Shown one piece after another: positions 1 to 64,000 of a stretch of DNA of 64,000 nucleotides (position 1 is the first letter of the stretch; each line of letters opens with the position of its first letter). This DNA is from an uncultured Draconibacterium sp. (GTDB taxonomy: Bacteria; Bacteroidota; Bacteroidia; Bacteroidales; Prolixibacteraceae): contig NZ_OY781884.1 of the NCBI RefSeq assembly GCF_963677155.1, positions 1,410,001 through 1,474,000 of the forward strand, given 5' to 3'. The position numbers were made by a program, and so were the translations under genes. Below the pieces are notes generated by a model, which made no database searches, was not told the DNA's origin, and saw only the letters and a list, made by a program, of their open reading frames with translations.

Positions 1-869
1 CTATACGTGCGTAGAAACTTGTTTTGCTTTGCCAGTTGCCGGGCAGCCAGCGCACATACGGTGCTCGAATCCATCCCGCCGCTGAGGGTCGCTGCCACCG
101 GTTTATACGATCGAAGGCGAGCTGCTACGGCTTTATTCATATTGTCCAGCAGGTCTTCGCAATAAGCTTTCAGTGTTAAGCCCGGTTTCTCCTGAATATC
201 TTTATAATCCCAATAGCGATTGATGGTTGCATCTGTTTTGGTAACAGTAAACGCGTGAGACGGCAGTAGCCGCTTAATACCTTTGTAATAGGTTTTATCA
301 AAATCACCGGGCCAAACCACCAGTAGGCGGGCAATCAGCAGTTCGTCAATTTCTTTCGTGATAAAAGGAAGCGGTAAAAGCCCTTTGCTGGATGATGCAA
401 AAGCAATGACTTTATCATCGATGTAATAGTCAATGGCGGTATAGTCCCATTGGTCGCGGGCAATAAACAGCTTTTGGCTGTCGGTATGAAAAGCAGCCAG
501 CGACCATTTACCCAACAGGTGATCCACGCATTGCTCGCCGTATTTCTGGTAAGCTTGCAGTATTAAATCACCATCGGGAATTGTGGGTTGTTGATTTGCC
601 GGAATATTCAGAAGTGTAAAAAGTTCATCGCGGTTATCAATTCGGCCTTCTGCAATAAACAGTAAATGAGCTGCTTCCAGGTATTGGGGCATATTTTCGT
701 TTACTGCTTCGGGGGTGTTATAGGTGAGCATATGCCCGAAGCCACAATTGCCCTGTATGTTAAACTGGTATTTCTCGTGCGGAAAATGCTGCATTCCGCT
801 GTACATTAATTCCAATTCATTGGAAACGGGTTTTCCATCTCTGTAAAATACTGCGAAAATAACGCTCAT
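1..869 (-). CDS. Lasso peptide cyclase / asparagine synthetase homologue (partial)
   Basis: The gene starts with ATG at 869 and runs off the left edge, giving 289 codons of a protein that is normally about 600. The N-terminal part (residues 1 to about 200) resembles a class II glutamine amidotransferase domain, but residue 2 is Ser (MSVIFAVFYR), so the catalytic Cys needed for glutaminase activity is absent. Around residue 262 the synthetase domain opens with the PP-loop SGGMDSS, which binds ATP. Loss of Cys2 with a kept PP-loop is typical of lasso cyclases, which adenylate an Asp/Glu side chain and close the macrolactam ring. A precursor-like gene lies 93 bases upstream on the same strand, which supports this role. 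A plain asparagine synthetase-like protein is the alternative. The B1 (RRE) and B2 (protease) genes would lie beyond the edge. Confidence 0.82.
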   Translation of the reverse strand, partial: MSVIFAVFYRDGKPVSNELELMYSGMQHFPHEKYQFNIQGNCGFGHMLTYNTPEAVNENMPQYLEAAHLLFIAEGRIDNRDELFTLLNIPANQQPTIPDGDLILQAYQKYGEQCVDHLLGKWSLAAFHTDSQKLFIARDQWDYTAIDYYIDDKVIAFASSSKGLLPLPFITKEIDELLIARLLVVWPGDFDKTYYKGIKRLLPSHAFTVTKTDATINRYWDYKDIQEKPGLTLKAYCEDLLDNMNKAVAARLRSYKPVAATLSGGMDSSTVCALAARQLAKQNKFLRTY

Positions 870-962
870 TTTTTATAGCTTAAGAAAGGTCATATGTCGA
901 ACAAAACAATCACTTTTTATGGAAACAGCTATTTTTAAATCAAAATAACAACTTTGTGGATT

Positions 963-1091
963 TTAGGAAAAACTAGTAAAGTCTCCACTATAGATAGTAC
1001 CACCGCCTTTTGTCCCGTCATTTAGATCAATGACCCTGATTTCCGGGGTTTCCCAGGTTTCATTCAATTGGGTTTCTTCTTGTTCTTTCAT
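963..1091 (-). CDS. Putative lasso peptide precursor (42 aa)
   Basis: This small gene has ATG at 1091 and TAA at 963-965. The leader (residues 1-28) is acidic and carries WETPEIRVIDL, matching the aromatic-x-x-Pro-x-hydrophobic motif that the RRE/B1 protein recognises in lasso leaders. It ends Gly-Thr-Lys, placing the conserved Thr at position -2 of the cut. The predicted core GGGTIYSGDFTSFS (residues 29-42) begins with Gly and has Asp at core position 9, so a Gly1-Asp9 ring of nine residues with a five-residue tail is possible. An eight-residue ring from the second Gly is less likely because the Thr would then be at -3. The cyclase-like gene follows directly on the same strand. No Shine-Dalgarno sequence is visible, as usual in this phylum. 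Product class is inferred from motif and context. Confidence 0.78.
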   Translation of the reverse strand: MKEQEETQLNETWETPEIRVIDLNDGTKGGGTIYSGDFTSFS

Positions 1092-1135
1092 AATAATAAC
1101 AGTTTAATTTAATTTTCCTTATTCTTATGTAAAAT

Positions 1136-1359
1136 TTAGAAGCAAATATCCAATAAAAATTCGAATCTTTCAAATCCATTACGATATATTTTCATTAACT
1201 GTTCGATGTTGTTATCGAACATATACCCGAATCCACAATTGCCTTGCACGGAAAGGCATGTTTCTCTTGCGGGAAATGTTTCATCCCTCCGTACATTAAT
1301 TCCAATTCATTGGAAACAAGTTTTCCTTCCCGGTAAAACAGTCCAAATAAAGTACTCAT
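1136..1359 (-). pseudogene. Truncated, frameshifted second copy of the lasso cyclase start
   Basis: From ATG at 1359 the reading frame gives MSTLFGLFYREGKLVSNELE and onward to HFPQEKHAF, closely matching the first 34 residues of the intact cyclase at 869 (MSVIFAVFYRDGKPVSNELE...). After that a frame change is needed to keep the match: in the new frame the DNA reads QGNCGFGYM against QGNCGFGHM of the intact gene, then similarity is lost and a stop follows at 1136. Only about 45 recognisable codons of a gene of about 600 codons remain. It is most simply read as the remnant of a duplicated precursor-cyclase unit. Confidence 0.75.
1143..1174 (-). promoter_or_regulatory. Candidate sigma-ABfr promoter for the lasso locus
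   Basis: Read leftward, TTTG (1171-1174) is followed after 20 bases by GATATTTG (1143-1150), one mismatch from the Bacteroidota -7 consensus TAnnTTTG. Transcription would start near 1136, giving an mRNA leader of about 45 bases before the precursor ATG. The site lies inside the decayed cyclase copy. Confidence 0.4.
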
Positions 1360-1537
1360 TAGCGATTTGGGTTCATTTTTCGTACTGGTAAACATAAGAA
1401 AAAACTGGAGAAACGAAGTACCAGGAGCGTTTTCTTCATAGCGAACGCATCAGAGTTTCATTTCCCCAGCCTGTATTTGTATTACTCTATGTATTTATTA
1501 AACGAATATAAAAGCGTGTCTCATTTATTTATATCCC

Positions 1538-2206
1538 CTATTTACAGTACGATAAGCGTATACCACTTAATAATGCGATTCCTGATATCGGACTAAAATC
1601 AACGGTTAATCCGCCCTCATCTTCAACTTCCGCCTCAAATTCGAATGATACCGCTCTTTTACTTCCGTAATTCTGCTCCAGATTCAGATTTTTAACAACT
1701 TCCTTTCCATTAACAAGAATATCAAACTCACGAGGCTCATCAGCCTCCTCGTCTGTATTGTTTGTCGAAAAATTATAAATCAGGTCATCCTTTTTTTCTC
1801 TGGATATATACTCCTGAAAACAAAGAGTTAGTTTATACTTTCCATTTGGTACATCAAACCTATAGCTGCTAATTCCTTCTACAAAAGTTTGATACAACGG
1901 ATCACAATCCGATCCAAGGATGTTATCTGAAATACCGGTCTTAGCTGGTTGTCCTTTTGTTACATATGGTGCTCCTCCAACATAGCCCCATGAATCAGGA
2001 GTATACTCTCTGTCTGGGATCCACAAGACTTTGGTCTCAGGATCATAAAAAGATACTTTTGCCCCAACATTGATTGCCAGATCTTTTATACCATCCTTTT
2101 TTATATTAGCAGGTATAACTGTATAATCTATTGTAATTTGATCGGAATGTTTGTTATTGCTAACAGCTGACAAGTAGTTCTTTCCATCCCGAAAAGGAAC
2201 CTCAAA
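1538..2206 (-). pseudogene. 3' fragment of a glycoside hydrolase (malectin-like domain)
   Basis: About 210 residues ending at TAA (1538-1540) form a beta-rich domain with INVGAKVSFYDPETKVLW, EYTPDSWGYVGG and a closing SGIRLSYCK. This resembles the malectin-like carbohydrate-binding domain at the C-terminus of Bacteroidota GH2 beta-galactosidases. The residues before it, FEVPFRDGKNYLSAV, also look like the end of a GH2 linker domain, so the frame does not begin at a natural start; the first possible start is a TTG at 2173. The N-terminal catalytic part is missing and the sequence joins an integrase fragment in another frame near 2200. It is probably not expressed as a working protein. Confidence 0.6.
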
Positions 2207-2664
2207 ATATCTTTCCGAAAATAAAACTCTTTTACAAAATCCTTCAATCTAGTTAAAGAAGTACGATAGTGTTTTAAAGTTCCTTTAGAATAACCTTTAC
2301 CTAACTTTTTCTCAATAGATTCGATAACTGCCTCAAATAGCCCAATAAAATAATCTTTCGACCTTGTACCTGTAATTTTCTCTTTTATAGTGTAGATATC
2401 AAAATCATTCCGGCCTGCTTCCAATTGATTATAGATATCATAAATTCCTGATACAAATTCCAATAAGCTATTATTAAGAATTCTAATTTCCTGAGAGTTT
2501 CCGGTAATTTCCTGCCTTGATTTATCCCAATTATCTACATCCACAAAAATTGACGTTGACAGCTCAATTCTTCGTCCATCCATCACACAACGCGCGTAAA
2601 CAGGGCATTTCCCACTTTTCTTACTCTTTGATTTCTTTAACAGAAGACTAATTCTGATTCTCAT
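2128..2664 (-). pseudogene. Truncated tyrosine recombinase (Bacteroidota phage-type integrase, N-terminal part)
   Basis: The ATG at 2664 opens an arm-type DNA-binding domain (residues 1 to about 60; RISLLLKKSKSKKSGKCPVY, then IELSTSIFVDVDNWD) and the beginning of a SAM-like core-binding domain (about 105-160; GYSKGTLKHYRTSLTRLKDF). Family members are about 400 residues long and carry the catalytic R-H-R-Y set in the C-terminal half, which is entirely missing here. After about residue 160 the frame runs into glycoside-hydrolase DNA and stops at 2128. The gene lies about 290 bases from a tRNA-Lys gene, a common target of such integrases, so it may be the remnant of an element that inserted there. 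Confidence 0.75.
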
Positions 2665-2695
2665 AACTCCTTACTTTTTAAGTTTTAGAGTATCT

Positions 2696-2811
2696 ATAGG
2701 TCTCTTTTTAGGTAAAATTACCCCAAAAAGTGCCGTCTCATAATAGCAAATGAAACCAACTCGGACCAAATTAGACAATGAATATCAAATAGTTACAAAA
2801 AAGAGACCTAT
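2696..2811. repeat. 14-base inverted repeat beside the integrase remnant
   Basis: ATAGGTCTCTTTTT at 2696-2709 is exactly complementary to AAAAAGAGACCTAT at 2798-2811. A looser copy (ctatgggtctcgattt) follows near 2827. The arms flank about 90 bases upstream of the integrase fragment and could be remains of a recombination site, but no function can be shown. Confidence 0.45.
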
Positions 2812-2891
2812 TTTTGAGCCAAAAATCTATGGGTCTCGATTTAGCCCCTTCGTTTTGGTGTTTTTTGACTTATCATGAATTGCCATAAAAT

Positions 2892-2927
2892 AAAAAAGCG
2901 CTTAAAATCAACAATTTAAGCGCTTTT
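2892..2927 (-). terminator. Terminator of the downstream tRNA-Lys copy
   Basis: Read leftward, AAAAGCGCTTAAA and TTTTAAGCGCTTTTTT form a strong hairpin around a short loop and run into a T tract. It lies just past the 3' end of the tRNA. Confidence 0.8.
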
Positions 2928-2948
2928 GATTCGGAATAGGTTCCAATT

Positions 2949-3024
2949 TGGTGACTCAGCTGGGTTTCGAACCCAGGACCCCATCCTTAAAAGGGATGTG
3001 CTCTACCAACTGAGCTACTGAGTC
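2949..3024 (-). tRNA. tRNA-Lys (anticodon UUU), copy 1
   Basis: A full cloverleaf is visible on the minus strand. The acceptor stem is GACTCAG/CTGAGTC, the anticodon stem CATCC/GGATG holds the loop CTTTTAA with anticodon TTT, and the T-arm is CTGGG-TTCGAAA-CCCAG. The discriminator is A and the CCA end is encoded (2949-2951). It is followed by a hairpin terminator and preceded by its own sigma-ABfr promoter. Confidence 0.95.
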
Positions 3025-3059
3025 ATCCTTATAGCACCTTTGTTTCTCAAAGGCGGATG

Positions 3060-3090
3060 CAAAAATAACTATTATTTTTTTTCATACAAA
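3060..3090 (-). promoter_or_regulatory. sigma-ABfr promoter of tRNA-Lys copy 1
   Basis: Leftward TTTG (3087-3090), 19 bases, then TATTTTTG (3060-3067) is an exact match to TTTG/TAnnTTTG. The start would be near 3053, about 28 bases before the mature tRNA 5' end. The same arrangement is conserved at copy 2. Confidence 0.75.
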
Positions 3091-3349
3091 TAAAGTACTA
3101 TTTACTACCGGGCATACCTCGTTAAAACAACACATCTCTTGCCTGTAAATAATCTGGGAACGAAGCAATTCTGTAAGTCAAAAAAAAATGAAATTAACCA
3201 ATCAAATGCATCTTTTCAACCCGATACATTAGTTAAAATCCAGCCTCGATGAAAAAAGGCCTGCTATTTTATTATTCTACTAAAATTTAAATCAATACCC
3301 AGAAAGCTCATTAACCGCTCACTCAATTTCTCTAAATTCCAGAAAATAA

Positions 3350-3382
3350 AAAAGCGCCTAAATCAACGATTTAAGCGCTTTT
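3350..3382 (-). terminator. Terminator of tRNA-Lys copy 2
   Basis: The hairpin arms are AAGCGCTTAAA and TTTAGGCGCTT read leftward, followed by a T run. The one base that differs from copy 1 gives a G:U pair only when the minus strand is transcribed, which supports leftward function. Confidence 0.75.
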
Positions 3383-3385
3383 GAT

Positions 3386-3461
3386 TGGTGACTCAGCTGG
3401 GTCTCGAACCCAGGACCCCATCCTTAAAAGGGATGTGCTCTACCAACTGAGCTACTGAGTC
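3386..3461 (-). tRNA. tRNA-Lys (anticodon UUU), copy 2
   Basis: This has the same cloverleaf as copy 1, with anticodon TTT in the loop CTTTTAA and an encoded CCA (3386-3388). The T loop reads TTCGAGA instead of TTCGAAA. It has its own promoter and terminator. Confidence 0.95.
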
Positions 3462-3496
3462 ATCCTTATAGCACCTTTGTTTCTCAAAGGCGGGTG

Positions 3497-3527
3497 CAAA
3501 AGTAATTATTATTTTTTTTCATACAAA
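3497..3527 (-). promoter_or_regulatory. sigma-ABfr promoter of tRNA-Lys copy 2
   Basis: Leftward TTTG (3524-3527), 19 bases, then TACTTTTG (3497-3504) matches the consensus exactly. The -33 and -7 elements and their spacing are the same as at copy 1. Confidence 0.78.
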
Positions 3528-3693
3528 TTGCATGACCATTTTTTTTAATAAAATTTGAATCTGGCAGCTTCTTCGCTATACCATTTTCAAGTATCATATG
3601 CCTTTATTCTCTTACTTCACGAACACACCACTCACATTTACAGCAATTTATAAAACATTTAGTTTTGGGGCCAATTTTATTTCAGACGATTTA

Positions 3694-3725
3694 TTTGATG
3701 AGAAAAAATTTTAATATTAGTTTTG
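3694..3725 (+). promoter_or_regulatory. sigma-ABfr promoter of the SLC13 permease gene
   Basis: TTTG (3694-3697), 20 bases, then TAGTTTTG (3718-3725) is an exact consensus match. Transcription would start near 3732, about 45 bases before the TTG start codon. Confidence 0.65.
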
Positions 3726-3777
3726 ATTCTTCTTGAAAACTAAGTTTGAACAGGGAACAACTTAATACTACACCACT

Positions 3778-5586
3778 TTGATAAGTACCGAAGGATATAT
3801 CGTACTCGCAATTGTTTTGTTAACCATTATCGCCCTTGCAAAAGAGTTGATGCGTCCGGGACTCATCTTTTTCTCTTCGGCAATCATTCTTATGGCCACC
3901 GGCACGATTACCGATAAAGAATTGCTCGCCGGCTTTTCCAACAAAGGAATGATTACCATCGGCATCCTCTTTATTGTTAGCGAAGGTGTGCGACAGTCAG
4001 GAATTTTGAACCGACTAGCACAAACCTATCTACCGAGAAAAAGAAGAAAAATGGTGTCGCTTATTCCGCAAATTATGCTTCCGGTTTCGGTGCTATCTGC
4101 TTTTCTGAACAATACACCAGTGGTTATCATTTTTGCTCCTATCATAAAAAAATGGTCGGAGAACTTAAACCTGTCATCTAAGAAATTCCTGATACCACTT
4201 TCGTACGCCACAATTTTTGGAGGAATGTGTACGCTTATAGGAACCTCTACCAACCTTGTTGTACACGGCTTAATTTTGGAGAACGGATACGAAGGTTTTA
4301 GCATGTTCGAATTGGCAAAGATTGGCGGGTTTATTGCCATTGCCGGTACCATTTACATGACTGTTTTTAGCAACAGGCTACTACCCGGCGAGAAAATCTT
4401 TTTTAACTCAAAAAGTTCAACCGAATACAAAGATTACCATTACGACATTATAATTACAAAAAACAGTAACCTGATTGGTCTGGAAGTAAAAAATGGCCGT
4501 ATGAAAGAGCTAAAAGGTCTGATTATTCAAACCATTAACCGCGATGGAAATATAATTGAGACTAAAAAGGGTTCGTTTAAACTACTGCCCAACGATATAC
4601 TACTTGTTGCCGGAAAATCAGATCGTTTAAATTATATTCTTGCTAACTCCAATGTAAAATTAAGTGGCATCAACCTGATAAAAAACGTACCAAAAGAAAA
4701 CCTAAAACAATACGAGGTTGTTTTATCTCCGCGTTTTCCGGCTATTGGTAAAAATATTCACGAGTTCAACTTTTACGACCACTACCAGGCGGTGGTGCTC
4801 GCCATACACCGTAACGGGGAACGTATTACAAGCAATAAAGACAAGCTGCACCTAAAAACCGGCGACAACCTTGTTTTACTCACCACCGAAAAATTTATCG
4901 AAAACTGGGGCGACTCAAAGATATTCCTGTTAACATCATACATTCGCGACTACCGAAGTACAGGAACTTTCTGGAAAAAATGGCTTGCTTTTATCATTTT
5001 GCTGGGTATGATTATTGGTACAACTGTCGGCAAATTCCTGCCTTCTCCCGACGGCATAACCTTAGATATGTTCTTTTTTGCATCACTTGCGGCCATGCTG
5101 CTAATTTGGCTAAAAATTATGCCTCATCAAAAATATACCAAGGCCATAAGTTGGGATGTACTGATTACTATTGCCTGCGCCTTTGCCATTAGTAAAGCCA
5201 TGCAAAATTCGGGAGCTGCGGAGATACTGGCACATACTGCCATTAACTTTTCTAAAGGATTTGGACCACTTGGGGTAATGGCTGCACTCTACATTCTAAC
5301 CGCTGTTTTCACTGAAATCATCACCAATAATGCAGCGGCAGCACTTGTGTTTCCAATTGCACTTGCAGCTTCGCAACAATTAAATGTCGACCCTAAACCA
5401 TTTTTTGTAACCATCGCCATCGCCGCATCGGCAAGTTTCTCAACTCCAATAGGTTACCAAACAAACTTAATTATTCAGGCTATTGGTAACTATAAATTCC
5501 GCGACTATTTAAAAATTGGGCTTCCCTTAAATCTTATTGCATTTATTTTGTCGATGCTGCTAATTCCATATTTCTGGAGTTTCTAG
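3778..5586 (+). CDS. SLC13-family anion permease with two RCK_C (TrkA-C) domains, probable sulfate transporter
   Basis: The 602-residue inner-membrane protein has a hydrophobic N-terminal half (1 to about 195), two cytosolic TrkA-C/RCK_C domains (about 215-285 and 300-375) and a hydrophobic C-terminal half (about 400-600). Family hallmarks are paired membrane signatures: NNTPVVIIFAPII with GTSTN in the first half, and EIITNNAAAALVFPIALA followed by STPIGYQTNLI in the second. Members with this layout carry sulfate and other divalent anions. The gene stands directly before cysD and cysNC, so sulfate uptake is the likely job, though substrate is inferred. The start is TTG at 3778; no ATG lies in frame nearby and an exact promoter sits about 50 bases upstream. 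Confidence 0.85.
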   Translation: MISTEGYIVLAIVLLTIIALAKELMRPGLIFFSSAIILMATGTITDKELLAGFSNKGMITIGILFIVSEGVRQSGILNRLAQTYLPRKRRKMVSLIPQIMLPVSVLSAFLNNTPVVIIFAPIIKKWSENLNLSSKKFLIPLSYATIFGGMCTLIGTSTNLVVHGLILENGYEGFSMFELAKIGGFIAIAGTIYMTVFSNRLLPGEKIFFNSKSSTEYKDYHYDIIITKNSNLIGLEVKNGRMKELKGLIIQTINRDGNIIETKKGSFKLLPNDILLVAGKSDRLNYILANSNVKLSGINLIKNVPKENLKQYEVVLSPRFPAIGKNIHEFNFYDHYQAVVLAIHRNGERITSNKDKLHLKTGDNLVLLTTEKFIENWGDSKIFLLTSYIRDYRSTGTFWKKWLAFIILLGMIIGTTVGKFLPSPDGITLDMFFFASLAAMLLIWLKIMPHQKYTKAISWDVLITIACAFAISKAMQNSGAAEILAHTAINFSKGFGPLGVMAALYILTAVFTEIITNNAAAALVFPIALAASQQLNVDPKPFFVTIAIAASASFSTPIGYQTNLIIQAIGNYKFRDYLKIGLPLNLIAFILSMLLIPYFWSF

Positions 5587-5684
5587 TATTCACCACATTT
5601 CAAGCTTATTTAAATTCATTCTTAAAAAAGAAATCCTTCTTCCGACAAAAGCCCTTAATACTTAAGCCAACCGGAATAAAATTC

Positions 5685-5789
5685 TATATTTGCAGTCGTT
5701 AAAAAAGAAGTGAAGAAATTTAATACAGTACAGCCTACTATTGGTAGATATCAGCAACATACCCAAAAAAAATAATCATACCAGGCTGT
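5685..5789 (+). promoter_or_regulatory. Promoter and structured leader of cysD
   Basis: TATATTTG (5685-5692) matches the -7 consensus, but only TTAA is seen at the -33 position. The leader of about 110 bases holds a 7-base inverted repeat, ACAGCCT (5730-5736) and AGGCTGT (5783-5789). No known riboswitch class could be assigned by eye. Confidence 0.4.
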
Positions 5790-5809
5790 AAAAACTAAAA
5801 TAGAAAAGA

Positions 5810-6718
5810 ATGGATAATTATTCATTAACCAACCTTCGTGAACTGGAGGCAGAAGCCATCCACATCATCCGCGAGGTGGCAGCCGAGTTCGAAAATCCAG
5901 TAATGCTTTATTCCATCGGGAAAGACTCGTCGGTAATGGTTCGCCTGGCCGAAAAAGCATTTTATCCCGGTAAAGTTCCCTTTCCGTTGATGCACATCGA
6001 TTCGAAATGGAAATTCCAGGAAATGATCGAATTCCGCGACAACTATGCGAAAGAAAAAGGTTGGGATTTGATTGTACATTACAACAAAGAAGGTTTTGAA
6101 AGTGGCGTTGGTCCGTTTACTCACGGAAGTAAAGTACACACCGATATTATGAAAACACAGGCCCTGCTTGGTGGTCTGAATAAATACAAATTTGATGCTG
6201 CTTTTGGTGGTGCCCGTCGTGATGAGGAAAAATCGCGTGCAAAAGAACGTATCTTCTCGTTCCGCGACAAATTCCATCAGTGGGACCCGAAAAACCAGCG
6301 TCCTGAGCTTTGGAATATATACAACAGCCGTGTTCAGAAAGGTGAATCCATTCGTGTATTCCCTATCTCGAACTGGACAGAACTTGATATCTGGCAGTAC
6401 ATTCGATTGGAGAACATCCCCATCGTTCCGCTTTATTATGCAAAAGAGCGCCCGGTGGTTGACATGGACGGCAGCTTGATTATGGTTGACGACGAACGAA
6501 TGCCAAAAGAATTGCGCGATAAAGCAGAAATGCGCAAAGTACGTTTCCGTACGCTGGGTTGTTACCCGCTTACCGGTGCTATTGAATCGGAAGCCGATAC
6601 CATCGAAAAAATTGTTGAAGAAATGATGACCGTTACCGTTTCGGAACGTACAACGCGTGTGATCGACTTCGACCAGGATGCAAGTATGGAACAGAAAAAA
6701 AGAGAAGGGTATTTCTAG
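5810..6718 (+). CDS. cysD: Sulfate adenylyltransferase subunit 2
   Basis: CysD catalyses formation of adenylyl sulfate (APS) from ATP and sulfate together with the GTPase CysN. The 302-residue length is normal. The PP-loop of this ATP pyrophosphatase-type enzyme is SIGKDSS (residues 35-41), and family blocks [27 protein letters not shown] and [11 protein letters not shown] are all present. It lies between the SLC13 permease and cysNC on the same strand. The 115-base gap to cysNC is filled by a palindromic repeat element. The start ATG gives the expected N-terminus ([17 protein letters not shown]). Confidence 0.96.
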
Positions 6719-6735
6719 GAAGGTTCAACATTCAT

Positions 6736-6814
6736 TGTCATTTCGAGAGAGAAAAACGAACGAGAGATCTCTTACATTAAAACAGATTTCTCCTCCTACG
6801 TCGTCGAAATGACA
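6736..6814. repeat. Palindromic intergenic repeat between cysD and cysN
   Basis: The element has 11-base perfect terminal inverted repeats, TGTCATTTCGA (6736-6746) and TCGAAATGACA (6804-6814), and an inner pair GAGATCT/AGATTTCTC. Sequences of this kind are scattered repeats in Bacteroidota genomes (recalled, not searched). In the transcript it would fold into one long hairpin between the two cistrons. Confidence 0.65.
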
Positions 6815-6833
6815 GCTTAATTAAAGCAAAGAA

Positions 6834-8753
6834 ATGACTACAAAAAAATTAAATATACAAGAGTTCCTTGACCAGGACCAGAAAAAGGATTTATTACGCT
6901 TACTAACTGCAGGATCGGTTGACGATGGCAAATCAACGCTTATCGGTCGATTGATGTTCGACAGTAAAATGTTGTACGAAGACCAATTGGCAGCTCTGGA
7001 ACGCGACAGCAAACGTGTGGGACATGCCGGAGAAGACATCGACTATGCACTGCTGCTTGACGGATTAAAAGCCGAGCGCGAACAGGGGATTACCATTGAT
7101 GTAGCTTACCGCTACTTCTCTACTGCAAAGCGTAAATTTATTATTGCCGATACTCCGGGACACGAGCAGTACACTCGTAACATGATTACCGGTGGATCAA
7201 CTGCCAACCTCGCGATCATCCTTATTGATGCCCGCCACGGGGTAATTACACAAACCAAACGCCACACTTATCTGGCTAACCTTTTGGGAATTAAACACGT
7301 GGTGGTAGCTATTAACAAAATGGACCTGGTAGACTACAGTCAGGAGCGTTTTGAGGAAATTAAAGCCACTTACAAAGCGTTTGTTACTCAGCTTGATGTG
7401 CCGGATGTAAACTTTATTCCACTGTCTGCTTTAAAAGGCGACAACGTGGTGGAAAAAGGCGATAACATGAATTGGTACCATGGTCCTTGTCTGTTGGAGT
7501 TTTTGGAGAACGTTCATGTAAGTTCCGACCGTAACTTCGACGACCTGCGTTACCCGGTTCAGTATGTGTTACGTCCCGATATTAAGTTCCGTGGATTCTC
7601 AACATCGGTAGCTTCAGGAATTATCAAAAAAGGTGATGAAGTAATGGTTTTGCCTTCGATGAAAAAATCGAAAGTAGAAAAAATCGTTACCTACGATGGC
7701 GAGAAAGACTATGCTTTCCCTCCGGAGTCGGTAACCGTTACGCTGGAAGACGAAATCGATATTTCGCGTGGCGATATGTTGGTTCACCCCGATAACCTGC
7801 CTCGTGTGGAGCGCCAGTTTGAGGCCATGCTGGTTTGGATGGAGGAAGAAGACATGAACCTTTCTACGCAGTTTTATATTAAACATGCCAACAACAATAC
7901 AAAGGCTCGTATCGACGAAATAAAATATAAAGTGGACGTAAACACGCTTGAAAAATCGAACATCGAGAAATTCAAGCTGAACGAAATTGGCCGCGTAGTT
8001 ATTACCACTACCAAACCACTTTATTTCGATCCGTATAAAAAGAACAAACAAACCGGTTCGTTCATTTTAATTGATCCGGTAACACATAACACCGTTGCGG
8101 TGGGTATGATCATTGATAAACTGGGAAGCAACAGCCTGTCATCGCGTATTACCGATGTCGACAAGGAAAAGATTGCAAAAGGTGAAGCGCTGATCAAAGC
8201 GGAAGAATATGTACAGAAGTACAACCAAAAAGGAGAAACCATCTGGATTACCGGGCTACACGGTTCAGGTAAAAACGAGCTGGCTTTTAGCCTGGAGAAA
8301 AAACTATTCGACAACGGTGCTACCGTGGTATTGATCGACGGAAGTTCAGTACGATCTGGCTTAAGCCGCGAGCTTGACTTCTCGCCTGCCGACCGCGCAG
8401 AAAACCTGCGTCGTGTGGCACACATTTGTAAAATGCTGAACGATCAGGGAATTATTACCATTGCATCATACATTTCCAGAAATGAATCGTTGCGCGACCA
8501 GGTGGCAGAGATAATTGGCAAAGACCGTTTCCATATGTTCTACATGGATGCAGATCTGGAATATTGCAAAAACAATAAACCGGAATTGTACGAATTGCTG
8601 GAACAAGGAAAAACAAGTGGATTACCGGGTGTAGATTTGGAATACGAAGCACCAGGCAATGCAAAACTGGTTTTCAAACCGGAGCAAAACGAAGAAAATC
8701 TGGATGCTATTCTGGATTATTTAGCGCAGAACAAAGTATTTCCTAACCACTAA
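6834..8753 (+). CDS. cysN: Bifunctional sulfate adenylyltransferase subunit 1 / adenylylsulfate kinase
   Basis: Residues 1 to about 430 are the CysN GTPase that drives APS synthesis by CysD: G1 GSVDDGKS (27-34), G3 DTPGHEQY, G4 NKMD, then beta-barrel domains. Residues from about 460 to 639 are a fused CysC domain, which would phosphorylate APS to PAPS. That domain departs from the norm: its P-loop is GLHGSGKNE (about 474), with Asn where Ser/Thr binds magnesium, and DGSSVRSGL replaces the usual DGDNVRHGL. The downstream fold ([13 protein letters not shown]) is kept. PAPS output points to sulfation or to a PAPS reductase elsewhere; none is seen here. It is followed 11 bases later by the epimerase gene. 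Confidence 0.93.
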
Positions 8754-8764
8754 GAGTTTTTAAA

Positions 8765-9817
8765 ATGAAGATATTAGTTACTGGGACAGCCGGTTTTATC
8801 GGTTTTCACCTTGTCAATAAATTATTGGAACAGGGAGTTGAAGTTGTGGGTATCGACAATATTAACGACTATTATTCTCCCGACTTGAAATATGCCCGTT
8901 TGGCCGAAGCAGGTATTTCCGGGGAGGCTAAGAACTGGCATCAAAAGATCGTCAGCACAAAAAATCCGGCGTATTCTTTTGTCCGCACAAACCTGGAAGA
9001 CCGCGAGCAAATCGATCAGCTTTTCGAAAGCGAGAAGTTCGATATGGTTTGCAACCTGGCAGCTCAGGCCGGTGTGCGTTACAGCATCGAAAATCCGCGA
9101 GCTTATATTGACAGTAACATTGTTGGTTTCATCAATATTCTTGAAGCATGTCGCCACAACAACATTCAGCATTTGGTTTATGCCAGTTCGTCGAGTGTGT
9201 ATGGCAACAGCACAAAAATGCCGCTATCGGTTGATGATACTGTAGATAACCCGATCAGTTTATACGCGGCTACAAAAAAAAGCAACGAACTGATGGCGCA
9301 TACCTACAGTCATTTGTATGGTATACCAACAACCGGACTGCGCTTTTTTACGGTATATGGCCCGTGGGGGCGACCGGATATGGCGTACTTCTCGTTCACA
9401 AAGAATATTCTGGCCGGAGATGCGATTAAGATTTTCAACCATGGCGATCTGTACCGCGATTTCACTTATATCGACGATATCGTTGAGGGAGTTATCAAAA
9501 TATTAAACGCGCCGCCACAGGGCTCGAGTTTCCCCTCCTCGCAGGAGGGGTGCCCGGAGGGCGGGGTGGTTGCTCCTTACAAAGTACATAACATAGGCAA
9601 CTCTACCCCGGTGAAACTGATGGATTTTATAGAAACCATTGAAAAAGCACTGGGACAGGAAGCCGTTAAGGAATACCTCGATATGCAACCCGGCGATGTG
9701 TACAAAACATTCGCCGATGTGAGTGAACTGGAGAAAGACTTTGGCTACTCACCCGATACGCCACTTGAAAAAGGTATTGGGGAATTTGTGAAGTGGTATA
9801 AATCCTACTTCAAATAA
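8765..9817 (+). CDS. NAD-dependent epimerase, UDP-glucuronate 4-epimerase type
   Basis: This is an extended short-chain dehydrogenase/reductase with the NAD motif GTAGFIGFHL at the N-terminus and the catalytic YAATK motif with the preceding SSSVYGN. The block DNINDYYSPDLKYARL and RFFTVYGPWGRPDMAYF are typical of UDP-glucuronate 4-epimerases, which make UDP-galacturonate for surface polysaccharides. It follows cysNC by 11 bases, so it probably shares the mRNA and links sulfate activation to polysaccharide synthesis (inference). Around residues 248-268 there is an insertion, QGSSFPSSQEGCPEGGVV, encoded by a GC-rich palindrome and absent from the usual family spacing (NAPP-YKVHNIG). The reading frame stays open. 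Confidence 0.9.
   Translation: MKILVTGTAGFIGFHLVNKLLEQGVEVVGIDNINDYYSPDLKYARLAEAGISGEAKNWHQKIVSTKNPAYSFVRTNLEDREQIDQLFESEKFDMVCNLAAQAGVRYSIENPRAYIDSNIVGFINILEACRHNNIQHLVYASSSSVYGNSTKMPLSVDDTVDNPISLYAATKKSNELMAHTYSHLYGIPTTGLRFFTVYGPWGRPDMAYFSFTKNILAGDAIKIFNHGDLYRDFTYIDDIVEGVIKILNAPPQGSSFPSSQEGCPEGGVVAPYKVHNIGNSTPVKLMDFIETIEKALGQEAVKEYLDMQPGDVYKTFADVSELEKDFGYSPDTPLEKGIGEFVKWYKSYFK
9521..9573 (+). repeat. Palindromic repeat inserted in frame in the epimerase gene
   Basis: The core CCCCTCCT-CGC-AGGAGGGG (9532-9550) is a perfect 8-base hairpin, followed by tgcccggagggcggggtgg. The G+C content is far above the surrounding gene. It resembles scattered 'cccctcct...aggaggggtg' repeats of Bacteroidota (recalled). 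Its length keeps the frame. Confidence 0.7.
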
Positions 9818-9822
9818 AAGAC

Positions 9823-9858
9823 CGGGGCACGAATTAAAATCGCGCCCCGATTTTTTTT
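9823..9858 (+). terminator. Terminator after the epimerase gene
   Basis: CGGGGC-a-CGA and TCG-c-GCCCCG (9823-9849) form a GC-rich hairpin directly followed by a run of eight T. It closes the permease-cysD-cysNC-epimerase block. Confidence 0.85.
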
Positions 9859-10150
9859 AATTGAAACAACTTGATGAATTAAAAAAGAAAAAATCATTCA
9901 GGGTTCATTCTTCCACACCTATCAAACCAGCAAGAAATGATCAGCAACAAGCAAATTGAGTTCGCATCGTTCCAACAATCAACGCATCCTGTTTCCCTGA
10001 ATCTTACTCAACGCTTACTTGTTAATACCACCCGCTTATTCAAACCCAATACCACTGCCTGCAAACTCGATTATTTTGAAAAGATGCTCAACTTCCTTCG
10101 GGCAATTGGCTTGTATGTTTTATCAAATAACCGGGGTATTGATCTTAAAA

Positions 10151-10415
10151 ATCCCGGGATACAAAAAGTAATAGCCGTTTTTTTTTGCCGTCGGGGATTC
10201 CCGAAACACATAAATAAATTTAAAACAGACCGTCGGGATTACCCGCAGGGATGAAATCAACCGAAATGGGACTTTCGGACTTTCCCGAAAGGCAGAACTC
10301 AATTAAAAACAAGCTTTCGGATCTTCCCGAAACCTGAAAATGATTTTAAAACACGTCGTCGGGGATTCCCGAAAGTTTAAAATGAAGTAAAAACTATGCG
10401 TCGGGAACTCCCGAC
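10151..10415. repeat. Array of seven short palindromes with about 41-base period
   Basis: Palindromes of the type TCGGGnnnnCCCGA begin at 10151 (ATCCCGGGAT), 10191, about 10232, 10272, 10314, 10359 and 10400, so the steps are 40, 41, 40, 42, 45 and 41 bases. Spacers are AT-rich and differ from each other, though several end in a similar ttaaaacac/aaaactatgc stretch before the palindrome. The repeat core of about 14 bases is too short for a CRISPR. No cas gene is present. Confidence 0.65.
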
Positions 10416-10542
10416 ATCATTCGCTTAATCATCAACGAAAATTTAATTACAGGATGTTATCTAAAAAAAATGACGGACATCCTTAAAAACAATTCAGCGA
10501 GTAACTAAAAGTTAAAACAATTAGCCACCCGCTGAATAATCA

Positions 10543-10569
10543 TATCCCGACGAACTTCGTTATCGGGAT
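10543..10569. repeat. Isolated longer palindrome of the same family
   Basis: ATCCCGA (10543-10549) pairs with TCGGGAT (10563-10569), and the interior ACGAA/TTCGT pairs again, giving a nearly continuous hairpin. It lies about 140 bases past the periodic array and 70 bases before rnpB. Confidence 0.6.
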
Positions 10570-10637
10570 TAATTCAACAAACAAAATTCAGGTCTCCCTC
10601 AATTGACGGACTATAAATTTCGAGTTTTATAAAAAAA

Positions 10638-11042
10638 GGCAAGCCTGTAAGCCGGGTCCTGTACTTCAATTTCCTGAAGCCTTTATCATTTATCTAGTCC
10701 CGACATCACTGCCGGGATCCTGCAGCCTACCCCTCCAAAGTCTCTTGTGCGTTGAGAGCAAAACGGGCCGTTTCGCTGTACCGCAACAGCGGCAAACACT
10801 TTGGATATACATGGCTTTGCAACCCGTGAGACGTACGGCTGGCGATGTTACCACCTCCACCGGTGCGCTTTTACCGCACCTTTTCACCCGTTCCCTGCCC
10901 TGGACACGCCACAACAAGGTGGTCATTTTCTGTTACATTACTATCCCCTTTCAAAGATCTTCCCGTTAGGAAGCACGGTGCCCTGCGTTGCCCGGACTTT
11001 CCTCTGCTCTGTTTAACCAAAGCAGCGATAAAGCGGCTTGCC
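10638..11042 (-). ncRNA. rnpB: RNase P RNA (bacterial type A)
   Basis: Read leftward, the conserved 5' core GAGGAAAGTCCGGGC is followed by GCAGGGCACCGTGCTTCCTAACGG, and the 3' part ends ACAGGACCCGGCTTACAGGC. The ends pair perfectly to form helix P1: GGCAAGCC (11035-11042) with GGCTTGCC (10638-10645). The RNA of about 405 nucleotides is the catalytic part of RNase P, which matures tRNA 5' ends. A T run (10631-10637 on the minus strand) directly after P1 ends the transcript. Several open frames that cross this region are chance frames within the RNA gene. Confidence 0.96.
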
Positions 11043-11046
11043 GGTG

Positions 11047-11054
11047 CAAAAGTA
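11047..11054 (-). promoter_or_regulatory. Promoter -7 element of rnpB
   Basis: TACTTTTG read leftward matches TAnnTTTG and ends five bases before helix P1 of rnpB. No TTTG is found at the expected -33 position. Confidence 0.5.
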
Positions 11055-11075
11055 GTAAATAGTTTCAAGTTACAC

Positions 11076-11120
11076 GTTTCAGGTTGCAAGTTTGTTTTTC
11101 AAGAACATGCAACCTGAAAC
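11076..11120. repeat. 13-base perfect inverted repeat between rnpB and the Smr gene
   Basis: GTTTCAGGTTGCA (11076-11088) is exactly complementary to TGCAACCTGAAAC (11108-11120) around a 19-base loop. It lies after the stop of the Smr gene and before the rnpB promoter. There is no T tract, so an intrinsic terminator is not certain. The motif resembles the common 'aacctgaaacctgcaacc' intergenic repeat of Bacteroidota (recalled). Confidence 0.6.
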
Positions 11121-11130
11121 CTGCAACCAA

Positions 11131-12171
11131 CTATCCTTTCCGCAGTATTACCATCGTTGCTCCATAGCCATACTCTTTAAACGAGGCATCCTGAAAATAA
11201 TATTTTTTGAATTTGCGTTTCAGCAGGTTGGTTACCTCCTGCTTTAAAACGCCCTGTCCTACTCCGTGAATAAATACAACCCGTTTCGTATGATTTTTAA
11301 TGGCCAGGTTCATTTCCGATTCAACAGCATCCATTTGTATATCCAGAATTTCGCGGTTACTCAAACCTTCCGATTCGTCGAGTAGTTCGGTAATGTGCAA
11401 ATCAATCACCACCTCTTCAGAAGTGCGTTTTCGCTTTTTTCGGATTGGAGCTTCAACCGTTTCCTTTGCCTTAACTACTTTTTTGAAATCATCCTGCGTT
11501 AGTTTATCCAGTTCTGTCTGAAAAGTATCAGAAGTGATCTTTAGCACCAGGGCATTCTTTTTGAAATATGAATTCTCGCGGAAAGTCGATTCTTTGTAAA
11601 ACTTCACCGGGTTTACCCTGAATTTCTTCACCATTGGCAGATTCCATTCGCTTTCTGTTTCGCGGAAATAAATCAGCTGAAACCCAAAATCAGGCAGACC
11701 GCTAAAATCCTCCTGTACCAAAGCGTCAATCTTCTCCTTCGAATTGGAACGAACAGTGCCTTGTTTAATGGCCTCTACCCCATCGGTTTTTATATATGAA
11801 TAATTGAATAACACGGTATAATTGCTGTCGTTAACCAAATACAATTCGATTTCGCCCGACAGTGGATTTTTGGGATCTGTAGGAACAAAACAGAAATAAA
11901 ATTCTGCCACATTTTTGCCGTTAATGATTTCACCTTTCGGCTCGATATATTCAGGTTCGGGTTGCACTTCTGCCGGCGTTTCCTGTTGGCCTCCAGCATT
12001 ACTGCCGGCATTTAGTTCGGGCGCACTTACATTCACCAGTTCTTTTATCAGGAAAGGCACTTCAAACCCATCATCTCCTACTACATTTACCGTATTTTTA
12101 TTTACAAAACCGGTTACTACGCCTCCTCCAACATCGTTTAAAAACTTAACCTTATCGCCTACTTTTATCAT
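11131..12171 (-). CDS. DUF2027 / Smr-domain protein
   Basis: The 346-residue protein starts IKVGDKVKFLNDVGGGVVTG, a small SH3-like beta domain, has a central DUF2027 domain (about 90-230) and ends in a Smr domain (about 265-346) with IDLHITELLD and FIHGVGQGVLKQEV. The Smr fold is the MutS2 C-terminal nuclease-like domain, which cuts or binds structured DNA or RNA; HGxGxG is visible as HGVGQG. A basic stretch (RKKRKRTSEE) precedes it. The ATG at 12171 was chosen over an upstream frame start at 12231 because homologous N-termini begin here and the upstream extension overlaps a repeat element. Its biological role is unknown. Confidence 0.85.
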   Translation of the reverse strand: MIKVGDKVKFLNDVGGGVVTGFVNKNTVNVVGDDGFEVPFLIKELVNVSAPELNAGSNAGGQQETPAEVQPEPEYIEPKGEIINGKNVAEFYFCFVPTDPKNPLSGEIELYLVNDSNYTVLFNYSYIKTDGVEAIKQGTVRSNSKEKIDALVQEDFSGLPDFGFQLIYFRETESEWNLPMVKKFRVNPVKFYKESTFRENSYFKKNALVLKITSDTFQTELDKLTQDDFKKVVKAKETVEAPIRKKRKRTSEEVVIDLHITELLDESEGLSNREILDIQMDAVESEMNLAIKNHTKRVVFIHGVGQGVLKQEVTNLLKRKFKKYYFQDASFKEYGYGATMVILRKG

Positions 12172-12216
12172 GACTTTCTTACTTTCCTGCAAAAATAACA
12201 TTAATATCCATTCTTC

Positions 12217-12298
12217 AGGGCTAAAGCCCATTCGGTTCCGACATCACGAACCCCGGGCTTAAGGCTAATGAATATACTCCGAAGTGGGCTTTAACCCT
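12217..12298. repeat. 82-base palindromic repeat element
   Basis: AGGGCTAAAGCCCA (12217-12230) and TGGGCTTTAACCCT (12285-12298) are 14-base terminal inverted repeats with one mismatch. A related inner piece (cccgggcttaaggct) lies between. It sits between the divergent Smr and queA genes and resembles a scattered Bacteroidota repeat. Confidence 0.65.
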
Positions 12299-12335
12299 GG
12301 ATTGTTATTCATGCTGTTCTCCTTAAAGAAATTCT

Positions 12336-12343
12336 TACTTTTG
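12336..12343 (+). promoter_or_regulatory. Promoter -7 element of queA
   Basis: TACTTTTG matches TAnnTTTG; transcription would begin about 15 bases before the queA start. No -33 TTTG is seen at standard spacing. Confidence 0.45.
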
Positions 12344-12364
12344 CAGTCCTAAAACAAAATTGTT

Positions 12365-13576
12365 TTGAACAGATATAAAGACATAAAGATTAGCGATTAC
12401 ACCTACAACTTGCCCGATGAGCGCATTGCCAAATACCCGCTTACTGAGCGCGATAAATCCAAATTACTTGTCAGGCAGAACGGTACAATAAAACAGGATA
12501 TTTTTGAAAACTGCGCCAATTACCTACCGAAAGATGCGCAGCTGGTTTTTAATAATACCCGCGTTATTCATGCCCGTTTGTTTTTTTATAAAGAAACAGG
12601 TGCCAAAATCGAGATCTTTTGTCTGGAGCCCGTTGAACCGGCCGATTACCAGGTAGCTTTTCAGGAAACAGAAGAAGTAACCTGGAAATGTATGGTGGGT
12701 AATTCAAAAAAATGGAAAGAAGGTTTCCTGAGCCAGACCTTTGAAATTGATGGGCAATCCATTGAACTGACCGCTGCCAAAATCGGACAGGAAGGCAACT
12801 CTTTTCACATTCGTTTTGTGTGGAACGGTGGCGTACACTTCTCCGAAATTATTGAGCACATCGGGCAATTGCCCATTCCGCCGTACCTAAACCGCAACAC
12901 CGAAGAAAGCGACGAAGAAAGCTACCAAACAGTTTATGCAAAAATTGATGGTTCGGTGGCAGCACCAACAGCAGGTTTACATTTTACCGATCCGGTGATT
13001 GCGCAACTGGCAGCTAAAAACATTACCACCAACGAAATTACGCTGCATGTGGGAGCCGGCACTTTTCAGCCCGTAAAATCGGAAACCATCGAAGGGCACA
13101 CCATGCACCACGAACAGGTGATCATCCCGATTGATATTTTGCGTTCGTTTGTGGAGAACCCGAAAAACATTATTGCAGTGGGAACGACTTCGGTGCGCTC
13201 GCTCGAAAGTTTGTACTGGATTGGTCTGCAACTGGAAGAACAACGTTTTGATCCATTTCACCCAGAAGTAAAACAGTGGGAGCCATACGAAAATGAGGCA
13301 AAGATTTCAAATGAAAAAGCGCTGCAAAACATTATTTATTTTCTGGCAGAAAACGGTGAAAAAGCTATTCGTTTTTCTACACAAATTATCATTCTGCCGG
13401 GTTACGATTTTAAACTCATCAGTGGTATGTTCACCAACTTTCACCAACCGCAAAGTACGTTGCTCCTATTAATCAGTGCATTTCTGGACAATAAATGGAA
13501 AGAAGTTTACGATTATGCGCTTGCAAACGACTTCCGCTTTTTAAGTTATGGCGACAGTAATCTCTACCTAAAATAA
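12365..13576 (+). CDS. queA: S-adenosylmethionine:tRNA ribosyltransferase-isomerase
   Basis: QueA moves the ribosyl part of SAM onto preQ1 in tRNA to form epoxyqueuosine. The protein (403 residues, longer than the usual 340-360) begins with DYTYNLPDERIAKYPLTERDKSKLLV, and has PPYLNR, SVAAPTAGLHFT, LHVGAGTFQPV and SGMFTNFHQPQSTLLLLISAF, all strong family signatures. The start appears to be TTG at 12365, since no ATG occurs in frame before the conserved N-terminus and the promoter lies just upstream. The gene is followed by a divergent-style promoter region for the acyl-CoA ligase. Confidence 0.95.
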   Translation: MNRYKDIKISDYTYNLPDERIAKYPLTERDKSKLLVRQNGTIKQDIFENCANYLPKDAQLVFNNTRVIHARLFFYKETGAKIEIFCLEPVEPADYQVAFQETEEVTWKCMVGNSKKWKEGFLSQTFEIDGQSIELTAAKIGQEGNSFHIRFVWNGGVHFSEIIEHIGQLPIPPYLNRNTEESDEESYQTVYAKIDGSVAAPTAGLHFTDPVIAQLAAKNITTNEITLHVGAGTFQPVKSETIEGHTMHHEQVIIPIDILRSFVENPKNIIAVGTTSVRSLESLYWIGLQLEEQRFDPFHPEVKQWEPYENEAKISNEKALQNIIYFLAENGEKAIRFSTQIIILPGYDFKLISGMFTNFHQPQSTLLLLISAFLDNKWKEVYDYALANDFRFLSYGDSNLYLK

Positions 13577-13626
13577 AATACCTTTGCAGTTAAAGCTCTG
13601 ATGCTAACATTTTTTAATACGAAATA

Positions 13627-13657
13627 TTTGCACATAAGCTAGCTTTAACCATATTTG
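13627..13657 (+). promoter_or_regulatory. Candidate promoter of the acyl-CoA ligase gene
   Basis: TTTG (13627-13630), 19 bases, then CATATTTG (13650-13657), one mismatch from consensus. The start of transcription would fall almost on the ATG at 13665, so the mRNA may have almost no leader. Confidence 0.45.
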
Positions 13658-13664
13658 CAGCATT

Positions 13665-15329
13665 ATGCAGAGAGATAAAATCGACAGCTTTTCCTCCTTC
13701 GTTTCAGTATCAGTTAAAAATTATGCAAACAATAAAGCACTTGGTTTTATTGATGGCAACTACCTTACCTATGCCGAAATGGGGAGAAAAATCTCTGCTG
13801 TTCAGGCATTTTTGGAGAAGCTCGGTATTTGCGCTGGCGATAAAGTGATCATTTACAGCCAAAACATGCCCAACTGGGGAGTTGTTTATTTTGCCTTGCA
13901 ATGCTCCGGAATTGTTGCTGTTCCTGTTCTCCCCGATTTTAGTCCGGTTGAACTGGAAAATGTGATAAAACATTCCGAATCGAAAGCGATGTTTATCTCG
14001 GTAAGCCTTCAATACAAACTAAAAGAAGCTGATACATCAACGCTGGATGTTATCATAAATACCGACGACTTTAGCCTTTTAAAAGCGGAAGATAAATCGG
14101 TGGTTTTCGATGAAAACAAAAGCAGCAACAAAGCTTACACTCCAACAGAAAATGAACTGGCAGTATTGATATATACCTCCGGAACAACGGGCAATTCAAA
14201 AGGCGTTATGCTTTCACAGCAAAATATATTGGAAAATGTCGTTCAGTCGGCAGCTGTTCAGGAAATCAGGGAAGATTACCACTTTTTGTCGGTTTTACCG
14301 TTGTCGCATACCTACGAAAATACCATTGGATTTTTGCTGGCCATGTACAAAGGGGCAAGCGTTACCTATTTGCACAAACCACCAACAGCAAGTGTGCTTC
14401 TACCGGCCCTAAAAAAAATACGTCCGGAAATTATGCTGACTGTTCCGATGATTATCGAGAAAGTGTATAAAAGCAGCATCCTGCCAGCCATTAATAAAAA
14501 AACTGTTACCCGCCTACTACACCGCTTTCCTCCCACACGTAAGTTGGTACATCGGTTGGCCGGAAAGAAACTGATGGAGACTTTTGGTGGCCGTTTGGAA
14601 TTTTTTGGCATTGGAGGTGCAAAGCTCGACGGTAAAGTGGAACGTTTTCTGCGCGATGCAAAATTTCCGTACGCCATTGGTTACGGTTTAACCGAAACGT
14701 CACCACTGCTAGCAGGTTCAAATCCTACAACAACCCGTTTCCGGGCAATTGGCCCAAAAGTGATTAATTGTGAAGTAAAAATTCACGACCCAAATCCGGC
14801 AACCGGCGAAGGCGAAATCTGGGCAAAAGGACCAAACGTAATGTTGGGCTACTACAAAAACCCGGAAGAAACAAAACAAGTGTTAACCGACGATGGTTGG
14901 TTTAAAACCGGAGACCTTGGCGTTTTCGATAAAGACGGATGGCTGAGCCACAAAGGCCGATTAAAAAATTTAATCGTAGGAGCCAACGGAGAAAATATCT
15001 ACCCCGAAGAAATAGAATCGATCATCAATAATTTTAGGCATGTTGTTGAATCGGTAGTAATTCAGAAAAAAGGAAAACTGGTGGCACTGGTTCATTTTAA
15101 CCGAGATGAACTAGAGCAAAAAGTGAAAGAAATGCGTTCTGAATTAGGGGATAAAATGGAGGAAATCTCTCATCATGTAGATGAAAAAATAGAAGAGTTA
15201 AGCGCTGAATTAAAAGAATACATCAATTCAAGGGTTAACAAATTCTCCAAAATTCAGGATTTTATTTCTCATCCTACTCCATTTATAAAAACGGCTACGC
15301 AAAAGATAAAACGCTATTTGTATCACTAA
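13665..15329 (+). CDS. Long-chain fatty acid-CoA ligase-like AMP-binding enzyme
   Basis: The 554-residue adenylate-forming enzyme would activate a carboxylic acid, probably a fatty acid, to its acyl-AMP and then acyl-CoA. The P-loop motif IYTSGTTGNSKGVML lies near residue 170, the adenine-binding block GYGLTETSP near 340, and KTGDLG with WLSHKGRLKNLIV near 420-440. The C-terminal part is unusual in carrying a charged helical insertion (KVKEMRSELGDKMEEISHHV, about 485-515) before the last segment KTATQKIKRYLYH, whose Lys is at the position of the catalytic C-terminal lysine. It stands alone between queA and trpB. Confidence 0.88.
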   Translation: MQRDKIDSFSSFVSVSVKNYANNKALGFIDGNYLTYAEMGRKISAVQAFLEKLGICAGDKVIIYSQNMPNWGVVYFALQCSGIVAVPVLPDFSPVELENVIKHSESKAMFISVSLQYKLKEADTSTLDVIINTDDFSLLKAEDKSVVFDENKSSNKAYTPTENELAVLIYTSGTTGNSKGVMLSQQNILENVVQSAAVQEIREDYHFLSVLPLSHTYENTIGFLLAMYKGASVTYLHKPPTASVLLPALKKIRPEIMLTVPMIIEKVYKSSILPAINKKTVTRLLHRFPPTRKLVHRLAGKKLMETFGGRLEFFGIGGAKLDGKVERFLRDAKFPYAIGYGLTETSPLLAGSNPTTTRFRAIGPKVINCEVKIHDPNPATGEGEIWAKGPNVMLGYYKNPEETKQVLTDDGWFKTGDLGVFDKDGWLSHKGRLKNLIVGANGENIYPEEIESIINNFRHVVESVVIQKKGKLVALVHFNRDELEQKVKEMRSELGDKMEEISHHVDEKIEELSAELKEYINSRVNKFSKIQDFISHPTPFIKTATQKIKRYLYH

Positions 15330-15537
15330 ACAGGCTTTTACTGATAGTGACAATATATTCAACCCTTTCAGGACTGATACTTATTCACGGCCTACTTCCA
15401 TGCCTTTCACATATGATCCTTTCGGGACCATACAATCTGTTATCAATCAAAAGAATTTCGAATTATCCCTTATTTAGAATCAACCCAAAGAGATAAAATT
15501 TTACATTCGTAGGTTAATTTAAAAATTCAAAAAACTT

Positions 15538-16737
15538 ATGACTGATTATTTCAAGCAATATCCTAACAAAGAGGGATTCTATAAGGAATATGGTGGTTCG
15601 TTTATACCACCCGATTTGCAAAAAGAAATGGATAACATAACCAGTGCTTACCACAGTATCAGCAAATCGCACAATTTTATTTCGGAATTGCGCAGCATTC
15701 GCAAACACTTTCAGGGACGCCCAACTCCGGTTTATTACTGCCAGAATTTATCGGCAAAATATGGTGGCCGCATTTACCTGAAACGCGAAGACCTGAACCA
15801 CTCGGGAGCGCATAAATTGAACCACTGCATGGGCGAGGCTCTGTTGGCCAAACACCTGGGTAAAAAGAAACTGATTGCCGAAACCGGCGCCGGACAACAT
15901 GGTGTAGCGTTGGCAACTGCGGCGGCCTATTTTGGTTTAGAATGCGAAATCCACATGGGCGAAGTTGACATTGCCAAAGAACACCCCAATGTGGTACGGA
16001 TGAAAATTCTGGGAGCGGAAGTAGTTCCTGTTACGCACGGATTAAAAACGCTGAAAGAAGCTGTTGACTCGGCTTTCGAAGCTTATTTGAAAGATCCTGT
16101 AAATACGATTTACTGCATTGGTTCTGTTGTTGGGCCACACCCTTTTCCGATGATGGTTCGCGATTTTCAGCGTGTTGTTGGAATTGAAGCACAGGAACAA
16201 TTTTACGAAATGACCGGCGAAAATCCCGATCACGTAGTAGCTTGTGTTGGTGGCGGAAGTAATTCCATGGGAATGTTCTCGGGCTTCCTCGATATTGAAG
16301 AAACAGAGTTGCACGGTGTTGAACCCGGCGGAGTTGGAACTAAACTTGGCGAACACGCCAGCACCATAACTTTCGGGAAACCGGGCATTATTCACGGGTT
16401 TAAATGCTACACGCTGCAAGATGAAAAAGGCGAGCCGGCACCGGTTTATTCAGTGGCCAGCGGACTCGACTATCCGGGAGTTGGCCCGGAGCACAGTATG
16501 CTAAAAGATATGGGCAAAGTAAATTACGGTGTTGCCAACGATGCTGAAACCATCGACGCCTTTTACGAGTTAAGTCGCCTGGAGGGAATTATTCCGGCTT
16601 TGGAGAGTGCACACGCAGTGGCTTACAGTTTAAAACTGGCCAAAGCCAACCAGCAACAATCTATCCTCATCAACCTAAGCGGTCGTGGCGATAAGGATAT
16701 CGACTTTGTGGTTGACAAATATGGTTTGCCGGAATAA
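15538..16737 (+). CDS. trpB: Tryptophan synthase beta chain-like protein, stand-alone
   Basis: The 399-residue PLP enzyme joins indole and serine to make tryptophan. PLP lysine is in GAHKLNH (Lys93), catalytic Glu in AETGAGQHG, the phosphate-binding loop is [10 protein letters not shown] (about 237), and HGFKCY and LSGRGDKD close the site. No trpA or other trp gene is nearby, and several positions differ from common TrpB ([26 protein letters not shown]). This suggests a stand-alone paralogue that may salvage free indole rather than channel it from TrpA (inference). A strong hairpin terminator follows 25 bases after the stop. Confidence 0.9.
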
Positions 16738-16761
16738 GAAGACTTCTGAAAAACATATTGA

Positions 16762-16788
16762 AAAGTCCGGTTTCGCCGGACTTTTTTT
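16762..16788 (+). terminator. Terminator after trpB
   Basis: AAAGTCCGG and CCGGACTTT form a 9-base stem around TTTCG, followed by a T run. The A tract on the other side lets it work in both directions. Confidence 0.88.
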
Positions 16789-16850
16789 ATATAAGTCTAA
16801 TAATTAATTGCAAAAAGTGCTTCAAAACTTACAGACTCACCCTGATTGTG

Positions 16851-16870
16851 CCTCTCTTTGCAAAGAGAGG
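16851..16870. repeat. 20-base perfect palindrome (intergenic repeat)
   Basis: CCTCTCTTTG/CAAAGAGAGG is a perfect palindrome followed by gaatgagcgagagttagc. The form matches another scattered Bacteroidota intergenic repeat (recalled). It marks the start of the accessory stretch. Confidence 0.55.
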
Positions 16871-16971
16871 GAATGAGCGAGAGTTAGCTGATTCCTGTTT
16901 ACTTTCATTCCTTTTGAAAGATTGATTCGTTAACACACCTTTCGAGTCGGGAATTTCATGTAATCGAAACC

Positions 16972-17589
16972 TTATTTGTTAACACCTGCTTTTGCCCCAT
17001 TTTTTCGGTAGGCTATTACCAATAAAATGGTTGCGATTATAATGAGAAATAATCCGGGTCTCCATTCAATAGCCTGTCTTTTATTCCACCCCAAAACACC
17101 AACCAAATAAAGAATTAAACAAGCCAACTGCACCAAAATATATTTCATTTTATTTTTGATTAGCCCAAGCGAGTTCGCAACCACGATTAAGCCAAGCGAG
17201 ATACTGGTAATACTAAGTAACCAGTTTTGTATGTCGTAATCATTAAAAAGAGTATATCCCGTCCAGCCGGTAAAGGTTCGGTAAGTTCTTTCGCCATCCA
17301 CAAACATTTTAAAACGTCTGGTCCATCCTAAAAAAGTGCTAACAACAATCAGTACTGTCAGAAAAGATGACCACAGCATATATTTATTAAGAGGTGTTTT
17401 CTCTGGTTCAATCATGTCGATCTCTAAAACAGAGAACAACAAGTCAAGTGTTTTTCGTCTTGGGGTTGTCTCATTATTTTCGATTCGTTGAATGGTTCTT
17501 AAATTAACTTTTGCGTGTTCCGCCAAATCTTCCTGGGTCCAACCTTGTTTTAATCTGCTTTCTTTAATTCTTTTTCCTGGTTCATTCAT
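16972..17589 (-). CDS. XRE-family HTH regulator with C-terminal membrane segments
   Basis: Residues 5-60 are a Cro/C1-type helix-turn-helix (RIKESRLKQGWTQEDLAEHA, then NLRTIQRIENNETTPRRKTL). After residue 70 come four hydrophobic segments (about 71-88, 122-142, 148-168, 178-195), so the protein is probably anchored in the inner membrane with the DNA-binding domain in the cytoplasm. No known ligand-binding domain is visible. It is the rightmost-reading... first of several leftward accessory genes and has no partner in an operon. Such membrane-tethered XRE proteins are common in Bacteroidota but poorly characterised; the target genes are unknown. Confidence 0.8.
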   Translation of the reverse strand: MNEPGKRIKESRLKQGWTQEDLAEHAKVNLRTIQRIENNETTPRRKTLDLLFSVLEIDMIEPEKTPLNKYMLWSSFLTVLIVVSTFLGWTRRFKMFVDGERTYRTFTGWTGYTLFNDYDIQNWLLSITSISLGLIVVANSLGLIKNKMKYILVQLACLILYLVGVLGWNKRQAIEWRPGLFLIIIATILLVIAYRKNGAKAGVNK

Positions 17590-17735
17590 GAATTGTAAAG
17601 TTTAATTTTTTGAGGCAAAAGTAATTCCAAATCCCCTATTTAGTAGCGATTTTTTGACGGCATTTTGACGGCATTTGCGGATTTATCGGTATTCTGCAAT
17701 GCTTTTGTGGTATTGGGAAGCGTCACGAGCTGGGG

Positions 17736-18107
17736 TTAGCTATTCAACAGTACAGACTGTTTTTTCAATTTTCTCATTGACATGACTAACCAGATAAACA
17801 ATAAGAAAAATAAAACCATACCAGTAGTGCATAGTGTGTTTATTGTTTTTAGCCTATTAAGGATTTTTGCATTTTCATCACCTTTAGCGCCACCTGCCTC
17901 AACGGAAATTTTTGTCTTTTCAAGTTTCTCGAGTAAAGCAATGTTGTCACTTAAGTTAAGTTGTTCTAAAGCTATTCTATTATCATTTGCCTTTTCTAAC
18001 TTCTCTACACCCTGTATGTAGTTTCTCATATATTTCGTGTAAAATGAAAAGGAGAATCCTAAAACTGATATAATCAATAAAATAATGAAGATTTTGTTTT
18101 TTCTCAT
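17736..18107 (-). CDS. Small membrane protein with two transmembrane helices
   Basis: The 123-residue protein has an N-terminal hydrophobic helix (about 5-23, IFIILLIISVLGFSFSF), a charged extracytoplasmic stretch of about 65 residues with coiled-coil character (GVEKLEKANDNRIALEQLNL) and a second helix (about 95-115, TGMVLFFLLFIWLVMSM). I do not recognise a family. The ATG at 18107 was preferred to a frame start at 18170 because it places the positively charged MRKNK directly before the first helix. It lies alone in the AT-rich accessory stretch, leftward like its neighbours. Confidence 0.6.
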   Translation of the reverse strand: MRKNKIFIILLIISVLGFSFSFYTKYMRNYIQGVEKLEKANDNRIALEQLNLSDNIALLEKLEKTKISVEAGGAKGDENAKILNRLKTINTLCTTGMVLFFLLFIWLVMSMRKLKKQSVLLNS

Positions 18108-18366
18108 GGTTGTTTTTTCTCGATGGGAAATTAATTGAAAAATATAATTGTTATTTGCAGTACTGGTCAAACAATTTACAACTTCTGTTTTTTTGATTTT
18201 GGTTTAAATACCGATACAAAAACAGTCACCATTAGCGAAGAGGTCATACATACACCCATTATTAAGTGGTTGATTGTCTAACGGTCACTTGCAATCTGTT
18301 AGCATACGTTTTTATTTCTTCATCTGTCAAAGGCACAAAAATTACTTCAAAAACGTTTGCCTTGTT

Positions 18367-18963
18367 TTAACTTTTCGGAAAATAGTTATCAATTAAACCT
18401 CGGGTTTCTTTTAACCATTGAAGTCGCTGTTCTAAACTACTGGTTACAACTACTCTATATATTTTTCTTTCAAATTGTTTTACTCCACAAAAATCGAAAA
18501 TGCAATTTTTCCAAATTGTTTCAAGAGGGTCTCCAAATATCTCATTTTCTCTTTTTTCGTTAGTATTTGATGTATTAAAAACAATTCCCGTTTTTGCTTT
18601 CAATAACCCAACTGGAATTCCTTCTCCATTATCGCCATCTTCAAACTCATAGGCTACCCCTGGTCTGATAACTCTGTCAATCCACCCTTTCAAAATTGCG
18701 GGAGGTTGTCCCCACCAGTTTGGATGAACAATAATTATCCCATCGCTTTTTGTCAAATCATCACAATGTTTTTTTATGAGTTCATTAAATTCTCCGTTTT
18801 TAGGTATCTCTGTTACCGTAATTATCGGGTCAAATTTTTCTTCGTGTAGGTCATGAAACATAACAGAATGTCCGTTTTCAATAAGTCTTTTTTTACATTC
18901 ATTGGCTATTGCATGATTGAAACTTTTTTTGTCGGGATGTCCAAGTATTATTAAAATCTTCAT
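18367..18963 (-). CDS. Flavodoxin-fold NAD(P)H-dependent oxidoreductase (KefF/NQO type)
   Basis: The 198-residue protein begins KILIILGHPDKKSFNHAIA, the FMN/FAD phosphate-binding loop of the NAD(P)H:quinone oxidoreductase family, and has HPNWWGQPPAILKGWIDRV, the signature of the family's active-site and dimer region (usual form: P-x-WW-x-x-P-A-I-L-K-G-W-I-D-R-V). It would reduce quinones or related electrophiles with two electrons in the cytoplasm. Length is normal. It lies 55 bases downstream of the ClbS-like gene on the same strand, and both are in the same cassette-like segment, so they may be a small detoxification pair (inference). Confidence 0.88.
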   Translation of the reverse strand: MKILIILGHPDKKSFNHAIANECKKRLIENGHSVMFHDLHEEKFDPIITVTEIPKNGEFNELIKKHCDDLTKSDGIIIVHPNWWGQPPAILKGWIDRVIRPGVAYEFEDGDNGEGIPVGLLKAKTGIVFNTSNTNEKRENEIFGDPLETIWKNCIFDFCGVKQFERKIYRVVVTSSLEQRLQWLKETRGLIDNYFPKS

Positions 18964-19018
18964 TATTCTGTTCTATTTATGTTGATTTGCCCTCGGTATA
19001 GAAAAACACGGAAACAAC

Positions 19019-19561
19019 CTATAATTCAGCAATTTTCTTTTTATGCGCTTTCAATTTCTTTGTGGCCCAGTCATAGTGACTTGCAGTGGCGGATACGCAA
19101 TAGCTTCCGAGTGTTGTTGTCCCTGTCCAATCGAAAATTTGTTTTGAGAAAAGTTCGTCATTGGAAAATGACTGTATTATTTCCAGTACAGCTCGGTGGC
19201 TTTCTTTAAGCATTTCTTTTGCATTCTCAGGTTTAGTATTTTGGTGTTTTTCCCAAAATTCAACGTTCATTTCTCCATATGTTCTCCAGTTGTATGGTTT
19301 GGGAAGGAAATCCTTTTTATTTCCAGTCATATTAGATTGAACCCAGTCTAAAAGTAACTGATGCCATTCATAGAGATGGATTAGTACATCTCTGAGATTT
19401 TTGTCCCTTTTCCAATGCGCCTCTTTTTTCTTTAAATCGCCAGAAAAATCAAACTCCGTATTCAACTCGTTGTCGGTCATTGAATCAATTGATTTCCACA
19501 ATTTCTCAAAGTTTGAGTTTGCTGCTTCAATTAAGTCTTTTTTTGTTGTTGGTCTTGCCAT
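19019..19561 (-). CDS. ClbS/DfsB family four-helix protein
   Basis: The 180-residue protein belongs to the DinB-like helical-bundle family that includes ClbS, the colibactin self-protection cyclopropane hydrolase. Matching features are the start RPTTKKDLIEAANSNFEKLW, the central VLIHLYEWHQLLLDWV, PKPYNWRTYGEMNVEFWEK and the C-terminal FDWTGTTTLGSYCVSATASHYDWA. A role in removing a reactive small molecule is possible but most members are uncharacterised. It is followed by the oxidoreductase gene in the same orientation. The right end of its segment was later interrupted by the MITE-like element at 19593-19701. Confidence 0.85.
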   Translation of the reverse strand: MARPTTKKDLIEAANSNFEKLWKSIDSMTDNELNTEFDFSGDLKKKEAHWKRDKNLRDVLIHLYEWHQLLLDWVQSNMTGNKKDFLPKPYNWRTYGEMNVEFWEKHQNTKPENAKEMLKESHRAVLEIIQSFSNDELFSKQIFDWTGTTTLGSYCVSATASHYDWATKKLKAHKKKIAEL

Positions 19562-19592
19562 TTTATGTTTTTGTTTAAATGCGTGTTAACTA

Positions 19593-19701
19593 CAGTCTGT
19601 CTAAAAAATAAAATTAAGCCGTTGAGATTTCAATATTTCATTCTTTTTAAAGCCAGCTATCCAAATAATTCTTTCACGGAAAGAGGTTTTTAGACAGTCT
19701 G
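19593..19701. mobile_element. MITE-like element, 109 bases
   Basis: The ends are CAGTCTGTCTAAAAA (19593-19607) and, inverted, CAGACTGTCTAAAAA (19687-19701), a 15-base terminal inverted repeat with one mismatch. There is no coding frame inside. It sits exactly at the right end of a cassette-like segment, next to AACTAC. No clear target-site duplication can be read, so the class of parent transposon is open. Confidence 0.55.
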
Positions 19702-19837
19702 ACGGTTAGTGCATGTTGTCGGAGCGGATTTCGGAGAGCGTTCCTGTCCGAAGGACACAGAACTGCGATGCGAGAATCCGCAGTTGGCGTACCACCAAAC
19801 CCCGCCTTGCAATATGTACCGTGTTAGCAAACGTTTT

Positions 19838-20194
19838 TTATTTGTCTTGTTTAAAATCAATGATGTATATATTCCTATAATTATAAGAAGGATATAGTGT
19901 TATACATGCTCTCAATTCGTTGTCTTCTGCTTTTCTCAATTTTACCAACACTGTTTGATTAACTTTGAACGTGTCTTTTTCTAAATTTACTGTTTGATAG
20001 TAGTTGTTTTCACTTATCCCAATTTCTTGTTTCACTTTTAGTGAATCATCTGGGAATTTTAAAATGCAAGCGGAACAATTCAAGTCAAAGCCAACTATTT
20101 CACCAACGAAATACCTATCGAGTGTGTCTTCATCGTTTTTGTCACAACCGAATGCAACCGAAATAATTAAAAGTAATCCAATAAATCTTTTCAT
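19838..20194 (-). CDS. Small predicted lipoprotein
   Basis: The 118-residue protein has a lipoprotein signal peptide (MKRFIGLLLIISVAFGC) with the lipobox ending in Cys17, followed by an acidic DKNDEDTLD stretch that would favour export to the outer membrane or surface in Bacteroidota. The mature part is beta-rich (VGEIVGFDLNCSACILKF, TFKVNQTVLVKLRKAEDN) with a Cys-x-x-Cys pair at about 40-43. I do not recognise the family. It is the only gene in the second cassette-like segment. Confidence 0.65.
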   Translation of the reverse strand: MKRFIGLLLIISVAFGCDKNDEDTLDRYFVGEIVGFDLNCSACILKFPDDSLKVKQEIGISENNYYQTVNLEKDTFKVNQTVLVKLRKAEDNELRACITLYPSYNYRNIYIIDFKQDK

Positions 20195-20548
20195 AATTTT
20201 TAGTTTTTAATTAGATGATTTTTTCTCTGTTGAGGTTGCGTTTAATAGTCTCAGACACCTGAGATGTCTTCATTTAAAATGTTTGCTAACTACTGTGTAT
20301 AACCATTGTCGTTATAGCGCTTATAGCGCCTGAAAAAAGTATTGTTATACAAAAAAATGGAGACATAACAACTCATATTATGTTATACTTATTTTTACTG
20401 TTATTCCAGGGCGTGCATTCACGGTATTCAATTTTAGTGCTTTAAAACTAAACATATTTTTTATGTTTTTGGCAGTTAAGTTTTAAACAACAACAACAAC
20501 ATGAGCTTTCGACGTGGTGTGGCGCGAAGGGAAATAACAGTTCAGATA

Positions 20549-20888
20549 CTTGTTTTGCGTACGAAACATGAAAAAATATTTTCAAAACAGATGTTTTACA
20601 AATAAAACAAGCATCTGAATTTTCAAAATGGGCATTTTACGCGCAGAATATAAAGCTCAACCGTCGGGATTCTTGTTTTGCGCACAAAACATGAAAAAAA
20701 TATTTTCAAACAGATGTTTTACAAACAAAACAAGCATCTGAATTTTTAAAATGGGCATTTTACGCGCAGAATATAAAGCTCAACCGTCAGGATTCTTGTT
20801 TTGCGCGCAAAACATGAAAAAAAATTTTATAAACGGATGTTTTACAAATAAAACAAGCATCTGAATTTTCTAAATGGGCATTTTTTAG
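20549..20888. repeat. 123-base tandem repeat, about 2.8 copies, with hairpins
   Basis: Units begin at 20549, 20672 and 20795, each with cttgttttgcg. Each unit has two hairpins. One is the palindrome around TGTTTTGCGCGCAAAACA, perfect in unit 3 and with small changes in units 1 and 2. The other pairs CAGATG-TTTTA with TAAAA-caag-CATCTG. The third unit is cut short after gggcatttt. No coding frame runs through it. Together with about 200 bases of plain AT-rich DNA on the left and 115 on the right it fills the gap before the HAD gene. Confidence 0.85.
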
Positions 20889-21004
20889 CCAATATTCTTT
20901 TTCAGCCAATAAAACAATTAACTAGAACATTAATTTTATAAGCACAAAGTTCCCTAACCATCAAAAATAAAATGGTTGAAATAATTTTTCAGAAAAGATA
21001 ACGC

Positions 21005-21658
21005 TTACACAAATAATGCTTTATCCACCTCATCAAAATTAGTGATTTGCTGACAAGAAAAACCATCATACACCGCATTGGCCGAATTTACGATAATCAC
21101 CTTCCCTGCCCCGGAACGAATTCCGGCTTCAACCCCGGCATGCGAATCTTCAAAAACCAAAGTTTCATCCGCTTTTGTTCCAATGGCAGAAATGGCTTTG
21201 TTAAATAAATCGGGGTGAGGTTTTCCACGCATCGTTCCATCGTCGTAAATAATATGTTCGAGCCTGAAATACTTTAACAAAGGAAAATGCTGAATAAAAA
21301 AATCGACATTGTTTTTTGCAGCAGCAGTTGCAATGCCCAGAGCTACTCCCGATTTTGCCAAGAAACTAATTAGCTGTTCTGCTCCGGGAGCCAGCTGCAT
21401 ACCATGCTCCAGGCACATGGCACGGTAAATCTCTTCCTTTTCTTCGGTTAGCCGGTGTACTTCGGCATCGTTCAATTCGCGTTTAAAAATGTATTCAAAA
21501 GTATCTTTGCCATTTATTCCGTGAATATATTTTTTCTTCTCCTCCTCGCTGAAGCAAAAACCATACTTTTCAAGAAAACGATCCCACGAGTCTTCCTGCA
21601 AATGTGTATCCCAAAACAATGTTCCGTTAAAATCAAAAATAACTCCTTTATATTTCAT
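21005..21658 (-). CDS. HAD-superfamily hydrolase, beta-phosphoglucomutase-like
   Basis: The 217-residue protein begins KGVIFDFNGTLFWDT. The first Asp of the HAD motif is present, but the second acidic residue (Asp in phosphatases and phosphoglucomutases, DxDGT) is Asn. The helical cap follows (about 15-85), then motif II region GIATAAAKNNVDFF, GKPHPDLFNKAI (motif III Lys) and VFEDSHAGVEAGIRSGA (motif IV Asp). The cap type points to the beta-phosphoglucomutase subgroup. The Asn suggests altered chemistry compared with canonical phosphomutases. It lies 28 bases downstream of the Nnr gene on the same strand. Confidence 0.85.
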   Translation of the reverse strand: MKYKGVIFDFNGTLFWDTHLQEDSWDRFLEKYGFCFSEEEKKKYIHGINGKDTFEYIFKRELNDAEVHRLTEEKEEIYRAMCLEHGMQLAPGAEQLISFLAKSGVALGIATAAAKNNVDFFIQHFPLLKYFRLEHIIYDDGTMRGKPHPDLFNKAISAIGTKADETLVFEDSHAGVEAGIRSGAGKVIIVNSANAVYDGFSCQQITNFDEVDKALFV

Positions 21659-21686
21659 TATAATATTCGTTACAGGTTTTATCTAT

Positions 21687-23204
21687 TTATAATCCTTTCT
21701 GAACTTTCAGAAATGCTTCCCCCAGTGTTTCTATAATATCGCCGGCCATTAACGAAAATTCCGAACGTTTTTTAGCAGCCAGATCTCCGGCTAGCCCGTG
21801 CAGATAAACGCCCACCAGTGCTGCATCAACTGCTACCATTCCCTGAGCCAGTAGCCCCAGAATTATTCCGGTAAGTGCATCACCACTTCCGGCGGTTCCC
21901 ATTCCCGAATTGCCTGTTGAGTTCCAGCAAAGCGTTCCATCGGGTGCCGCCACCGAAGTGTGCGCTCCTTTTAACACCACCACACAATTGTATTTTTTGG
22001 CAAAGGCAATTTGTTGCTGAATGGCATCGTACGAATCGGTAGTTTTGCCCACCAAACGCCGGAACTCGCCAGGGTGTGGAGTAAGCACCGAACCTTCGGG
22101 CAATTTATCCAACCAGTTTCTATTTTCCGCCAGAATATTCAGCGCATCGGCATCAATAACCATCGGTACATCTGCCTTATCGAACAAATCGCACAAGGCA
22201 CGGCACGAATTTCGTTTCACCCCCAGCCCCGGGCCAATACCAATAGCGGCATAAGGCGCAAGATCGGGAAAAGAAGTAAACATCGAATCGTGCTGATCAA
22301 TACTTGTCATGGCTTCGGGCACCGCAGTTTGAATTACCGGAAACCCAACGTGCGGAACATGCGTGGTTAACAAACCAGCCCCGGCACGTAAGCAGGCTTT
22401 TGACGCCAGCACGGCCGCTCCCATTTTGCCATAACTTCCGGCAATAAGCAGTGCATGCCCAAACGTTCCTTTATGATCGAATTTTGTACGCATCGGCAAA
22501 CGCGCTGCCACCTCTTCAGCATCAATAAAAAAATACGACGATGGTGTTTCGCTAATTCCGTCGCGATGCAAACCAATGGGCAACACTTCCCACTGCCCCA
22601 CATACTGTTCGTTCTCCGGAAACAGGAAACTTATTTTCGGAAACTGCAGCGTAAGCGTATAATCGGCCCGAACAATGTTTTCAAGGTTATTTTCGGCATT
22701 GTTCTCCCCCATTAGTCCGCTAGGAATATCAACAGCCACAACCACATTCAGCAACTGGTTGATGTGTTGCACCAGCTGCGCCGGTAATCCTTCCAACGGG
22801 CGCGACAAACCCGAACCAAACAAACCGTCAATCAGCACATCGGTTTCGTCAACCTGTGGAAAATCGTTTTCCGAGCGTAGTTTTATCAGTTTTACTTTAC
22901 CTTGCTCTTCCAGGCGTTTGTAGTTAATTGCCGGCGATCCTTTTAAAGCTTTTCCAAAGTCGAGCAGGTAAACTTCGCACTGGTAATCCAGTTCGGCCAA
23001 CTGCCGGGCCATTGCCAAGGCATCGCCTCCATTGTTTCCGGGGCCGGCAAAAAACAATAGCCGTTCTTCGGTAGAAAACTGTTGTACTACCCAGTTGGTC
23101 ATTTGCAGCGAGGCACGTTCCATCAAATCAATATCCGCAATAGGCTCATTTTCGATGGTATATTTATCGATAGCAGCTATTTGTTTTGTGGTAAATAATT
23201 TCAT
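21687..23204 (-). CDS. nnr: Bifunctional NAD(P)H-hydrate epimerase / ADP-dependent NAD(P)H-hydrate dehydratase
   Basis: This enzyme repairs damaged NADHX and NADPHX in the cytoplasm. The N-terminal YjeF-type epimerase domain (about 1-215) has FFAGPGNNGGDALAMARQLA, and VLIDGLFGSGLSRPLEG. The C-terminal ribokinase-like dehydratase domain (about 225-505) has HKGTFGHALLIAGSYGKMGAAVLASKA (split here as one conserved block), ADALNILAEN, LTPHPGEFRRLVG and NSGMGTAGSGDALTG. The length of 505 residues is normal for the fused form. The HAD hydrolase gene follows closely. Confidence 0.94.
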   Translation of the reverse strand: MKLFTTKQIAAIDKYTIENEPIADIDLMERASLQMTNWVVQQFSTEERLLFFAGPGNNGGDALAMARQLAELDYQCEVYLLDFGKALKGSPAINYKRLEEQGKVKLIKLRSENDFPQVDETDVLIDGLFGSGLSRPLEGLPAQLVQHINQLLNVVVAVDIPSGLMGENNAENNLENIVRADYTLTLQFPKISFLFPENEQYVGQWEVLPIGLHRDGISETPSSYFFIDAEEVAARLPMRTKFDHKGTFGHALLIAGSYGKMGAAVLASKACLRAGAGLLTTHVPHVGFPVIQTAVPEAMTSIDQHDSMFTSFPDLAPYAAIGIGPGLGVKRNSCRALCDLFDKADVPMVIDADALNILAENRNWLDKLPEGSVLTPHPGEFRRLVGKTTDSYDAIQQQIAFAKKYNCVVVLKGAHTSVAAPDGTLCWNSTGNSGMGTAGSGDALTGIILGLLAQGMVAVDAALVGVYLHGLAGDLAAKKRSEFSLMAGDIIETLGEAFLKVQKGL

Positions 23205-23451
23205 CTGATGATAAATCTGAAGGTTACAATCCGAAAATGCGTTTGCTTCTTTCGGCCTGCAACATTTGTTTTCGCTAAATTAGAAAAAGGCAATTGATTT
23301 TCGGAATTATAAACGACTTTCTTCCACAAAAAACATGAGGTGAAAATAACAGCCGAGAACAACTGATTCCGGGGGTTATCCTACAGCGCTAATCACCTCC
23401 GGATAAAACACTCATTTCAAACTACAAAGCAGCAACGCAAACCAATGCAAG
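23205..23451. other. Intergenic stretch between divergent genes
   Basis: About 310 bases separate the leftward nnr gene from the DUF819 gene start. I see no gene, repeat or clear promoter for nnr in the left part; the right end carries the DUF819 promoter. Confidence 0.4.
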
Positions 23452-23482
23452 GTTGCTAAACCTTAAAAGATTTTTATATTTG
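23452..23482 (+). promoter_or_regulatory. Promoter of the first DUF819 gene
   Basis: GTTG (23452-23455, one mismatch), 19 bases, then TATATTTG (23475-23482, exact). Transcription from about 23489 means that the upstream in-frame ATG at 23453 cannot be used, which supports the start at 23516. Confidence 0.55.
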
Positions 23483-23515
23483 TCTACTTTCGTAAAACCG
23501 TGGAAACAGAATAGT

Positions 23516-24766
23516 ATGCAGGAAACAGAAGCACTTATTAAAAACGATGCAGTAGTATTAGGATTATTATTGACATTGCTGGCCGTTATTTTCTATACCA
23601 GCAATTCGTCGAAACCCATTTTTAAGAAATTCTACAGTGTTGTTCCGATGCTGTTACTCTGTTATTTTTTACCCAGTTTGCTCACCACTTTTAACATTGT
23701 CGACGGCGAACATTCGCAGCTGTATTTTATGGCATCGCGCTACTTGTTACCGGCAAGTTTGGTTTTACTAACGCTTAGCATTAACCTTAAAGAAGTGTTT
23801 AAACTGGGGAGCAAAGCGCTAATTATGTTCCTTACCGGTACCGTTGGAGTTATTATTGGTGGGCCATTGGCTATTTTAGCAGCGTCGGCCATTAATCCTG
23901 ATCTTGTTGGAGGAGCAGGCCCCGATGCTGTTTGGCGTGGAATGACCACCATTGCCGGAAGCTGGATTGGTGGTGGTGCCAATCAGGCAGCCATGTACGA
24001 AATTTTTAAACCATCGGATCACTTGTACTCGATAATGATTACGGTTGATGTACTGGTAGCCGAAGTATGGATGGCTATTTTGCTGATTGGGGTTGGAAAA
24101 TCAAAACAGATAGACAAATATTTTAAAGCCGACGCCAGTAGTGTTACCCAACTAAAAGATCACATGCACGAATTCAGTCAGCGGATAGCACGTATACCAA
24201 GCAGCACCGATATTATGGTTATTGCAGCCATAGGACTTGGCGTTACCGGATTTGCGCATTTGGTATCCGATTGGATTGCCCCTTACATCGAAGTTCATGC
24301 TCCGGCTTTAAACAAGTTTAGTTTAACCTCAAAATTCTTCTGGTTAATTATTCTTTCAACCACCATTGGTATTGGATTGTCGTTTACAAAACTACGAAAC
24401 TACGAAGGAGCGGGCGCATCAAAAATAGGAACTATTTTCATCTACATACTGGTAGCAACCATTGGTATGAAAATGGATGTTGGCAAGATATTCGACAATC
24501 TCGGATTGTTTTTGGTTGGCGGAATCTGGATGGCCATTCACGTTATTTTACTATTGATTGTGGGAAAACTGATCCGTGCACCTTACTTCTTTCTAGCGGT
24601 TGGTAGTAAGGCAAACATCGGAGGTGCAGCAAGTGCACCGGTTGTGGCGGCTGCATTTCACCCGTCGCTGGCACCGGTTGGCGTTTTACTGGCCGTTTTA
24701 GGTTATGCACTGGGAACCTACGGAGCTTGGATGTGTGGACTGCTAATGCAAGTGGCGGCACATTAA
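23516..24766 (+). CDS. DUF819 family integral membrane protein (first copy)
   Basis: The 416-residue protein has about ten hydrophobic helices and the DUF819 hallmarks GSWIGGGANQAAMYE (about residue 155) and VGSKANIGGAASAPVVAAAF near the C-terminus. DUF819 proteins (YjcL-like) are predicted transporters of unknown substrate. A second, more distant member lies at 29627-30781. The start was set at ATG 23516 from the promoter position and because homologous proteins begin close to this Met. It converges with the receiver-domain gene, whose stop is 18 bases away. Confidence 0.85.
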   Translation: MQETEALIKNDAVVLGLLLTLLAVIFYTSNSSKPIFKKFYSVVPMLLLCYFLPSLLTTFNIVDGEHSQLYFMASRYLLPASLVLLTLSINLKEVFKLGSKALIMFLTGTVGVIIGGPLAILAASAINPDLVGGAGPDAVWRGMTTIAGSWIGGGANQAAMYEIFKPSDHLYSIMITVDVLVAEVWMAILLIGVGKSKQIDKYFKADASSVTQLKDHMHEFSQRIARIPSSTDIMVIAAIGLGVTGFAHLVSDWIAPYIEVHAPALNKFSLTSKFFWLIILSTTIGIGLSFTKLRNYEGAGASKIGTIFIYILVATIGMKMDVGKIFDNLGLFLVGGIWMAIHVILLLIVGKLIRAPYFFLAVGSKANIGGAASAPVVAAAFHPSLAPVGVLLAVLGYALGTYGAWMCGLLMQVAAH

Positions 24767-24784
24767 CAGAACTTTCTGATTCGG

Positions 24785-25279
24785 TTACCCGAACAGGTTG
24801 TAAATTTCGCGTAGAACAACAAAAACGATAATGGCAACCAAAATAGCCAGCGAAACAATCATGGCATTTCGTACAAAACGGTTACGCTTTTCGAGCTCTA
24901 TTACTTTCGATATTTTCCCTATTTTATTGTACACCTTTTTAAGCGCAATATTGTTGTCTTTTATAATGTAATCGTAAGCGCCGTATTTTATCGAATTTAC
25001 AGCTACTTCCATGTCTTCATGAGTGGTAAGAAAAATAAACTCGGTGCGCTCGCTAATTTTTTTAACCGCCTGTAAAACAGCAATTCCCGTAGTATCGTTC
25101 AAATGGTAATCTTCAACAACAATATCAGGACGCTCGCCTTTGTTTACAGCCGCCAAACAATCCTCGGCATTATAAAACGATTTAACCCTTTTCAGACCTT
25201 GCCTCCGAAGAAATTCAACCACCAGCTTATGGTATAGCTTGTTGTCTTCAACCACGTAAATCAGTAGATTCTTATTCAC
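24785..25279 (-). CDS. Receiver domain tethered by a C-terminal transmembrane helix
   Basis: Residues 5 to about 120 form a CheY-like receiver: acidic pair E11 D12, phospho-acceptor D57 in VVEDYHLND, Thr in FLTTHED and the conserved Lys in YIIKDN. Then a charged linker (IGKISKVIELEKRNRFVRN) leads into one hydrophobic helix (about 139-160, AMIVSLAILVAIIVFVVL) and a short tail. There is no DNA-binding or enzymatic output domain. The receiver would sit at the inner face of the membrane. No histidine kinase is adjacent. The arrangement is unusual; the function is unknown. Confidence 0.82.
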   Translation of the reverse strand: MNKNLLIYVVEDNKLYHKLVVEFLRRQGLKRVKSFYNAEDCLAAVNKGERPDIVVEDYHLNDTTGIAVLQAVKKISERTEFIFLTTHEDMEVAVNSIKYGAYDYIIKDNNIALKKVYNKIGKISKVIELEKRNRFVRNAMIVSLAILVAIIVFVVLREIYNLFG

Positions 25280-25427
25280 AATTGTTAACTTTTTGGTGTA
25301 TTTAACATTTAAATGTACTATTAATTATTTATTTTCAAACGCTTCGATTACTCCCAACTATTTACCAAAGTTCAATTCTACTGTTCGAAATTCTTTTGTA
25401 ATTTAGTCCGAAATAAAAAAAACAATC

Positions 25428-26240
25428 ATGAAGAACTTTATTTTTCTTTCACTCATCTTTTTTTTAATTGGTGCCCAAACGCTTGTTGCGCAAGAAACAG
25501 AGTATGCCACCGACAAAAATATTCTGTACACATCCGACGCCTCGGAATATGCACAGGAAAGTTGCAAACTCGATATTTACTACCCCAAAAATAAAACTGA
25601 TTTTACCACTGTAGTTTGGTTTCATGGCGGTGGTATTACAGGTGGAAATAAATTTATTCCCGAGAAATTAAAAGAACAAGGAATTGCAGTGGTAGCAGTA
25701 AACTACCGTTTGTCGCCAAAAGTTAAGTGCCCGGTTTATATTGAAGATGCCGCAGAGGCTGTAGCCTGGACCTTTAAGAACATTGAGAAATATGGCGGGA
25801 GTAAAAACAAGATAGTTGTAAGTGGTCATTCGGCCGGCGGTTACCTTACCAGCATGGTTGGTTTAGATAAACATTATCTGGCAAAATACAATATTGATGC
25901 CGACGACATTGCCATGCTGATACCTTTTAGCGGGCACACCGTTACGCATTTTACTGTTCGCGATGAAAGAGGAATTCCGGGAACACAAGCTATTGTTGAT
26001 GAGTATGCACCACTTTATTTTGTTCGCCCCGACGCTCCGCCCATTATATTCATTACCGGCGACCGTGAACTGGAAATGTTAGGGCGCTACGAAGAGAATG
26101 CCTACATGTGGCGCATGATGAAAGTGGCTGGTCATAAAAATTGTAAACTAATGGAACTCGACGGCTTTAACCACGGCGAAATGGCCTCGCCCGCTCTGGA
26201 AATTGTATTAAAAGAGATCAAAGTACTGGATAAACCTTAA
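25428..26240 (+). CDS. Secreted alpha/beta hydrolase (esterase/lipase-like)
   Basis: The 270-residue protein has a signal peptide (residues 1-21, KNFIFLSLIFFLIGAQTLVAQ). The oxyanion-hole motif is VVWFHGGGITGG (about 66-77) and the nucleophile elbow GHSAGGYL (about 135). A catalytic Asp is likely in FITGDRELEMLG and the His in GFNHGEM. This is the carboxylesterase/BD-FAE type that hydrolyses small esters, perhaps deacetylating sugars in the periplasm; the substrate is not evident. A second secreted alpha/beta hydrolase follows 13 bases downstream, so the two are probably co-transcribed. Confidence 0.85.
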   Translation: MKNFIFLSLIFFLIGAQTLVAQETEYATDKNILYTSDASEYAQESCKLDIYYPKNKTDFTTVVWFHGGGITGGNKFIPEKLKEQGIAVVAVNYRLSPKVKCPVYIEDAAEAVAWTFKNIEKYGGSKNKIVVSGHSAGGYLTSMVGLDKHYLAKYNIDADDIAMLIPFSGHTVTHFTVRDERGIPGTQAIVDEYAPLYFVRPDAPPIIFITGDRELEMLGRYEENAYMWRMMKVAGHKNCKLMELDGFNHGEMASPALEIVLKEIKVLDKP

Positions 26241-26253
26241 GAGCACAAATCAT

Positions 26254-27645
26254 ATGAAACGAATCTGTATGCTTGTTCTTCTTGCGATTCTATTTTGCAG
26301 ATTGGATCAGGCCGAAGCACAGAATCTAAATGGTTACTGGGTGGGAAAAGTGAATTTACCAACGGTGAAAATCACCGCCTCTTTCCATTTTTCGGAAGAT
26401 GAAAGTGGAAAACAGATCATCTCTCTTTCAGTTTTGGAGGACGGAACAAAAGATCTGCCCTGCGAACTTGTAAAGATTACAACCGACAGCATGGTTATTT
26501 ACACGCCCAAGATTGATCACACGTATTCAGGTGTCTTTCAAAACGACACCACAATAAAAGGCGAGTGGACTAAAAACCGAATTAACACTCCTTTGACACT
26601 TGTAAAAACCAATAAAGCCCCCATCCTAAAGCGCCCGCAAACTCCACAACCACCATTCCCCTATTATTCTGAAGAGGTGGAATACATCAATCCGGAATCG
26701 GGATTAAAACTGGCAGGTACCATCACTATTCCGAAAAATGCGGAGGCCTGTCCGGCAGTGGTGATGATAACCGGATCGGAAGCTCAGGATCGTGACGAAA
26801 CACTATACGAGCATAAACCTTTCGCGGTAATCGCTCATTACCTTACCCTTAGCGGAATTGCCGTTTTACGCGTTGATGACCGAGGAGTTGGCGGTTCAGA
26901 AGGAAATATATCAACAGCCACGAGTAAAGATTTTGCCGGAGACGTACTTGCCGGCGTAAATTTCCTAAAAGCAAGAAAAGAAATCGATGCTGAAAATATT
27001 GGGTTGATTGGGCATAGCGAAGGCGGCTTGATTGCTCCATTGGCTGCTACAAGTTCTGATGACATTGCTTTTTTTGTTATGATGGCAGGTCCGGGAATGA
27101 CTGGCGAACAAATTATGAAAGAACAAAATGTACTTGCTCTGGCAGCAGCAGGCATTTCGGAATTTCAGATAAAACAAAGCACGATGCTAAACCAGCGTAT
27201 CTTTGAAATCATAAAAACGGAGCCCGATTCCGCCAAAACACTTGAGCAACTCCGAACAATTCTTTCGCGGGGATTTTATCCCGGCATGAACGACGAGATG
27301 AAAGCAGGCATTGATGCTCAAATTGCCAGCTTCAACAACAACTGGTTTCGCTTTTTTTTAACCTACAATCCGAAGCCTACACTTCAAAAAGTAAGCTGTC
27401 CGGTGTTGGCCATTAATGGTGTAAAAGACTTGCAGGTTCCGGTATCAAATCTTGATTTAATAAAATCTGCCATAACCAGTGGAGGAAACACAAACGTTAC
27501 CTCCATTGCTTTTGAGAACCTGAATCATCTTTTCCAAAATTGCGACACTGGTTTAGCGGCCGAGTATTCGCAAATTGAGCAAACAATCAACCCGGAAGTT
27601 TTAAAAACCATGAAGGACTGGATAATGAAACAAACTAAAAAATAA
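26254..27645 (+). CDS. Secreted alpha/beta hydrolase with N-terminal beta domain
   Basis: The 463-residue protein has a signal peptide (ending near AEAQ, residue 23), a beta-rich N-terminal domain (about 25-125, NGYWVGKVNLPTVKITASFH) and a hydrolase domain (about 140-463). Family motifs are VVMITGSEAQDRDE (oxyanion region), RVDDRGVGGSEG, the nucleophile elbow GHSEGGLI and a late NGVKDLQVP (Asp) and NLNHLFQ (His). This is the layout of the S9/dienelactone hydrolase-like secreted esterases often seen in Bacteroidota. It lies between another hydrolase and a damaged acetyltransferase gene, with a one-base gap to the latter. Confidence 0.85.
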   Translation: MKRICMLVLLAILFCRLDQAEAQNLNGYWVGKVNLPTVKITASFHFSEDESGKQIISLSVLEDGTKDLPCELVKITTDSMVIYTPKIDHTYSGVFQNDTTIKGEWTKNRINTPLTLVKTNKAPILKRPQTPQPPFPYYSEEVEYINPESGLKLAGTITIPKNAEACPAVVMITGSEAQDRDETLYEHKPFAVIAHYLTLSGIAVLRVDDRGVGGSEGNISTATSKDFAGDVLAGVNFLKARKEIDAENIGLIGHSEGGLIAPLAATSSDDIAFFVMMAGPGMTGEQIMKEQNVLALAAAGISEFQIKQSTMLNQRIFEIIKTEPDSAKTLEQLRTILSRGFYPGMNDEMKAGIDAQIASFNNNWFRFFLTYNPKPTLQKVSCPVLAINGVKDLQVPVSNLDLIKSAITSGGNTNVTSIAFENLNHLFQNCDTGLAAEYSQIEQTINPEVLKTMKDWIMKQTKK

Positions 27646-27646
27646 T

Positions 27647-28182
27647 ATGCAGCTTAATACCCAACGATTAACTTTACGAACGATAGAAGCGAACGATAAA
27701 TACTCAATTTTAAAATATCGGTCGGATGCAGAAACGAATAAATACCAGGGCTGGATTCCGAAAACACTTGACGACGTAGACACCTTCTTTGGTAAGTTAT
27801 CTGCCGAATTTAATGTCCCCGACACCTGGTTTCAGCTGGCCGTAGTTGAAAAAAATTATAACGAACTAATTGGCGACATTGGATTCATTTTATCGATAAT
27901 CAACAAGTTGAGATAGGTTATACAATTGCCAAACAACATCAGGGTTTGGGGTTTGCTACCGAAGCAGCAAAAGCGGTTATCAACTACCTGTTCTGCGAAT
28001 TGAAAAAACACCGGATTACTGCCTCCATCGATCCAGAAAATATAGCATCGGTAGCTTTACTCGAGAAACTTGGTTTTAGAAAAGAAGCACATTTTAGGGA
28101 AAGTCTTTTTCTCAACGACAAATGGGTTGATGATGTAATTTATGCATTGTTGGCACGGGAATGGAAGGCCTCTGAGTTATAG
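27647..28182 (+). pseudogene. GNAT acetyltransferase gene with a frameshift
   Basis: The first part (27647-27916) gives TQRLTLRTIEANDKYSILKYRSDAETN and ends after NELIGDIGF. The second part, in another frame up to 28182, gives VEIGYTIAKQHQGLGFATEAAKAVINYLF and SVALLEKLGFRKEAHFRES, the acetyl-CoA-binding loop (QGLGFA) and the C-terminal half of a RimJ/RimL-type GNAT enzyme. Adding one C in ttcat near 27886 restores GFHFIDNQQVEIGYT and a normal protein of about 178 residues. So one base is missing, either by mutation or by an error in the sequence. Confidence 0.82.
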
Positions 28183-28791
28183 ATTTTTGAAGCCCCTTAT
28201 TGTTTTAACGATTCAATCTTTCAACTATTTCGGGCACATACCACTGGTTATTTCGAAAATCAACCCATGTTGCTGTGGGATTATCAGCATCCCAACCACA
28301 GAGGATTCCTATTTTCAAAGTTGATCCCGGTTGCAAAACACGCATTACAATACAAGTTTAGTGATGTCATATCATATCCATCAGCCTGATTAAGCTGATA
28401 CCGTGTATAAACCGAATCCCGGGCCTGTTCCTACGGAATACCTTCATTGTATTTTGTGCAACCTCTGATGTTCTACTACAACCAGAGGGAAGTGCAAAAA
28501 GCGACAAAAACCGAGGTGTCAAAAAGTAATTAATGTCAATAAAGAAGAAATCAATCTTGTTTCCTTTTCAAAATATAAACATGGAAGATGGAGGTTCTGA
28601 AACGGAGTAATTTCATGATGCTTGTTAAAACAATTACTAATTACCTATTTATTCAAGTAAGCTATTAATTACCAATTCGCACCAGGAAGGGATAAGATTA
28701 CTCATTGTTGAGTAGTTATTGATTAATGAAATCTGAGAATTCGCCTACATTATTAACTTAATAAAAAATTTTATCTTTAAACAAAAAACGG
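28183..28791. other. 609-base gap without an intact gene
   Basis: Apart from a probable gene fragment at its left end (listed separately), I see no gene, RNA or clear repeat here. The right part is AT-rich. Confidence 0.4.
28205..28342 (-). pseudogene. Possible 3' fragment of an ADP-ribosylglycohydrolase-like gene
   Basis: A leftward frame ends at TAA (28205-28207) and reads LKIGILCGWDADNPTATW followed by VDFRNNQWYVPE. The GWDADNPTATW stretch resembles the conserved Asp-containing metal-binding region near the end of ADP-ribosylglycohydrolase-family proteins. Upstream the frame is closed by a stop after about 45 codons. If correct it is only the tail of a lost gene. Confidence 0.3.
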
Positions 28792-29463
28792 ATGGATACT
28801 TGGATCGTAATCGTCTTTATAATAACAATCATAATTGAAGGATGGAATGCCTTCACGCTGAATAGGTTAAAGAAATTGGCTAAAAAAGGAAGCAATGATT
28901 TGACAGATGAAAGGTATTTCGATTTAAAATATAAGTTTCAATTATATGCGGCGATTGGGACGTTAGCATTCTTCTTAATCGCTTTTTTTGGATGAAATAC
29001 AAAAGATGGTATACGAAAAGACTATATTCAAGAAATAGAACCTCTGCGAGAAAGCATAGGGAAAGCCAAACAAGATATTGACTCCATAACAGAAAACATT
29101 GAAAATATAGATAAAAATATTCAGAGAAATCCACGATTTCATGTTGTAATTAACAAGGAAGTCACAACTCACTCAATTACAGATAGAGATACTATCTTTT
29201 TTAAGGAATGCAAAGTAGACGTTTTAGGTAACAAAATAGATAGCTTTAGGCTTCCACCCGTTATTACATTTTTTGATGTCAATACCAATAATCCGAAAAT
29301 GTCCTCTTATTCAGATCCATTTGCATTACCTGCAATAATCTTTGAAACAACAACTGACTATGTTATATATAGATTAATGGGGGGAGGGGCCTTGGAGCCT
29401 GTAGATTCAAAATATTATATCTCTTTTTTGATTATGGATATTAGCGACGCAGCAAAATGGTAA
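28792..29463 (+). pseudogene. Membrane protein gene interrupted by one in-frame TGA
   Basis: ATG at 28792 opens 67 codons with two hydrophobic helices (DTWIVIVFIITIIIEGW and LYAAIGTLAFFLIAFFG). A TGA at 28993-28995 follows, and then the same frame stays open for 155 more codons to TAA at 29461-29463. The second part begins with a coiled-coil-like stretch (EIEPLRESIGKAKQDIDSI) and continues as a soluble beta-rich domain ending ISFLIMDISDAAKW. The second part has no good start of its own, so it looks like one protein of about 223 residues broken by a single base change (TGG Trp to TGA is enough). I do not recognise the family. Confidence 0.7.
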
Positions 29464-29568
29464 TTATATATTATAATTATCATTTTATCCAGACCTCCAA
29501 CTTCTCTCGCTAGTACGCATTTGGAGTCTGTGTCAATGAAATAGCAATGACTATTCTATCATATCTAG

Positions 29569-29599
29569 TTTGCAGTTTCTCCCCAATCTGGTATCTTTA
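29569..29599 (+). promoter_or_regulatory. Promoter of the second DUF819 gene
   Basis: TTTG (29569-29572), 19 bases, then TATCTTTA (29592-29599), one mismatch at the last base. It lies 28 bases before the ATG. Confidence 0.55.
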
Positions 29600-29626
29600 C
29601 CGCCCGATAAGGGAAATTTTTAAACT

Positions 29627-30781
29627 ATGGAGACACCGTTTCTGGCGTTGATTATTCTGTTTGTTATCACTCCTGTTGTTGTTATTTATCTCGAAGGGAA
29701 ATTTTCGCTATTAAAGAAAATTGGTGCTGTGCTAATTTGTTACGGTGTTGGTTTGATTGTTGGAAATATGGGAATCTTACCCGATGGTGCAGAAAAATAC
29801 CAGAACATGCTCACCGATATTACCATTCCGTTGTCCTTGCCTCTAATTCTATTTTCGGTTGATGTACGTTCGTGGTTTAAAATGGCGCGATCAGCATTTT
29901 TGGCGCTTATAACAGGATTGATTTCGGTGTTGTTAATTATAATTATCGGTTATTTTATTTTCCGAAACGACATTGAAAACATCTGGCAGGTAGCCGGAAT
30001 GCTGGTAGGTGTGTACACTGGCGGAACACCTAATATGGCCGCCATGAAAACGGCTTTAAATGTTTCGCAGGAGTTGTACATTATGACACACACTTACGAC
30101 CTGACATTGGGTGCCATTTACCTGGTTTTTATTCTTTCCATTGGGCAAAAAGTATTTCTGTGGTTCTTGCCACCTTTTAAACCGGTTAAAAACGAAGACA
30201 CAACCGTTGCCGAAATGAATATGGAAGAAGAGTTTGAATCGTACGCCGGGATGTTGAAGAAAAAAACCTTGTTCCCATTAATCGGTGCATTTGGAATTTC
30301 GGTGGCCATTCTTGGCGTGAGTTACGGCATCAGCCTGCTTTTGCCAAAAGAATACCAAACTGCCGTAGTTATTCTGCTTATCACCACCTTCGGAATTGCC
30401 TTTTCGTTTGTACCCAAAATAAAAGCCATAAAAAAGACCTTTCAACTGGGCATGTACCTCATTCTTATTTTTTGTTTAACCGTTGCTTCCCTGGCCGACA
30501 TCAGCAAATTATCGAACATCTCTTTTTCGCTATTCTATTATGTGGCTTTGGCTGTTTACGGGTCGCACATTATTCACATAGCTCTGGCCCGTATTTTTAA
30601 AATAGATGCCGATACGGTGATCATTTCAACCAGCGCACTAATTTGCTCGCCACCGTTTGTCCCGGTGGTTGCCGGCGCATTAAAAAACCGTCAGGTTATT
30701 TTGACCGGACTGGTTGTAGGAATTGCCGGTTACGCCGTTGGAAACTATTTGGGAGTTATCGTTGCGTATTTGCTAAAATAG
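29627..30781 (+). CDS. DUF819 family integral membrane protein (second copy)
   Basis: The 384-residue protein has about ten hydrophobic helices with the signatures VGVYTGGTPNMAAMKTAL (about residue 127) and a C-terminal SALICSPPFVPVVAGALKNR. It corresponds to the other DUF819 protein in this window, but the asymmetric GGG.NQ and SKANIGG motifs of that copy are replaced by GGTPNM and SALICSPP, so the two are distant paralogues, perhaps with different substrates. A charged cytosolic loop (about 190-210) splits the protein into two halves. It converges with the DUF2817 gene. Confidence 0.82.
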   Translation: METPFLALIILFVITPVVVIYLEGKFSLLKKIGAVLICYGVGLIVGNMGILPDGAEKYQNMLTDITIPLSLPLILFSVDVRSWFKMARSAFLALITGLISVLLIIIIGYFIFRNDIENIWQVAGMLVGVYTGGTPNMAAMKTALNVSQELYIMTHTYDLTLGAIYLVFILSIGQKVFLWFLPPFKPVKNEDTTVAEMNMEEEFESYAGMLKKKTLFPLIGAFGISVAILGVSYGISLLLPKEYQTAVVILLITTFGIAFSFVPKIKAIKKTFQLGMYLILIFCLTVASLADISKLSNISFSLFYYVALAVYGSHIIHIALARIFKIDADTVIISTSALICSPPFVPVVAGALKNRQVILTGLVVGIAGYAVGNYLGVIVAYLLK

Positions 30782-30791
30782 AAAATCGTTT

Positions 30792-32039
30792 TTACTCCAG
30801 GTGCTGAAAATTCTCCCAAATATTCTCCATCATTTCCTGCGAAACAGTAAGGGCATTGGTGCGCCATTTTTCGGATGGAGGATAAAACATTTCGTAATAA
30901 CCGGCCAATGCCTTTAAACTGTCCTCTTCTGATTTATATCCATAATGAACTCCCTGGTTCTCAACAATAGAAATGTGTGCCGATTTTACCGCACCAATAG
31001 TCGATCCGGTATTTAAAGTACCAAATTCCATTAACATGGGTATTGATGTCTTCCCGGGAAGTAAATCGCCAATAAATTCAACAAACTGGCCATGAACCGT
31101 ATAGAAGTCATCCGAGTCGCCCCAATCGATTTGGTAGCCTTTAAATACCTCCTCAGTTTTTGCTTTTAATTCCTGATCATCGATTGGATTCGGAAACAGA
31201 TGCAACTCTCCCCGCTCGCCAAAACCAGTATGCAAATCGAGGTTTAAGAGCGTGGAATACGGCGCTGCAATACCAGTTAATACTTCCGACATAATTTCCA
31301 CCTGCTGCTCAAAATCGTAGCCACCAAAATAAATTCCTTCCTGAAATTCGTACTGCCCCTGTGCAAAAGCCTGCAACAAAGCTGGCATTCCCTTTCGGGC
31401 AATTTGATTAACAGCCGTTACCAGAAAAAATTTATTACGAACACTGTTCATGTTCAACTTCCCTTTTGGCGTGAGCATATCGTAAAGCGCCACAAAACCA
31501 TCGTTTTTGGTTTCAAAAAGCGAAGGATCGATACTGTAATTCCGGTTCAAATCGACGTTATTTTCGGTAAAACGCCGCAGGTTTTTAAAGCCCCAGGCAT
31601 TTAAGCCATGCACCAGCAGAACTCCGGTATTATTAAGCATCTCAGGCATAAAAAACTCGGCCATTAGTTGTTGCTGCACCGCACTGCCTACAAAACCTTC
31701 AATGCCATGCGTTCCGGAGCAAATCATCACCAGTTTTTCAGTAGTATCGTTTGCAGGGATGTAACAAAAATCGATGGTTAACCCTGTGTCGGTTTTACTT
31801 TCTAACGATCGCGAAAATATTGCCACACTATCAAACCGCATTTTCAAGGAATTGGCTTGTGCCCGGAATGCGGCCCTACAATCCTCCCACGAGTTCTGAT
31901 AATAGGCGAGTTTTGCTTTTTCACCCCTTACATCGGGATCGGCGGGCGAATAGGAATTAAAGCTCACATATGAATACCCCAACAATAGTAAAACCAAAAC
32001 AACGATGGTTACTCCTGCAACTTTTAAAATTTTTTTCAT
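30792..32039 (-). CDS. DUF2817 / M14-like zinc carboxypeptidase
   Basis: The 415-residue protein has one N-terminal membrane helix (about 5-25) or uncleaved signal. The zinc-site pattern of M14-type peptidases is visible: SGTHGIEGFVGS (His-x-x-Glu), NNVDLNRNY (substrate-binding Asn-Arg) and LDLHTGFG (third zinc ligand His). A glutamate in MLMEFGTLNTG near residue 345 may be the catalytic base. It probably trims peptides in the cell envelope; the substrate is unknown. The 67-residue gene upstream ends 9 bases before it, so they are probably one operon. Confidence 0.82.
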   Translation of the reverse strand: MKKILKVAGVTIVVLVLLLLGYSYVSFNSYSPADPDVRGEKAKLAYYQNSWEDCRAAFRAQANSLKMRFDSVAIFSRSLESKTDTGLTIDFCYIPANDTTEKLVMICSGTHGIEGFVGSAVQQQLMAEFFMPEMLNNTGVLLVHGLNAWGFKNLRRFTENNVDLNRNYSIDPSLFETKNDGFVALYDMLTPKGKLNMNSVRNKFFLVTAVNQIARKGMPALLQAFAQGQYEFQEGIYFGGYDFEQQVEIMSEVLTGIAAPYSTLLNLDLHTGFGERGELHLFPNPIDDQELKAKTEEVFKGYQIDWGDSDDFYTVHGQFVEFIGDLLPGKTSIPMLMEFGTLNTGSTIGAVKSAHISIVENQGVHYGYKSEEDSLKALAGYYEMFYPPSEKWRTNALTVSQEMMENIWENFQHLE

Positions 32040-32048
32040 CGTAATTTT

Positions 32049-32252
32049 TTAGATTACAAACTTTACCAGCCTATCTTCAATCATTTGTTGCAATTGGCTA
32101 AGCAAAGCCTGTTCGTGCCTGTCAATGTAACCATCCTCGGTAGCAATATTTATAATCTTGTCGTAATCCTCGCGCGAAATCTTATGATCGGCAATTGCTT
32201 TTTCAATCATTTCTCTTAAACGGATCGAACTTTCACTTACTTCTTCTTTCAT
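32049..32252 (-). CDS. Small helical protein of unknown function (67 aa)
   Basis: This short protein is mostly helical and charged, with IRLREMIEKAIADHKISREDYDKI followed by IATEDGYIDRHEQALLSQLQQMI. The segment ATEDGYIDRHE has the look of a calcium-loop or TerB-like acidic turn, but no family can be named. It stands 9 bases before the DUF2817 peptidase gene on the same strand. Similar small proteins are common in this phylum (impression only). Confidence 0.6.
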   Translation of the reverse strand: MKEEVSESSIRLREMIEKAIADHKISREDYDKIINIATEDGYIDRHEQALLSQLQQMIEDRLVKFVI

Positions 32253-32461
32253 AAGTGTGCTATTTTGCGTTATTGTTTATTAATTCAATTCTCGTAGATC
32301 ATATTTTCTAAATGTAGACATTCATCTTATGATCTACAAATATCAAACGAACATCTCTTACGCTTCTTATTTACAACAGAATAAAACTTTTCCAGTTAGG
32401 GATCCAAATTCTTAAAAACTATTAAATTTTTACTTTTTCTTCAATAAGCTCTTACAAATTG

Positions 32462-32469
32462 TACCTTTG
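32462..32469 (+). promoter_or_regulatory. Promoter -7 element of gpsA
   Basis: TACCTTTG matches TAnnTTTG, 20 bases before the ATG. A clear -33 TTTG is not seen. Confidence 0.45.
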
Positions 32470-32489
32470 CACGTTATTTATCACGGATA

Positions 32490-33485
32490 ATGAATTTAAA
32501 AACAGATAAAGTTGGCATAATCGGGAGTGGTAGCTGGGCAACAGCTTTGGCGAAAATTCTTTTAGAAAACGTAAACGAGATTAACTGGTATTTTCGTAAG
32601 CAATCAACCATCGACACGTTTAAAAGAAATAAACACAATCCGCGTTATTTGCACGAAGTTGAATTTGATACCTCAAAAATTAATTTCTGCGACGATATAA
32701 ATTGCATCATTGAGCATTCCGATATACTTATTTTAGCCGTTCCTTCGGCATTCCTTCCTGCCGTATTGACCGGGATTAAAGATCTTTCAGGTAAATACAT
32801 CTTATCGGGAGTTAAAGGAATTGTTACCGATGAAAATCTTTTGGTGGCCGAATATTTGCAAAAGTATTTTAATGTCGATCATGACAGGATTGGGGTATTG
32901 GCAGGTCCGTGCCATGCCGAAGAAGTTGCGCGCGAAAAGCTGTCGTACCTTACCGTGGCTTGCACCACCGAAGAAAAAGCGATGAAATTCACACAATTTA
33001 TTGAGTGTGATTACATTTATACTTCTGCATCGGATGATATATGGGGTACGGAATATGCCGCAGTGCTAAAGAATATTATTGCCATTGCCGCAGGTATTGC
33101 ACATGGACAACGTTTTGGCGACAATTTTCATGCTGTGCTTGTTTCGCGAGCTATCCAGGAAATAAAACGTTTTGTTGACCAGGTGCATCCTATTGACCGC
33201 GATATAAAAGCACCTGCTTATCTGGGCGACCTTATGGTTACTGCTTACTCGCAATTCAGCCGTAACCGCACTTTTGGCTCGATGATTGGCAAAGGCTACT
33301 CGGTAAAAGCTGCGCAACTTGAATTAAATATGGTTGCCGAAGGTTATTACGCATCAAAATCAATTCACCAGATTAACGAAAAACACCAGGTAGATATGCC
33401 TATTTGCGAGGCAGTTTACCAAATTCTTTACGATAAAGTTCCGCCACATAAAGTTTTCGCTGAGTTGACACCTAAATTGTGTTAG
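32490..33485 (+). CDS. gpsA: Glycerol-3-phosphate dehydrogenase [NAD(P)+]
   Basis: GpsA reduces dihydroxyacetone phosphate to sn-glycerol 3-phosphate for phospholipid synthesis. The 331-residue protein has the NAD(P) motif GIIGSGSWATALAKIL at residues 8-23, AVPSAFL, the substrate-site block GVLAGPCHAEEVAR, the catalytic Lys in AAVLKNIIAIAAGIAHG and GDLMVTAYSQFSRNRTFG. Length and order of motifs are normal. The gene is convergent with pgi; a hairpin terminator lies between them. Confidence 0.96.
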   Translation: MNLKTDKVGIIGSGSWATALAKILLENVNEINWYFRKQSTIDTFKRNKHNPRYLHEVEFDTSKINFCDDINCIIEHSDILILAVPSAFLPAVLTGIKDLSGKYILSGVKGIVTDENLLVAEYLQKYFNVDHDRIGVLAGPCHAEEVAREKLSYLTVACTTEEKAMKFTQFIECDYIYTSASDDIWGTEYAAVLKNIIAIAAGIAHGQRFGDNFHAVLVSRAIQEIKRFVDQVHPIDRDIKAPAYLGDLMVTAYSQFSRNRTFGSMIGKGYSVKAAQLELNMVAEGYYASKSIHQINEKHQVDMPICEAVYQILYDKVPPHKVFAELTPKLC

Positions 33486-33547
33486 AAACAAACCAGCCTT
33501 TCTGGCTGATTTGAAAAAGTCTTGGCACCGTTGGCATTTTGCATAAA

Positions 33548-33578
33548 AAAAATGCCATCCGTAAAACGAATGGCATTT
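33548..33578 (-). terminator. Terminator between gpsA and pgi
   Basis: AATGCCAT pairs with ATGGCATT (33550-33577) with an inner CG stem. One pair is G:U only in a leftward transcript, and the T run lies on the minus strand, so it mainly serves pgi but can stop both genes. Confidence 0.8.
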
Positions 33579-33602
33579 CTGAAAATTATGGTGAGAATCT
33601 TC

Positions 33603-35258
<1,656 letters not shown>

Positions 35259-35462
35259 TTAAGCAGGAAGACCGAAGCCTGAAGTTTTCTTCAAAACCAT
35301 TCTTTAGCCGTCCGTTAGTTAATATTCAAATTTAGCGATCACTTCACTCTATGTGAAAGCCTCACTATTATATCTTCACAAAGATAATTGATTCTGAAGA
35401 TTGCAACTGAAACTTGCAGGAAGGTTAATGTTGGGTTAAGAAAAAATATGAGTTCGCGTAAA

Positions 35463-35648
35463 TTATTCCATTTCAGGCCGCCACATGGCAGTAATAAGTA
35501 CAGCGATGGCCAAAATAAATTCTATAAAAACCAAAATACAGCAAACCATATTATTCCAATATGCAAATTTTGCATACGAACCGATACCTGCCAAAATAAA
35601 AGCAGCTGCTAAAAAGGAAATCAATAATGTTTTTTGGATCTTCAACAT
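35463..35648 (-). CDS. Small membrane protein (61 aa)
   Basis: The protein has two hydrophobic helices (about 8-25, LLISFLAAAFILAGIGSYA, and 33-54, MVCCILVFIEFILAIAVLITA) joined by KFAYWNN, with a short polar tail WRPEME. The positive N-terminus (MLKIQKT) suggests both ends in the cytoplasm. I do not recognise a family. Its ATG has no visible promoter. The hydrophobic pattern makes it more likely real than a chance frame. Confidence 0.5.
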   Translation of the reverse strand: MLKIQKTLLISFLAAAFILAGIGSYAKFAYWNNMVCCILVFIEFILAIAVLITAMWRPEME

Positions 35649-35886
35649 CTTCCTGGTTTTAAACTAAAACACCCAAAACTAAAAACACCAGATATTTATC
35701 CAAATTTTTCATTTTTAAGAATGCATAATACAATCATTCTGTAGTGTTCTTTACATTCTGATAATTTAGATTTTATGTTTTAAGATATTGAATTACACTT
35801 TGCATTGATTTTCTATCTTTACCTCGAATTTCGGGAACGGTGAGTTTTGAAACCCGAAAACCCGGAGACTTACGCAATTATACCAA

Positions 35887-36786
35887 ATGAAAACAGCCAT
35901 ATTTAAAGGATATCTGCTGGCCCTTGTTGCCACAATCGCTTTCTCAAACGTATATATATTTAGTAAGGCTGCGTTAAACGAAATTCATTTAACGCAATTT
36001 GGTATTTACTGGTGTGGTTTTGGCATGCTGTTCAGTTTCCTTTTTGCGCTAAAAAACAAAAAACTGGGTCAGCTTAAGGTTCTCGATAAAAAACAACGCC
36101 GCATACTTTTGCTATTGGGCATTCTGGAAATACTCACAACAACTACATTTTTTATATCTATAAATATTATCCCCGATCCTTCAGTAACATCATTTATCGG
36201 TAACCTTTTCCCGGTAATGGTTACTTTAGGTGGTATCGTTCTGCTAAAAGAAAAATTTGGATGGGTAGAAGTTATTGGTGCTTCGCTGGCACTTATCGGC
36301 ACTTTTGTTATCAGTTATACAGGCGGCACAAGTTTAAAAACGCTGTTTATTGCAGGTACCGGAGTGGTTGTAATTAACGCGCTTTTTGCCACCACTGCTA
36401 CACTTATCGTAAAAGTGCATGTAAAAAACATTAGCCCCGAGCTGTTTAATCTGAACCGTTACACCTGGTTGTTTGCATTTTCGCTTATTGCATTTTTCAT
36501 CTACAATCCCGAAGCCATAATACCATCAAAGGCTTTTGCCAATATTTCAATCGGGGCTTTTCTCGAGTTTATCGCCATTCTAACGGTGTATTACTCCTAC
36601 CAGTTTATCGATGCATCGCGCTCGGCAGTGGTGCAAACGCTAAAGGGTATTTTTGTTTTAATCGGAGCCTACCTTGTTTTTCATACTTTCCCGTTGATGC
36701 ACCAATTTATTGGAGGAATGGTAACAGTTGTTGGAGTGCTGATAATGACAATTGCACAAGCCGGTATTTTAAAGCCTAAACTCTAA
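35887..36786 (+). CDS. EamA/DMT-family transporter
   Basis: The 299-residue protein has ten predicted membrane helices in two EamA repeats (about 7-140 and 152-292). Each repeat shows the family pattern, for example SFIGNLFPVMVTLGGIVLLKEKFGWVEV (given in pieces of the first repeat) and SAVVQTLKGIFVLIGAYLVF in the second. DMT transporters export amino acids, nucleotides or other metabolites; the substrate here cannot be named. It is a single gene upstream of the efflux operon and separated from it by about 250 bases with no gene. Confidence 0.85.
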   Translation: MKTAIFKGYLLALVATIAFSNVYIFSKAALNEIHLTQFGIYWCGFGMLFSFLFALKNKKLGQLKVLDKKQRRILLLLGILEILTTTTFFISINIIPDPSVTSFIGNLFPVMVTLGGIVLLKEKFGWVEVIGASLALIGTFVISYTGGTSLKTLFIAGTGVVVINALFATTATLIVKVHVKNISPELFNLNRYTWLFAFSLIAFFIYNPEAIIPSKAFANISIGAFLEFIAILTVYYSYQFIDASRSAVVQTLKGIFVLIGAYLVFHTFPLMHQFIGGMVTVVGVLIMTIAQAGILKPKL

Positions 36787-37034
36787 AACTGATTTTTCAG
36801 TTAAAAAACTACACTTTTAGTTTATTTGAAGTTTATTTAACAAAATTTCATATTTATTTTTTGTTTCTTTCGTTGATTTTATGCGAAGGCATAATTTTTG
36901 TAAAAAAGAACAAACAATTTTCAATCAGAAACAAAAACTAATATCATGAAACAAAATCCTCAAAATCATACCTAAAACAACATACCCTCATGCATTATTC
37001 ACACATGACCATTGAAAACTAAAAGCATACCAAG

Positions 37035-38420
37035 ATGAAGAAAAAAAACTGGCTGTTTGCCGCCACGGCAGTAATTATACTGTTTGTGGTACTCCTAATT
37101 TTATCAGGTTCGAAAAACGAAACCACACAAATTACCACCACCGTAAAAAAAGGCCCATTTGAAGTGCTGGTGTATTCAAGCGGGCAACTCGAATCGGAAA
37201 ACTCCGATAATATTTATATTCCCGAGGAACTAAAAGATCGCCAAACCCGTATTTCCTCCTTAACAATTACCGATATTGTTGAAGAGGGAACTTATGTAGA
37301 TTCGGGCGATTATGTAGCCACTCTGGACCATCAGGCTGTTCAGGAGCAGTTAAAAGATGCCCAGGATGAGCTGGAAAAAATCTTGTCGGAATACAACGAC
37401 AGTAAAATCGACTCTAACCTCACGCTCAGTAACGAACGCGACCAAATTATTAATGCCACTCTGGATGTAGAAGAAAGAAAGATTGCGGTTGACGAATCGA
37501 TTTATGAATCGCCATCGGAGCAAAAAAAGGTAAAAATGGATTACGATAAAGCCTTGCGAAAACTGAAACAATCGAAACAAGCCTACGCCCTAAAAACCCA
37601 ACAGGAAATTAATAAGGTGAACCGCAAATTCATTACCTACAAACAAGTAAAACAACGTGTTGATGCCCTGGAAAAATTAATGGATAATTTGATTATTCAT
37701 TCGCCCAAAGCAGGTATTATTTCCTATTACCAATATGACTGGGGAGGTATCGTTGAAACCGGATCGAACGTTTCGCAGTATAGTCCGATTATTGCTTCCT
37801 TCCCGAATATGAATAACCTGGTTACCAAAACCTTTATTAACGAAATTGATATTGCACTTATAAAACCAGGCCAGAAAGTAAGAATTGGAATTGATGCTTT
37901 TCCCGATAAAACATTAACGGGCGAAGTTGCCACCGTGGCAAACATGGGGCAATTAATGCCCAAAAGCGATGCGAAGGTTTTTGAAGTAAAAATTAAGGTC
38001 GACGGCTCGGATCCAGAACTGAAACCGGCCATGACCACCAGCAACACCATTCAGACCAGTTTTATTGAAGATGCCACTTACATTCCTATCGAAGCCGTAT
38101 TCTCAAACGATAGTTTGTCGTACGTCTATCTTTCTGATTCAAAAACAAGACAAATTATTGAACCGGGCGAAGCCAACGAAAATTATGTGGTAGTAAACCA
38201 GGGGCTTGAAGAAGGACAGGATGTACAACTACTAAAACCCGAAGATGCCAACGATTACCAATTATCCGGGTTTGAAATTTATGCCGACATAAAACGTAAG
38301 GCAGTCGAAAAAGCAGCAGAAGAAGCTGCGAGGAGGAAGGAACGGAAAGAACAAAAAGCTCCCGAATTGCCTCAGAGAATGGCATTGCCTGCGGGTGTTA
38401 CAATTACCTCGGCCAATTAA
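37035..38420 (+). CDS. Membrane fusion protein (HlyD/MacA-type), first of the efflux operon
   Basis: The 461-residue protein has an N-terminal anchor helix (about 5-24), a barrel-sandwich half (about 35-100, ITTTVKKGPFEVLVYSSGQL), a long alpha-helical hairpin rich in Lys/Glu/Gln (about 100-215), the second half (HSPKAGIISYY) and beta-barrel and membrane-proximal domains. The C-terminus is a charged helix (KRKAVEKAAEEAARRKERKE). Such proteins bridge an inner-membrane transporter and TolC. It begins an operon with a MacB-like permease, TolC and a second membrane fusion protein. Confidence 0.88.
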   Translation: MKKKNWLFAATAVIILFVVLLILSGSKNETTQITTTVKKGPFEVLVYSSGQLESENSDNIYIPEELKDRQTRISSLTITDIVEEGTYVDSGDYVATLDHQAVQEQLKDAQDELEKILSEYNDSKIDSNLTLSNERDQIINATLDVEERKIAVDESIYESPSEQKKVKMDYDKALRKLKQSKQAYALKTQQEINKVNRKFITYKQVKQRVDALEKLMDNLIIHSPKAGIISYYQYDWGGIVETGSNVSQYSPIIASFPNMNNLVTKTFINEIDIALIKPGQKVRIGIDAFPDKTLTGEVATVANMGQLMPKSDAKVFEVKIKVDGSDPELKPAMTTSNTIQTSFIEDATYIPIEAVFSNDSLSYVYLSDSKTRQIIEPGEANENYVVVNQGLEEGQDVQLLKPEDANDYQLSGFEIYADIKRKAVEKAAEEAARRKERKEQKAPELPQRMALPAGVTITSAN

Positions 38421-38438
38421 CCTTTCAAGACAAACCAG

Positions 38439-39812
38439 ATGTTTATAAAAAGATATTTACACGATATTCTGATAGCGGTTGAAGCTATTATTGCCAACCG
38501 TCTGAAATCGATACTTACCGCACTTGGAATCATCTTCGGTGTAGCGGCGGTAATTAGCATGATGGCAATTGGAAATGGCGCCGAGCAGGAAATTCTGGAA
38601 CAGATAAAACTGGTTGGCGTAAACAACATTATTATTACGCCAAGTACATATTCCTTATCTGACGGAACCGGTGGCGATGGCAATGGGCAGCCCACCGCCA
38701 AGAAATTCTCAAAAGGACTGACACTCCACGATGTTGAGGCCATTAAAAAGATTGTTCCTACTGTTGAACGTATTTCACCAGTTATCTCTTTCAACTATTC
38801 AGCCCTGTTAAACGGAATAAGTAAACCTGTTGTTCTCGAAGGAATTGATAATCACTACTTCGATTTATTTAATATGCAACTGGCCGAAGGAAAACGATTT
38901 AATACTACACAAGCAGAAAAAGGACTACCCGTTTGTGTGGTTGGAAACAACATTAAAGAGCAATTTTTTCGCCAGCAGAATCCCATTGGAAAATATATAA
39001 AATGCGGACAGATATGGCTAAAAATTATAGGTGTTGTTGAACGACGCGATTTTACAGCATCGGCATCCGACGAACTGGGAATTAGTAGTTCCGACAATAA
39101 AATTTTTATACCTGTACAAACCATGCTGATGCGTTTTAAAAACCGAGCGCTCATTAGGGCCGACGAAGTGGTAAGTGCCAATAAAAACGCTAGTGGCAAT
39201 GGTGTGGTTGTTATTTATGGCGGCCCGGCACCAAAAGAAGACCCGATTGACACCGACCCTAATCTTAACCAACTTGATAAAATTGTTGTTCAGATAAAAG
39301 AAACGGAACAACTCAGTGGTTCGGCAACATTAATAAAACGGATGTTGCTCAGACGCCACTCCGATTTGTACGATTTTGAAGTTACAATTCCTGAGCTTTT
39401 GTTAAAACAGCAACAAAAAACAAAAAAAATATTCAACATCGTTTTAGGTGTTATTGCCGGCATTTCACTGGTTGTTGGCGGTATTGGGATTATGAACATT
39501 ATGCTGGCATCGGTACTGGAACGCATTCGCGAAATTGGTGTTCGCCAGGCATTGGGAGCCAAACAAAAAGACATAATCGCACAGTTTCTTTCCGAGTCGA
39601 CTTTAATCAGTTTAACCGGTGGAATTATCGGAATTATTCTGGGGATTGTGCTCTCGCAAATCATTACGGCCATGTTCGATATTAAAACAATTGTTTCTGT
39701 CTTTAGCATTTTTATTGCCTTTGGCGTATCGGTTGGCGTCGGAATTATTTTTGGTTATCTGCCTGCCAAACGAGCCGCAGCTAACGATCCGGTAGTAAGT
39801 CTTCGTTCATAA
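38439..39812 (+). CDS. MacB-like ABC transporter permease without ATPase domain
   Basis: The 457-residue protein has the MacB_PCD/FtsX architecture: one helix near the N-terminus (about 15-40, IIANRLKSILTALGIIFGVAAVISMMAIG, read in parts), a large periplasmic domain (about 50-320) and three C-terminal helices with the FtsX motif VVGGIGIMNIMLASVLERIREIGVRQALGAK (in parts). The MacB ATPase domain that would normally be fused at the N-terminus is missing and no ATPase gene is found in the operon. The partner ATPase must therefore come from elsewhere if the complex is active. Confidence 0.9.
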   Translation: MFIKRYLHDILIAVEAIIANRLKSILTALGIIFGVAAVISMMAIGNGAEQEILEQIKLVGVNNIIITPSTYSLSDGTGGDGNGQPTAKKFSKGLTLHDVEAIKKIVPTVERISPVISFNYSALLNGISKPVVLEGIDNHYFDLFNMQLAEGKRFNTTQAEKGLPVCVVGNNIKEQFFRQQNPIGKYIKCGQIWLKIIGVVERRDFTASASDELGISSSDNKIFIPVQTMLMRFKNRALIRADEVVSANKNASGNGVVVIYGGPAPKEDPIDTDPNLNQLDKIVVQIKETEQLSGSATLIKRMLLRRHSDLYDFEVTIPELLLKQQQKTKKIFNIVLGVIAGISLVVGGIGIMNIMLASVLERIREIGVRQALGAKQKDIIAQFLSESTLISLTGGIIGIILGIVLSQIITAMFDIKTIVSVFSIFIAFGVSVGVGIIFGYLPAKRAAANDPVVSLRS

Positions 39813-39835
39813 AAATAACCTGAAAAACAAAAAAA

Positions 39836-41317
39836 ATGAAAAATATATTTCTGTCATTAATATTTATTTTGGGCCTGACAGAACTTGTTACAGCCCAGGA
39901 AGAATTGGTGTTAACCCTGCCCGAAGTGATTGATATTGCTTCAAAGCAATCAATTGATGCTTTCCGAAATAAAAACATGTATTTGGCCAGCTACTGGGAA
40001 CACCGGTTTTATAAAGCCGAGCGCTTACCAAGTATTTCATTAAGTGCCAATCCTGCAGATTTTAACCGTTACAATAATAAGGAATACAACTTTGAAACCA
40101 ACGAGGACGAATTCCGTCTACGCGAATATTTTAACTCTGAAGTTTCAGTTTCAGCCGTTCAGAACGTTTCGCTAACCGGCGGACAGGTATTCTTACGCTC
40201 GGAGCTTGGAATGATTAAAAACCTTGGTGGCGACAAAAACACCTCGTTTAATGCAACGCCTATCAGTATAGGATTTTCGCAGGAATTGAACGGCTACAAC
40301 AGCCTGAAATGGCAAGCTAAAATTGAACCATTAAAATTTGAAAAAGCCAAAAAAGAATTCATACAGGATATGGAAGATCTGCGGGGAACATCCACCTCTC
40401 GCTTTTTTGGATTGATTAATGCCCAGATTCAGAAAAACATTGCGGAGATGAATTATGCCAATGCCGATACCCTTTACAAAATTGGCAAGGGGCGCTTCCA
40501 AGTGGGAACCGTAACACAAGATGAATTATTGGAACTGGAACTTAGTTTGCTGAACAGCGAGCAAGCACTTAGTGTTGCCCAGCTGGGTGAAAAACGCGCA
40601 CAAGCAAGATTGAACTCATTCCTCGGACTTCCGAAAGAAACTATCATAAAGTGTGTTGTTCCAAGCGAAATTCCCGAGCTAAAGATTAAGCCGGACGAAG
40701 CCATCGACGAGGCGATAAAAAACAACCCTGAGATTCTTAACCATCAACAACAACGACTTGAACAGGACGAAAATGTTGCAATGGCGAAATCAGAACGAGG
40801 GCTGAATACCACACTTTACGCCATGTATGGTTTAAATAAAAGTGCTGAAAACTTTGATGATGTATACACCGAACCCGACAAAAGTCAGGTTTTTAGTTTG
40901 GGATTAAACATCCCTATTGTTGACTGGGGACGCGGTAAAGGACGTTACTCAATGGCCAAGTCAAACCGCGAAGTAGCTCTGGCAACAATCAGACAGGAAC
41001 GTATTGATTTTGAGCAAGACATTTACCAAAGTGTACTGGAATTTAATCTTCAGGCCGGACAGGTAAACACTGCTGCAAAAGCCGATACCGTTGCACAAAT
41101 GGGATACAATGTTACCTTTCAGCGTTTCCTCATCGGAAAGATTGATGTAACACGACTAAATATTGCCAGCAAGGCTCAGGAAACAGCTCGTATGGCCTAC
41201 CTTTCGCGATTACGCGATTACTGGTCGGCTTATTACCGACTGCGCAGTTTAACGCTTTTTGATTTTGAAGAAAATAAACCGCTCGAAGCCGATTACGACA
41301 AACTTTTAGAAAACTAG
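39836..41317 (+). CDS. TolC-family outer membrane efflux protein
   Basis: The 493-residue protein has a signal peptide (KNIFLSLIFILGLTELVTAQ, cut near residue 20) and the repeated coiled-coil pattern of OEP/TolC proteins (about 150-300 and 365-480), with GRFQVGTVTQDELLELELSLL and LIGKIDVTRLNIASKAQETA as the two helical-hairpin repeats. It would form the outer-membrane channel for the membrane fusion proteins on either side of it. The gap to the next gene is three bases, so translation may be coupled. Confidence 0.9.
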   Translation: MKNIFLSLIFILGLTELVTAQEELVLTLPEVIDIASKQSIDAFRNKNMYLASYWEHRFYKAERLPSISLSANPADFNRYNNKEYNFETNEDEFRLREYFNSEVSVSAVQNVSLTGGQVFLRSELGMIKNLGGDKNTSFNATPISIGFSQELNGYNSLKWQAKIEPLKFEKAKKEFIQDMEDLRGTSTSRFFGLINAQIQKNIAEMNYANADTLYKIGKGRFQVGTVTQDELLELELSLLNSEQALSVAQLGEKRAQARLNSFLGLPKETIIKCVVPSEIPELKIKPDEAIDEAIKNNPEILNHQQQRLEQDENVAMAKSERGLNTTLYAMYGLNKSAENFDDVYTEPDKSQVFSLGLNIPIVDWGRGKGRYSMAKSNREVALATIRQERIDFEQDIYQSVLEFNLQAGQVNTAAKADTVAQMGYNVTFQRFLIGKIDVTRLNIASKAQETARMAYLSRLRDYWSAYYRLRSLTLFDFEENKPLEADYDKLLEN

Positions 41318-41320
41318 TTT

Positions 41321-42556
41321 ATGGCCGTAAAAAGAAAACATATTATAATAACTGCAGCTGCAATTTGCGTTATTGCTATCGCAGCGTTTGCCGGATCGCT
41401 TACTACAAGCAAGTCGGAGAAAATTTATGTGGTTGAAAAAGGCCCTTTTGAAGCAACATTAACCTGCAAAGGAGAAATTAACGGCTTAGTTTCTACGCCT
41501 ATTCCAGTGCCCGAAATACTTGGCGACAGAGAACTAAGGCTTTGGGAACTAAAAATTCTGGATTTAGCACAAGATGGCAAATACGTAAAAAAAGGCGATT
41601 TTATAATGCAACTCGATGCCAACCAGATAATGTCAGGAATGCGACAGGAACAGCAAACCCTTGAAACGGCGCAAGCTGACCTGAATAATGCTAAAATAGA
41701 TAGCACGGTACAATTAAACGGTCTTCGGGAGGATATAAAAAATGCCATGCTCGATTTGGAATACAATAAGATCGATCTGGAGCAATCGATTTACGAATCG
41801 GCAGCCTACCAGCGAAAGGCTCAAATGACATATAAAAAGGCAGAAAATACAATTGCCAAAAAGCAGCGCGATTACCAGCTGGAACAAAATAAGTTAAAAA
41901 TGAGGGTGTCTCGCTATGAAGAACGAGTAAAACGCAGTCAGGATAAAATAGCGAAATTCCAACAAGCTATGCAAGCGGCGCGCATTACGGCTCCGGAAGA
42001 CGGAATTGTGATTTTTGGCGAAAGCTGGGATGGCACAAAATATAGCAAAGACGGCGATATTTCAACCTGGTCGAACGGCCCCCCGATTGCGACTTTACCC
42101 GATATGTCGGAAGTGATATCAGAAATCTACGTAAAAGAGATCGATATTTCGAAGATAAAAGTGGACGATAAAGTTAGAGTTACATTCGATGCCCTTGAGG
42201 GAGTTGTAGTCAACGGCAAAATAACTTCGATTGCACGTGTTGGCGAGGATCATAAAGATTTCGACATGAAAGTGTTTAAGGTAATTATTCATCTTGATGA
42301 GTCGAACGACGGGTTAAAGCCGGCCATGTCGAGCAACAACGAAATAATTCTTGCACAAAAAGAGGAAGCATTGTTTGTTCCGCTAAAAGCTGTTATTAGC
42401 GCAAATGGCGAAGATTTTGTTTACCTGTTAAAACATAACGAAAAGGAAAAAACTCCGGTAATCACCAGTTTCGAGAATGACGAATTTGTACTGATAGAAA
42501 GCGGACTTCAGGAAGGCGACCAAGTAATTTTAAACCCTGTATTGGAAGAAATTTAG
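41321..42556 (+). CDS. Second membrane fusion protein of the operon
   Basis: The 411-residue protein has an N-terminal anchor (about 6-25), the start YVVEKGPFEATLTCKGEI and a long helical hairpin (about 95-215), then ITAPEDGIVIFGESW and the beta-barrel. It resembles the first membrane fusion protein at 37035 in layout and in short blocks (QLD/HQ, ILDLAQDGKYVKKGDF against IVEEGTYVDSGDY), so the two are paralogues. Two adaptors with one TolC and one permease suggest a mixed adaptor ring or two transporters that share TolC. A strong terminator follows. Confidence 0.88.
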   Translation: MAVKRKHIIITAAAICVIAIAAFAGSLTTSKSEKIYVVEKGPFEATLTCKGEINGLVSTPIPVPEILGDRELRLWELKILDLAQDGKYVKKGDFIMQLDANQIMSGMRQEQQTLETAQADLNNAKIDSTVQLNGLREDIKNAMLDLEYNKIDLEQSIYESAAYQRKAQMTYKKAENTIAKKQRDYQLEQNKLKMRVSRYEERVKRSQDKIAKFQQAMQAARITAPEDGIVIFGESWDGTKYSKDGDISTWSNGPPIATLPDMSEVISEIYVKEIDISKIKVDDKVRVTFDALEGVVVNGKITSIARVGEDHKDFDMKVFKVIIHLDESNDGLKPAMSSNNEIILAQKEEALFVPLKAVISANGEDFVYLLKHNEKEKTPVITSFENDEFVLIESGLQEGDQVILNPVLEEI

Positions 42557-42579
42557 AATACACCGAGTTATGAATAGTA

Positions 42580-42610
42580 AAACGGACTGAATTTTCAGTT
42601 CGTTTTTTTA
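42580..42610 (+). terminator. Terminator of the efflux operon
   Basis: AACGGACTGA and TCAGTTCGTT pair around ATTT, with one G:U pair in the rightward transcript, followed by seven T. Confidence 0.82.
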
Positions 42611-42624
42611 TTTAAATTCGCGCC

Positions 42625-43848
42625 ATGCAGAAATCGGTACATCCTAATATCTATTTGTTCAATCCCACTTGCGAATATGCGGTGGCGAATGGCAATACCT
42701 CGTGGCATCCGAATAAAATTCTGCAAAAAATGGAAGCCGACCTAGCCACGCTCCCCCTCTATTTTGCTACTGAAAACGATGTGGTAATTGTTCCCGAAAC
42801 TCCCACAATTGAATTTTATGAGCACCTGCAAGAAATTGGAGTTACACCTCCTGCTTTTATCACCGAAAAAGGGCTGCAAAATAACCCGCCGGAACAAATT
42901 GGCAAACTTCAGCCGTGGGGATGGAGCCCGGCCGTGCACAAACGTTTAGAAGGTTTAAAACCACGGTGTGCCGGTGAATTCAAAACATCTCCGGTATTTA
43001 TGTGGAAACCGGAGTACCGCGAGCTTTACTCAAAAAAGTTTGCATTGCAGATTCTAAAACAAATGACAAACAACCATCCATCGGCCAGTTTCATCGGGGA
43101 AAACGAAATTACCGAAGTTTGCGAAACGCAGGACCAGATAGAAACGCTTTTGGCAAAGTGGGATAAACTAATGATAAAAGCTCCGTGGAGCAGTTCGGGA
43201 CGGGGATTACAACCGATTACAAAGCGACCAATACACGAAAAAGTGTGGGAGAAATTGCTTGGTATTATAAAAGAACAGGGATACGCAATTGTTGAGGCTT
43301 TTCAGAACAAAGAGCTCGATCTGGCTTTTCAGTTCGAATTAAAATCCGGTGAAATACATTATTTGGGAACCAGCAATTTTTCGGCCGATAAAAAAGGACA
43401 GTACCTGGGAAACAGCCTAAATGGGTTACCTGATGAACTGCCTCAGGAGGTGAAAGACTTTGCTTTGGAAATGTCATCACTTATAATCCCTGCATTAAAG
43501 AAAGAGATAGGAAAAAGCAAGTTGGCAGAAAACTACGAAGGTTATTTTGGTGTCGACACCCTCATTTTCAGAAATAAAACCGGGGCACTTAAAATAAATC
43601 CTTGTTTAGAGATTAATGTACGCCACAACATGGGTTTGCTTTCGCTCTATCTCGAAAAGTTTGTTGCCCCAACAAAAAAAGGACGTTTCCGCATGTTTTT
43701 TAATCCAAAAATTCACTTTGCTGATTTCTGCCAACAAATGAGCCACGACCACCCACTTGTTCTGGACGATCAAAAAATTATTTCCGGCTTTTTTCCGTTA
43801 ACAGCCTATTCCGACACAACCGGATTTGGCGCCTACCTACTGGTTTAA
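42625..43848 (+). CDS. ATP-grasp-like protein of unknown function
   Basis: The 407-residue protein begins HPNIYLFNPTCEYAVANG and has KLMIKAPWSSSGRGLQPI at about 183-200, an ATP-grasp Lys and glycine-rich loop, then YAIVEAFQNKELDLAFQFEL and near the C-terminus INPCLEINVRHNMGLLSLYL, the position of the Glu/Asn metal ligands in ATP-grasp enzymes. It would join a carboxylate to an amine or thiol with ATP, but the substrate is not known. It lies 64 bases before ppk2 on the same strand. Proteins of this kind occur widely in Bacteroidota without a described role (impression). Confidence 0.7.
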   Translation: MQKSVHPNIYLFNPTCEYAVANGNTSWHPNKILQKMEADLATLPLYFATENDVVIVPETPTIEFYEHLQEIGVTPPAFITEKGLQNNPPEQIGKLQPWGWSPAVHKRLEGLKPRCAGEFKTSPVFMWKPEYRELYSKKFALQILKQMTNNHPSASFIGENEITEVCETQDQIETLLAKWDKLMIKAPWSSSGRGLQPITKRPIHEKVWEKLLGIIKEQGYAIVEAFQNKELDLAFQFELKSGEIHYLGTSNFSADKKGQYLGNSLNGLPDELPQEVKDFALEMSSLIIPALKKEIGKSKLAENYEGYFGVDTLIFRNKTGALKINPCLEINVRHNMGLLSLYLEKFVAPTKKGRFRMFFNPKIHFADFCQQMSHDHPLVLDDQKIISGFFPLTAYSDTTGFGAYLLV

Positions 43849-43912
43849 TTCTATCACCTTGATTTTTTCTTCATTTTGTTTACCTTTAAATGAACGAATC
43901 AACCTGGCTACT

Positions 43913-44722
43913 ATGGAAAATCAAGAAGAAAAACACACGAAGAAGGAAAAGCTCTCGAAAAAATTTTACGAGAAGGAACTTAACAGGTTGCAGATTGAAC
44001 TGGTGCGTCTGCAGGAATGGATAAAGTTTAAAGGACTAAAAGTTGTGGTGATTTTTGAAGGACGCGATGCAGCCGGAAAAGGAGGAACCATAAAGCGTAT
44101 TATTCAAACTCTAAATCCGCGAATTTGCCGCGTAGTTGCACTGGGAACTCCAACCGAACGTGAAAAAACACAATGGTATTTTCAGCGTTATGCTCCACAT
44201 CTTCCTGCTGCCGGCGAAATGGTTTTGTTTGATCGCAGCTGGTATAACCGGGCTGGTGTTGAAAAAGTAATGGGCTTTTGTTCCAACGAAGAATACTGGG
44301 AGTTTCTGCGCGCATGTCCTAATTTCGAACGCATGCTTATCCGCTCAGGCATTATTCTTATAAAATACTGGTTTTCGGTTAGTCAGGATGAACAGGAAAA
44401 AAGATTCCGATCGCGCCTGAATGAACCAACAAAACGATGGAAATTGAGTCCGATGGACATTAAATCAATGGAAAAGTTTGAAGAATATTCGAAAGCCAAA
44501 GATGAAATGTTTGCCTACACCGACACAAAAATAAGCCCGTGGTTTATGGTTGATGCCGACGACAAAAAACGTGCTCGGCTAAATTGCATTCATCACTTAT
44601 TATCGTCAATCCCGTACAAAGAATTAGAACAACCAGAGATCGTACTTCCTGAACGACAAGAAAGAAAAGGTTACATACGCCCACCGCTGGATGAAATGAC
44701 TTACGTACCGGAAGTTTATTAA
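43913..44722 (+). CDS. ppk2: Polyphosphate kinase 2 family protein
   Basis: PPK2 enzymes transfer phosphate between polyphosphate and nucleotides (ADP/GDP or AMP). The 269-residue protein has Walker A GRDAAGKGG (residues 50-58), LNPRICRVVALGTPTEREK, the lid-type WYFQRYAPHLPAAGEMVLFDRSWYN (in parts) with the Walker B Asp and RWKLSPMD. The ATG at 43913 was chosen because the upstream extension to 43826 overlaps the ATP-grasp gene and family proteins start near here. A perfect hairpin terminator follows. It is probably independent of the upstream gene. Confidence 0.93.
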   Translation: MENQEEKHTKKEKLSKKFYEKELNRLQIELVRLQEWIKFKGLKVVVIFEGRDAAGKGGTIKRIIQTLNPRICRVVALGTPTEREKTQWYFQRYAPHLPAAGEMVLFDRSWYNRAGVEKVMGFCSNEEYWEFLRACPNFERMLIRSGIILIKYWFSVSQDEQEKRFRSRLNEPTKRWKLSPMDIKSMEKFEEYSKAKDEMFAYTDTKISPWFMVDADDKKRARLNCIHHLLSSIPYKELEQPEIVLPERQERKGYIRPPLDEMTYVPEVY

Positions 44723-44736
44723 TAGAATAATATAAA

Positions 44737-44763
44737 AAAAGGGAAGCCAGGCGCTTCCCTTTT
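44737..44763. terminator. Bidirectional terminator between ppk2 and the DUF1338 gene
   Basis: AAAAGGGAAGC and GCTTCCCTTTT are perfectly complementary around CAGGC, with T tracts on both strands, between convergent genes. Confidence 0.88.
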
Positions 44764-44782
44764 CATCTCCCTCTCCATCCTT

Positions 44783-45706
44783 CTAATTATCTCTTGTTCT
44801 GGTCATATCAAACAAGTGTTTTGCCTGCTCTCCCAGAAATCCTGAGAATAATTTCTCCTCCCCGTTTTCAATCACTAAACCTCTTTCTGCCAATTCGTAG
44901 TAGGCATAAGTCCAGGGCATTTTTTCAATTCCATCATCGCCCTTTACCTCTACTTCTTCTTTTACAGCCAAAGTAGCCGATTGTTGTAATTTACTTCCCT
45001 TTTCCCCTTCAAGTACTTCTTTCATAGGTATTCCGGCATCAGCCATTCCCCTGCAAGTTGCTTCCAGATCGGGCCACTCACTTACGTTCTGATAGTTTAC
45101 AAAAGCAGTAAAATGGTTCACCGCGTTACCATGCAAAAGAACCCAGGCTGCATATTGCGACACATCATTTACTTTTAAAACATCGTATTTACGCGGAACT
45201 TTCCATGGTCTTCTGAAATATTGCGCTAAATCCTTTACCAACATTTCGCCTGCCACCCGTGGCAACTCTCCTTTTTCTTTCAAAGTGGCTAGTAATGCAA
45301 TACTCTCATCCGATAATAAATAAGGTGTTTCTTTTACCGTATTATTTATTGTTTGCTGCGCCCATTCAGGTAATTCTTCAACCTCTAACTGGCTCACAAA
45401 TAATTTAGGAAACATCGGATCGGGATGTTCAAAATGAACGGCATTTAGTTTTTTCTTCTGGAAATGATACTTTTCAACCGGAACATATTCGAGGCAGGAA
45501 ATGATGTGTTTTATTGCTCTTATTCCTTCCGGTTGTTCTCCGGTGTGTGTGTTAAACGTTCGGAAGGCAATATGATCGTTAACAACGCTACCTCCCTTAC
45601 CGATAACCAGACGCTGATACTCGCGGGCATACGAAACACGATCGAGATACATAGCCCACAGTTGTGTGAGCAAGGCTTTGGTAATTTCTTTTGCTGTAAC
45701 TTTCAT
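44783..45706 (-). CDS. DUF1338 protein, probable 2-oxoadipate dioxygenase/decarboxylase
   Basis: The 307-residue protein matches the DUF1338 family (YdcJ/HglS). In Pseudomonas, HglS converts 2-oxoadipate to 2-hydroxyglutarate with Fe(II) and O2 in lysine breakdown. Likely metal ligands are His45 in NDHIAFRTF, His in GNAVNHFT (about 199) and Glu in YAYYELAERG (near 275). The family length is 300-460; this is at the short end. No other gene of that pathway lies next to it, although a lysine aminomutase-like gene is 2 kb to the right. The activity here is inferred from the family. Confidence 0.82.
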   Translation of the reverse strand: MKVTAKEITKALLTQLWAMYLDRVSYAREYQRLVIGKGGSVVNDHIAFRTFNTHTGEQPEGIRAIKHIISCLEYVPVEKYHFQKKKLNAVHFEHPDPMFPKLFVSQLEVEELPEWAQQTINNTVKETPYLLSDESIALLATLKEKGELPRVAGEMLVKDLAQYFRRPWKVPRKYDVLKVNDVSQYAAWVLLHGNAVNHFTAFVNYQNVSEWPDLEATCRGMADAGIPMKEVLEGEKGSKLQQSATLAVKEEVEVKGDDGIEKMPWTYAYYELAERGLVIENGEEKLFSGFLGEQAKHLFDMTRTRDN

Positions 45707-45795
45707 CCTTAAACTTTTCTATTTTAAACACAGAAAGCAGGGCTTTTGTTACTAAAAAGCAGATGTTTTTAAATATAGGATAATTGAAAAAAAAA

Positions 45796-46713
45796 TTATA
45801 GTACAGAATTTTGCTGACGGGTATTTTTCATGAATTCCAGCACGTCCTCTTTTGTGAAATAGCTGGTAGCCCCCATTTTGGTAGTATTTAGTGCTCCAAC
45901 TGCATTTCCGAATTTCAGAGCCTCGTCAACGGGTTTTCCATTCAGGTAATAATGCAAAAAACCGGCGGCAAATGCCATACCAGATCCAACGTTGTCAATT
46001 GTCTTTAAATCGTAACCCGGCTCAAAAAATACTCCTTCGGTAGCGTGCAACGCCAAAACACCAATGCTACCACGTGTAATAATTACAATGTCAATCTTGA
46101 ATATTTCAGATAATTTCCGGGCGAAATCTTCAACCTGTGTATATTCTATTTCCAGGTTTTCGGCCAGAAATTCGATCTCCTTCTCTTTTATACGCACTAC
46201 ATTCGCCGCTTTCAGTAAACGTTTTACTACCTTTTTACTGAAAAAATGTTCGAATAATTTGAGATCAAAAAAGTGAAGAGAATCGGGAGATTCTTTAATG
46301 AGCTCGCGTAATGTGTTTTTCGAGAGGCCAAAACGTTGTGGTAACAATCCAAACACCAAACAATCGGCTTTGCGCACCAATTTTAATGCTTCGGAAGAAA
46401 ACTCGATATGATCAAAAGCCACATCGTGAGCCACTTTATAAACCGCCTCATCGCTTTCGTTAAAACTTACCTCAACTGTTCCTGTTTTAAATACCGGATC
46501 GAGCTGAACATTTTTATCCGAAATACCGAGTTTCAGGAGTGTTTCAATGGCTTCCATTCCCAATTCATCATCGCCAACGCGTGAAAGTAAATAGCCTTTA
46601 TCGCCCAGTGAGTTACACCGAAAAACGAAATTAGAAGGCGTTCCTCCCAACACTTTACCATTAGGTAAAATGTCCCAAACAACTTCGCCAAATGCAACTA
46701 TTTTCTTAGCCAT
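45796..46713 (-). CDS. PfkB-family sugar kinase homologue lacking the catalytic Asp
   Basis: The 305-residue protein resembles fructokinases: FGEVVWDILPNGKVLGGTPSN at the N-terminus, SRVGDDELGMEAIETL, VRIKEKEIEFL and the ATP-site region VIITRGSIGVLAL. The C-terminal signature, normally D-T-x-G-A-G-D-x-F, reads DNVGSGMAFAAG, so the catalytic base Asp is Met (residue 246). The codon is clearly ATG. The rest of the fold is intact and the gene has a perfect promoter, so it is likely expressed, but phosphotransfer in the usual way is doubtful. Confidence 0.88.
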   Translation of the reverse strand: MAKKIVAFGEVVWDILPNGKVLGGTPSNFVFRCNSLGDKGYLLSRVGDDELGMEAIETLLKLGISDKNVQLDPVFKTGTVEVSFNESDEAVYKVAHDVAFDHIEFSSEALKLVRKADCLVFGLLPQRFGLSKNTLRELIKESPDSLHFFDLKLFEHFFSKKVVKRLLKAANVVRIKEKEIEFLAENLEIEYTQVEDFARKLSEIFKIDIVIITRGSIGVLALHATEGVFFEPGYDLKTIDNVGSGMAFAAGFLHYYLNGKPVDEALKFGNAVGALNTTKMGATSYFTKEDVLEFMKNTRQQNSVL

Positions 46714-46730
46714 AACATTACTTTCGAATG

Positions 46731-46761
46731 CAAATGTAAAAATTAATAAAACGCGAACAAA
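46731..46761 (-). promoter_or_regulatory. sigma-ABfr promoter of the PfkB-like gene
   Basis: Leftward TTTG (46758-46761), 19 bases, then TACATTTG (46731-46738) is an exact consensus match, 18 bases before the ATG. Confidence 0.7.
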
Positions 46762-46890
46762 AACCAGAATGTGTCTCCCTTACATTTTCAAGACAATATG
46801 CCATTAATCACCTGATAATGAACCGTTCGTGCAAACAAAAAAAATGACTATAAAAAACAAAATTCAAGCTAAAGCGTTTGATTCTTTACT

Positions 46891-47505
46891 ATGAACTATT
46901 TAGCACATCTCCATCTTTCGGGCGAATCGGAAAAAATGTTGGTTGGCAATTTCATTGGCGATTACATAAAAGGTAATAAATACCTACAATACGAAGAAGA
47001 AATTGCCAAGGGCATTTTGCTTCATCGACAGATCGATTCGTTTACCGATACGCATCCATTGCAACGGGAAGCCCGTTTGATGTTCCGTCCCGAATTTGGA
47101 TTGTATTCGGGAATAGTGATTGATTTTATTTACGATCATTTTCTGGCAAAAAACTGGAGCCAGTACTCCTCCCTCCGCCTGCCGGTTTTTGCTAAACGGG
47201 TTCATGCCATTTTACTCAGCCATTTTAGTACACTGCCGTTACGCGTCCAGGGATTCTTGCCGTTTCTTATTCAGCACAAACGTTTGGTCTCGTATGCTTC
47301 GGTTGATGGGATTATACAATCGTTGAAAATTATGGGAAAGCATTCCAGTCTACCATCAAAATCAGAGAAAGCTGAACGAATACTTCTGGAAAATTACACA
47401 GAACTGGAAACTAATTTCACATACTTTTTTACTGATCTCCTCGATTTTGTATCTGAGAAGCAAGGAGTTGAAATAAAAAAGCCCGATTTCACAACCGGGC
47501 TCTGA
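46891..47505 (+). CDS. Acyl carrier protein phosphodiesterase-like protein (AcpH/DUF479)
   Basis: The 204-residue protein has the AcpH pattern: NYLAHLHLSGESEKMLVGNF, GDYIKG, ILLHRQIDSFTDTHP and DFIYDHFLAKNW. AcpH removes 4'-phosphopantetheine from holo-acyl carrier protein; the HD-like fold holds metal through His/Asp in HRQIDSFTD and DHF. Length is normal. Its last codons contain the hairpin that terminates the convergent KamA-like gene. Confidence 0.85.
   Translation: MNYLAHLHLSGESEKMLVGNFIGDYIKGNKYLQYEEEIAKGILLHRQIDSFTDTHPLQREARLMFRPEFGLYSGIVIDFIYDHFLAKNWSQYSSLRLPVFAKRVHAILLSHFSTLPLRVQGFLPFLIQHKRLVSYASVDGIIQSLKIMGKHSSLPSKSEKAERILLENYTELETNFTYFFTDLLDFVSEKQGVEIKKPDFTTGL
47471..47501 (-). 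terminator. Terminator of the KamA-like gene, inside the AcpH coding end
   Basis: Read leftward, AGCCCG and CGGGCT pair around 10 bases and are followed by TTTTTTATTT. It overlaps the last codons of the AcpH-like gene, which encode the lysine-rich stretch IKKPD. Confidence 0.75.
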
Positions 47506-47514
47506 ATATTTCAA

Positions 47515-48810
47515 TTATGCAAGTAATTCAAGGAATGCTTGTTCGTAGAAGAAATTGGACTCCCCAAAAGCGGGTTTCAAATCATCCAACCAAATGGCAT
47601 CCGGATCGTATTTAGCAAAAAACGGACGGGCTACCCATTTCGGATCACGACCTTGCAAAAAATTCAATACAAATACCTTTTCGCCTGCAACGTCACTAAC
47701 GCCAACAATTTGCACTTTGCCCGGATTACATGACATACTTGGCCCTTTAACCGTGCGACAAACACCACTAACCTGATTGTAAGCACTTCTGAAAATTTTC
47801 CAGGCCCGGTCGAGCGTTACCGCAAAATAATCCTGGGCGCCGGTATCGCGGGCAATAAACATGTAATAGGGAATAATACCCAATTTAACTTGTTCTCGCC
47901 AGTTTTCGGCCCAAATTTCACTATGGTCATTTATATGATGTAGCAATGGCGATTGTGAACGAATCTGTACTCCAACACTTATCAGCCGTTTTATGGCTTT
48001 CTGAACAGCTTCTGTTTTTAATTCACCCGGATGATTGAAATGCGCCATTAGGGCAATGTTGATTCCCCGCTTTTTTACTTTTTCGAACAAACGCAATAAG
48101 TCATCAGCATCGTCATCGATTGTATATCGATACGGCCAGTAAGCCAACGATTTTGTTCCGATACGGATATTACGTAGGTGTGGAATATCGGCCTTAAGCA
48201 AAGCATTAAAATAGGTCTCGAAGAATTTCGTTTTCATTACTGCCGGATCGCCTCCGGTAAACAACACATCGCTAACGTGTGGGTTGGCTTTCAAATATTC
48301 CACCATAGTATCTGCCTCTTTCATGGCAAATTTAAAGTCGTTTAGAGCAAACTGCGGCCAACGAAAACAAAATGTACAATAAGCATGACAGGTTTGTCCC
48401 TGAGTAGGAAAAAACAACATAGTTTCGCGGTATTTATGCTGAATGCCACTTAGCTTCTTACCATTAAAAACCGGCACGTTACTTTCCTGTCCGGCAGGGT
48501 TTGGATTAAGCTTTAACCTGATTTTATTAACTTCTTCCTGAATGATTTTTCGGGGAGCGTTACTTGTAATTAACGAAGCCACTTTATTAAAACTGGCTTT
48601 GTCAAGCATTTCCCGTTGTGGAAAATTGAGAATAAAAAATGGATCACGTTCAAAATTGTTCCAGTCGATCAACTCATCAACTACATAATTATCAGTTTTA
48701 AAAGGCAAAACCGTTCCAACAACTTCTATTTCCATTTTCTGTTCTTCCGAGAGAAACTCCATCTGCGGAATTTGCCTAAAGTTATGAAGAGAATAAGGTT
48801 TATAAATCAT
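47515..48810 (-). CDS. KamA-family radical SAM protein (lysine 2,3-aminomutase-like)
   Basis: The 431-residue protein carries the radical SAM cluster motif Cys141-x3-Cys145-x2-Cys148 (TCHAYCTFCFRWPQF), the SAM-binding VLFTGGDPAVMKTK and the KamA-like ALMAHFNHPGELKTEAVQKA. PLP-dependent aminomutases of this family have a Lys near the C-terminus that binds PLP; VVGVSDVAGEKVFVLNFL here matches that region (Lys in GEK). It may convert L-lysine to beta-lysine or act on another amino acid. Substrate residues were not checked. A leader of about 190 bases precedes it. Confidence 0.85.
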   Translation of the reverse strand: MIYKPYSLHNFRQIPQMEFLSEEQKMEIEVVGTVLPFKTDNYVVDELIDWNNFERDPFFILNFPQREMLDKASFNKVASLITSNAPRKIIQEEVNKIRLKLNPNPAGQESNVPVFNGKKLSGIQHKYRETMLFFPTQGQTCHAYCTFCFRWPQFALNDFKFAMKEADTMVEYLKANPHVSDVLFTGGDPAVMKTKFFETYFNALLKADIPHLRNIRIGTKSLAYWPYRYTIDDDADDLLRLFEKVKKRGINIALMAHFNHPGELKTEAVQKAIKRLISVGVQIRSQSPLLHHINDHSEIWAENWREQVKLGIIPYYMFIARDTGAQDYFAVTLDRAWKIFRSAYNQVSGVCRTVKGPSMSCNPGKVQIVGVSDVAGEKVFVLNFLQGRDPKWVARPFFAKYDPDAIWLDDLKPAFGESNFFYEQAFLELLA

Positions 48811-49017
48811 CTCATTAAAATTTTTAATGGGATCGCATGCAAGTCGATCTGCAAAAGTGAACGCACAACTCTAGGTACTCGCTACTCGAATAAATCTGCG
48901 GTTCTTCCTCCCATAGGATATTAAAGAACTATGTTAATTTTTACTGTCTGTTTTTCCCTTTTTTGATAAATTTCTGTGAAGAAATTCTTCCGCCTTTTTT
49001 AAAGCCACACAAAGGTA
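48811..49017 (-). promoter_or_regulatory. Promoter and long leader of the KamA-like gene
   Basis: Leftward TACCTTTG (49010-49017) matches the -7 consensus and would give an untranslated leader of about 190 bases. The leader contains AATTTCT-tcac-AGAAATT, a perfect hairpin, and further down GGGAGGAAGAACCGCAG. No known riboswitch could be named. A closer start (GTTCACTTTTGC, near 48858) is possible. Confidence 0.35.
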
Positions 49018-49061
49018 TAAAAATGGGAGTAGTAAAAAAATGTTTTAAAGAATCTTAAAAA

Positions 49062-50489
49062 CTAGTCAGAAAGTTTCTCCAAACGACTGGCATCCAACCT
49101 AATGAATATAAACAACAAAATTGTAAACGACCACAACGAAGAACCACCATAACTAAAGAACGGAAGTGGTATACCAATAACGGGCATTATGCCAATGGTC
49201 ATTCCGATGTTTACCATAAAATGGAAAAAGAGGATTACTGCCACCGAATACCCATAAACACGCGAAAATGTCGATCGTTGTCGCTCTGCAAGCCAGATCA
49301 GACGCATAAGGAAGAACAAAAATAGTAAGATTATGGCTAGCGTTCCTGCAAACCCCCACTCTTCGCCAACGGTACAAAATATAAAATCGGTACTCTGTTC
49401 AGGTACAAAATCAAATTTAGTTTGTGTGCCCTGAAGATAACCTTTACCCCACATTCCTCCCGATCCAATGGCAATTTTACTTTGATTTACGTGGTAGCCA
49501 GCACCCTGCGGATTCGACTCAATTCCCAATAACTCGTTTATCCGTGCCTTGTGGTGAGGTTCCAAAAAATTCTCGAAACCATAATCAACCGAAATGGTGA
49601 ATAAGATGGAACCAATAAATACTATTGCAATCTTTATATAATTCGAAAATTTATTCCGAACACTATGGTACAATACAATAAATGAACCGACTACGGCGCC
49701 GGAGAGTATAAATTGTGCCAGCCCAAACGATGTGTTTATCACAAAACTTAAAAGAATAAAAAAACCGATAGACAATGTATAAATAATGGCAACATTTAAA
49801 AACTGTTTGAGCTTTGGATTAAAAATCAAAAACACGAGTAAAGCTGCTCCAACCATGATTAGTGCCAGGGTAAGGTTGGCTAATACCAGTGCCAAAACAA
49901 AAAGAAGAGCTACCAGAGTTCCGAAAAAAAGCACCACACCCGATAAGCCCTCGCGATATAACACCAACACAAACGAAAAGTAAACCAATGCCGAACCGGT
50001 ATCGTTTTGCAACAAAATTAAAATCACCGGCCCCAATATTATTGCCGCAATGGTTAGTAACGATTTTGTTGTTTGTAGTTTAAATCCATGCGTACTCATA
50101 TAACTAGCCAGAGCCAGGGCTGTTGCCGACTTTGTAAACTCGGCGGGCTGAAACAGAACAGGACCAATCTCAAACCAGGACCGGGCACCATTAATCTCTT
50201 TGCCGATAAACGGGACCAACAATAGTAACAAGATGAAAACGCCATAAATGATGTAGGAGAAAAACACGTAAAAGTTAACCTCCAGCAGCATAATTACCAA
50301 GGCCAAAACCGAAGCGGCTCCAATCCACATCAGCTGCTTTCCGTATTGTTGTGTAACATCGAAAATACTTTGATGCTCGTCGCTGTACAAAGCTGCGTAA
50401 ATATTAAACCAGCCTAAAAACAACATTAACATATAAAGGCCTACGGTTAACCAGTCAATATTTAGTAATATGTTATTTCTTCTTGGCAT
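49062..50489 (-). CDS. rodA: Rod shape-determining peptidoglycan polymerase RodA
   Basis: RodA is the SEDS-family glycosyltransferase that extends peptidoglycan during elongation together with PBP2. The 475-residue protein has about ten helices and the family blocks GKEINGARSWFEIGPVLFQPAE (in parts), LLQNDTGSALVYFSFVLVLY, DFIFCTVGEEWGFAG and IPLPFFSYGGSSLWSF. It is somewhat longer than the E. coli enzyme (370), with additional central helices. Its ATG overlaps the mrdA stop (TAATG), so the two are translationally coupled. Confidence 0.96.
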   Translation of the reverse strand: MPRRNNILLNIDWLTVGLYMLMLFLGWFNIYAALYSDEHQSIFDVTQQYGKQLMWIGAASVLALVIMLLEVNFYVFFSYIIYGVFILLLLLVPFIGKEINGARSWFEIGPVLFQPAEFTKSATALALASYMSTHGFKLQTTKSLLTIAAIILGPVILILLQNDTGSALVYFSFVLVLYREGLSGVVLFFGTLVALLFVLALVLANLTLALIMVGAALLVFLIFNPKLKQFLNVAIIYTLSIGFFILLSFVINTSFGLAQFILSGAVVGSFIVLYHSVRNKFSNYIKIAIVFIGSILFTISVDYGFENFLEPHHKARINELLGIESNPQGAGYHVNQSKIAIGSGGMWGKGYLQGTQTKFDFVPEQSTDFIFCTVGEEWGFAGTLAIILLFLFFLMRLIWLAERQRSTFSRVYGYSVAVILFFHFMVNIGMTIGIMPVIGIPLPFFSYGGSSLWSFTILLFIFIRLDASRLEKLSD

Positions 50490-52306
50490 TAATTTGCTAA
50501 TTTCGGGTTGTGCGGATCTGTTAAAACAGCCTCCATCATTTCTTTTTCATACCTAAGCCGGTTATCGGCAATGCTGTCATTCAGGTATTTTTCAATCAGT
50601 AAACTTGCAATTGGCGCAGCATAACTTGCTCCCCATTTACTGTGCTCTACATAAACACAAATAGCAATCTGCGGATCTTCTTCAGGAGCAAAAGCAATGT
50701 AGGCTCCGTGATCGATTCCCTGGTTATTTTGAATCGTTCCGGTTTTTCCGCAGTAACTGACTCCTGGAACAAAACGATTCAAACGTGCTATCGTCACCTG
50801 ACGCATACCTTCAAAAACCGGTTCAAAATATTGAGCCTCAATTCCGGTTTCGTGTTTAACCGAAAAACTACTTCTCACCGTATCATTCTCAACTTCTTTA
50901 ATAATGTGAGGTTGATAATAGTACCCTTTATTAGCCAAAATAGCAGCACAATTCGCCATCTGAAGTGGCGTAGTTCCCAACTCACCTTGTCCAATTGCCA
51001 ACGAACGAATCGTTAAAGCCCGCCACCAATCGCCTTCAAATTTTCGGTTATAATAATCTACTGTTGGCCGCAATCCCGGATTCTCATTATAAAACTCGGC
51101 ACTTACTTTTTGCCCCAGTCCAAAGCGCTTTACATACTCACTCCACACATGAAAACCTTCAGCAGTAGTTGGATATTTATTGAGTGTATTTCGGAAAGTA
51201 TTCCACAAAAACGGATTACACGACTCACGAACCGCATCGATAACACCAGCCGGAGAAATATGATTATGTGTACACTTGATCGGAGTTGATGCCTTACCAT
51301 TACACACTACCCTTGTGGCATTATTAATCGCCCCTTCCTGCAGACCTATTAAAATGTTGACCGGTTTAAATGTCGACCCTGGCGGATAACGAGCCTGCAA
51401 CGACCGATCGAACAAAGGCATCAAGGTATCATTTTGCAGCTGGTTAAAGTTCTTTCCACGAACCCTCCCTACCAACATACCGGGATCGTAAGTCGGTGCA
51501 CTCAGCATGGCAAGTATTTCGCCGGTTTTCGGTTCAATGGCAACTACTGCTCCCTTTTTATTCTGAAAAAGTTCTTCGGCATAAACTTGTAAGTCAATAT
51601 CAATTGTCGACAACAGGTTTTTACCAATTTCTGCCGGCTTATCTTCTGCTCCGTTTAGATACGCTCCCTGATTCCGGTTATGTACGTCAACCATTATTTT
51701 TTTTACACCTTTAACGCCACGCAGCTGCTTTTCGTAGGTTCTTTCTACCCCGCTTTGCCCAATATAGTCGCCCGATTTATAGTAGTTGTCTCGTTTGATA
51801 TCGGAAGCATTAACTTCGCCTACGTAACCTAAAATATGGGCGGCAACCGGATGAGAATATTCGCGTAATGTTCTGGTTTGCGAGTGAAATCCTTTAAACT
51901 TATACAGTTTTTCCTGTAACAAGGCAAAATTCTCAGGCGATATCTGCTTGATTAACACCGATGGTTTATAGCTCGAATATTTTTTGGCTTTAGCTATTCC
52001 CTCTTCCAGAACAGGACGGGTAATGTCGAGCAAATTACAAAGCAAAAGCGTATCAAATTCTCCCACTTCGCGCGGTGTAACCATCAGGTCGTAGGCCGTT
52101 GTATTGTACACCAGCAACTCTCCATTCCGGTCGTAAACCAGTCCGCGCGCTGGATACTGCACAATTTCGCGCAAAACCTGATTCGTCGCCGATTGTTTAT
52201 AATCAGAATCCAATACCTGCAAGCGGAACAGATCGATAATATAGATCAATCCAACCACCACAAAAATGGCAGCAACAATATAACTTCGTTTCGACAAATT
52301 GTTCAT
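50489..52306 (-). CDS. mrdA: Penicillin-binding protein 2
   Basis: PBP2 is the class B transpeptidase partner of RodA. The 605-residue protein has one N-terminal membrane helix (about 8-28), a pedestal domain (TRTLREYSHPVAAHILGYVG, GVERTYEKQLRGVKG) and a transpeptidase domain with SxxK as STFK in YPPGSTFKPV (about 285), SCN in RESCNPFLW (SxN motif) and KTG in YCGKTGTIQN. It is encoded between mreD and rodA in the shape operon. Confidence 0.96.
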   Translation of the reverse strand: MNNLSKRSYIVAAIFVVVGLIYIIDLFRLQVLDSDYKQSATNQVLREIVQYPARGLVYDRNGELLVYNTTAYDLMVTPREVGEFDTLLLCNLLDITRPVLEEGIAKAKKYSSYKPSVLIKQISPENFALLQEKLYKFKGFHSQTRTLREYSHPVAAHILGYVGEVNASDIKRDNYYKSGDYIGQSGVERTYEKQLRGVKGVKKIMVDVHNRNQGAYLNGAEDKPAEIGKNLLSTIDIDLQVYAEELFQNKKGAVVAIEPKTGEILAMLSAPTYDPGMLVGRVRGKNFNQLQNDTLMPLFDRSLQARYPPGSTFKPVNILIGLQEGAINNATRVVCNGKASTPIKCTHNHISPAGVIDAVRESCNPFLWNTFRNTLNKYPTTAEGFHVWSEYVKRFGLGQKVSAEFYNENPGLRPTVDYYNRKFEGDWWRALTIRSLAIGQGELGTTPLQMANCAAILANKGYYYQPHIIKEVENDTVRSSFSVKHETGIEAQYFEPVFEGMRQVTIARLNRFVPGVSYCGKTGTIQNNQGIDHGAYIAFAPEEDPQIAICVYVEHSKWGASYAAPIASLLIEKYLNDSIADNRLRYEKEMMEAVLTDPHNPKLAN

Positions 52307-52406
52307 CTAATATCTTGCCTGTAATTTGTTCTGACTATCAACAACTAAAAATTGTGATTCTACTCTAAAAAAAGTTTAAATTCAAGTACCTTATTTTCAA
52401 CTTCTG

Positions 52407-52910
52407 TTAATCGCGAAATACAATAAACTGGCTTAAAACTATAACAAAAATTGAAAACAATGAACTTAAAACGATACGATATAAGGTTCCTAAAATATCA
52501 GCAAAAGTAAACACTTCAATAAAGAAAAGTGCCACATGATGCAGGAACACCATTATTGCTGTGTAATACAGAAACCAGGCCATGCCGTTTTGCGCCAACC
52601 CGGGGTAATCTGCCATGTCTTCTTCGCGGTTGGTAATTGACCTGATGATAAGCGGACGCAGAAAAGCAATAAACACAGAAGCAAAAGCATGAACACCTAA
52701 TGAATTGGAAAATATATCGATACTGAGGCCGATGAAAAATCCGCCTAAAAGAAGCACATAACGCGGTGCATTTACCGGAAGCAGCATAATAAACAAAATG
52801 TAGATATATGGATTTACAAACCCACTGATCTGCACCTGGTTTAAAAACAGTACTTGCGTAAGCACAAGTACTACAAACATTATTGCATATTTAATTAGTT
52901 CCCGCCCCAT
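52407..52910 (-). CDS. mreD: Rod shape-determining protein MreD
   Basis: The 167-residue integral membrane protein has five to six helices and no strong motif, as usual for MreD. Identification comes from size, hydrophobicity (RPLIIRSITNREEDMADYPG in the loop) and its place between mreC and mrdA. It overlaps the end of mreC by 20 bases. MreD helps position the elongation machinery. Confidence 0.9.
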   Translation of the reverse strand: MGRELIKYAIMFVVLVLTQVLFLNQVQISGFVNPYIYILFIMLLPVNAPRYVLLLGGFFIGLSIDIFSNSLGVHAFASVFIAFLRPLIIRSITNREEDMADYPGLAQNGMAWFLYYTAIMVFLHHVALFFIEVFTFADILGTLYRIVLSSLFSIFVIVLSQFIVFRD

Positions 52911-53739
52911 TAATAACTTTATCCTCCATTACTCTTAACTCCTCGTTTTTTACATTCTCGATGACATGCACATACCGGATCGATTTAAAATCGACAGCCA
53001 GTTTCACTTTTATATTGTAGTAATTTTCTCCTTGCGGTTTATCAAACGATAAAATTGTACCAATCAGTAAGCCTTCAGGGAAAATTGATGAATAACCACT
53101 TGTTACCACCGTATCTCCAGTTGCCAGATTTACGTGAATTGGAATTTCCTGCAGGTTGGCCTGCCGGTAATTCTTACCATCCCAATGCAACGAACCATAA
53201 TAGCCCGATTTTTTTAGTTTGGCAGAAATACTCCATCGTGGATTAAGCAAGGACAAACCCGATGCATACGAGTTGGAAACACTGGTAACCACTCCAACCA
53301 CTCCTTCGGGCGCCAGAATACCCTGATCGGCTCTTATTCCGTCTTCCAGTCCTTTATCAAGCGTAATATAATTTTGCTGTTTATTGGCCGAGTTGTTAAT
53401 AATACGCGCGGCCCTGAATACAAAATTTGAATCAGGCAGTTCCTGCGTAGTTACTATCGAATCGCGATTTGAGATTTCTTCCAATGTACCGCTATCCAAC
53501 ATCGACCGGAGGTAGGCATTTTCGTTTGCCAGCTCTTCATTAACACGCGCCAGTTCAAAATACTGAAACACTGAACTTGTAGTATTGTAAAAACTTGCCG
53601 AAATAAAATTGGCCGAATTCAGAAAACGCGACCGCTGAAAACTATTGAAGTTAAACACCAGTACCAACGAAACCGCTTCTAATAAAAGAAACAGTAGAAA
53701 CGCAAAATTTCTTACCAGGAATCGAAGGAGACTGCGCAT
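52891..53739 (-). CDS. mreC: Rod shape-determining protein MreC
   Basis: The 282-residue protein has an N-terminal helix (about 8-30, LVRNFAFLLFLLLEAVSLVLVF in part), a coiled-coil stretch (about 60-95, ARVNEELANENAYLRSML) and a beta-domain with DQGILAPEGVVGVVTSVSNSYA and VTSGYSSIFPEGLLIGTI, both typical of MreC. It links MreB filaments to the periplasmic enzymes. It follows mreB after a gap of 19 bases. Confidence 0.95.
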   Translation of the reverse strand: MRSLLRFLVRNFAFLLFLLLEAVSLVLVFNFNSFQRSRFLNSANFISASFYNTTSSVFQYFELARVNEELANENAYLRSMLDSGTLEEISNRDSIVTTQELPDSNFVFRAARIINNSANKQQNYITLDKGLEDGIRADQGILAPEGVVGVVTSVSNSYASGLSLLNPRWSISAKLKKSGYYGSLHWDGKNYRQANLQEIPIHVNLATGDTVVTSGYSSIFPEGLLIGTILSFDKPQGENYYNIKVKLAVDFKSIRYVHVIENVKNEELRVMEDKVINGAGTN

Positions 53740-53758
53740 TTATATTTTTAACTTTCTA

Positions 53759-54781
53759 TTAGCGGATAAGGAACGAGAAGTTTTCTACATTTTTCAGGGC
53801 AATACCGGTACCTCTTACAACCGCACGCAACGGATCTTCGGCAATGTGGAACGGAATACCAATTTTGTCAGTCAGTCGTTTGTCAAGGCCTTTTAACAAG
53901 GCACCACCGCCTGCCAGCCAAATTCCTTTTACCACAATATCGGCATACAATTCAGGAGGTGTTTGCTCCAGAGCACTCAACACCGCTGTTTCAATTTTCG
54001 AAATCGATTTTTCCAGACAATGTGCAATTTCCTGGTACGAAACCGGCACCTCAATTGGTAGCGCTGTCATTTGGTTTGGCCCCTGAACTACATAATCCGG
54101 TGGTGGTTCTTTAAGTTGCGACAAGGCTGAACCAACGTGAATCTTAATTTCTTCTGCTGTACGTTCACCAATTTTAATATTGTGCTGATGACGCATATAT
54201 TCCATAATGTCGGCAGTAAGATCGTCGCCAGCAATACGGATTGATTTATTGGTAACGATACCACCGAGAGAGATAACCGCAATCTCGGTAGTACCACCAC
54301 CTATATCTACTACCATATTTCCCTCAGGAGCTTCCACATCTAAACCGATACCTATTGCAGCCGCCAGTGGTTCGTAAACCATATAAACCTCGCGTCCGCC
54401 GGCATGTTCCGATGAATCGCGTACCGCACGAATTTCAACCTCGGTACTTCCTGAAGGGATACAAATTACCATCTTTAAAGCCGGAGAAAACATTCTCGAC
54501 TTCGGGTTAATCATTTTAATCATCCCTCTAATCATCTGCTCCGCAGCATTAAAGTCGGCAATCACACCGTCGCGTAACGGCCTTATCGTCTTCAAATTTG
54601 CGTGCGTCTTTCCTTGCATTTGCCTGGCTTTTTCTCCAATGGCAACCATCTTTTCAGTTTTCAGATCGATGGCTACAATCGAAGGTTCGTCCACTACAAT
54701 TTTATCATTATGGATGATAATAGTATTGGCCGTTCCAAGGTCAATTGCTATTTCCTGCGTTAAAAATGAAAATAAACCCAT
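53759..54781 (-). CDS. mreB: Rod shape-determining actin homologue MreB
   Basis: MreB forms membrane-bound filaments that guide lateral wall synthesis. The 340-residue protein has the actin-fold phosphate loops IAIDLGTANTII (about 10-21) and MVVDIGGGTTEIAVISLGG (about 157-175), the adenosine motif GIWLAGGGALLKGLDKR and an amphipathic N-terminal helix (MGLFSFL). Length is normal. The gene order purH-mreB-mreC-mreD-mrdA-rodA is conserved in Bacteroidota. Confidence 0.97.
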   Translation of the reverse strand: MGLFSFLTQEIAIDLGTANTIIIHNDKIVVDEPSIVAIDLKTEKMVAIGEKARQMQGKTHANLKTIRPLRDGVIADFNAAEQMIRGMIKMINPKSRMFSPALKMVICIPSGSTEVEIRAVRDSSEHAGGREVYMVYEPLAAAIGIGLDVEAPEGNMVVDIGGGTTEIAVISLGGIVTNKSIRIAGDDLTADIMEYMRHQHNIKIGERTAEEIKIHVGSALSQLKEPPPDYVVQGPNQMTALPIEVPVSYQEIAHCLEKSISKIETAVLSALEQTPPELYADIVVKGIWLAGGGALLKGLDKRLTDKIGIPFHIAEDPLRAVVRGTGIALKNVENFSFLIR

Positions 54782-54827
54782 AAATTAATTTGCTATGTAT
54801 CTAGTGCTATAAAGATAATTTTATTTA

Positions 54828-56420
54828 TTAATGTCTGAAATGTCTGCGGCCTGTAAATGCCATGGCAATGCCAAATTCGTTACAAGCGTCAATCACTTCC
54901 TCGTCGCGGATGCTACCACCCGGCTCGATGATGTATTTTACACCGTATTCGTTTGCTGCTTCAATGTTGTCGCGGAACGGGAAAAAAGCGTCGGAAATCA
55001 ATACTGATTTTTCGATATCCAATCCACCTTTCAGATCGAATCGTGGCATGGTAAGGTAACGCAAACTATCTAAACGGTTGGGCTGTCCCATTCCTGCTCC
55101 TGTTAACCAGAATGCCCCGTTTTCGGCCTCAGTTACAACGGCAATAGCGTTACTTTTTAAATGTTTACAAGCAATTGATCCGAATTTGGCCAGGTTCATT
55201 TTTGAAGCCTCAAATTCTTTTTTGGTTACTGTTTTAAATTCAGTATCCAAACCTTCATCTTCATCCTGAACCAACATTCCACCGCTGATCGAACGATATA
55301 ATTTTTCTCCTGCCACCATTGGGCGAACAGGTGTTACCAAAACACGAAGATTTTTCTTTTTGGCTAAAACCTCCAAAGCTTCGTCGGTATATTCAGGCGC
55401 AATAATAATCTCAATGAATTTTTTACTAAACCACTCAGCAGCTTCTTTGGTAACCGTTTCGGTAAAGCAGATAATACCACCATAAGCACTTACAGGATCA
55501 CCGGCCCAGGCCAATTCCAAGGATTCCATAATGTTATCGGTTACAGCTAATCCACATGGGTTTAAGTGCTTAATAACCGAAACAGCAACTTTGTTTTCAA
55601 TGTGAGTTACTGAATGATAAGCATCGCTGGCTGATTTCCATGCGGCATCGGCATCCAACATATTGTTGTACGACAAGGCTTTTCCCTGCAGAACCTGTGC
55701 ATTAGCAAGGCCTGCACCTTCGGCAACGTTATCGAATTTAAAGAATGTTGCTGCCTGGTGTGGATTCTCTCCGTAACGCAAAACATCGCCATCGTTCAGG
55801 CTGATTCGTTGTGTTCCAGCATCGCCACCTTCGTTAAAATAGCTAAAAATTGCTGCATCGTAATGCGACGAAACGCCAAATGCTTTTCCGGCAAACCATT
55901 TCCGGTCTCGCAAACTGAACTCGCCATTGTTAGCTTCCAGTTTTTCAAGTAGTGGCTGATATTCTTTTTGCGATGGAACGATAACCACATCTTTAAAATT
56001 TTTGGCAGCGGCACGAATCAATGAAATTCCGCCTATATCAATTTTCTCAATAATATCTTGTTCTTCAGCTCCCGATGCCACAGTATCTTCAAACGGATAC
56101 AGATCAACAATTACAAGGTCGATCTCCGGGATTTCGTATTCTGTTAACTGGCTTACATCGCCCTGATTGTCGCGACGTGATAAAATTCCACCAAATACTT
56201 TTGGATGCAACGTTTTTACCCGTCCACCCAAAATCGACGGGTAACCGGTTAAACTTTCAACCGCGGTTACTTCAACGCCCAACGACTCGATAAAACTTTT
56301 TGTACCACCTGTACTTAAAATCTTAACACCCAAGTCGTTTAGTTTCGTAACAATCTTATCTAAGTTTTCTTTGTGAAAGACTGAAACCAGAGCAGTCTTA
56401 ATTTTTTTATTATCAGCCAT
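54828..56420 (-). CDS. purH: Bifunctional AICAR transformylase / IMP cyclohydrolase
   Basis: PurH carries out the last two steps of IMP synthesis. The N-terminal MGS-like cyclohydrolase domain (about 1-190) has ILSTGGTKSFIE, ILGGRVKTLHPKVFGGIL and DLVIVDLYPFEDTV. The transformylase domain (about 200-530) has DVLRYGENPHQAA, SVIKHLNPCGLAV with the catalytic Lys-His, and SDAFFPFRDNIEAA. Length is normal (530). It is the first gene of the cluster with mreBCD; the gap to mreB is 46 bases, so the shape genes may depend partly on the purH promoter. Confidence 0.97.
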   Translation of the reverse strand: MADNKKIKTALVSVFHKENLDKIVTKLNDLGVKILSTGGTKSFIESLGVEVTAVESLTGYPSILGGRVKTLHPKVFGGILSRRDNQGDVSQLTEYEIPEIDLVIVDLYPFEDTVASGAEEQDIIEKIDIGGISLIRAAAKNFKDVVIVPSQKEYQPLLEKLEANNGEFSLRDRKWFAGKAFGVSSHYDAAIFSYFNEGGDAGTQRISLNDGDVLRYGENPHQAATFFKFDNVAEGAGLANAQVLQGKALSYNNMLDADAAWKSASDAYHSVTHIENKVAVSVIKHLNPCGLAVTDNIMESLELAWAGDPVSAYGGIICFTETVTKEAAEWFSKKFIEIIIAPEYTDEALEVLAKKKNLRVLVTPVRPMVAGEKLYRSISGGMLVQDEDEGLDTEFKTVTKKEFEASKMNLAKFGSIACKHLKSNAIAVVTEAENGAFWLTGAGMGQPNRLDSLRYLTMPRFDLKGGLDIEKSVLISDAFFPFRDNIEAANEYGVKYIIEPGGSIRDEEVIDACNEFGIAMAFTGRRHFRH

Positions 56421-56445
56421 TTATTGGATTTTTCAAATTCGCTTG

Positions 56446-56453
56446 CAAAGATA
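56446..56453 (-). promoter_or_regulatory. Promoter -7 element of purH
   Basis: TATCTTTG read leftward matches TAnnTTTG, 26 bases before the ATG. No -33 TTTG lies at standard distance. Confidence 0.45.
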
Positions 56454-56708
56454 AAAAAAACAGATAATTTACTATTATAAACAAAGTGCTAATTAAAATA
56501 TTATTTGCATACCGAACTATTTATAAATTCATTGTAATAATTTTCACGAACGAGCACTAATACAACAGGTTGGTTTTTCCGAATCTTGCGTCCTGTTCTT
56601 CTGTAAAATACGAAGAGCGTTAAAAGGCATTTTTTTGATAGATATTCGGAAGGTCAATAAGTAAAATAAAAAACAAGTACTACTTTTACTTCAAATTAAA
56701 ACCAAATA

Positions 56709-57962
56709 ATGTTACTGCTTCGATTGATATACGAGTCTTTTTCGTTTGCGGCAAATTCGCTTGCGGCCAATAAGCTGCGCACCATACTTTCGTTGCTGGG
56801 TGTTACCATCGGTATTTTTGCCATTATTTCCGTTTTTACGGTTATCGATTCGTTAGAAGGTTTTATCCGCAACAGCCTGAACTCTTTAGGCAGCAACATG
56901 GTTTATGTGCAAAAAATGCCCTGGACTCCGCCCGAAGGTGAAACAGAATATCCGTTCTGGAAATATCAAAATCGTCCCGTTCCTACATTAGAAGAAACCG
57001 AAGAGGTGATACGCCGTGCACAGACGGTTGATAACGCTGCTTTCTTGTTTGGTTTTGGCCGTAAAGTGCAGTACGGCAGCACCACACTCGACAATGCAAC
57101 AATAATGGCAACCTCCGAAGGACTACTGGATGTGTGGAACCTCGAGATTGCCAGGGGGCGCTATTTTACCGATTCGGAAATGCGAAACGGAGCACCGGCT
57201 GCAGTAATCGGACACGAAATTGCCGACCAGCTTTTCGATGGACTGGATCCGGTTGGCCGCACGATAAAAATACAGGGGCAAAAATTCAACATTATTGGTG
57301 TTTACACGCCAATGGGACAAGATGCTTTTGGTACCAGCATGGATCGCTATATCCACATCAGCGTTGTAAAATCGTATTATATGATTGATGTGCGTGATCG
57401 CGACCGCGGACAAACCATTTGTATTAAAGCAAAAGACAATATCGACAACGATAAATTTATGGCCGAACTGGAGGGTATCATGCGTACCATTCGCCGGTTA
57501 AAACCTATGGAAGAGAACGATTTTGCCTTAAATGAAGTAAGTATTGTTGCCAACCAGTTCGATCAGTTTTTTGTGGTGTTTAATTTGGCCGGAGCCATTA
57601 TTGGCGGATTCTCGATATTGGTTGGTGGTTTTGGAATTGCCAACATCATGTTTGTTTCGGTAAAAGAACGTACCAAAATAATTGGTATCCAGAAATCGCT
57701 CGGAGCAAAACGTTATTTTATCCTGTTGCAATTTATTTTCGAGGCAGTTGTACTTTCGGTAATTGGCGGGGTTGTGGGATTAATATTGATTTATGCCGGA
57801 ACAATTATTGTAAATCAAACCACCGAATTTACCATCGTTTTAACAACGGCAAACATTATCAACGGCCTGATGATTTCTTCCGTTATCGGTTTTCTGGCGG
57901 GATTTATGCCGGCACGCGCTGCTGCCAAACTCGATCCGGTAATTGCCATAAATTCGGTTTAA
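56709..57962 (+). CDS. MacB/FtsX-like ABC transporter permease without ATPase
   Basis: The 417-residue protein has a first membrane helix (about 20-42, LRTILSLLGVTIGIFAIISV in part), a periplasmic MacB_PCD domain (about 50-280) and three C-terminal helices including GFGIANIMFVSVKERTKIIG followed by the family motif IQKSLGAK. It is a second MacB-type permease in the window and, like that at 38439, has no ATPase gene beside it. Its stop overlaps the convergent mgtE stop by four bases. Confidence 0.88.
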   Translation: MLLLRLIYESFSFAANSLAANKLRTILSLLGVTIGIFAIISVFTVIDSLEGFIRNSLNSLGSNMVYVQKMPWTPPEGETEYPFWKYQNRPVPTLEETEEVIRRAQTVDNAAFLFGFGRKVQYGSTTLDNATIMATSEGLLDVWNLEIARGRYFTDSEMRNGAPAAVIGHEIADQLFDGLDPVGRTIKIQGQKFNIIGVYTPMGQDAFGTSMDRYIHISVVKSYYMIDVRDRDRGQTICIKAKDNIDNDKFMAELEGIMRTIRRLKPMEENDFALNEVSIVANQFDQFFVVFNLAGAIIGGFSILVGGFGIANIMFVSVKERTKIIGIQKSLGAKRYFILLQFIFEAVVLSVIGGVVGLILIYAGTIIVNQTTEFTIVLTTANIINGLMISSVIGFLAGFMPARAAAKLDPVIAINSV

Positions 57963-59317
57963 ACCAAATTAAAAAACATACCCGAGATAGTCAGATAAAT
58001 CATCATTCCAAAAATATCGTTCATTGTAGTAATAAAGGGCCCGGTTGCCAGGGCAGGATCGATCTTGAAACGATTCAGAATTAAAGGAATTACGGTGCCA
58101 AACAGCGAAGCAAAAATTATTACAATAAATAATGAAATAGAAACCGAGTAAGTAAGGTTCATGTTGCCGGAAACAAAGAAATTGTAACAAAAAATAAGCA
58201 CCGCAAAAATACTGGCTGTTAACACAGCAACAGAAACTTCCTTTGTAATTTTACGTAGCGGTGTTTCAATATCTTTTACACCGCTGGCAATACTTTGCAC
58301 TACAATCGACGAAGACTGCACTCCAACATTACCCGCCGTTGCTGCAATTAGAGGAATAAAAAATGCCAGTTGCGTTACTTTCGTTAACGACTCTTCGTGC
58401 GTACCTAAAACCACCGCACTTAATATACCTCCCAACAAACCAATCAGTAACCACGGGAAACGGGCGCGTAAAATTTGCCACACGTTATCGCCGGGGTCCA
58501 CATCGCCGGTAATACCTGAAACCATCTGGTAATCTTTCTCGGCTTCATCACGCACAATGTCAATCACATCATCGAAGGTAATCCGTCCTTGCAAACGGCC
58601 AATTTCATCTACAACCGGCATAGCCACCAGGTCGTATTTATCCATCATTTCGGCCACCTCTTCCTGACGGGTGTTTGTATATACTTTTTGTATTTCCGAA
58701 TCGTAAATTTTCGATACTTTGGTATTCGTATGATTTAATATCAGTTTTTTTAACGAAAGAACTCCCTTTAATTTTTCTTCGTCGTCGGTTACATAAATAT
58801 AGAAGATCTCGTCCACTTCTTCTGCCTGGCGGCTGATTTCTTTCAGGCAGGTTGCCACATTCCAGTTTTCGTTTACGGCAACCAGCTCTTTGGCCATTAT
58901 ACCACCGGCAGAATCTTCTTCGTAATCCAGCAAATCAATAATATCACCAGCCTGCTCAATATCTTCGATCTCGTTCAGTACTTCTTTCTGAATATCTTCA
59001 TCCAGATCGGCAACAATGTCGGCAGCATCATCCGAATCCATGTATTCGATGAAGCGTGTGGCGATCATTTCTGGCGGAATAACTTTCAAAAAGCGACGGC
59101 GGTCGTCTTCATCAATCTCAATCAGAACATCAGAAGCTTTTTCTCCATCAAGCAATAAATAAATGAATTTTGCTTCCTCAGTGTTCAGATCATCCATAAT
59201 CTCGGCAATATCAGCCGGGTGAAGATCTTGCATTAAAGCAGCAACTTCCTTTTTGTTCCCCTCCTCAATCAGCTCTCTTAACTGCTCAATGTATTCTCTG
59301 GTTGCTTCAAAACTCAT
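57959..59317 (-). CDS. mgtE: Magnesium transporter MgtE
   Basis: The 452-residue protein has the cytosolic MgtE N domain (about 1-130, many Asp/Glu: LDEDIQKEVLNEIEDIEQAG), a pair of CBS domains (about 135-260) that sense Mg2+, a linker helix and five membrane helices (about 285-450) with AATAGNVGVQSSSIVVQSIA and DPALATGPFITTMND, the conserved pore region with its Asp. It imports Mg2+ at low intracellular levels. It follows rsmA by four bases, so they form one operon. Confidence 0.95.
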   Translation of the reverse strand: MSFEATREYIEQLRELIEEGNKKEVAALMQDLHPADIAEIMDDLNTEEAKFIYLLLDGEKASDVLIEIDEDDRRRFLKVIPPEMIATRFIEYMDSDDAADIVADLDEDIQKEVLNEIEDIEQAGDIIDLLDYEEDSAGGIMAKELVAVNENWNVATCLKEISRQAEEVDEIFYIYVTDDEEKLKGVLSLKKLILNHTNTKVSKIYDSEIQKVYTNTRQEEVAEMMDKYDLVAMPVVDEIGRLQGRITFDDVIDIVRDEAEKDYQMVSGITGDVDPGDNVWQILRARFPWLLIGLLGGILSAVVLGTHEESLTKVTQLAFFIPLIAATAGNVGVQSSSIVVQSIASGVKDIETPLRKITKEVSVAVLTASIFAVLIFCYNFFVSGNMNLTYSVSISLFIVIIFASLFGTVIPLILNRFKIDPALATGPFITTMNDIFGMMIYLTISGMFFNLV

Positions 59318-59320
59318 GAT

Positions 59321-60097
59321 TTACTGTTTTTCGATTTCTTCGATTTTACAAGTCAGATCAATAAACGCATCCACCGACAGTTGTTCCGGACGTTTCATCG
59401 CATACTCTTCGGGTAATGCAGCGCAAATTCCCTTTAAAGAGTTACGCAGCATTTTTCGGCGAAGGTTAAAAGCTGCCTTCACCACTTTTACAAACAGTGC
59501 CTCACTGCACGGTAGTTCTTTTACCTGGTTGCGTTTTAGCCGCACCACTGCCGATTTTACTTTTGGCGGCGGGTTAAACACGCCCTCTGAAACGGTAAAC
59601 AGGTACTCGATATCGAAAAAAGCCTGTAATAAAACACTCAGAATTCCATAAACTTTCGATCCGTGAGGCGCAGCAATACGCTCGGCAACCTCTTTTTGTA
59701 TCATTCCAACAGTTTCGGGAATGCGGTTGCGGTATTCCAATACGCGAAAAAAGATTTGCGATGAAATATTGTAAGGGAAATTACCGATAAGACTGAAATT
59801 ACCTGAAAAACGCTCAGCAACATCAGCTTTCAGAAAATCTTCTCCCCAAATGTGTTGTAGGGTCGGAAAATTTTGTTTGAGGTATGCTACTGATTCTGTA
59901 TCAATCTCAACAACATGGACATTAAGTTCCGGGCGTTGTAAAAGGTATTGGGTGAGAACTCCCATTCCAGGGCCGATTTCCAGTATATCCGGTACATCGG
60001 CACCCAGGCTGTCAACAATTTTTCGCGCAATATTCTGATCGGTTAAAAAATGCTGACCAAGATTTTTTTTGGGTCGTACATAGCTCATTACACTCAA
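59321..60097 (-). CDS. rsmA: 16S rRNA dimethyladenosine transferase
   Basis: RsmA (KsgA) dimethylates two adjacent adenosines near the 3' end of 16S rRNA. The 258-residue protein has [20 protein letters not shown] at the N-terminus, SAM motif [12 protein letters not shown] (about 40-51), acidic VVEIDTESV and the target-base pocket [14 protein letters not shown] (NFPY in place of the common NLPY). Length is normal. It is co-transcribed with mgtE. Confidence 0.96.
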
Positions 60098-60158
60098 CTT
60101 CGTCCATTGTCAATTTTACTTAATATCTCTTTTTCGTTCGATTAATAAAACAAATTTA

Positions 60159-60166
60159 TATTTTTG
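60159..60166 (+). promoter_or_regulatory. Promoter -7 element of the flippase-like gene
   Basis: TATTTTTG matches TAnnTTTG. It lies about 110 bases before the TTG start, leaving a leader of about 105 bases in which no clear structure was recognised. Confidence 0.4.
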
Positions 60167-60277
60167 CCATCAAAGAAATGCTCGATACCTGACGGTATTT
60201 TTCGCGTCGTGAAAGTAGTAAAATTTAAGGGAAATAACAGGTGGCGTGGAAAAGAAAGCATTAAAAAGACCTAGATT

Positions 60278-61306
60278 TTGAAAAAAACAATCGTTAAGAT
60301 CTTACAGTTTCTTGGCTTCTTCGCACTGGGGGCATTCATTTTTTGGCTTATTTACAAAGATCAGGATATTGAACGGATTAAAACCGTTTTAAAGAATGAT
60401 GTAAACTACTGGTGGGTGGCACTCTCTCTGTTTCTTGGCTTGTTGAGCCACATCAGCCGTACACTTCGCTGGGGATTAATGATCGAACCTATCGGACACA
60501 AACCACGCTTTATCAATACTTTTTTGGCCGTAATGGTAGGCTATTTAATGAACATGGCTTTCCCCAGAATGGGCGAAGTATCGCGCTGCGGTGTTTTGTC
60601 GCGTTACGAAAAAATATCGTTTACGAAATTAGTAGGGACTGTGGTTGCCGAACGACTGATTGACCTGATATCGCTGCTGATTCTGCTGGCTATTGTTATT
60701 CTTTCTCAGTTTGGCGAGATGCTTCACTTTATGAAAGCCAATCCGGAAATATCGCAGAAGCTGCATAGTGCCATCACATCGCCATACCTAATTATAGGTG
60801 TCATAGTATTTGCTGTTGTGATCTTCGTTTTCAGAAATGCATTTAAACATACTGCCTTTTTCAAAAAGATTATCGGCATCATCCGCAATTTTAAAGAGGG
60901 TTTTATTTCTATCCGAAACATCGAGAAAAAAGGTTGGTTCTTTTTTCACTCGGCATTTATCTGGGCCATGTATTACCTGATGCTTTACGTGGTATTTTTC
61001 GCTTTTGATTTTACCCGCGACCTGAATCCGATTGCCGGACTAACCACATTTGTATTGGCAAGTTTTGGTATGGTGGCACCCGTGCAGGGCGGAATCGGGG
61101 CATGGCATTTTATGGCCAAAGAAGCCCTGTCGTTGTATGGAGTAGCCAACGAAAACGGAATTATCTTCGCTTTTGTAGCACACACGTCAATGACTGCAAT
61201 GATCATTCTCATTGGTATAATATCTATACTCATTCTTCCGTTTATTAACCGCCGAAGTGATGTTGCTGATGAAGAATTGGTTCCGAAAACCGTGGATGCT
61301 AAATAG
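60278..61306 (+). CDS. UPF0104 / lysylphosphatidylglycerol synthase-like flippase-domain protein
   Basis: The 342-residue protein has seven to eight helices with the family signatures VALSLFLGLLSHISRTLRWGLM, LAVMVGYLMNMAFPRMGEVSRCGVL, in parts, and FGMVAPVQGGIGAWHFMA. These are the membrane half of MprF-type proteins, which flips lipids; the synthase half is absent. Free-standing members have no fixed function in Bacteroidota. The start is TTG at 60278, with no ATG before the first helix. The LolC/E-like permease follows after 51 bases. Confidence 0.82.
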   Translation: MKKTIVKILQFLGFFALGAFIFWLIYKDQDIERIKTVLKNDVNYWWVALSLFLGLLSHISRTLRWGLMIEPIGHKPRFINTFLAVMVGYLMNMAFPRMGEVSRCGVLSRYEKISFTKLVGTVVAERLIDLISLLILLAIVILSQFGEMLHFMKANPEISQKLHSAITSPYLIIGVIVFAVVIFVFRNAFKHTAFFKKIIGIIRNFKEGFISIRNIEKKGWFFFHSAFIWAMYYLMLYVVFFAFDFTRDLNPIAGLTTFVLASFGMVAPVQGGIGAWHFMAKEALSLYGVANENGIIFAFVAHTSMTAMIILIGIISILILPFINRRSDVADEELVPKTVDAK

Positions 61307-61357
61307 CCAACACTATCGGTATTATTTGTATTTTGGCACCTTTAAACGTCTAAAATT

Positions 61358-62611
61358 TTGAACACCGAACTCTTTATATCGCGCAGGCTATTTTTCGACA
61401 AGACAAATAAAAAGCAATTGTCGCAACGTATTATTCGTATTGCGTTGGCGGGTATCGCGCTGGGTTTAACGGTAATGATTGTTGCCGTAGCGGTGGTTAC
61501 CGGTTTTAAAACAGAAATCCGCAACAAAGTAATCGGTTTTGGTTCGCACATCCAGATTATTAATTACGACTCGAACAACTCGTACGAAACCAGTCCTGTT
61601 TCCGAAGATCAGCCATTCCTTAACGATATAAAAGCATTACCCGGTGTAAAACGCCTGCAGCCTTATGCCACTAAACCGGGAATGATAAAAACCGACGAGT
61701 ACATTCAGGGGATTGTATTTAAAGGTGTAGACAAAAACTACGATTGGACGTTTTTCAGGAAACACCTTATTGAGGGCCAATTGCCAGCCATTACCGACAG
61801 CGCCCGCGTAAACGAAGTATTACTATCAGCGCAAGTGGCCAAGTTGTTGAATCTAAAACTGAACGACCGAATTGTGGTATATTTTATTACCGGCGAAGAG
61901 ATTATTCCGCGCATGCGGCAAATGCAGATAAGCGGTATTTACCGCACTGGTTTCGAAGAGTTCGACCAGCGTTTTATTGTGGGCGACCTGAAACAAATTC
62001 AGCGGCTTAACGACTGGCGCCCCGACCAGATTACCGGTTTTGAAGTGATTACGACCGACTTTTTCGATATCGATAACATTGAGCAGGAAATACGCAATAT
62101 TATTATCAGCTACCGCGAAGAAAACTCGGAGATACTGCGCACACAAAGTATAACGCGCGTTTACCCGCAAATTTTCGACTGGCTGTCTATACTGGATATG
62201 AACGTATGGATTATTCTGGTGCTAATGGTTGTTGTTGCAGCCTTTAATATGGTATCGGGCTTGCTGGTACTAATACTCGAACGCAGCACCATGATTGGCG
62301 TACTAAAAGCTATGGGAAGCCCCAACTGGAGCATCCGAAAAGTGTTTGTGTACCTCTCGGTATTTTTAACCGGACGCGGACTACTGTGGGGAAACATTAT
62401 TGGTGTGGCAATCGTGTTGCTGCAAAAATTTTTCCATATCATTCAGCTTAATCCCGAATCGTATTATGTTGATTATGTACCGATGAATTTTTCGCTTACC
62501 CACCTGCTGTTGCTCAACCTCGGAACCATTGTTATTACTTCGCTGATACTGATTATTCCAAGCTGGTTTATTTCAAAAATTTCGCCGGATAAGGTTATTC
62601 GGTTTGATTAA
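61358..62611 (+). CDS. LolC/LolE-like ABC transporter permease
   Basis: The 417-residue protein begins NTELFISRRLFFDKTNKKQLSQ, then a first helix (about 28-52, IALAGIALGLTVMIVAVAVV), a periplasmic domain (about 60-270) and three C-terminal helices (VVVAAFNMVSGLLVLILERS, with MIGVLKAMGSPNWSIRKVF). These are features of the LolC/E type of FtsX permease used in lipoprotein release to the outer membrane. No ATPase or LolA gene is beside it. The start is TTG. Confidence 0.85.
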   Translation: MNTELFISRRLFFDKTNKKQLSQRIIRIALAGIALGLTVMIVAVAVVTGFKTEIRNKVIGFGSHIQIINYDSNNSYETSPVSEDQPFLNDIKALPGVKRLQPYATKPGMIKTDEYIQGIVFKGVDKNYDWTFFRKHLIEGQLPAITDSARVNEVLLSAQVAKLLNLKLNDRIVVYFITGEEIIPRMRQMQISGIYRTGFEEFDQRFIVGDLKQIQRLNDWRPDQITGFEVITTDFFDIDNIEQEIRNIIISYREENSEILRTQSITRVYPQIFDWLSILDMNVWIILVLMVVVAAFNMVSGLLVLILERSTMIGVLKAMGSPNWSIRKVFVYLSVFLTGRGLLWGNIIGVAIVLLQKFFHIIQLNPESYYVDYVPMNFSLTHLLLLNLGTIVITSLILIIPSWFISKISPDKVIRFD

Positions 62612-62677
62612 TTTTCCACCTGCGCATTAATCAAAATCCACCTTCCTTTGTTATATAGGCCAAAGGAGAAAACAAGT

Positions 62678-63688
62678 ATGACAGACAGAAAACAATTGGC
62701 CTTTTCGGTGCTCGATTTAGCACCGGTTGCCGAAGGCTCTACCCCCGCCGATGCTTTGCACAACAGCCTTGAACTGGCACAGCACACCGAGCAGCTGGGT
62801 TACAGCCGCTACTGGGTGGCCGAACATCACAATATTATTAGTGTGGCCAGCGCTGCCACATCGATTATAATTGGGTACATTGCCGCGGGAACAAAAAACA
62901 TCCGCGTTGGGTCAGGCGGAATAATGCTGCCCAATCATTCGCCGCTAATTGTTTCCGAGCAGTTTGGAACGCTTGCTGCCCTCTACCCCAACCGAATCGA
63001 TTTGGGCTTGGGCCGCGCCCCGGGAACCGATCCGATAACCGCCGCCGAGTTGCGCTACGACCGCATGCGTGCCGCTCAGGATTTCCCGAACGAGGTGCGC
63101 AAAATTCAGCAATATTTCTCGCCCGAAAACAGTACTGCCGAAGTTCGCTCTGTTTTATCGGAAGGAGCCAACGTGCCCATATCTATTTTAGGATCGAGTA
63201 CCGACAGTGCCTACCTGGCCGCCGAACTGGGATTGCCTTATGCTTTTGCCAGCCATTTTGCGCCACAAATGCTTATTGCCGCATTGAAAATATACCGCGA
63301 CAATTTTAAACCGTCGGCACAACTCGACAAACCGTATGTTATTGTAGGCAGCCAGGTGGTTGCTGCCGAAACCGACGACGAAGCCGAATACCTGGCCAGC
63401 ACCATGCGACGCAGCTTTATGGGAATTATTACCGGCCGTCGCGAATTGATGCAAGCACCAACACACCATTTGGGCTACGAAAAATGGGGAATTATTAAAG
63501 AGCGTATCGACCAGATGCTGGCCTGCTCGCTTATTGGCGGTAAAGAAAAAATTGAACGAGAACTACAAAAGCTTGTCACAAACACCAAGGCCGACGAAAT
63601 AATCGTTTCATCGCACATTTACGACCAGCAAAAGCGGGTGGATTCGTACCGGATTTTTTCGGAAGTAGTGAAAGGTTTTGAATATTAG
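62678..63688 (+). CDS. LLM-class flavin-dependent oxidoreductase
   Basis: The 336-residue protein belongs to the bacterial luciferase-like family: FSVLDLAPVAEGSTPADAL, HTEQLGYSRYWVAEHHN, VGSGGIMLPNHSPLIVSEQFG (in parts), RIDLGLGRAPGTD and ILGSSTDSAYLAAELGLPYA. It uses reduced FMN from a partner reductase to oxidise an unknown substrate. The ATG at 62678 was chosen because it places the conserved N-terminus correctly; an ATT/TTG-type start at 62648 would add ten residues that do not fit. It stands alone. Confidence 0.9.
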   Translation: MTDRKQLAFSVLDLAPVAEGSTPADALHNSLELAQHTEQLGYSRYWVAEHHNIISVASAATSIIIGYIAAGTKNIRVGSGGIMLPNHSPLIVSEQFGTLAALYPNRIDLGLGRAPGTDPITAAELRYDRMRAAQDFPNEVRKIQQYFSPENSTAEVRSVLSEGANVPISILGSSTDSAYLAAELGLPYAFASHFAPQMLIAALKIYRDNFKPSAQLDKPYVIVGSQVVAAETDDEAEYLASTMRRSFMGIITGRRELMQAPTHHLGYEKWGIIKERIDQMLACSLIGGKEKIERELQKLVTNTKADEIIVSSHIYDQQKRVDSYRIFSEVVKGFEY

Positions 63689-63736
63689 GCTTAGGCTCCC
63701 CTCTCGTTTGTGACAAGGGCGAATTAAGTTGAAGCT

Positions 63737-64000
63737 TTATACTTTTCCATATTTCCTAAATGCAGATATCGTCTGGTATATTCCATAACTAACAAAAATT
63801 CTTGAAATCCAAATTACTAATTTTACATTCCAAAGTTTATTATAGCTCTCGTATTTATCAATTCTTAATTCAGGAAATGAAGAGATAAATAGAATATATT
63901 CTTTGTATAAATTCTGTGTATCAATTTCTATTCCCATAGCTTTTAGATATTGCCAAAAACATACAAATCCTATTATCAAGGTAAATAAAACCCCACGAAA
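63737..64000 (-). CDS. Partial small membrane protein at the right edge
   Basis: A leftward frame is open from the window edge (64000) to TAA at 63737. It encodes RGVLFTLIIGFVCFWQYLKAMGIEID, a hydrophobic helix, and a second helix VKLVIWISRIFVSYGIYQTI near the C-terminus. The start codon probably lies beyond the edge, though a TTG at 63979 exists. No family is recognised. The G+C content is low compared with the gene on its left. Confidence 0.45.
   Translation of the reverse strand, partial: FRGVLFTLIIGFVCFWQYLKAMGIEIDTQNLYKEYILFISSFPELRIDKYESYNKLWNVKLVIWISRIFVSYGIYQTISAFRKYGKV

Follow-up and report, generated by a model that had tools for sequence, protein, structure and literature searches.

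A kinase-containing lasso peptide locus with seven candidate precursors and one predicted enzyme set in Draconibacterium

What does a short reading frame beside a cyclase-like gene at the edge of a stretch of Draconibacterium DNA encode, and to what kind of system does it belong? The DNA studied (the window, 64,000 nucleotides, G000:C1:1410001-1474000) comes from a one-contig 5.27 Mb genome of an uncultured Draconibacterium sp., and the sequence extending leftward from it was also read. An earlier note, made from the sequence of the window, had proposed a lasso-peptide locus at the window edge. Both the locus and its class were right, but one of seven precursors had been seen and, in the complete genome, the bulk of the locus lies to the left of the window, outside window 1-1091. 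Our analysis supports that reading of a lasso system as right but incomplete, with one-seventh of the precursors, no kinase and no sign that the exporter is distant; missing from it were the seven precursors, the divergent B1 gene, the direction of the array, the far exporter and a kinase that predicts a modified C-terminus. Seven short genes and one shared enzyme set probably make very small lasso peptides, the last residue of which is predicted to be phosphorylated. We consider it highly probable that the locus is a class II-type lasso system in which one enzyme set would serve seven substrates.

The features of the locus are presented in Table 1. B1, K, B2, the cyclase and the seven precursors lie within a 5.8 kb stretch in the order B1< K> B2> A(1-6)> <C <A7, with B1 divergent and K, B2 and the six-precursor array all directed toward the cyclase. 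The earlier note had staked its reading on B1 and B2 genes beyond the cyclase, and both were found 1.9-3.7 kb beyond the end of the cyclase gene with the HPr-kinase-like gene between them. An ABC exporter had been expected there too; a candidate lies about 30 kb away, not beside the cyclase. The 93-base gap described between precursor 7 and the cyclase frame (start 869, minus strand) was confirmed. Beyond precursor 7, the cyclase 5'-end remnant lies in a frame open from its start codon (window 1195-1395). Another AsnB-like frame lies far off, at G000:C1 2127572.

Table 1. Positions of the lasso locus features on contig C1 of the genome (G000) and, where marked, in the window.
Feature	Position	Strand	Remark
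ABC transporter (D)	G000:C1 1372076-1373773	-	about 30 kb left of core genes
NTP_transf_5 protein (N, nucleotidyltransferase)	G000:C1 1373766-1374788	-	beside ABC transporter
B1 (RRE/PqqD protein)	G000:C1 1405300-1405584	-	family matches
K (HPr-kinase-like kinase)	G000:C1 1405632-1406603	+	family matches
B2 (transglutaminase-like peptidase)	G000:C1 1406613-1407068	+	family match
Precursor 1	G000:C1 1407154-1407309	+	
Precursor 2	G000:C1 1407428-1407583	+	
Precursor 3	G000:C1 1407726-1407881	+	inner ATG of listed ORF
Precursor 4	G000:C1 1408058-1408222	+	
Precursor 5	G000:C1 1408371-1408529	+	
Precursor 6	G000:C1 1408812-1408973	+	GTG start
Cyclase C, 624 aa	G000:C1 1408995-1410869	-	window 1-869 = first 289 codons
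Precursor 7, 42 aa	G000:C1 1410963-1411091 = window 963-1091	-	
Precursor 7, leader	window 1008-1091	-	
Precursor 7, WETPE leader motif	window 1041-1055	-	Trp version of B1-read YxxP motif
Precursor 7, core GGGTIYSGDFTSFS	window 966-1007	-	
Precursor 7, stop	window 963-965	-	
Cyclase 5'-end remnant beyond precursor 7	G000:C1 1411240-1411359 = window 1240-1359	-	63% identical to cyclase residues 1-40

The best NCBIfam match of the cyclase was the lasso cyclase model NF033535 (E 2.8e-82, 277 bits, under its cut-off of 525), with the asparagine synthase model far weaker (E 5.1e-42). As had been read from the window, the enzyme lacks the glutaminase Cys and keeps SGGMDSS; its N-terminus, MSVIFAVFYRDG, starts MSVIF without a catalytic Cys at position 2, as in lasso-type AsnB-like enzymes. 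Homology to a housekeeping AsnB beside an unconserved frame, which the note had named as the finding that would overturn its reading, was not what we observed: the lasso model gave the better score and a precursor is kept beside related cyclases. B1 matched PF05402 (PqqD) with 54 bits, above the 23.4 cut-off, and NF033536 with E 2.6e-19 and 69.1 bits, under the cut-off of 80. B2 matched NF033537 with 80.6 bits, over the curated cut-off of 33, and its catalytic Cys and His are retained (MCFEQ, AHAWL). Against HPr kinase models K scored under the curated cut-offs of both Pfam and NCBIfam, its PF07475 match being under the gathering score. When five kinases were aligned (two from array-type loci and three from neighbouring sets), residues H138, G153, G158, K159, S160, D176 and D177 were invariant in 5/5; H138, K159, D176 and D177 match the His-Lys-Asp-Asp motif of lasso kinases given in the available parts of PMC9266682 and PMC10368454, and the Walker motif has Arg where BsfK, in the same part of PMC10368454, carries the middle Gly. 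In a PDB sequence search only distant relatives came up: HPr kinases, at best with E 5.7e-4, and amidotransferases, at best with E 9.5e-10.

Among 140 genomes of the family, the cyclase was found at E <= 1e-60 in two, this genome and a congener, G070, in which it is 83% identical. At E <= 1e-40, matches occurred in 15 of 393 genomes sampled across the order and in 17 of 395 sampled across the phylum, this genome being counted in both. The G070 order is B1<, K>, B2>, precursors>, <cyclase, <precursor, <cyclase remnant, <precursor, with one precursor directly upstream of the cyclase and a second further upstream; unlike the otherwise matching layout here, the G070 array is interrupted by two unrelated genes (L024 6387-8840). 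Relatives of D and N lie 1.6-4.3 kb from B1 in G070, N ending 1.6 kb from B1 with one frame between. Six G070 precursors begin with an ordinary start codon, and each of them bears the marks described below. A precursor profile returned eight frames at the G070 locus, the extra two without ATG, GTG or TTG in the stretch read, and eight places in the genome studied here (the seven and one of the neighbouring sets); it was built from 13 of the same frames, and the new finds are only the two G070 frames and the neighbouring-set frame. In the other 138 genomes it gave one weak match (E 6.4e-4), inside a 539-aa frame. A contig scan with the cyclase alone gave no matches; the scan with the cyclase alignment found Bacteroides ihuae (63%) and the MAG CTSoil_024 (61%), both with a precursor ending in Ser immediately upstream of the related cyclase. 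At the B. ihuae cyclase locus K is a 50-codon fragment only, and a set of B1, B2, K, sulfotransferase, D and N is found on a different contig. An intact K precedes precursor and cyclase in CTSoil_024, with D, N, B1 and B2 within 8 kb.

The 42-residue frame, MKEQEETQLNETWETPEIRVIDLNDGTKGGGTIYSGDFTSFS, was confirmed as a lasso precursor (precursor 7), and the hallmarks first read in it (WETPE, Thr at -2, Asp at core position 9) recur in the array and the intact G070 precursors in the general form W-x-T-P-E, Thr at -2 and an acid at core position 8 or 9. Its core is GGGTIYSGDFTSFS; cores 1-6 are NTLGSGGDFVGRS, LHQNYGSDAVAMS, NGIFGPSDGSSYS, NGGSIVNYDGSGPFSS, TGSNSVVQDSLFLS and SGIYSPMLDGNWSSS. Thr at -2, Asp at core position 8 or 9 and a last Ser were each present in 7/7 precursors here. 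When the six intact G070 precursors were included, W-x-T-P-E was found in all, the leader alignment had W24, T26, P27 and E28 invariant in 13/13 (E25 in 12/13), and Thr -2, an acid at core 8/9 and a terminal Ser each occurred in 13/13. In 20,000 shuffles of each core the highest counts reached were 8/13 for the acid and 9/13 for the terminal Ser, a comparison that overstates independence because the 13 precursors share descent. The informative part of these predicted cores is that the fixed positions stay constant while most of the core varies. The distance from Trp to core is 16 residues in precursor 7 and 15 in the other 12; by our own count it is also 16 in the precursors beside the related cyclases of B. 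ihuae and CTSoil_024. Cys is absent from all 13 cores, which leaves none for a disulfide.

Core lengths here are 13-16 residues and the first residues are Asn, Leu, Thr, Ser and Gly. The 62 lasso peptides tabulated in a review (PMC12427821) start with G, S, C, A, L and W only, so Asn and Thr here and Met in G070 are new to that table. Behind the ring residue, precursors 1-7 have tails of 5, 5, 5, 7, 5, 6 and 5 residues, and the earlier remark that five residues is short for the class holds: the shortest tail in the table is six, taking the last acid at positions 7-9 as ring residue. Such tails (5/7 here, 9/13 with the G070 precursors) give some weight to products that are unthreaded head-to-side-chain macrolactams from the same enzymes and cores, on the argument that five residues behind the ring are too few for a loop and a plug together. 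We nevertheless regard this outcome as unlikely, since the enzymes are lasso-type, huascopeptin is a lasso peptide of 13 residues and hence a precedent for size (PMC12427821), and a phosphate on the last Ser could serve as plug. The threaded product is our preferred reading, and "lasso" in the strict, threaded sense is used here as a prediction only.

According to the available parts of PMC9266682 and PMC8498205, known lasso kinases, which carry the His-Lys-Asp-Asp motif, phosphorylate the C-terminal Ser of the linear precursor. Paeninodin and pseudomycoidin are the only two of the 62 table peptides with Ser as last residue (PMC12427821), and both come from kinase clusters (available part of PMC9266682). 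The kinase and the terminal Ser together suggest paeninodin-type phosphorylation of the last Ser of the predicted peptides here. The site is not certain, because BsfK modifies Ser3 instead, in a precursor ending in Asp (available part of PMC10368454). The sub-cut-off scores of K, the Arg in its Walker motif and the fragmentary K at the B. ihuae locus also count against the proposed system. A homologue of K (E <= 1e-6) was present in all 31 genomes searched for it. Pattern scans, from which hits unlike a cyclase-adjacent lasso precursor were dropped by eye, yielded a candidate precursor in another 16 genomes or records, of which 11 end in Ser and five otherwise (G306, G779, G722, G557, G853); in the remaining K-bearing genomes the scans gave no usable candidate precursor, that of G794 being without the Thr. 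A general rule across Bacteroidota that a kinase means a terminal Ser was dropped, as 5/16 candidates end otherwise.

In the pathway we propose, B1 would bind each precursor via W-x-T-P-E-(hydrophobic). K would act on the still linear precursor, phosphorylating its C-terminal Ser, and B2 would cleave one residue past Thr -2. The cyclase would then activate Asp8 or Asp9 and close the ring around the tail by linking that residue to the freshly exposed N-terminal Asn, Leu, Thr, Ser or Gly. Export would fall to the distant ABC transporter, which in G070 lies near the matching set; such an exporter is common, though not universal, in class II lasso clusters. The nucleotidyltransferase beside this transporter may attach a sugar to the phosphate in the manner of PsmN. 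Genes, motifs, conservation and duplication remnants are the basis from which we infer every enzymatic step, threading, export and role, the last being most likely that of a narrow-range antagonist or signal.

The DNA of the array retains traces of how it grew. Across precursors 3-6, identity is 89-93% over the 100 bases upstream of the start codon and 80-95% over the leaders; the cores align at 14/70 to 24/48. The leader DNA of precursors 3, 4 and 5 is identical over 84/84 bases, with cores aligning at only 18/51, 17/45 and 14/70. These 84-base leaders differ by 6 from two G070 leaders; uniform within a genome and different between genomes, they look as in concerted evolution. Leaders of precursors 1 and 2 are more distinct (57 of 84 for precursor 2). 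Against 500 shuffles per pair, all 6/6 leader pairs of precursors 3-6 beat every shuffle. Core pairs 3/5 and 4/5 were at chance level, two pairs exceeded it only slightly (the score was reached in 21 and in 34 of 500 shuffles) and pairs 3/4 and 3/6 were clearly above (2 and 0 of 500). Four spacers contain a copy of the 3' end of the cyclase gene, 84-138 bases long and by blastn 86-98% identical. In G070 two pieces of this end (279 and 84 bases) and two of the 5' end are present. The simplest reading would be repeated tandem duplication, on both sides of the cyclase, of a unit of precursor and adjoining cyclase end, copies 3-6 having kept their leaders and upstream DNA while the cores diverged. 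A box TTTG-N19-TATCTT, which we take to resemble the Bacteroidota -33/-7 promoter, is present in units 3-6 (4/6 array genes), each of which may be transcribed separately.

Cores 2 and 4 have recognisable G070 counterparts (LHQNYGSDAVAMS/MHQDYGNDGMSFS and NGGSIVNYDGSGPFSS/NGSIVGYDGSGFFS). The counterpart of core 4, NGSIVGYDGSGFFS, carries a quite different leader, which fits leader conversion inside the array. These data bear on a bolder reading, in which the locus would be a self-diversifying lasso library: leader and leftover cyclase end would act as homology arms importing new cores, gene conversion would keep leaders uniform, permissive enzymes would mature strongly divergent cores with seven different first residues (Asn, Leu, Thr, Ser and Gly, with Ala and Met in G070), and a terminal phosphate would plug tails shorter than any of the 62. 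Wholesale swapping of cores for unrelated DNA is weakened, with several core pairs above chance and G070 counterparts of cores 2 and 4; ordinary divergence is at work, because some core pairs exceed their shuffles and those counterparts exist, and for that reason we judge the library reading less likely and give it little credence.

Alternatively, only precursor 7, or perhaps a few others, would be used, and the tandem array would be left over from duplication and in decay. The spacers contain cyclase sequence in fragments, precursor 6 begins with GTG, 2/8 G070 precursor frames are without ATG, GTG or TTG start, and truncated or split genes occur in the neighbouring sets, all as decay would have it; but 7/7 frames are open with all the marks, the promoter-like box is kept in 4/6 array genes, and cores 2 and 4 are recognisable in G070, so we consider a decaying array improbable and favour seven predicted substrates. 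A chance frame beside a housekeeping asparagine synthetase, which the shortness of the ORF and the sub-cut-off NF033535 score might have suggested, was rejected as next to impossible, with B1, K and B2 adjoining, no Cys2, the marks in 13/13, and a profile that finds seven precursors here and eight at the conserved G070 locus.

On features readable from sequence, the locus is grouped with the kinase-containing class II lasso clusters. As described in the available parts of PMC9266682, PMC8498205 and PMC10368454, the paeninodin/PadeK, ThcoK and SyanK clusters (Bacillota, Pseudomonadota) have, like this one, B1, B2, C and an HPr-kinase homologue, together with an ABC exporter, the candidate for which is distant here, and precursors of the paeninodin type likewise have a terminal Ser, Thr -2 and Asp in the ring. 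Paeninodin has one described precursor there and a 23-residue core, against seven precursors and cores of 13-16 here; tails of 5-7, Trp for Tyr in the leader motif, its own gene order and a Bacteroidota host further distinguish our locus from that type. The pseudomycoidin (psm) cluster, from what is available on it, shares the kinase, the nucleotidyltransferase and the terminal Ser, whereas N and D are about 30 kb from the core genes here and the action of N on peptides is only putative.

Caulosegnins I-III are three products of one enzyme set with 8- and 9-residue rings, and the available part of PMC13352647 mentions no kinase in the caulosegnin/caulonodin clusters, in contrast to the kinase present here. 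Those clusters have three precursors with cores of 17-21, compared with seven and 13-16 here. Prochlorosins, a group of lanthipeptides, combine conserved leaders with divergent cores. One promiscuous enzyme acts on many substrates there (available part of PMC10783134), as we propose here, although chemistry and enzymes are other and the array here is built with cyclase-gene ends. The peptide class, class II lasso clusters and lasso kinases are already known; the predicted system is set apart by array size, short cores and tails, Asn and Thr as first residues, and duplication scars. So many diverse products per enzyme set and such short tails look unusual, and no comparable array is described among the titles and abstract starts listed on lasso peptides of Bacteroidetes or Bacteroidota, on multiple precursors and on hypervariable cores or tandem precursor genes, in a literature set that covers few subscription papers. 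Should all seven peptides be produced, a single set of cyclase, peptidase and kinase would accept Asn and Thr (Met in G070) as first residues and five-residue tails, which would bear on the minimum size of a lasso and the tolerance of lasso enzymes. The system is a natural test case for a C-terminal phosphate as plug, and the array with its duplicated cyclase ends a readable record of lasso family expansion.

Several observations were made in the surroundings. To the left of the window lies a crowded lasso superlocus (about G000:C1 1372000-1399700, L022 15000 to L009 4700; L009 is G000:C1:1395001-1414000, its positions being window positions plus 15000). It contains four further cyclase-like genes, several B1 and truncated B2 copies, HPr-kinase-like genes adjoining sulfotransferases, several truncated or split genes, and three more precursors with cores SGLAADSAEGFNYHPES, SGMYLTTEASTGHLS and SAPTLTGVEDYFTSPHIS, which have a terminal Ser and Glu at core 8 or 9. 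Kinase-sulfotransferase pairs recur in L067, L068 (B. ihuae), L069, L071 and L072, and the pairing suggests a phosphorylated and perhaps sulfated lasso family. An APS kinase (PF01583) lies beside the exporter pair (L022 17806-18438) and sulfate activation genes, cysD- and cysNC-like as named by eye, lie to the right of the locus (window 5810-8753); these could supply PAPS for the sulfotransferases.

Three phage-tail-collar domain proteins and a formyltransferase-like gene lie beside the lasso genes (L009 4734-7354, minus strand), and the same neighbours are found in CTSoil_024 (L086 9669-12419, minus strand), the assignment being by PF07484 match in L009 and by likeness in L086; no literature linking lasso peptides and tail collar was found. 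Two tRNA-Lys genes (window 2949-3024 and 3386-3461) have as neighbours a fragment with an integrase arm (Arm-DNA-bind_5) and a frame with a malectin domain (window 2128-2664 and 1538-2173), and this region is possibly the edge of a mobile island. A second copy of window bases 1508-2207, with 95% identity, lies at G000:C1:4164721-4165420. Beside small frames there is also a 253-aa frame with a YcaO domain (L009 8646-9407, minus strand), perhaps a decayed RiPP maturase.
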